The notes under the pieces: generated by a model
Databases searched by the model: none
What the model saw: only the letters and a program-made list of their open reading frames with translations
What the model was told of the DNA's origin: nothing
From: Comamonadaceae bacterium
GTDB taxonomy: Bacteria; Pseudomonadota; Gammaproteobacteria; Burkholderiales; Burkholderiaceae_C
Assembly (NCBI GenBank): GCA_021286965.1
Contig: JAJTBK010000176.1
Span: 1 to 12,294 of the forward strand
Length of the DNA stretch: 12,294 bases
Reading direction: 5' to 3'
In this document: in pieces, positions 1 through 12,294 of the stretch
Position numbering within the stretch: the first letter of the stretch is position 1
Layout of the letters: each line of letters begins with the position of its first letter
Made by a program: the position numbers and the translations under genes

Positions 1-7
1 AAGGGTT

Positions 8-62
8 CAAAAATGGCTGTAGGGCTTGCCAGACAAGCGCAAGCAGCTATCAAAACAATAGT
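8..62. repeat. Comamonadaceae-type palindromic repeat, copy 1 (3' of dinG)
   Basis: This copy shares an almost identical right flank with copy 2: AGCTAT, one variable base, then AAAACAATAG (45-61). Its core is an imperfect hairpin, with GCTTG (24-28) pairing CAAGC (34-38) around a five-base loop and an outer GCTG (16-19) pairing CAGC (44-47). Read on the minus strand, downstream of the dinG stop, the hairpin is followed by a five-T run (13-9), as in an intrinsic terminator. It fills the stretch left of dinG. The family assignment comes from my recollection of repeats in Acidovorax and relatives; termination is an inference. Confidence 0.6.
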
Positions 63-2261
63 TTAGCCAAGCGCCTCGCTGCGCTGCAGCGCAAACGGCG
101 GCAAGCCTTTGAGCAGGCGCTGGCCGTAATTGGTGCGCACCAGGCGCTTGTCGTAGCAGTACACATGGGCCTGGTCGTCTTCGGTGCGAATCGCCCGGCC
201 CACCCACTGCGCCAGGCGGATGGCGGTGGCAGGCACGACCAGTTCGCTGAACGGGTCGCGCCCGCTGGCGCGCAGCCATTCGGCGCGGGCCTCGCCCACG
301 GGGTCGTCGGGCGGGGCAAAGGGCAGCTTGGTGATGAAGAGCGACTCGCACAGGCTGCCGGGCAAATCCAGTCCCTCGCCAAAGGACTGCATCCCAAAAA
401 TGATGGACGGCTGGCCTGCGCCCACGCGCTCGCGGTGCTGGCGCAAGAGCTGCTGGCGCGGCCACTGGTTTTGCACCAGCACGCTGGCGCGCAGGGCGGT
501 GGGCAGGGCCTCCACCGCCTGGCGCATCTGCTCGCGCGAGGTGAACAGCACCAGCGCGCCCGAGGCCACCTGCGCCAGGTCGCACAGCAGGGCGTCCACC
601 ATCTCGGTGGTGAAGGCGGCGGCGTCCCGTGGTTCAGCGCGGGTTTCGCGGGCGACGAGCGTGCCCTGGCGGGCGTAGTCGAAGGGGCTGGGCACGGTGA
701 GCGTGGTCACGTCGGGGTCGCCGTGCAGGCCGCTTTCGCGCAGGAAGAAATCAAACTGCCCGCAGCTCGTGAGCGTGGCCGAGGTGAGCACCGCGCCGCG
801 CACGCCCGACCACAGGTGCTGGCGCAGGGTGTTGCCCGGCAGCACCGGGTTGGCGTGGGCGCGCAGCACCAAAAACTCGCCCTCCTGCGCCAGGGTGAAC
901 CATTTGGCAGCAGGCACGGCGCCCTCGGGCGCTTCTTGCAGCAGCAGCTGGGCGCAGGCGTGCACGCCTTCGAGCCGGGGCGCCAGGGCGCCGGCCTGGG
1001 CGTAGAGCTGCGACAGGCGGCGCGCATCTTCGGGCTTGTCGCGCAGCTGGCTGCGCAGCGCCTTGGCGATGGCGCGCAGCGCGTCGATAAAGCCGCCCGC
1101 ATGGTGCGCCGCCTGGCCCAGGGGCTCGGCCAGGGCGGCGGGCAGCAGGCCGCCGGGCAGGCGCGCGCGCGTGGGCTGGCTGCTGGCAAAGCGCCGCCCT
1201 TTGTCGGGCACGGGCGCCTGCAGCGCGTGGCCGTGCAACTCCAGCGCCAGGCGGGCCACCTCTTGCAGCGCGGCGCGCAGGCGGGCGGCGTGCTGGGGCA
1301 CGTCGGCAATTTCTTCGACCTCGACGAGCTGGCCGATGCGCAGCGCCCGGCTGGCGAGTTTGTCGATCCACGACAGGCGCGAGAGATCCATCTCCGAGCC
1401 GAACTGCGCCAGCGCCGTGGCCGGCAGGTGGTGCGCTTCGTCGAGGATGAGCAGGCAGTTGTCGAGCTCGGGCAGCAGCCGCGCGCCGATGGAGGACAGC
1501 AGCAAATCGTGGTTCGCCACAATGACCTGCGCCGCCACCAGCTCCTTGCGCCGCTCGAAGTAGCTGCAGCTGGAAAACAGCGGGCAGTGCTTGTTGGTGC
1601 AGGTGTGCGCGTCGGCGGCCACGCTGGCCCACAGCTCGGGCTCGGGCGGGGTCGGCAGCTCGTCGCGGTCGCCATTCCACTGGCTGCTGGCCAGGGTGTC
1701 GGCCAGCTGGGTGTAGAACTGCTGGCGCTCGCCGTGGGCGCGGCTGCTGCGCAGGGCGGCGCGCTGCTCCTGGGCCTGCTCGGCCAGCAGGTCGTCGGGC
1801 ACCACGTCGTCGTCCTCGCCCACGCCGCTGGCCAGGCGTTCGAGCTTGAGCTTGCACACATAGCGCCCGCGCCCCTTGGCCAGGGCAAAGGCAAAGGGCT
1901 GCGCCATGCGCGCCGCCAGCTGCGGCAAATCCTTGTGCACGAGCTGCTCCTGCAGCGCCACGGTGGCCGTCGAAATCACCACCCGCGTGCCCCGCGCCAG
2001 CGCCACGTGGATAGCCGCCGCGCTGTAAGCCAGCGACTTGCCCACGCCCGTGCCCGCCTCGATCACGGCCAGGGCGCGCTGCGCCGGCACCTCGCCCTCG
2101 CCCTCGCCTTCTTCCACCTTGCCCAGCTGCGCGGCGCTGCAGGTCTGCGCCACCTGCGCCGCCATGCTGCGCTGGCCGGCGCGGGGACGAAAACCGTCGG
2201 CGGCCTGCACCACGGCGTCAAACTGTTGCAGGGCCGCTTCGGCCCATTCGGTGGGGGACAT
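63..2261 (-). CDS. dinG: DinG/YoaA-type ATP-dependent DNA helicase with Fe-S cluster
   Basis: This is a 732-residue superfamily 2, XPD/DinG-like helicase, close in length to E. coli DinG (about 716). Visible motifs in order: a Q-like FRPRAGQ segment (24-30), Walker A GTGVGKS (70-76), four cysteines placed as Fe-S ligands (C136, C221, C226, C232), the ANHDLLL segment (249-255), the DEAH box (274-277) and motif VI QWVGRAIR (685-692). Family knowledge predicts 5'-3' unwinding of damaged or stalled DNA structures such as R-loops, in the cytoplasm. An acidic Glu/Gly stretch (about 50-57) precedes Walker A and may be a lineage insert. The ATG at 2261 gives a full N-terminus but has no recognisable Shine-Dalgarno; the bases upstream are a C run. 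E. coli dinG is in the LexA regulon, but I found no betaproteobacterial LexA box (CTGT-N8-ACAG) here. DinG versus YoaA is not resolved. Confidence 0.93.
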   Translation of the reverse strand: MSPTEWAEAALQQFDAVVQAADGFRPRAGQRSMAAQVAQTCSAAQLGKVEEGEGEGEVPAQRALAVIEAGTGVGKSLAYSAAAIHVALARGTRVVISTATVALQEQLVHKDLPQLAARMAQPFAFALAKGRGRYVCKLKLERLASGVGEDDDVVPDDLLAEQAQEQRAALRSSRAHGERQQFYTQLADTLASSQWNGDRDELPTPPEPELWASVAADAHTCTNKHCPLFSSCSYFERRKELVAAQVIVANHDLLLSSIGARLLPELDNCLLILDEAHHLPATALAQFGSEMDLSRLSWIDKLASRALRIGQLVEVEEIADVPQHAARLRAALQEVARLALELHGHALQAPVPDKGRRFASSQPTRARLPGGLLPAALAEPLGQAAHHAGGFIDALRAIAKALRSQLRDKPEDARRLSQLYAQAGALAPRLEGVHACAQLLLQEAPEGAVPAAKWFTLAQEGEFLVLRAHANPVLPGNTLRQHLWSGVRGAVLTSATLTSCGQFDFFLRESGLHGDPDVTTLTVPSPFDYARQGTLVARETRAEPRDAAAFTTEMVDALLCDLAQVASGALVLFTSREQMRQAVEALPTALRASVLVQNQWPRQQLLRQHRERVGAGQPSIIFGMQSFGEGLDLPGSLCESLFITKLPFAPPDDPVGEARAEWLRASGRDPFSELVVPATAIRLAQWVGRAIRTEDDQAHVYCYDKRLVRTNYGQRLLKGLPPFALQRSEALG

Positions 2262-2301
2262 AGGGGGGCGAGTGTGGCACAGGGGAAATGCCTCTGGAAT
2301 C

Positions 2302-2322
2302 TATCGCCCCTACCAGGCGATA
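2302..2322. promoter_or_regulatory. Perfect 7-bp dyad between divergent dinG and acylphosphatase
   Basis: TATCGCC (2302-2308) and GGCGATA (2316-2322) are exact reverse complements separated by seven bases. The dyad lies in the 113-base gap between the divergent starts at 2261 and 2375. A poor -10-like hexamer for dinG on the minus strand (TAGATT, 2303-2298) overlaps its left edge, so a bound protein could block that promoter. This may be an operator for one or both genes. The regulator is unknown and the promoter assignment is weak. Confidence 0.3.
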
Positions 2323-2374
2323 CCACCGCCGTCGGCGTACAGTGTCACCCCCGTATTTTTCTTTGCCTTTGCCC

Positions 2375-2674
2375 ATGTCCGCCGAACTTCTCGACACTGC
2401 CCGCCACCTGCGCATTTTTGGCCACGTGCAAGGGGTGTACTACCGCCAATCGACCATTGCCCAGGCCCTGCAGCGGGGTCTGCGCGGTTGGGTGCGTAAC
2501 CGCAGCGACGGCACGGTGGAGGCCCTGGTCTGCGGCCCGCAGGCGCAGGTGCAGGCGTTGATCGACTGGGCGCACCAGGGCCCGTCGGCGGCGCAGGTGG
2601 AGCGGGTGGAGGTCAGCGCCCACCTGCCCGAGCCGGCGCCGGCGGCCGGTTTTGTGCAGCGCGAGACGCTGTAA
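2375..2674 (+). CDS. acyP: Acylphosphatase
   Basis: This 99-residue protein has the length and both signature motifs of acylphosphatases, small cytoplasmic enzymes that hydrolyse the carboxyl-phosphate bond of acyl phosphates. GHVQGVYYR near the N-terminus holds the phosphate-binding loop and catalytic Arg. GLRGWVRNRSDGTVEA holds the catalytic Asn in the RN step. The usual VxFR is VYYR here, a conservative change. The reading frame is open further upstream to 2288, but that extension is Arg/Pro-rich and unlike the family, so the ATG at 2375 is preferred. No clear Shine-Dalgarno precedes it. It is the only plus-strand gene: divergent from dinG and convergent with ubiD, with 17 bases between the two stop codons. 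Confidence 0.9.
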   Translation: MSAELLDTARHLRIFGHVQGVYYRQSTIAQALQRGLRGWVRNRSDGTVEALVCGPQAQVQALIDWAHQGPSAAQVERVEVSAHLPEPAPAAGFVQRETL

Positions 2675-2691
2675 ACGTTGCCGCGCTAGCG

Positions 2692-4176
2692 CTACAGCCC
2701 CAGGTCGTCGGCGAGCTGGTTCATGCGCTGGGCTACTTGGGCGTCCATGGCCATGGTGCGGCCCCATTCGCGCTGGGTTTCGCCGGGCCATTTGTTCGTC
2801 GCGTCCATGCCCATCTTGCTGCCCAGACCGGCCACGGGCGAGGCGAAGTCCAGGTAGTCGATGGGCGTGTGCTCAATCAGCATCGTGTCGCGCACCGGAT
2901 CCATGCGCGTGCTCATGGCCCAGACCACTTCTTTCCAGTCGCGCACGTCGATATCGTCATCGACCACGACGATGAACTTGGTGTACAGGAACTGGCGCAG
3001 GTGGCTCCACACGCCCATCATCACGCGCCGCGCGTGGCCGGCGTAGGCTTTTTTGATGCGCACCACGGCTAGCCGATAGCTGCAGGCCTCGGGCGGCAGG
3101 TAGAAGTCGATGATCTCGGGGAAGGCGCGCTGCAAGAGCGGCACAAACAGTTCGTTCAGCGCCAGCCCCAGCATGGCGGGCTCGTCGGGCGGTTTGCCGG
3201 TGTAGGTGCTGTGGTAGAGCGCGTCCTGGCGCTGGGTGATGCGCTCGACGGTGAACACCGGGAACTCGGCGCATTCGTTGTAGTAGCCGGTGTGGTCGCC
3301 GTACGGGCCTTCGAGCGCGTGCTGCCAGCCGCTGGGGTGATTCGCGTCGGGGTGGATGTGGCCTTCGAGCACGATCTCGGCCTGGGCCGGCACCGAGAGC
3401 GGCACGCCCCGCGCATCGGCGACCTCGGTGCGTGCGCCGCGCAGCAGGCCGGCAAACTGGTATTCGGAGAGGCTGTCGGGCACGGGCGTGACGGCGCCGA
3501 GGATGGTCGCCGGGTCGGCGCCAATCGCCACCGCCACCGGGTAGGGTTGGCCGGGGTGTTGGCGGCAGTGCTCGGCAAAATCGAGCGCCCCGCCCCGGTG
3601 CGAGAGCCAGCGCATGATGAGCTGGTTCTTGCCGATCACCTGCTGGCGGTAGATGCCCAGGTTCTGCCGCGCCTTGTGCGGCCCGCGCGTGATGGTCAGG
3701 CCCCAGGTGACCAGCGGCGCGACGTCGCCGGGCCAGCAGTGCTGGATCGGCAGGCGGCCCAGGTCCACGTCGCTGCCTTCCCACACGATTTGCTGGCAGG
3801 GCGGGCGGCGCACCTGGGATGGCGCCATGCTCCACAGCGTCTTGAGCAGGTCGCGCCGGCCCCACAGGTCCTTCATGCCGCGCGGCGGCTCGGGCTCCTT
3901 GAGCTGCGCCAGCACCTCGCCAAAGGCGCGGATCTCGGGTAAGCCCGCCACGCCCAGCGCGCGCGCCACGCGGCCGGGGGTGCCGAACAGGTTGGCCAGC
4001 ACCGGCATGGTGTGGCCGGTGGGCTTTTCAAACAGCAGCGCCGGACCGCCGGCGCGCAGCACGCGGTCGGCCAGCGCGGTCATCTCCAGGTGCGGCGAGA
4101 CCGGGGCAGTGATGCGGCGCAGCTCGCCAGCGGCTTCGAGCTGGGCCATGAAGTCGCGCAGGTCGCGGTAGTGCAT
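2692..4176 (-). CDS. ubiD: UbiD, prenyl-FMN-dependent 3-polyprenyl-4-hydroxybenzoate decarboxylase
   Basis: This 494-residue protein resembles E. coli UbiD (about 497) along its length, from the [21 protein letters not shown] start and [11 protein letters not shown] to the [13 protein letters not shown] stretch near 454-466. The cofactor region [19 protein letters not shown] (about 172-190), the adjacent SHRGG, and [11 protein letters not shown] (about 289-299) are intact. UbiD removes the carboxyl group of 3-polyprenyl-4-hydroxybenzoate in ubiquinone synthesis, using prenyl-FMN made by UbiX. The frame opens with a TTG four codons upstream, but the ATG at 4176 matches the family N-terminus and is used. 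The Shine-Dalgarno is weak. It is the last gene of the ubi block, separated from ubiX by 69 bases that hold a strong hairpin, so it may be transcribed less than ubiX or from its own promoter. Confidence 0.95.
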
Positions 4177-4186
4177 TTTCAGGATC

Positions 4187-4222
4187 AAAAATGGCGCTAG
4201 CGCTTGTAAATCAAGCGCTAGC
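4187..4222 (-). terminator. Hairpin plus T run after ubiX
   Basis: On the minus strand the perfect 11-bp stem (4222-4212 with 4206-4196) is followed after four bases by a run of five T (4191-4187). This has the shape of an intrinsic terminator or attenuator between ubiX and ubiD. The T run is short and the repeat is found at other sites, so it may instead stabilise the 3' end of the upstream mRNA. Its effect on ubiD expression is unknown. Confidence 0.45.
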
Positions 4223-4240
4223 AGCTATGAAAACAATAGC
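4187..4240. repeat. Comamonadaceae-type palindromic repeat, copy 2 (between ubiX and ubiD)
   Basis: This is the best-preserved copy in the window. GCTAGCGCTTG (4196-4206) and CAAGCGCTAGC (4212-4222) are exact reverse complements around a five-base loop. The right flank AGCTATGAAAACAATAG (4223-4239) matches copy 1 (45-61) with one difference. The element fills almost the whole gap between the ubiX stop and the ubiD start. Confidence 0.75.
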
Positions 4241-4245
4241 GAAAA

Positions 4246-4827
4246 TCAAGCATCCAGCGGCAGGCCGGGCCAGCGGGTGACGAGGTCGTGCTCGATGCCC
4301 AGCAGGTCCAGGGCGCGGGCCGCGCTGTGGTCCACGATCTCGCCCACCGTGGTCGGGCGCTGGTAGAAGGCGGGCATGGGCGGGCAGCAGATGGCGCCCA
4401 GCTCGGTGGCCGTGGCCATGTTGCGCAGGTGCACCAGGTGCAGCGGCGACTCGCGCGTGAGCAGCACCAGGCGGCGGCGCTCTTTGAGCACCACGTCGGC
4501 GGCGCGCGTCAGCAGGTTGTCGGCCAGGCCATGGGCGATGGCCGCCAGGGTGCGCATGGAACAGGGGGCAACCACCATGCCGAGCGTGGCAAACGAGCCG
4601 CTGGCGATGCTGGCGCCGACGTTGGCGATGTCGTGCACCTCGTCGGCCAGGGACTCGACCTCCGGGCGCGACAGATCCATTTCGTGGCGCAGGTTGCGCC
4701 AGCCGGCGTCGGAGACGACCAGGTGCGACTCGATGCCGCCAATTTGACGCAGCATCTGCAGCAGGCGCGCGCCATAGACCGCGCCGCTGGCGCCGGAGAT
4801 GCCGACAATGACGCGCGCACGGCTCAT
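4246..4827 (-). CDS. ubiX: UbiX, flavin prenyltransferase
   Basis: At 193 residues this has the family length. It shows GISGASG (9-15) for FMN binding, APCSM (87-91), KERRRLVLLTRESP (115-128) and MPAFY (151-155), all classic UbiX/Pad1 signatures. The enzyme joins a dimethylallyl group to reduced FMN to make prenyl-FMN, the cofactor of UbiD-type decarboxylases such as the ubiD product encoded next. Its ATG overlaps the stop of the DGC-domain gene (ATGA), and a strong Shine-Dalgarno lies inside that gene, so the two are translationally coupled. The stop is followed within a few bases by repeat copy 2. Confidence 0.96.
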   Translation of the reverse strand: MSRARVIVGISGASGAVYGARLLQMLRQIGGIESHLVVSDAGWRNLRHEMDLSRPEVESLADEVHDIANVGASIASGSFATLGMVVAPCSMRTLAAIAHGLADNLLTRAADVVLKERRRLVLLTRESPLHLVHLRNMATATELGAICCPPMPAFYQRPTTVGEIVDHSAARALDLLGIEHDLVTRWPGLPLDA

Positions 4828-5225
4828 GCCGCCTCCTGGCGCAGGGGCTTGTCGAGCAGGTCGGCCTCGACCTGGCCGAGCACCTGCGCCGCCTGTTCGG
4901 CGTCAAAGTCCTGGTGGTTGCGCTTTTTCACGCCGTATTTGTGCAGCTGGTAGTGGCGCGCGGGCGCTATGCCGTGGCGCGCCAGGCTGTGGTTGACGCA
5001 TTCGAGCGGGCAGCCGTCGAGGGCGATGATGGCGCGCCCCGATTGGGCGAGCTTGACCAGCTGCGGCACGTCGCCGCCCACGCCGGCGATGCACGACATT
5101 TCGGCCACGCCGCGCCGATCCATTTGCACCGCGACATGGTTGGCCAGCTGCGCCGCGCTGGAGCAGCCCGAGCAGGAATACACCAGCGGCAGGTGCGCGC
5201 TGGAAGTGGCAGGGTCGTCACTCAT
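4824..5225 (-). CDS. DGC-domain putative zinc-binding protein embedded in the ubi operon
   Basis: This 133-residue soluble protein resembles the DGC-domain family (putative zinc-binding proteins named for a conserved Asp-Gly-Cys). It has CSGC (18-21), C45 in SCIAGVGG, and DGCPLEC (70-76) giving C72 and C76, so five cysteines could form one or two metal or redox sites. A basic tail follows (HKYGVKKRNH, about 95-104). No signal peptide or membrane segment is seen. Its start overlaps the ubiT stop and its stop overlaps the ubiX start, each by four bases (ATGA), with a strong Shine-Dalgarno, so it is made together with both. The family has no established role that I know of. The setting suggests a part in O2-independent ubiquinone synthesis, perhaps metal or electron delivery to UbiU/UbiV; that is inference only. 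Confidence 0.85.
   Translation of the reverse strand: MSDDPATSSAHLPLVYSCSGCSSAAQLANHVAVQMDRRGVAEMSCIAGVGGDVPQLVKLAQSGRAIIALDGCPLECVNHSLARHGIAPARHYQLHKYGVKKRNHQDFDAEQAAQVLGQVEADLLDKPLRQEAA
4832..4837 (-). promoter_or_regulatory. Ribosome binding site of ubiX
   Basis: AGGAGG on the minus strand lies four bases before the ubiX ATG (4827), inside the last codons of the DGC-domain gene. It fixes the ubiX start and supports re-initiation at the ATGA overlap. Confidence 0.8.
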
Positions 5226-5746
5226 GGCCGGCCTCCCAACAGGGCTGAGAGCGAGGGCAGCGGCGGCAGCTGGCGCGCCAGGTGCGGTGCGCGGCGCGCG
5301 AGCACGGCGCGCGGGCTCCAGTGCGCCGGGTCGAACACCGGCAGCTCGAGCGCATCGAGGGCGTTTTTCACCACCAGGCCGAGCTCGGTGTCGCCTTCCA
5401 TCACCAGGCGGCGGTTGAAGAACAGGGTGTCGGGGTCCTGGCGGCGCTGCGCCAGCAGCATGAAGTCCTGCGCGTTGGCGCTGATGGCCAGGTCGGGCTC
5501 GGCCTGCGCGCTGCTGGGCACGAAGCGCTGGCCGTTCCAGGAGAAGTCAAACGCCAGGCGCGCATCGCGCACGCGAATGGCCAGGTGCTTGCCTTGCAGC
5601 AGGTCTGTGACGTCCTGCGGCAGCTGGCGCGCGAGCGCAAAGTTGATCGCTGTGACCAGCAGCACGGAGCCCGGGTAGGCGGGCAGGCGCGCCAGCACGG
5701 CGCCCACGGGCGCCGGCAGGGTGAAGGGGGCGGGAGAGGCCATCAT
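5222..5746 (-). CDS. ubiT: UbiT, SCP2-domain lipid-binding protein of the O2-independent ubiquinone pathway
   Basis: This 174-residue protein has a sterol-carrier-protein-2 (SCP2) domain over roughly residues 30-135, including DLLQGKHLAIRV, DARLAFDFSWNG, EPDLAISANAQDFMLLA and RRLVMEGDTELGLVVKN. Length and pattern match E. coli UbiT (YhbT). UbiT binds isoprenoid precursors and replaces UbiJ when ubiquinone is made without oxygen, working with UbiU and UbiV. Direct adjacency to ubiV and ubiU favours UbiT over UbiJ or another SCP2 protein. The frame is open far upstream across ubiV, but the tandem ATG at 5746/5743 is preceded by a good Shine-Dalgarno and follows the ubiV stop by 20 bases. The 3' end overlaps the DGC gene by four bases. 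Confidence 0.92.
   Translation of the reverse strand: MMASPAPFTLPAPVGAVLARLPAYPGSVLLVTAINFALARQLPQDVTDLLQGKHLAIRVRDARLAFDFSWNGQRFVPSSAQAEPDLAISANAQDFMLLAQRRQDPDTLFFNRRLVMEGDTELGLVVKNALDALELPVFDPAHWSPRAVLARRAPHLARQLPPLPSLSALLGGRP
5232..5237 (-). promoter_or_regulatory. Ribosome binding site of the DGC-domain gene
   Basis: GGGAGG on the minus strand lies six bases before the ATG at 5225 and inside the 3' end of ubiT. It supports the chosen start and coupled translation of the two genes. Confidence 0.75.
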
Positions 5747-5752
5747 GGGCAA

Positions 5753-5757
5753 TCCTT
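5753..5757 (-). promoter_or_regulatory. Ribosome binding site of ubiT
   Basis: AAGGA on the minus strand lies six bases before the ATG at 5746. It selects this start over the much longer open frame that runs back through ubiV. Confidence 0.7.
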
Positions 5758-5766
5758 CAAAAAACG

Positions 5767-6669
5767 TCAGGGCAAGGCCGGTTCTACCAGATCGAGCCCG
5801 GGTTTTCCATGCCAATACCCGTTGCAGGGCTGCTCGGGCATGAAGGGGCGCAACGCCGCCAGCTGCGCCGGTGCGTCCTGCGGCGCGCGGCGCGCGGCGT
5901 CGAAGGCGGCAATGATTTTGTCCATGTGCTGCGACTGCGGCGACAGGCGCAGCACGTCCACGCCCAGGGCCTGCAGCTGCGGCAGGTCGGCGATCAGGTT
6001 GTGCACCTTGGCCGATTGCGTCTGGATGCCGTTGATGACCAGGAAGGATTCGCTCTCGCGCGTGGCCAGCAGCTGGCCATCGGGATGCTCGATGCAGCGA
6101 AAACCGCAATCGTCCTTCGGCAGGTTGTAGTGGCGCGCCGTAAAGCAGCGCGCCGAGAACGCCAGCGGCATCCGGCCATAGGCAAAGACTTCGGTCTGCA
6201 GGCCGGCGGGCTTGTGCGCCAGGATGGCGGCGAGGTCGCTCTGGCGCATCTCCAGCGGCATGACCCAGCGCGTGGCGCCCAGGCTGGCCATCCAGGCCAG
6301 GGTGTCGGCGTTGAAGACGTTGAGCTGCGCCCCGGCGACGAAGGCACGCTGGCCCGCCAGGCTGTGCACCGCGCCCATGTCGCCGGCCTCGACCAGGAAC
6401 TCGGTGTGGCGCGTGATCTTGTGCATGTCGGCCACGTCGCTGGTCGATTCGAGCAGCACCATGGTGGACATCACCGGCTCCTTGCCGGCGTCCTGCAACA
6501 TGCGGGCGATGTCCAGCCAATCGCTCTGGCGCAGCTCGTGGCGGCGCGAGCACACGGCCTCGCCGAGGTAGACGATGTCCACGGCGCTCTCGGCCATGGC
6601 TTGGTAGAACGCAAAAACGGTGTCGCGCGGCCAGTAATACTGCAGCGGGCCCAGGGCTAGTTTGATCAT
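5767..6669 (-). CDS. ubiV: UbiV, Fe-S subunit of the O2-independent ubiquinone hydroxylase (U32 family)
   Basis: This 300-residue U32-family protein matches UbiV (YhbV). It has a barrel-like start (KLALGPLQYYWPRD, DIVYLGEAVCSRR) and cysteines C40, C175, C188 and C192, close to the four that bind a [4Fe-4S] cluster in E. coli UbiV (39, 176, 193, 197). The segment with the last three reads RCFTARHYNLPKDDCGFRC. UbiV pairs with UbiU and, with UbiT, carries out ring hydroxylation without oxygen; prephenate has been reported as the hydroxyl donor. Automatic annotation often calls it a collagenase-like peptidase, which is misleading. It lies 21 bases after ubiU and 20 before ubiT, so the three form an operon. 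C282 in PCNGYWHGKPG is an extra cysteine. Confidence 0.95.
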   Translation of the reverse strand: MIKLALGPLQYYWPRDTVFAFYQAMAESAVDIVYLGEAVCSRRHELRQSDWLDIARMLQDAGKEPVMSTMVLLESTSDVADMHKITRHTEFLVEAGDMGAVHSLAGQRAFVAGAQLNVFNADTLAWMASLGATRWVMPLEMRQSDLAAILAHKPAGLQTEVFAYGRMPLAFSARCFTARHYNLPKDDCGFRCIEHPDGQLLATRESESFLVINGIQTQSAKVHNLIADLPQLQALGVDVLRLSPQSQHMDKIIAAFDAARRAPQDAPAQLAALRPFMPEQPCNGYWHGKPGLDLVEPALP

Positions 6670-6690
6670 GGTGTTCTCGTGTTCTTGTTG

Positions 6691-7776
6691 TTATTTCCAG
6701 GGCCGGTGGTAGGCCCCCAGGGTGTGCTGCTGGCCTTCGGCCACCTGGTCGAGGCTGGCCATCCAGGCCGTCTTGGGCGCGTACAAATGGCCCTGCGCCA
6801 TGCAGTGGTCAATCGCCTCGCGCCACACCTTGGTGACCTGCGCGACGTAGGCCGGGCTCCTCTGGCGGCCTTCGATCTTGAAGGCGCGCACGCCCATCTT
6901 CACCAGCTGCGGCAAGAGCTCCAGGGTGTTGAGGCTGGTGGGCTCTTCGAGGGCGTAGTAGTTGTGCTCGTCGCCGACGTCAAAGCGCCCCTTGCACAGC
7001 GTCGGGTAGCCGGCGTTCTCGCCCTGGCCGTACTTGTCGATGAGCACGCCGTTCAGGCGCGATTCGACGCCGCTCGGCGTCTCCTTCCAGCGCACGAACT
7101 TGGCCGGCGAGCACACGCCGTGCGTGTTCGGCGACTCGCCCGTGGCGTACGACGAGAGCGCGCAGCGCCCCTCGACCATCACGCACAGGCTGCCAAAGCC
7201 AAAGACTTCGATCTCGACCGGCGTGCGCTGTGCCACCTGCTTGACCTGCTCGAGCGAGAGCACGCGCGGCAGCACCGCGCGCTGGATGTTGAACTGCTGG
7301 TGGTACAGGTTGATGGCGTCGTGGTTCGTGGCCGAACCCTGCACCGACAGGTGCAGGCGCAGGTCGGGGTGCTTGTCGCAGGCGTAGCGCATCAACCCCG
7401 GGTCGGCCAGGATGATGGCGTCAATGCCCCAGGCGCTGGCGCGGTCCACGGCAGCGCGCCAGGGCGCGGGGTTGCTCGCCTGCGGGTAGGTGTTGAGCGC
7501 CAACAGCACCTTGCGGCCGCGCTGGTGGGCGTAGGCGATGCCTTCCTGGATGGCTTTTTCGTCAAAATTGAGGCCGGCGAAGTTGCGCGCGTTGGTCGCA
7601 TCGCGCAGGCCCAGGTAGACGCAGTCAGCGCCGCCATCGATGGCGTTTTTCAGCGCCGGCAGGCTGCCGGCAGGGCACACGAGTTCGGGGGGCTGGGGCG
7701 CAGCGCCGGGTGCGGGGGCGCTGGCGCTGGAGGCACCGGCCAGCGGGTGCTCCAGGGTGGTTGCGGTGTCGGTCAC
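6691..7776 (-). CDS. ubiU: UbiU, Fe-S subunit of the O2-independent ubiquinone hydroxylase (U32 family)
   Basis: This 361-residue protein closely resembles E. coli UbiU (YhbU): CPAGSLPALK, GLRDATNARNFAGLNF, LPRVLSLEQVKQ, GENAGYPTLCKGR, EEPTSLNTLELLP and FKIEGRQRSPAYV. Cysteines C198, C205, C222 and C261 have spacings of 7, 17 and 39, identical to the E. coli [4Fe-4S] ligands (169, 176, 193, 232). It forms the hydroxylase with UbiV. The start is taken as GTG at 7776 because GAGGAAA sits seven bases upstream; the open frame continues to an ATG at 7875 without family resemblance. Relative to E. coli there is a 29-residue Ala/Pro/Ser-rich N-terminal extension. It is the first gene of the ubi operon, preceded by an FNR-like site. 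Confidence 0.95.
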   Translation of the reverse strand: MTDTATTLEHPLAGASSASAPAPGAAPQPPELVCPAGSLPALKNAIDGGADCVYLGLRDATNARNFAGLNFDEKAIQEGIAYAHQRGRKVLLALNTYPQASNPAPWRAAVDRASAWGIDAIILADPGLMRYACDKHPDLRLHLSVQGSATNHDAINLYHQQFNIQRAVLPRVLSLEQVKQVAQRTPVEIEVFGFGSLCVMVEGRCALSSYATGESPNTHGVCSPAKFVRWKETPSGVESRLNGVLIDKYGQGENAGYPTLCKGRFDVGDEHNYYALEEPTSLNTLELLPQLVKMGVRAFKIEGRQRSPAYVAQVTKVWREAIDHCMAQGHLYAPKTAWMASLDQVAEGQQHTLGAYHRPWK

Positions 7777-7780
7777 GTGG

Positions 7781-7787
7781 TTTCCTC
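7781..7787 (-). promoter_or_regulatory. Ribosome binding site that decides the ubiU GTG start
   Basis: GAGGAAA on the minus strand (7787-7781) precedes GTG at 7776 with ordinary spacing. No comparable site was noted before the upstream in-frame ATG codons, which argues for the GTG start. Confidence 0.7.
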
Positions 7788-7820
7788 GGCGCGGCATCCA
7801 CGCGCCGCGCATGGGGGCGC

Positions 7821-7826
7821 ACCTTA
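7821..7826 (-). promoter_or_regulatory. Weak -10 element candidate of the ubiU promoter
   Basis: TAAGGT on the minus strand keeps only the first two bases and the last T of TATAAT, and is preceded by TGGC. It falls exactly at -12 to -7 if the upstream dyad is centred at -41.5, giving a predicted transcript start near 7814 and a leader of about 38 bases. A poor -10 is common where an activator is needed. This is geometric inference only. Confidence 0.35.
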
Positions 7827-7848
7827 GCCAGATGGACACCGGCACGCC

Positions 7849-7862
7849 ATGACGTGGGTCAA
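7849..7862 (-). promoter_or_regulatory. Candidate FNR/CRP-superfamily binding site upstream of ubiU
   Basis: On the minus strand the sequence is TTGAC-CCAC-GTCAT, a near-perfect dyad matching the FNR-type layout TTGAT-N4-ATCAA with the inner A/T pair changed to C/G. It begins 73 bases upstream of the ubiU GTG and is centred at 7855.5. In E. coli, FNR is reported to control ubiUV, so an FNR/ANR/DNR-type activator is plausible. The TTGAC...GTCA form could also suit another CRP-family protein. Binding is not shown. Confidence 0.45.
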
Positions 7863-7925
7863 CGGCACGCCACAATACCCTACGACGCTCCTGGGATTTT
7901 GGTCTTCAGATAAGAGCCAAGACAC

Positions 7926-7972
7926 TATATTTTAAATAGCGCCCCACGCTTATCCATCAAGCGCTTCAGGCC
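7926..7972. repeat. Degenerate palindromic repeat, copy 4 (3' of the hydrolase gene)
   Basis: ACGCTT (7946-7951) can pair with AAGCGC (7959-7964) with one wobble pair, and an AAATAGC flank (7934-7940) resembles the edges of copies 1 and 2. The element overlaps the final codons and stop of the hydrolase gene (7966) and is followed on the minus strand by an AT-rich tract. It is much decayed, so membership of the family is likely but not certain. Confidence 0.4.
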
Positions 7973-8814
7973 GATGGAATGGTTTTTTGCAACCAGCGGC
8001 GCAACAGGTCGAACACCGGCTCGGCCAGCTCCGGGCTTTCGTTGAACAGCTCGTGGTACAGCGGGCCCAATTCATGGGCCTGCACCACACTGCGCGGCGC
8101 AGCGGCGGCAAAGGCGCGGCTGCCAGCGGGGTTGACCAGGCGATCATCCCCCGCCCACAGCAGCAGCGTCGGCACCCGCCAGCCGGGGGCAGCCGCGATG
8201 GTGGCCGGGCCCGTCCGGGCAATGAAGCGCGCCAGGCGCGCGCTGATGCGGTCGTGGCACAGCGGGTCGCGCTGGTAGCGCGCCACGACCTCGGCGTCGT
8301 GCGAGAGGTAGCGTGCATCGAGCCCGTTGCCCAGGCGCAGCCCCGGGGCGATGCGCGGCACCCAGCGCAGCAGCCAGCGCTGCCAGGCGCTCAGGCCGGC
8401 ATCGAGCGCGGGCGAGGACAGCACCAGCGCATCGACCGCGCGCAGCCCCCGGGCGACGAAGGCCGCCGCCACCAGGCCGCCCATGCTGTGCCCGAGCAGC
8501 ACGAGTTTTTCGCCCTCGGCCATGCGCGCCCGGGTGGCATCGACGAGGTCGGCCAGATCGCGCAGCAGGCGCTCATCGTCGCCCAGGCCGCCGCGCGGGC
8601 CGCCCGATTCGCCATGGCCGTACTGGTCGTAGCCGCGCATGGCGTAGCCCCAGGCGTTGAGCTGCTGCGCCAGCGCGTCGTAACGCCCGGCGTGCTCGCC
8701 CAGGCCATGCACCAGCAGCACGGTGGCGCGCGGCGCGCCCTCGCCGGGCCAGTCCTGCAGGGCCAGGTTCTCACCATCGCTGGCGGTGAAAGTCGTCAGT
8801 TGGGAGGCGGACAT
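7966..8814 (-). CDS. Alpha/beta hydrolase, monoacylglycerol lipase / lysophospholipase-like
   Basis: This 282-residue protein has the serine hydrolase fold of the Hydrolase_4 / S33 group. HGLGEHAGRY (36-45) carries the oxyanion HG and is typical of monoacylglycerol lipases and PldB-type lysophospholipases. GHSMGG (108-113) holds the nucleophile S110, AGDDRLV (221-227) the likely acid D224, and LYHELFNE (252-259) the likely catalytic H254. It has no signal peptide, so action on intracellular or membrane monoacylglycerols or lysolipids is expected; the substrate cannot be read from sequence. The open frame runs upstream through the AbrB gene, but the ATG at 8814 fits the family start; its Shine-Dalgarno is poor. 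It lies 41 bases after the AbrB-family gene and may be co-transcribed with it. The 3' end lies in repeat copy 4. Confidence 0.9.
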   Translation of the reverse strand: MSASQLTTFTASDGENLALQDWPGEGAPRATVLLVHGLGEHAGRYDALAQQLNAWGYAMRGYDQYGHGESGGPRGGLGDDERLLRDLADLVDATRARMAEGEKLVLLGHSMGGLVAAAFVARGLRAVDALVLSSPALDAGLSAWQRWLLRWVPRIAPGLRLGNGLDARYLSHDAEVVARYQRDPLCHDRISARLARFIARTGPATIAAAPGWRVPTLLLWAGDDRLVNPAGSRAFAAAAPRSVVQAHELGPLYHELFNESPELAEPVFDLLRRWLQKTIPSA

Positions 8815-8855
8815 GGGGATGGATGCGAAAAGAAAAGGGGGCCATCGTACGGGTT

Positions 8856-9875
8856 TTACAGACGGCACGCCCTGGCCACGCGCTGCGTCAGCGCCGGGCC
8901 GATGAGCAGCACGAGCAGAAAACGCGCCAGCTGCATGGCCATGACGAAGCCGGTATCGACCGCGCTGCCGGCAACGATCACGGCCATCGAGTCCGCGCCG
9001 CCGGGGCAGGTGGCGAGGAAGGCGCTGAGCGCATCCAGGCCCGTGGCCCAGTGCAGCACCGCGCCCGTCGCCAGGCCGACGAGCATCAGCAGCAGCGTGC
9101 ACAGCAGCACCTGCGGCAGGGTGCGCAGCGCGTGCCGCAGGATGGCGTGCGTAAAGCGCAGGCCCACGCTCCAGCCCAGGCTGGCGTAAGACAGCCACAG
9201 CAGCGCCGGCGGCAGCGCGGGCGCCTGGCCCCACAGGTTTTGCAGCAGCACGGCGCCCAGCAGCGGCAGCACCATGGCGCCACCGGCCAGGCGCAGGCGC
9301 GGCGCCAGCAGCGTGCCCAGCAGCACCAGCGCTGCCGTCCAGCCCAGGCCGGCGGCGCTGGGCTGGCCCCACCAGGCGCTGGCGGCGGGCGCGGCAGCGG
9401 TGGCACCGACTGCGGCATCGCCCAGCACGGCGCGGCTCACCAGCGCCGCCACCAGGGTGATGAGCAGCAGCCGCGTGTACTGCATGAAGGCCACCAGGCG
9501 CATGTCGGCGCCGTACTGGCCGGCGAGCACCACCATGGCGGCGGAGGCGCCGGGCGTCATGCCCCACAGCGCGGTGCTGCCGGGCATGACCTGGCGGCGC
9601 ATGAGCCACCAGCCCAGCACGGTGCTGGCGCCGATCAGGAGCAGGGTGGCGCCCAGGAACAGCGGCGCGTGGGCCCACACGGCGGCGAGCTGGCGCGGCT
9701 GCAGGCTTTGCGCCATGAGGCAGCCGAGCAGCGCCTGCCCGGCGTTGAAGCCCCAGGCCGGCAGCGCCAGCTGCACGCCGCGCACGGCCAGCAGCACGGC
9801 GAGCGCGCCGCTGCCGGCACACAGCAGCAGCCAGTGGCCAGCCGGGCGCAGGGACGGGAAACGATTTACTATCAA
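8856..9875 (-). CDS. AbrB-family (membrane duplication) integral membrane protein, start uncertain
   Basis: About 339 residues, mostly hydrophobic, with the two-fold repeat of the AbrB/AmoA-like membrane family (E. coli AbrB, about 350). Conserved segments: GQALLGCLMAQSL (46-58), MPGSTALWGMTPGASAAM (97-114), QYGADMRLVAFMQYTRLLL (120-138), YASLGWSVGLRF (230-241) and TCPGGADSMAVIVAGS (289-304), the last repeating the PGG/SPG-like motif. About nine to ten membrane helices are likely. The function is not settled; the name transcriptional regulator is historical and a transport role has been suggested. The start is a problem: the frame begins with TTG inside repeat copy 3, a stop lies four codons further up, and the N-terminus is about ten residues short of E. 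coli AbrB. The true start may be internal, or the 5' end may be eroded. Confidence 0.85.
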   Translation of the reverse strand: MIVNRFPSLRPAGHWLLLCAGSGALAVLLAVRGVQLALPAWGFNAGQALLGCLMAQSLQPRQLAAVWAHAPLFLGATLLLIGASTVLGWWLMRRQVMPGSTALWGMTPGASAAMVVLAGQYGADMRLVAFMQYTRLLLITLVAALVSRAVLGDAAVGATAAAPAASAWWGQPSAAGLGWTAALVLLGTLLAPRLRLAGGAMVLPLLGAVLLQNLWGQAPALPPALLWLSYASLGWSVGLRFTHAILRHALRTLPQVLLCTLLLMLVGLATGAVLHWATGLDALSAFLATCPGGADSMAVIVAGSAVDTGFVMAMQLARFLLVLLIGPALTQRVARACRL

Positions 9876-9925
9876 AAAAGGAGCTGCTTACGCTTGCCTA
9901 CAAAGGGCTCGCGGCATAAAACATG
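9866..9925. repeat. Palindromic repeat, copy 3, inverted (between M20 peptidase and AbrB genes)
   Basis: On the plus strand AGCTGCTTACGCTTG (9882-9896) matches the minus-strand reading of copies 1 and 2, so this copy is in the opposite orientation. The second arm (9901-9915) is decayed. On the minus strand GAGC/GCTC (9910-9907 with 9884-9881) could close a stem, followed by a six-T run (9879-9874). It lies directly after the M20 stop (9930) and reaches into the apparent AbrB start. Confidence 0.55.
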
Positions 9926-9929
9926 CAAA

Positions 9930-11393
9930 TTACGGCATGGCGGCGATGACCTGGGCGACGGCGGCGGTCAGGCGCTTGGCGTAGGGTACGTGCAGGAATT
10001 CGTTCGGGCCGTGGGCGTTGCTCTTGGGGCCGAGCACGCCGCAGACCATCATTTGCGCCTTCGGAAAGCCCTGGCTGAGCATGTTCATGAGCGGGATGGT
10101 GCCGCCCTGGCCGATGTAGCCCAGGCCGGCGCCAAACTGCGCCTGGCTGGCGCTTTGCAGTGCCTGCTCGAACCAGGGGGCTTCGGCGGGGGCGTTCCAG
10201 CCGTTGGCCGCGCCCTCGCTCTCCCAGGTGACGCGCGCCTGGTAGGGGGCGTTGTCTTCGAGCAGGGTTTTGAGCTCCTGCACGGCGGCGGCGGCGTCCA
10301 CCAGCGGCGGCAGGCGCAGGCTGAGCTTGAAGGCGGTGTAGGGGCGCAGCACGTTGCCGGCGTCGCGCAGCGCCGGCAGGCCCTCGGCGCCGGTGACGGA
10401 CAAGGTCGGCTCCCAGGTGCGGCGCAAGAGCGCCTGCGCCGGGTCGTCGGTGGTGGGCAGGGCCAGGGTGCTGGCGCCGCCGCAGTCGCTGTGCGCCCAG
10501 GGGTAGCTTTGGAACAGGCCGCGCCCGAGGATGGCGGCCGTGGCCTGCGCCTGCGCCTGGCGGGCGGGCGGGATGGGGCAGTGAAAGCTCGCCGGCAGCA
10601 GGCGGCCGGTGGCAGAGTCTTCGAGCCGGTCGAGCACCTGGCGCATGATGCGAAAGCTCGACGGCACCAGGCCCGAGGCGTCGCCCGAGTGGATGCCTTC
10701 GGTCAGGATTTGCACCTTGAGCGTGCCGCTGGCCATGCCGCGCAGGCTGGTGGTGAGCCACAGCTGGTCGTAGTTGCCCGCGCCCGAATCGAGGCAGACG
10801 ACCAGGCCGACGTCGCCCAGGCGGCTCTTCAAGGCGTCGATGTAGGGCAGCAGGTCTTGCGAGCCGCTTTCCTCGCCGGTTTCGATCAGGCCGACGATGC
10901 GCGGGTGCGCCACGCCCTGGCGCTGGAGTTCTTGCACGGCGGCGATGCTGGCGTACACCGCGTAGCCGTCGTCGGCGCCACCCCGGCCGTAGAGCTTGCC
11001 GTCTTCGTAATGCGGCGTCCAGGGGCCCAGCCCTGCGCGCCAGCCGTCAAACTCAGGCTGCTTGTCCAGGTGGCCGTACATGAGCACGGTTTGGCTGCCG
11101 GGATGGTTGTGCGCGGCGACTTCAAAAAACAGCACCGGCGTGCGCCCGGGCAGGCGCACGATTTCGAGCTGCAGGCCGGCGACTTTTTGCGCCTGCACCC
11201 AGTCGGCGGCGTTGCGCAGCACGGTGTCGAGCAGGCCCTGCTGCTCCCAGTCGGGCGCGAACAGGGGCGATTTGGCGGGGATGCGGATGTAGTCGTGCAG
11301 CTGGGGCACGATGTCCTCGTCCCAGCGGCGGCTGAGGTGCGCCAGGGCGTCGGCGCTGTGCAATGGGTGGGGGCTGGCGTGGGGGGCGTTCAT
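9930..11393 (-). CDS. M20 family metallopeptidase (dipeptidase-like)
   Basis: This 487-residue protein carries the M20 di-zinc site in order: YGHLDKQPEFDGW (H108, D110), GRGGADDGYAVYA (bridging D141), ETGEESGS (general base E174 and metal E175), CLDSGAG (metal D202), the dimerisation-domain TEGIHSGDASG (H235), and SNAHGPNEF (metal H461). DDGYA replaces the DDKG of carnosinase-like members, suggesting a distinct bacterial subfamily. It most likely hydrolyses dipeptides or short peptides in the cytoplasm; no signal peptide is seen. The ATG at 11393 is chosen, with only a weak Shine-Dalgarno. It starts 53 bases after the diguanylate cyclase stop and is followed by repeat copy 3, which probably ends the unit. 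The exact substrate is unknown. Confidence 0.92.
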   Translation of the reverse strand: MNAPHASPHPLHSADALAHLSRRWDEDIVPQLHDYIRIPAKSPLFAPDWEQQGLLDTVLRNAADWVQAQKVAGLQLEIVRLPGRTPVLFFEVAAHNHPGSQTVLMYGHLDKQPEFDGWRAGLGPWTPHYEDGKLYGRGGADDGYAVYASIAAVQELQRQGVAHPRIVGLIETGEESGSQDLLPYIDALKSRLGDVGLVVCLDSGAGNYDQLWLTTSLRGMASGTLKVQILTEGIHSGDASGLVPSSFRIMRQVLDRLEDSATGRLLPASFHCPIPPARQAQAQATAAILGRGLFQSYPWAHSDCGGASTLALPTTDDPAQALLRRTWEPTLSVTGAEGLPALRDAGNVLRPYTAFKLSLRLPPLVDAAAAVQELKTLLEDNAPYQARVTWESEGAANGWNAPAEAPWFEQALQSASQAQFGAGLGYIGQGGTIPLMNMLSQGFPKAQMMVCGVLGPKSNAHGPNEFLHVPYAKRLTAAVAQVIAAMP

Positions 11394-11446
11394 GGCAAAA
11401 CCATCCAGGAAAGGCGCGGCCCGGGTCGGCGGGCGGCAGGGGGTGT

Positions 11447-12294
11447 CTATTGCAGCGACATCGGGAACGTACCGGGGTCGTCAAGCGTGGTCGCGGGGCT
11501 GCTGTAGGCGCGCGTCTGGGTCACGACCTCGACCCGGTTGCGGCCGTTTTGCTTGGCCTGGTACATGGCCCGGTCGGCGGCGTCGATGAGCATATCCCAG
11601 CTGTCGGTATCGGCCGGGTAGCCGCCGTATACCCCTATGCTGATCGTGACCGCGATCGCCTGCCCCTGCCAGTGGCAGACGGAGTCCTGCACGCTCTGGC
11701 GCAGCTGCTCGGCCAGCACCAGGGCGCCGGCGAGGTCGGTGTCGGGCAGCAGCACCAGAAATTCTTCACCGCCGTAGCGGCCGACCATGTCCTGGGTGCG
11801 CACGCGGTCGCACAGCACGTTGACGACGTGGCGCAGCACCTGGTCGCCGCCGAGATGGCCGTAGGCGTCGTTGACGCGCTTGAAGTGGTCGATGTCGAGC
11901 ACCATGAGCGCAATCGGCTGGCGCGTGCGCTTGGCGCGCGCTACGTCGCGGTCCAGGGCAAAGATGATGAACCGCCGGTTGGCGACCCCGGTCAGGGCGT
12001 CGGTGGTGGCCAGGCGGCGGTTGCTGGCATCGAGCTTGTCGCGGCTCATGAAAACGAAACCGAGCGAAGCCATGAGCATGGCGGCAAAAGAGGCGACGAA
12101 GGTCAGGCTCAGCAGCGTTGCGCCGGACAGCCCCTGGGCCGCCGGCAGCACCCCAAGCAGCGCGCGCAACAGCAGCACCGCGATCATGGCGCGCAACGCC
12201 CAGCGCAGCAGGCGCAGGCCACGCCCCTTCAGGCGCGGCACGCTGCGGCGCAGCGCCCACAGCATGAGCCCCATCTGCAGGCACAAACACAGGC
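11447..12294 (-). CDS. GGDEF diguanylate cyclase, membrane-anchored (5' end beyond window)
   Basis: At least 280 residues, open to the window edge, so the N-terminus is missing. Two hydrophobic stretches (about 24-47 and 54-80, counted from the TTG at 12286) look like the last helices of a membrane sensor domain. A short linker then leads to TTDALTGVANRR. The GGDEF domain has metal-binding DIDHFKRVND (131-140) and an active GGEEF (172-176). RTQD (163-166), exactly five residues before it, is an inhibitory I-site, so product feedback is expected. The enzyme should make cyclic di-GMP from two GTP at the inner face of the membrane. No EAL domain follows. The signal sensed cannot be judged from the visible part. 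Confidence 0.92.
   Translation of the reverse strand, partial: LCLCLQMGLMLWALRRSVPRLKGRGLRLLRWALRAMIAVLLLRALLGVLPAAQGLSGATLLSLTFVASFAAMLMASLGFVFMSRDKLDASNRRLATTDALTGVANRRFIIFALDRDVARAKRTRQPIALMVLDIDHFKRVNDAYGHLGGDQVLRHVVNVLCDRVRTQDMVGRYGGEEFLVLLPDTDLAGALVLAEQLRQSVQDSVCHWQGQAIAVTISIGVYGGYPADTDSWDMLIDAADRAMYQAKQNGRNRVEVVTQTRAYSSPATTLDDPGTFPMSLQ

What the first reader, a model, noticed from the sequence alone, without database searches (positions are those of the whole stretch)
2692..7776. Compact ubiU-ubiV-ubiT-DGC-ubiX-ubiD cluster for ubiquinone synthesis without oxygen
The three O2-independent genes (ubiU, ubiV, ubiT) are joined to ubiX and ubiD in one direction with gaps of 21, 20, -4, -4 and 69 bases. 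In E. coli ubiX, ubiD and ubiUVT are at separate loci. Here the decarboxylation step, its cofactor supply and the anaerobic hydroxylases are packaged together, suggesting a self-contained anaerobic module. Cysteine patterns of UbiU and UbiV are intact, so the module looks functional. The gene identities are seen; joint regulation is inferred.
Basis: partly seen in the sequence, partly recalled or inferred. Interest (0 to 1): 0.72.

Follow-up and report, generated by a model that had tools for sequence, protein, structure and literature searches.

The report
Anaerobic ubiquinone operon with own decarboxylase
This six-gene cluster makes the respiratory carrier ubiquinone without oxygen; in related bacteria its decarboxylase gene is kept or lost together with the oxygen-independent genes, which suggests that a different, still unidentified enzyme does that step when oxygen is present.

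Summary
The gene order and every gap are as reported. The fourth gene is a PF08859 "DGC-domain" protein, not a diguanylate cyclase.

The arrangement is widespread in Comamonadaceae: of the best 80 named DGC loci, 69 have ubiU/V/T beside DGC and 52 also have ubiX and ubiD. It differs from the usual ubiTUV locus and resembles the published ubiXDTUV set of Hyphomicrobium.

Distribution is the strongest evidence. In the window's family UbiD is in 17 of 17 genomes with UbiU and 7 of 33 without. Those 7 carry a different UbiD lineage; cluster-linked UbiD is one clade (100/99), not seen without UbiU in this sample. One complete genome keeps a scar, the start of ubiU beside the end of ubiD. UbiX/UbiD here therefore look dedicated to the anaerobic route, implying an unidentified UbiD-independent aerobic decarboxylase.

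An FNR-like box heads the cluster (55 of 65 loci, about 1 expected by shuffling). A terminator-like hairpin between ubiX and ubiD argues against one uniform transcript. The DGC protein tracks UbiU and nitrate/NO genes; its function is unknown. There are no expression or biochemical data.

The parts
6691..7776 (-). ubiU, O2-independent hydroxylase subunit (U32 family, Fe-S cysteines present)
   Evidence: NF047963 562 bits, cut-off 440; cysteines 198/205/222/261
5767..6669 (-). ubiV, partner of UbiU
   Evidence: NF047965 404 bits, cut-off 275; cysteines 40/175/188/192
5222..5746 (-). ubiT, SCP2 lipid-binding accessory factor
   Evidence: NF047962 147 bits, cut-off 46.9; PF02036
4824..5225 (-). 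DGC-domain protein (PF08859), unknown function; Cys 18, 21, 45, 72, 76
   Evidence: PF08859 120 bits; alignments; AlphaFold2 model pLDDT 91
4246..4827 (-). ubiX, flavin prenyltransferase (makes the UbiD cofactor)
   Evidence: NF004685 277 bits, TIGR00421 234 bits; one match in the genome
2692..4176 (-). ubiD, 3-polyprenyl-4-hydroxybenzoate decarboxylase
   Evidence: NF008175 821 bits, cut-off 788; one match in the genome
7849..7862 (-). FNR/Dnr-type box TTGACCCACGTCAT, 86 bases before the ubiU start; a TAAGGT at 7826-7821 lies where the -10 of a class II FNR promoter would be
   Evidence: 9 of 10 specified bases of TTGAYNNNNRTCAA; 55 of 65 sequences (window included) have 9 or 10, 1.1 expected; sequence; the promoter spacing is inference
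4195..4223 (-). terminator-like hairpin between ubiX and ubiD (12-pair stem, then TTTTT)
   Evidence: 7 terminator-like sites in the region, 3.4 expected; this has the longest stem; folding z -4.29, 1 of 200 shuffles as stable; same pattern in this gap in 4 of 52 named loci that have ubiX and ubiD

Best explanation
This is the anaerobic ubiquinone operon of a Comamonadaceae bacterium. An oxygen-sensing FNR-type regulator most likely switches it on from the box ahead of ubiU. UbiU-UbiV hydroxylate the ring without O2 and UbiT carries the lipid intermediates. UbiX makes prenyl-FMN for UbiD, which removes the carboxyl group of prenylated 4-hydroxybenzoate. In this lineage UbiX/UbiD work mainly or only with the anaerobic hydroxylases; with oxygen present another enzyme must take over the decarboxylation, for instance a decarboxylative flavin monooxygenase like Rhodobacter UbiN. 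The DGC protein is a cysteine-rich accessory of nitrate/NO-respiring cells that in these bacteria usually sits with ubiUVT; its precise role is open. Shown here: gene identities, conserved order, joint loss of UbiD with UbiU, the box at the head. Inferred: regulation, anaerobic restriction of UbiX/UbiD, the aerobic substitute.
For: Family models. Conserved arrangement: 69 of 80 named DGC loci with ubiU/V/T, 52 with X and D as well. UbiD in 17/17 UbiU+ and 7/33 UbiU- family members (Fisher 3.5e-8 without phylogenetic correction). Cluster-linked UbiD is one clade (100/99); the 7 UbiU- UbiDs and 3 unlinked ones form another (100/99), so linked-type UbiD is in 14 UbiU+ and 0 of 33 UbiU- genomes. 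Same-genus contrasts: G445 +/+ against G078 -/-, G387 +/+ against G246 -/-. Scar in G006: UbiU residues 10-43 next to UbiD 414-494, behind three of the window's flanking genes; G006 is sister to the linked core in another gene's tree (100/100). FNR-type box in 55 of 65 sequences. O2-dependent ubiquinone hydroxylase (TIGR01988 299 bits, cut-off 224.65) in the same genome. Published parallels: H. denitrificans ubiXDTUV, whose sole ubiD/ubiX are hardly transcribed in two regulator mutants even under full oxygen (PMC12423496, passage); R. capsulatus delta-ubiD-X grows aerobically like wild type (PMC10626278, passages).
Against: In E. coli UbiD and UbiX serve both routes; their knockouts make a limited amount of ubiquinone, and only with air (PMC6747719, passage). 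Terminator-like hairpin between ubiX and ubiD, and no promoter-like site before ubiD. The cluster is incomplete in some relatives: ubiX elsewhere in G030, no DGC in G364, no ubiD in the 10 kb after DGC in Ottowia L070. With the strict consensus TTGATNNNNATCAA the window has no site of 8 or more matches. UbiX was not searched in UbiU- genomes, and the UbiU-/UbiD- genomes were not checked for the rest of the ubiquinone pathway. Three of them (G005, G006, G028) still have narG, so absence of the cluster does not simply mean an aerobic life. The losses are not all independent; the G006 scar and two same-genus differences (direction not determined) suggest several events, not counted on a species tree.
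Confidence: 0.68

Rival explanations
1. UbiX and UbiD are ordinary housekeeping enzymes used in both air and anoxia. They merely sit behind ubiUVT and keep their own or read-through promoter; UbiU-/UbiD- relatives use some other decarboxylase that the cluster-bearing species lack.
For: One UbiD and one UbiX in the window's genome and, with one exception, in the relatives that have them: G017 has a second UbiX beside a distant UbiD-like gene. E. coli uses them in both routes (PMC6747719, passage). The hairpin between ubiX and ubiD could uncouple ubiD.
Against: Linked-type UbiD was not found without UbiU (14 against 0 of 33), including same-genus pairs and one scar spanning ubiU to ubiD. A housekeeping gene should survive the loss of ubiUVT.
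Confidence: 0.25
2. The linkage is mere shared ancestry or hitch-hiking in one clade, without functional meaning.
For: The 14 linked UbiDs form a single clade, so the linkage may have arisen once in this family.
Against: The order persists across many genera; ubiD also lies beside ubiU-ubiV in family f35 (G090, G149) and in H. denitrificans (PMC12423496); UbiD is absent with UbiU.
Confidence: 0.07
3. The DGC protein is a dedicated new component of the UbiU-UbiV hydroxylase (electron carrier or Fe-S/metal partner), not a general nitrate/NO protein.
For: DGC in 13 of 21 UbiU+ and 0 of 39 UbiU- relatives; among NarG+ relatives 12 of 14 UbiU+ and 0 of 10 UbiU-; phylum sample 20 of 120 against 4 of 277, one of the 4 a degenerate match; five conserved cysteines in a confident alpha/beta model.
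Against: 8 of 21 UbiU+ relatives lack it, as do 100 of 120 UbiU+ genomes in the phylum sample; G364 keeps ubiUVT-X-D without it. 11 of 80 named DGC loci show no ubiUVT in the DNA held (some contigs short), and several DGC genes lie beside nnrS/norB, nrdD, norR/ytfE, narI/moeA/moaA or mogA (my reading of translations, not family searches).
Confidence: 0.25

Closest known systems
ubiXDTUV cluster of Hyphomicrobium denitrificans (Hden_0564-0568; PMC12423496)
   Same: Same five ubi genes clustered, sole ubiD and ubiX, tied to denitrification; the authors propose other proteins for the aerobic decarboxylation (passage).
   Different: Named in another order, in another class (Alphaproteobacteria), affected by sHdrR/SoxR; the terms DGC and zinc-binding do not occur in that paper's main text.
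ubiTUV locus of Pseudomonadota (PMC11707229) and E. coli ubiUV/ubiT (PMC10470549)
   Same: ubiV follows ubiU, ubiT nearby, FNR-type box upstream of ubiU (passages).
GWC2-55-46 and Magnetococcia ubi clusters (PMC13386864, PMC11707229)
   Same: O2-independent genes packed with other ubi genes (passages).
   Different: Loci ubiCADG and ubiVKBET in GWC2-55-46, ubiT between ubiB and ubiE in Magnetococcia; other lineages.
Rhodobacter capsulatus UbiN system (PMC10626278)
   Same: UbiD-X needed anaerobically but dispensable in air (passages).
   Different: No UbiN orthologue was identified here; a salicylate/3-hydroxybenzoate hydroxylase-like monooxygenase in the same genome (contig C345) is only a lead.

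Membership tests
UbiU-UbiV O2-independent hydroxylase | Equivalog models above cut-off | tested here: met
   562 and 404 bits
UbiU-UbiV O2-independent hydroxylase | [4Fe-4S] cysteine motifs CX6CX16CX38C and CXnCX12CX3C | tested here: met
   Positions against PMC6747719 (passages)
UbiU-UbiV O2-independent hydroxylase | Ubiquinone made without O2 in vivo | not testable with these tools
   needs a mutant and quinone assay
UbiX/UbiD decarboxylase of ubiquinone synthesis | Family models above cut-off | tested here: met
   UbiX TIGR00421 234 bits, UbiD NF008175 821 bits
UbiX/UbiD decarboxylase of ubiquinone synthesis | No second copy elsewhere in the genome | tested here: met
   own assembly only 87% complete; same-genus G001, G002 and G003 (100% complete) also show one each
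FNR-controlled ubiTUV locus | FNR-type box upstream of ubiU | tested here: met
   window 9 of 10; 55 of 65 sequences with a degenerate consensus of mine; the strict consensus finds nothing of 8 or more in the window
FNR-controlled ubiTUV locus | Anaerobic induction by FNR | not testable with these tools
   no expression data
PF08859 DGC domain | Pfam gathering score and conserved cysteines | tested here: met
   120 bits, cut-off 27; Cys 18, 45, 72, 76 invariant and Cys 21 in 90% or more of 55 rows
Diguanylate cyclase (other meaning of DGC) | GGDEF domain | tested here: not met
   only PF08859 matches 4824-5225, even at E up to 10
UbiN-type aerobic decarboxylative hydroxylase | Orthologue in the genome | not tested
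   only a related monooxygenase seen on contig C345

The most novel reading that the evidence does not exclude
In Comamonadaceae the decarboxylation of the ubiquinone head group is split by oxygen: UbiX/UbiD belong only to the FNR-controlled anaerobic operon, and aerobic ubiquinone is made with an unidentified UbiD-independent enzyme, so members that lost ubiUVT could discard UbiD with it.
Probability: 0.58. Interest if true: 0.66.

Novelty: new variant of a known kind. Interest (0 to 1): 0.52.

Why it matters
In the E. coli scheme UbiD and UbiX are shared by both ubiquinone routes. Their absence together with ubiUVT across one large family suggests an aerobic decarboxylase that is still unknown there. 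It offers same-genus comparisons in which to look for it, and points to the DGC protein as a testable companion of the O2-independent pathway.

Tried and rejected
Rejected first thought: because UbiD/UbiX are single copies I took them for housekeeping genes; the search of UbiU- relatives spoke against it. Rejected: DGC = diguanylate cyclase. Rejected: DGC as a strict ubiquinone-only protein, since it also sits in NO and nitrate clusters.

Upstream of ubiX, boxes of 9 or more of 10 occur in 5 of 57 loci (0.1 expected) and of 8 or more in 23 of 57 (6.5 expected). This stretch mostly overlaps the DGC coding sequence, whose conservation could cause it; I did not test that, so a second regulatory site there is not excluded. 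Upstream of ubiT 2 of 67 and of ubiD 0 of 54 reach 9.

In print: searches listed no paper whose title or shown abstract describes a ubiUVT-DGC-ubiXD cluster in Betaproteobacteria; only open-licence PMC texts were searched, of the papers opened I saw passages, and no supplement was read.
Full report
What is there. Five match curated models for UbiU, UbiV, UbiT, UbiX and UbiD above their cut-offs. The fourth in order is a PF08859 DGC-domain protein. The Fe-S cysteines of UbiU and UbiV fit the published motifs (PMC6747719, passages). Flanking genes are ordinary: DinG, an acylphosphatase, an alpha/beta hydrolase, an AbrB-family protein, an M20-type peptidase and a GGDEF protein (the acylphosphatase and the peptidase score below the curated cut-offs and are named from the best matches).

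Conservation. Of these 80, 69 have ubiU/V/T on the same strand with ubiT at most 152 bases from DGC (67 show both ubiU and ubiV; L066 and L069 begin at ubiT at a contig end). 52 also have ubiX and ubiD, 5 ubiX only, 2 ubiD only and 10 neither, some of them cut by contig ends; 11 have no ubiUVT in the DNA held. The full set is found in records named Paenacidovorax, Acidovorax, Comamonas, Polaromonas, Rhodoferax, Hydrogenophaga, Simplicispira, Diaphorobacter and others. The Herbaspirillum, Massilia, Rugamonas and Trinickia records have ubiUVT-DGC without ubiX/ubiD in the 10 kb held on either side.

Co-loss. UbiU above cut-off is in 13 family-f1 genomes and 4 more, 17 in all, and absent from 33. 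UbiD (NF008175, 740 bits or more) is in all 17 and in 7 of the 33. Two of the UbiU- genomes are under 90% complete (65% and 89%), as is the window's own (87%); without these three the counts are 16 of 16 and 7 of 31 (Fisher 1.6e-7). The maximum-likelihood tree of 40 UbiDs puts the 14 cluster-linked ones in one clade (100/99), and the 7 UbiU- ones together with the 3 unlinked UbiU+ ones (G010, G031, G035) in another (100/99). Thus the linked lineage is in 14 UbiU+ genomes and in 0 of 33 UbiU- ones. Two genera contain both states (g58: G445 and G078; g60: G387 and G246). G006, a one-contig assembly, has three of the window's flanking genes and then a scar with UbiU residues 10-43 followed by UbiD 414-494, plus a second broken UbiD end. 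A tree of another U32 protein, with 10 linked, 4 of the 26 UbiU-/UbiD-, 3 other-lineage and 3 outside genomes, places G006 as sister to the linked core (100/100). A branch (99/98) holds the 3 other-lineage genomes with 2 outside ones; G018, G027 and G028 fall on the other side with the linked genomes, through open forks, and the third outside row (G054) is a long branch of unsure place. P values ignore shared ancestry. Three UbiU-/UbiD- genomes (G005, G006, G028) have narG.

Regulation. Within 250 bases of ubiU, 55 of 65 sequences carry 9 or 10 of 10 bases of TTGAYNNNNRTCAA, against a mean of 1.1 in shuffles; upstream of ubiD 0 of 54 do, of ubiT 2 of 67, of ubiX 5 of 57. I chose this consensus after a first look with a stricter one, under which the window shows no site of 8 or more. 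The same type of box is reported upstream of ubiU across Pseudomonadota (PMC11707229, passages) and shown to work in E. coli (PMC10470549, passages). Between ubiX and ubiD lies a 12-pair hairpin followed by five T; the same pattern is in this gap in 4 of 52 named loci, while two Hydrogenophaga loci (L117, L122) have a 2-base gap instead. So joint control from the head is likely but ubiD output may be tuned separately.

DGC protein. Cysteines 18, 45, 72 and 76 are invariant and Cys 21 is in 90% or more of 55 sequences. The model is confident (pLDDT 91), with the cysteines just after strands of an alpha/beta sheet; that they meet at one site is inference. No significant fold match. It is in 13 of 21 UbiU+ and 0 of 39 UbiU- relatives. 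With NarG considered (58 relatives; G011 and G041 left out), it is in 12 of 14 NarG+ UbiU+ genomes, 0 of 10 NarG+ UbiU-, 1 of 7 NarG- UbiU+ and 0 of 27 with neither. In 397 phylum genomes it is in 20 of 120 UbiU+ and 4 of 277 UbiU-. In 12 of the 16 genomes outside f1 that hold both, DGC lies within 12 kb of ubiU, in several different arrangements; in the other 4 the two are on different contigs. Elsewhere it neighbours nitrate, NO and molybdenum-cofactor genes as I read the translations.

Literature. Papers on aerobic Comamonadaceae that hold the terms ubiquinone-8 and respiratory quinone were seen as a search listing with abstract starts only; that the family's quinone is ubiquinone-8 is otherwise recalled. 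UbiD-independent aerobic decarboxylation is shown for R. capsulatus (UbiN) and proposed for H. denitrificans; an alternative decarboxylase, UbiZ, is predicted for Moraxellaceae (passages). I found no report of it for Comamonadaceae in searches.

Verdict. It is a new variant of a known kind, not a new system.

Noticed in passing
L075, L085, L110, L122 and others, between ubiV and ubiT: In 25 of 67 named loci ubiV and ubiT are more than 500 bases apart; in the two loci whose intervening gene I read (L171, L177) it looks like a haemolysin-III/PAQR membrane protein.
   Followed up: partly
window 4223-4195: Palindromic element AGCGCTTG...CAAGCGCT between ubiX and ubiD; 11 hits of the pattern in 7 of 80 named loci, 4 of them in the same gap.
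   Followed up: partly
L178 and L182 (G090, G149): In another family of the same class (f35) ubiD lies directly beside ubiU-ubiV with a DGC gene nearby: an apparently independent linkage of the decarboxylase.
   Followed up: partly
L061:200-1384 (own genome, contig C345): Salicylate/3-hydroxybenzoate hydroxylase-like flavin monooxygenase next to what reads as an aconitase gene; a possible UbiN-like aerobic decarboxylative hydroxylase.
   Followed up: partly
G057: Genome of the same order (99% complete) with UbiU but no UbiD or UbiX match at the thresholds used.
   Followed up: no
L052, L134, L136, L139: DGC genes away from ubiUVT sit beside genes that read as nnrS, NsrR, qNOR, NrdD/NrdG, NorR or YtfE.
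   Followed up: partly
window 11447-12292: True GGDEF diguanylate cyclase, cut by the window end; unrelated to the DGC-domain gene.
   Followed up: no
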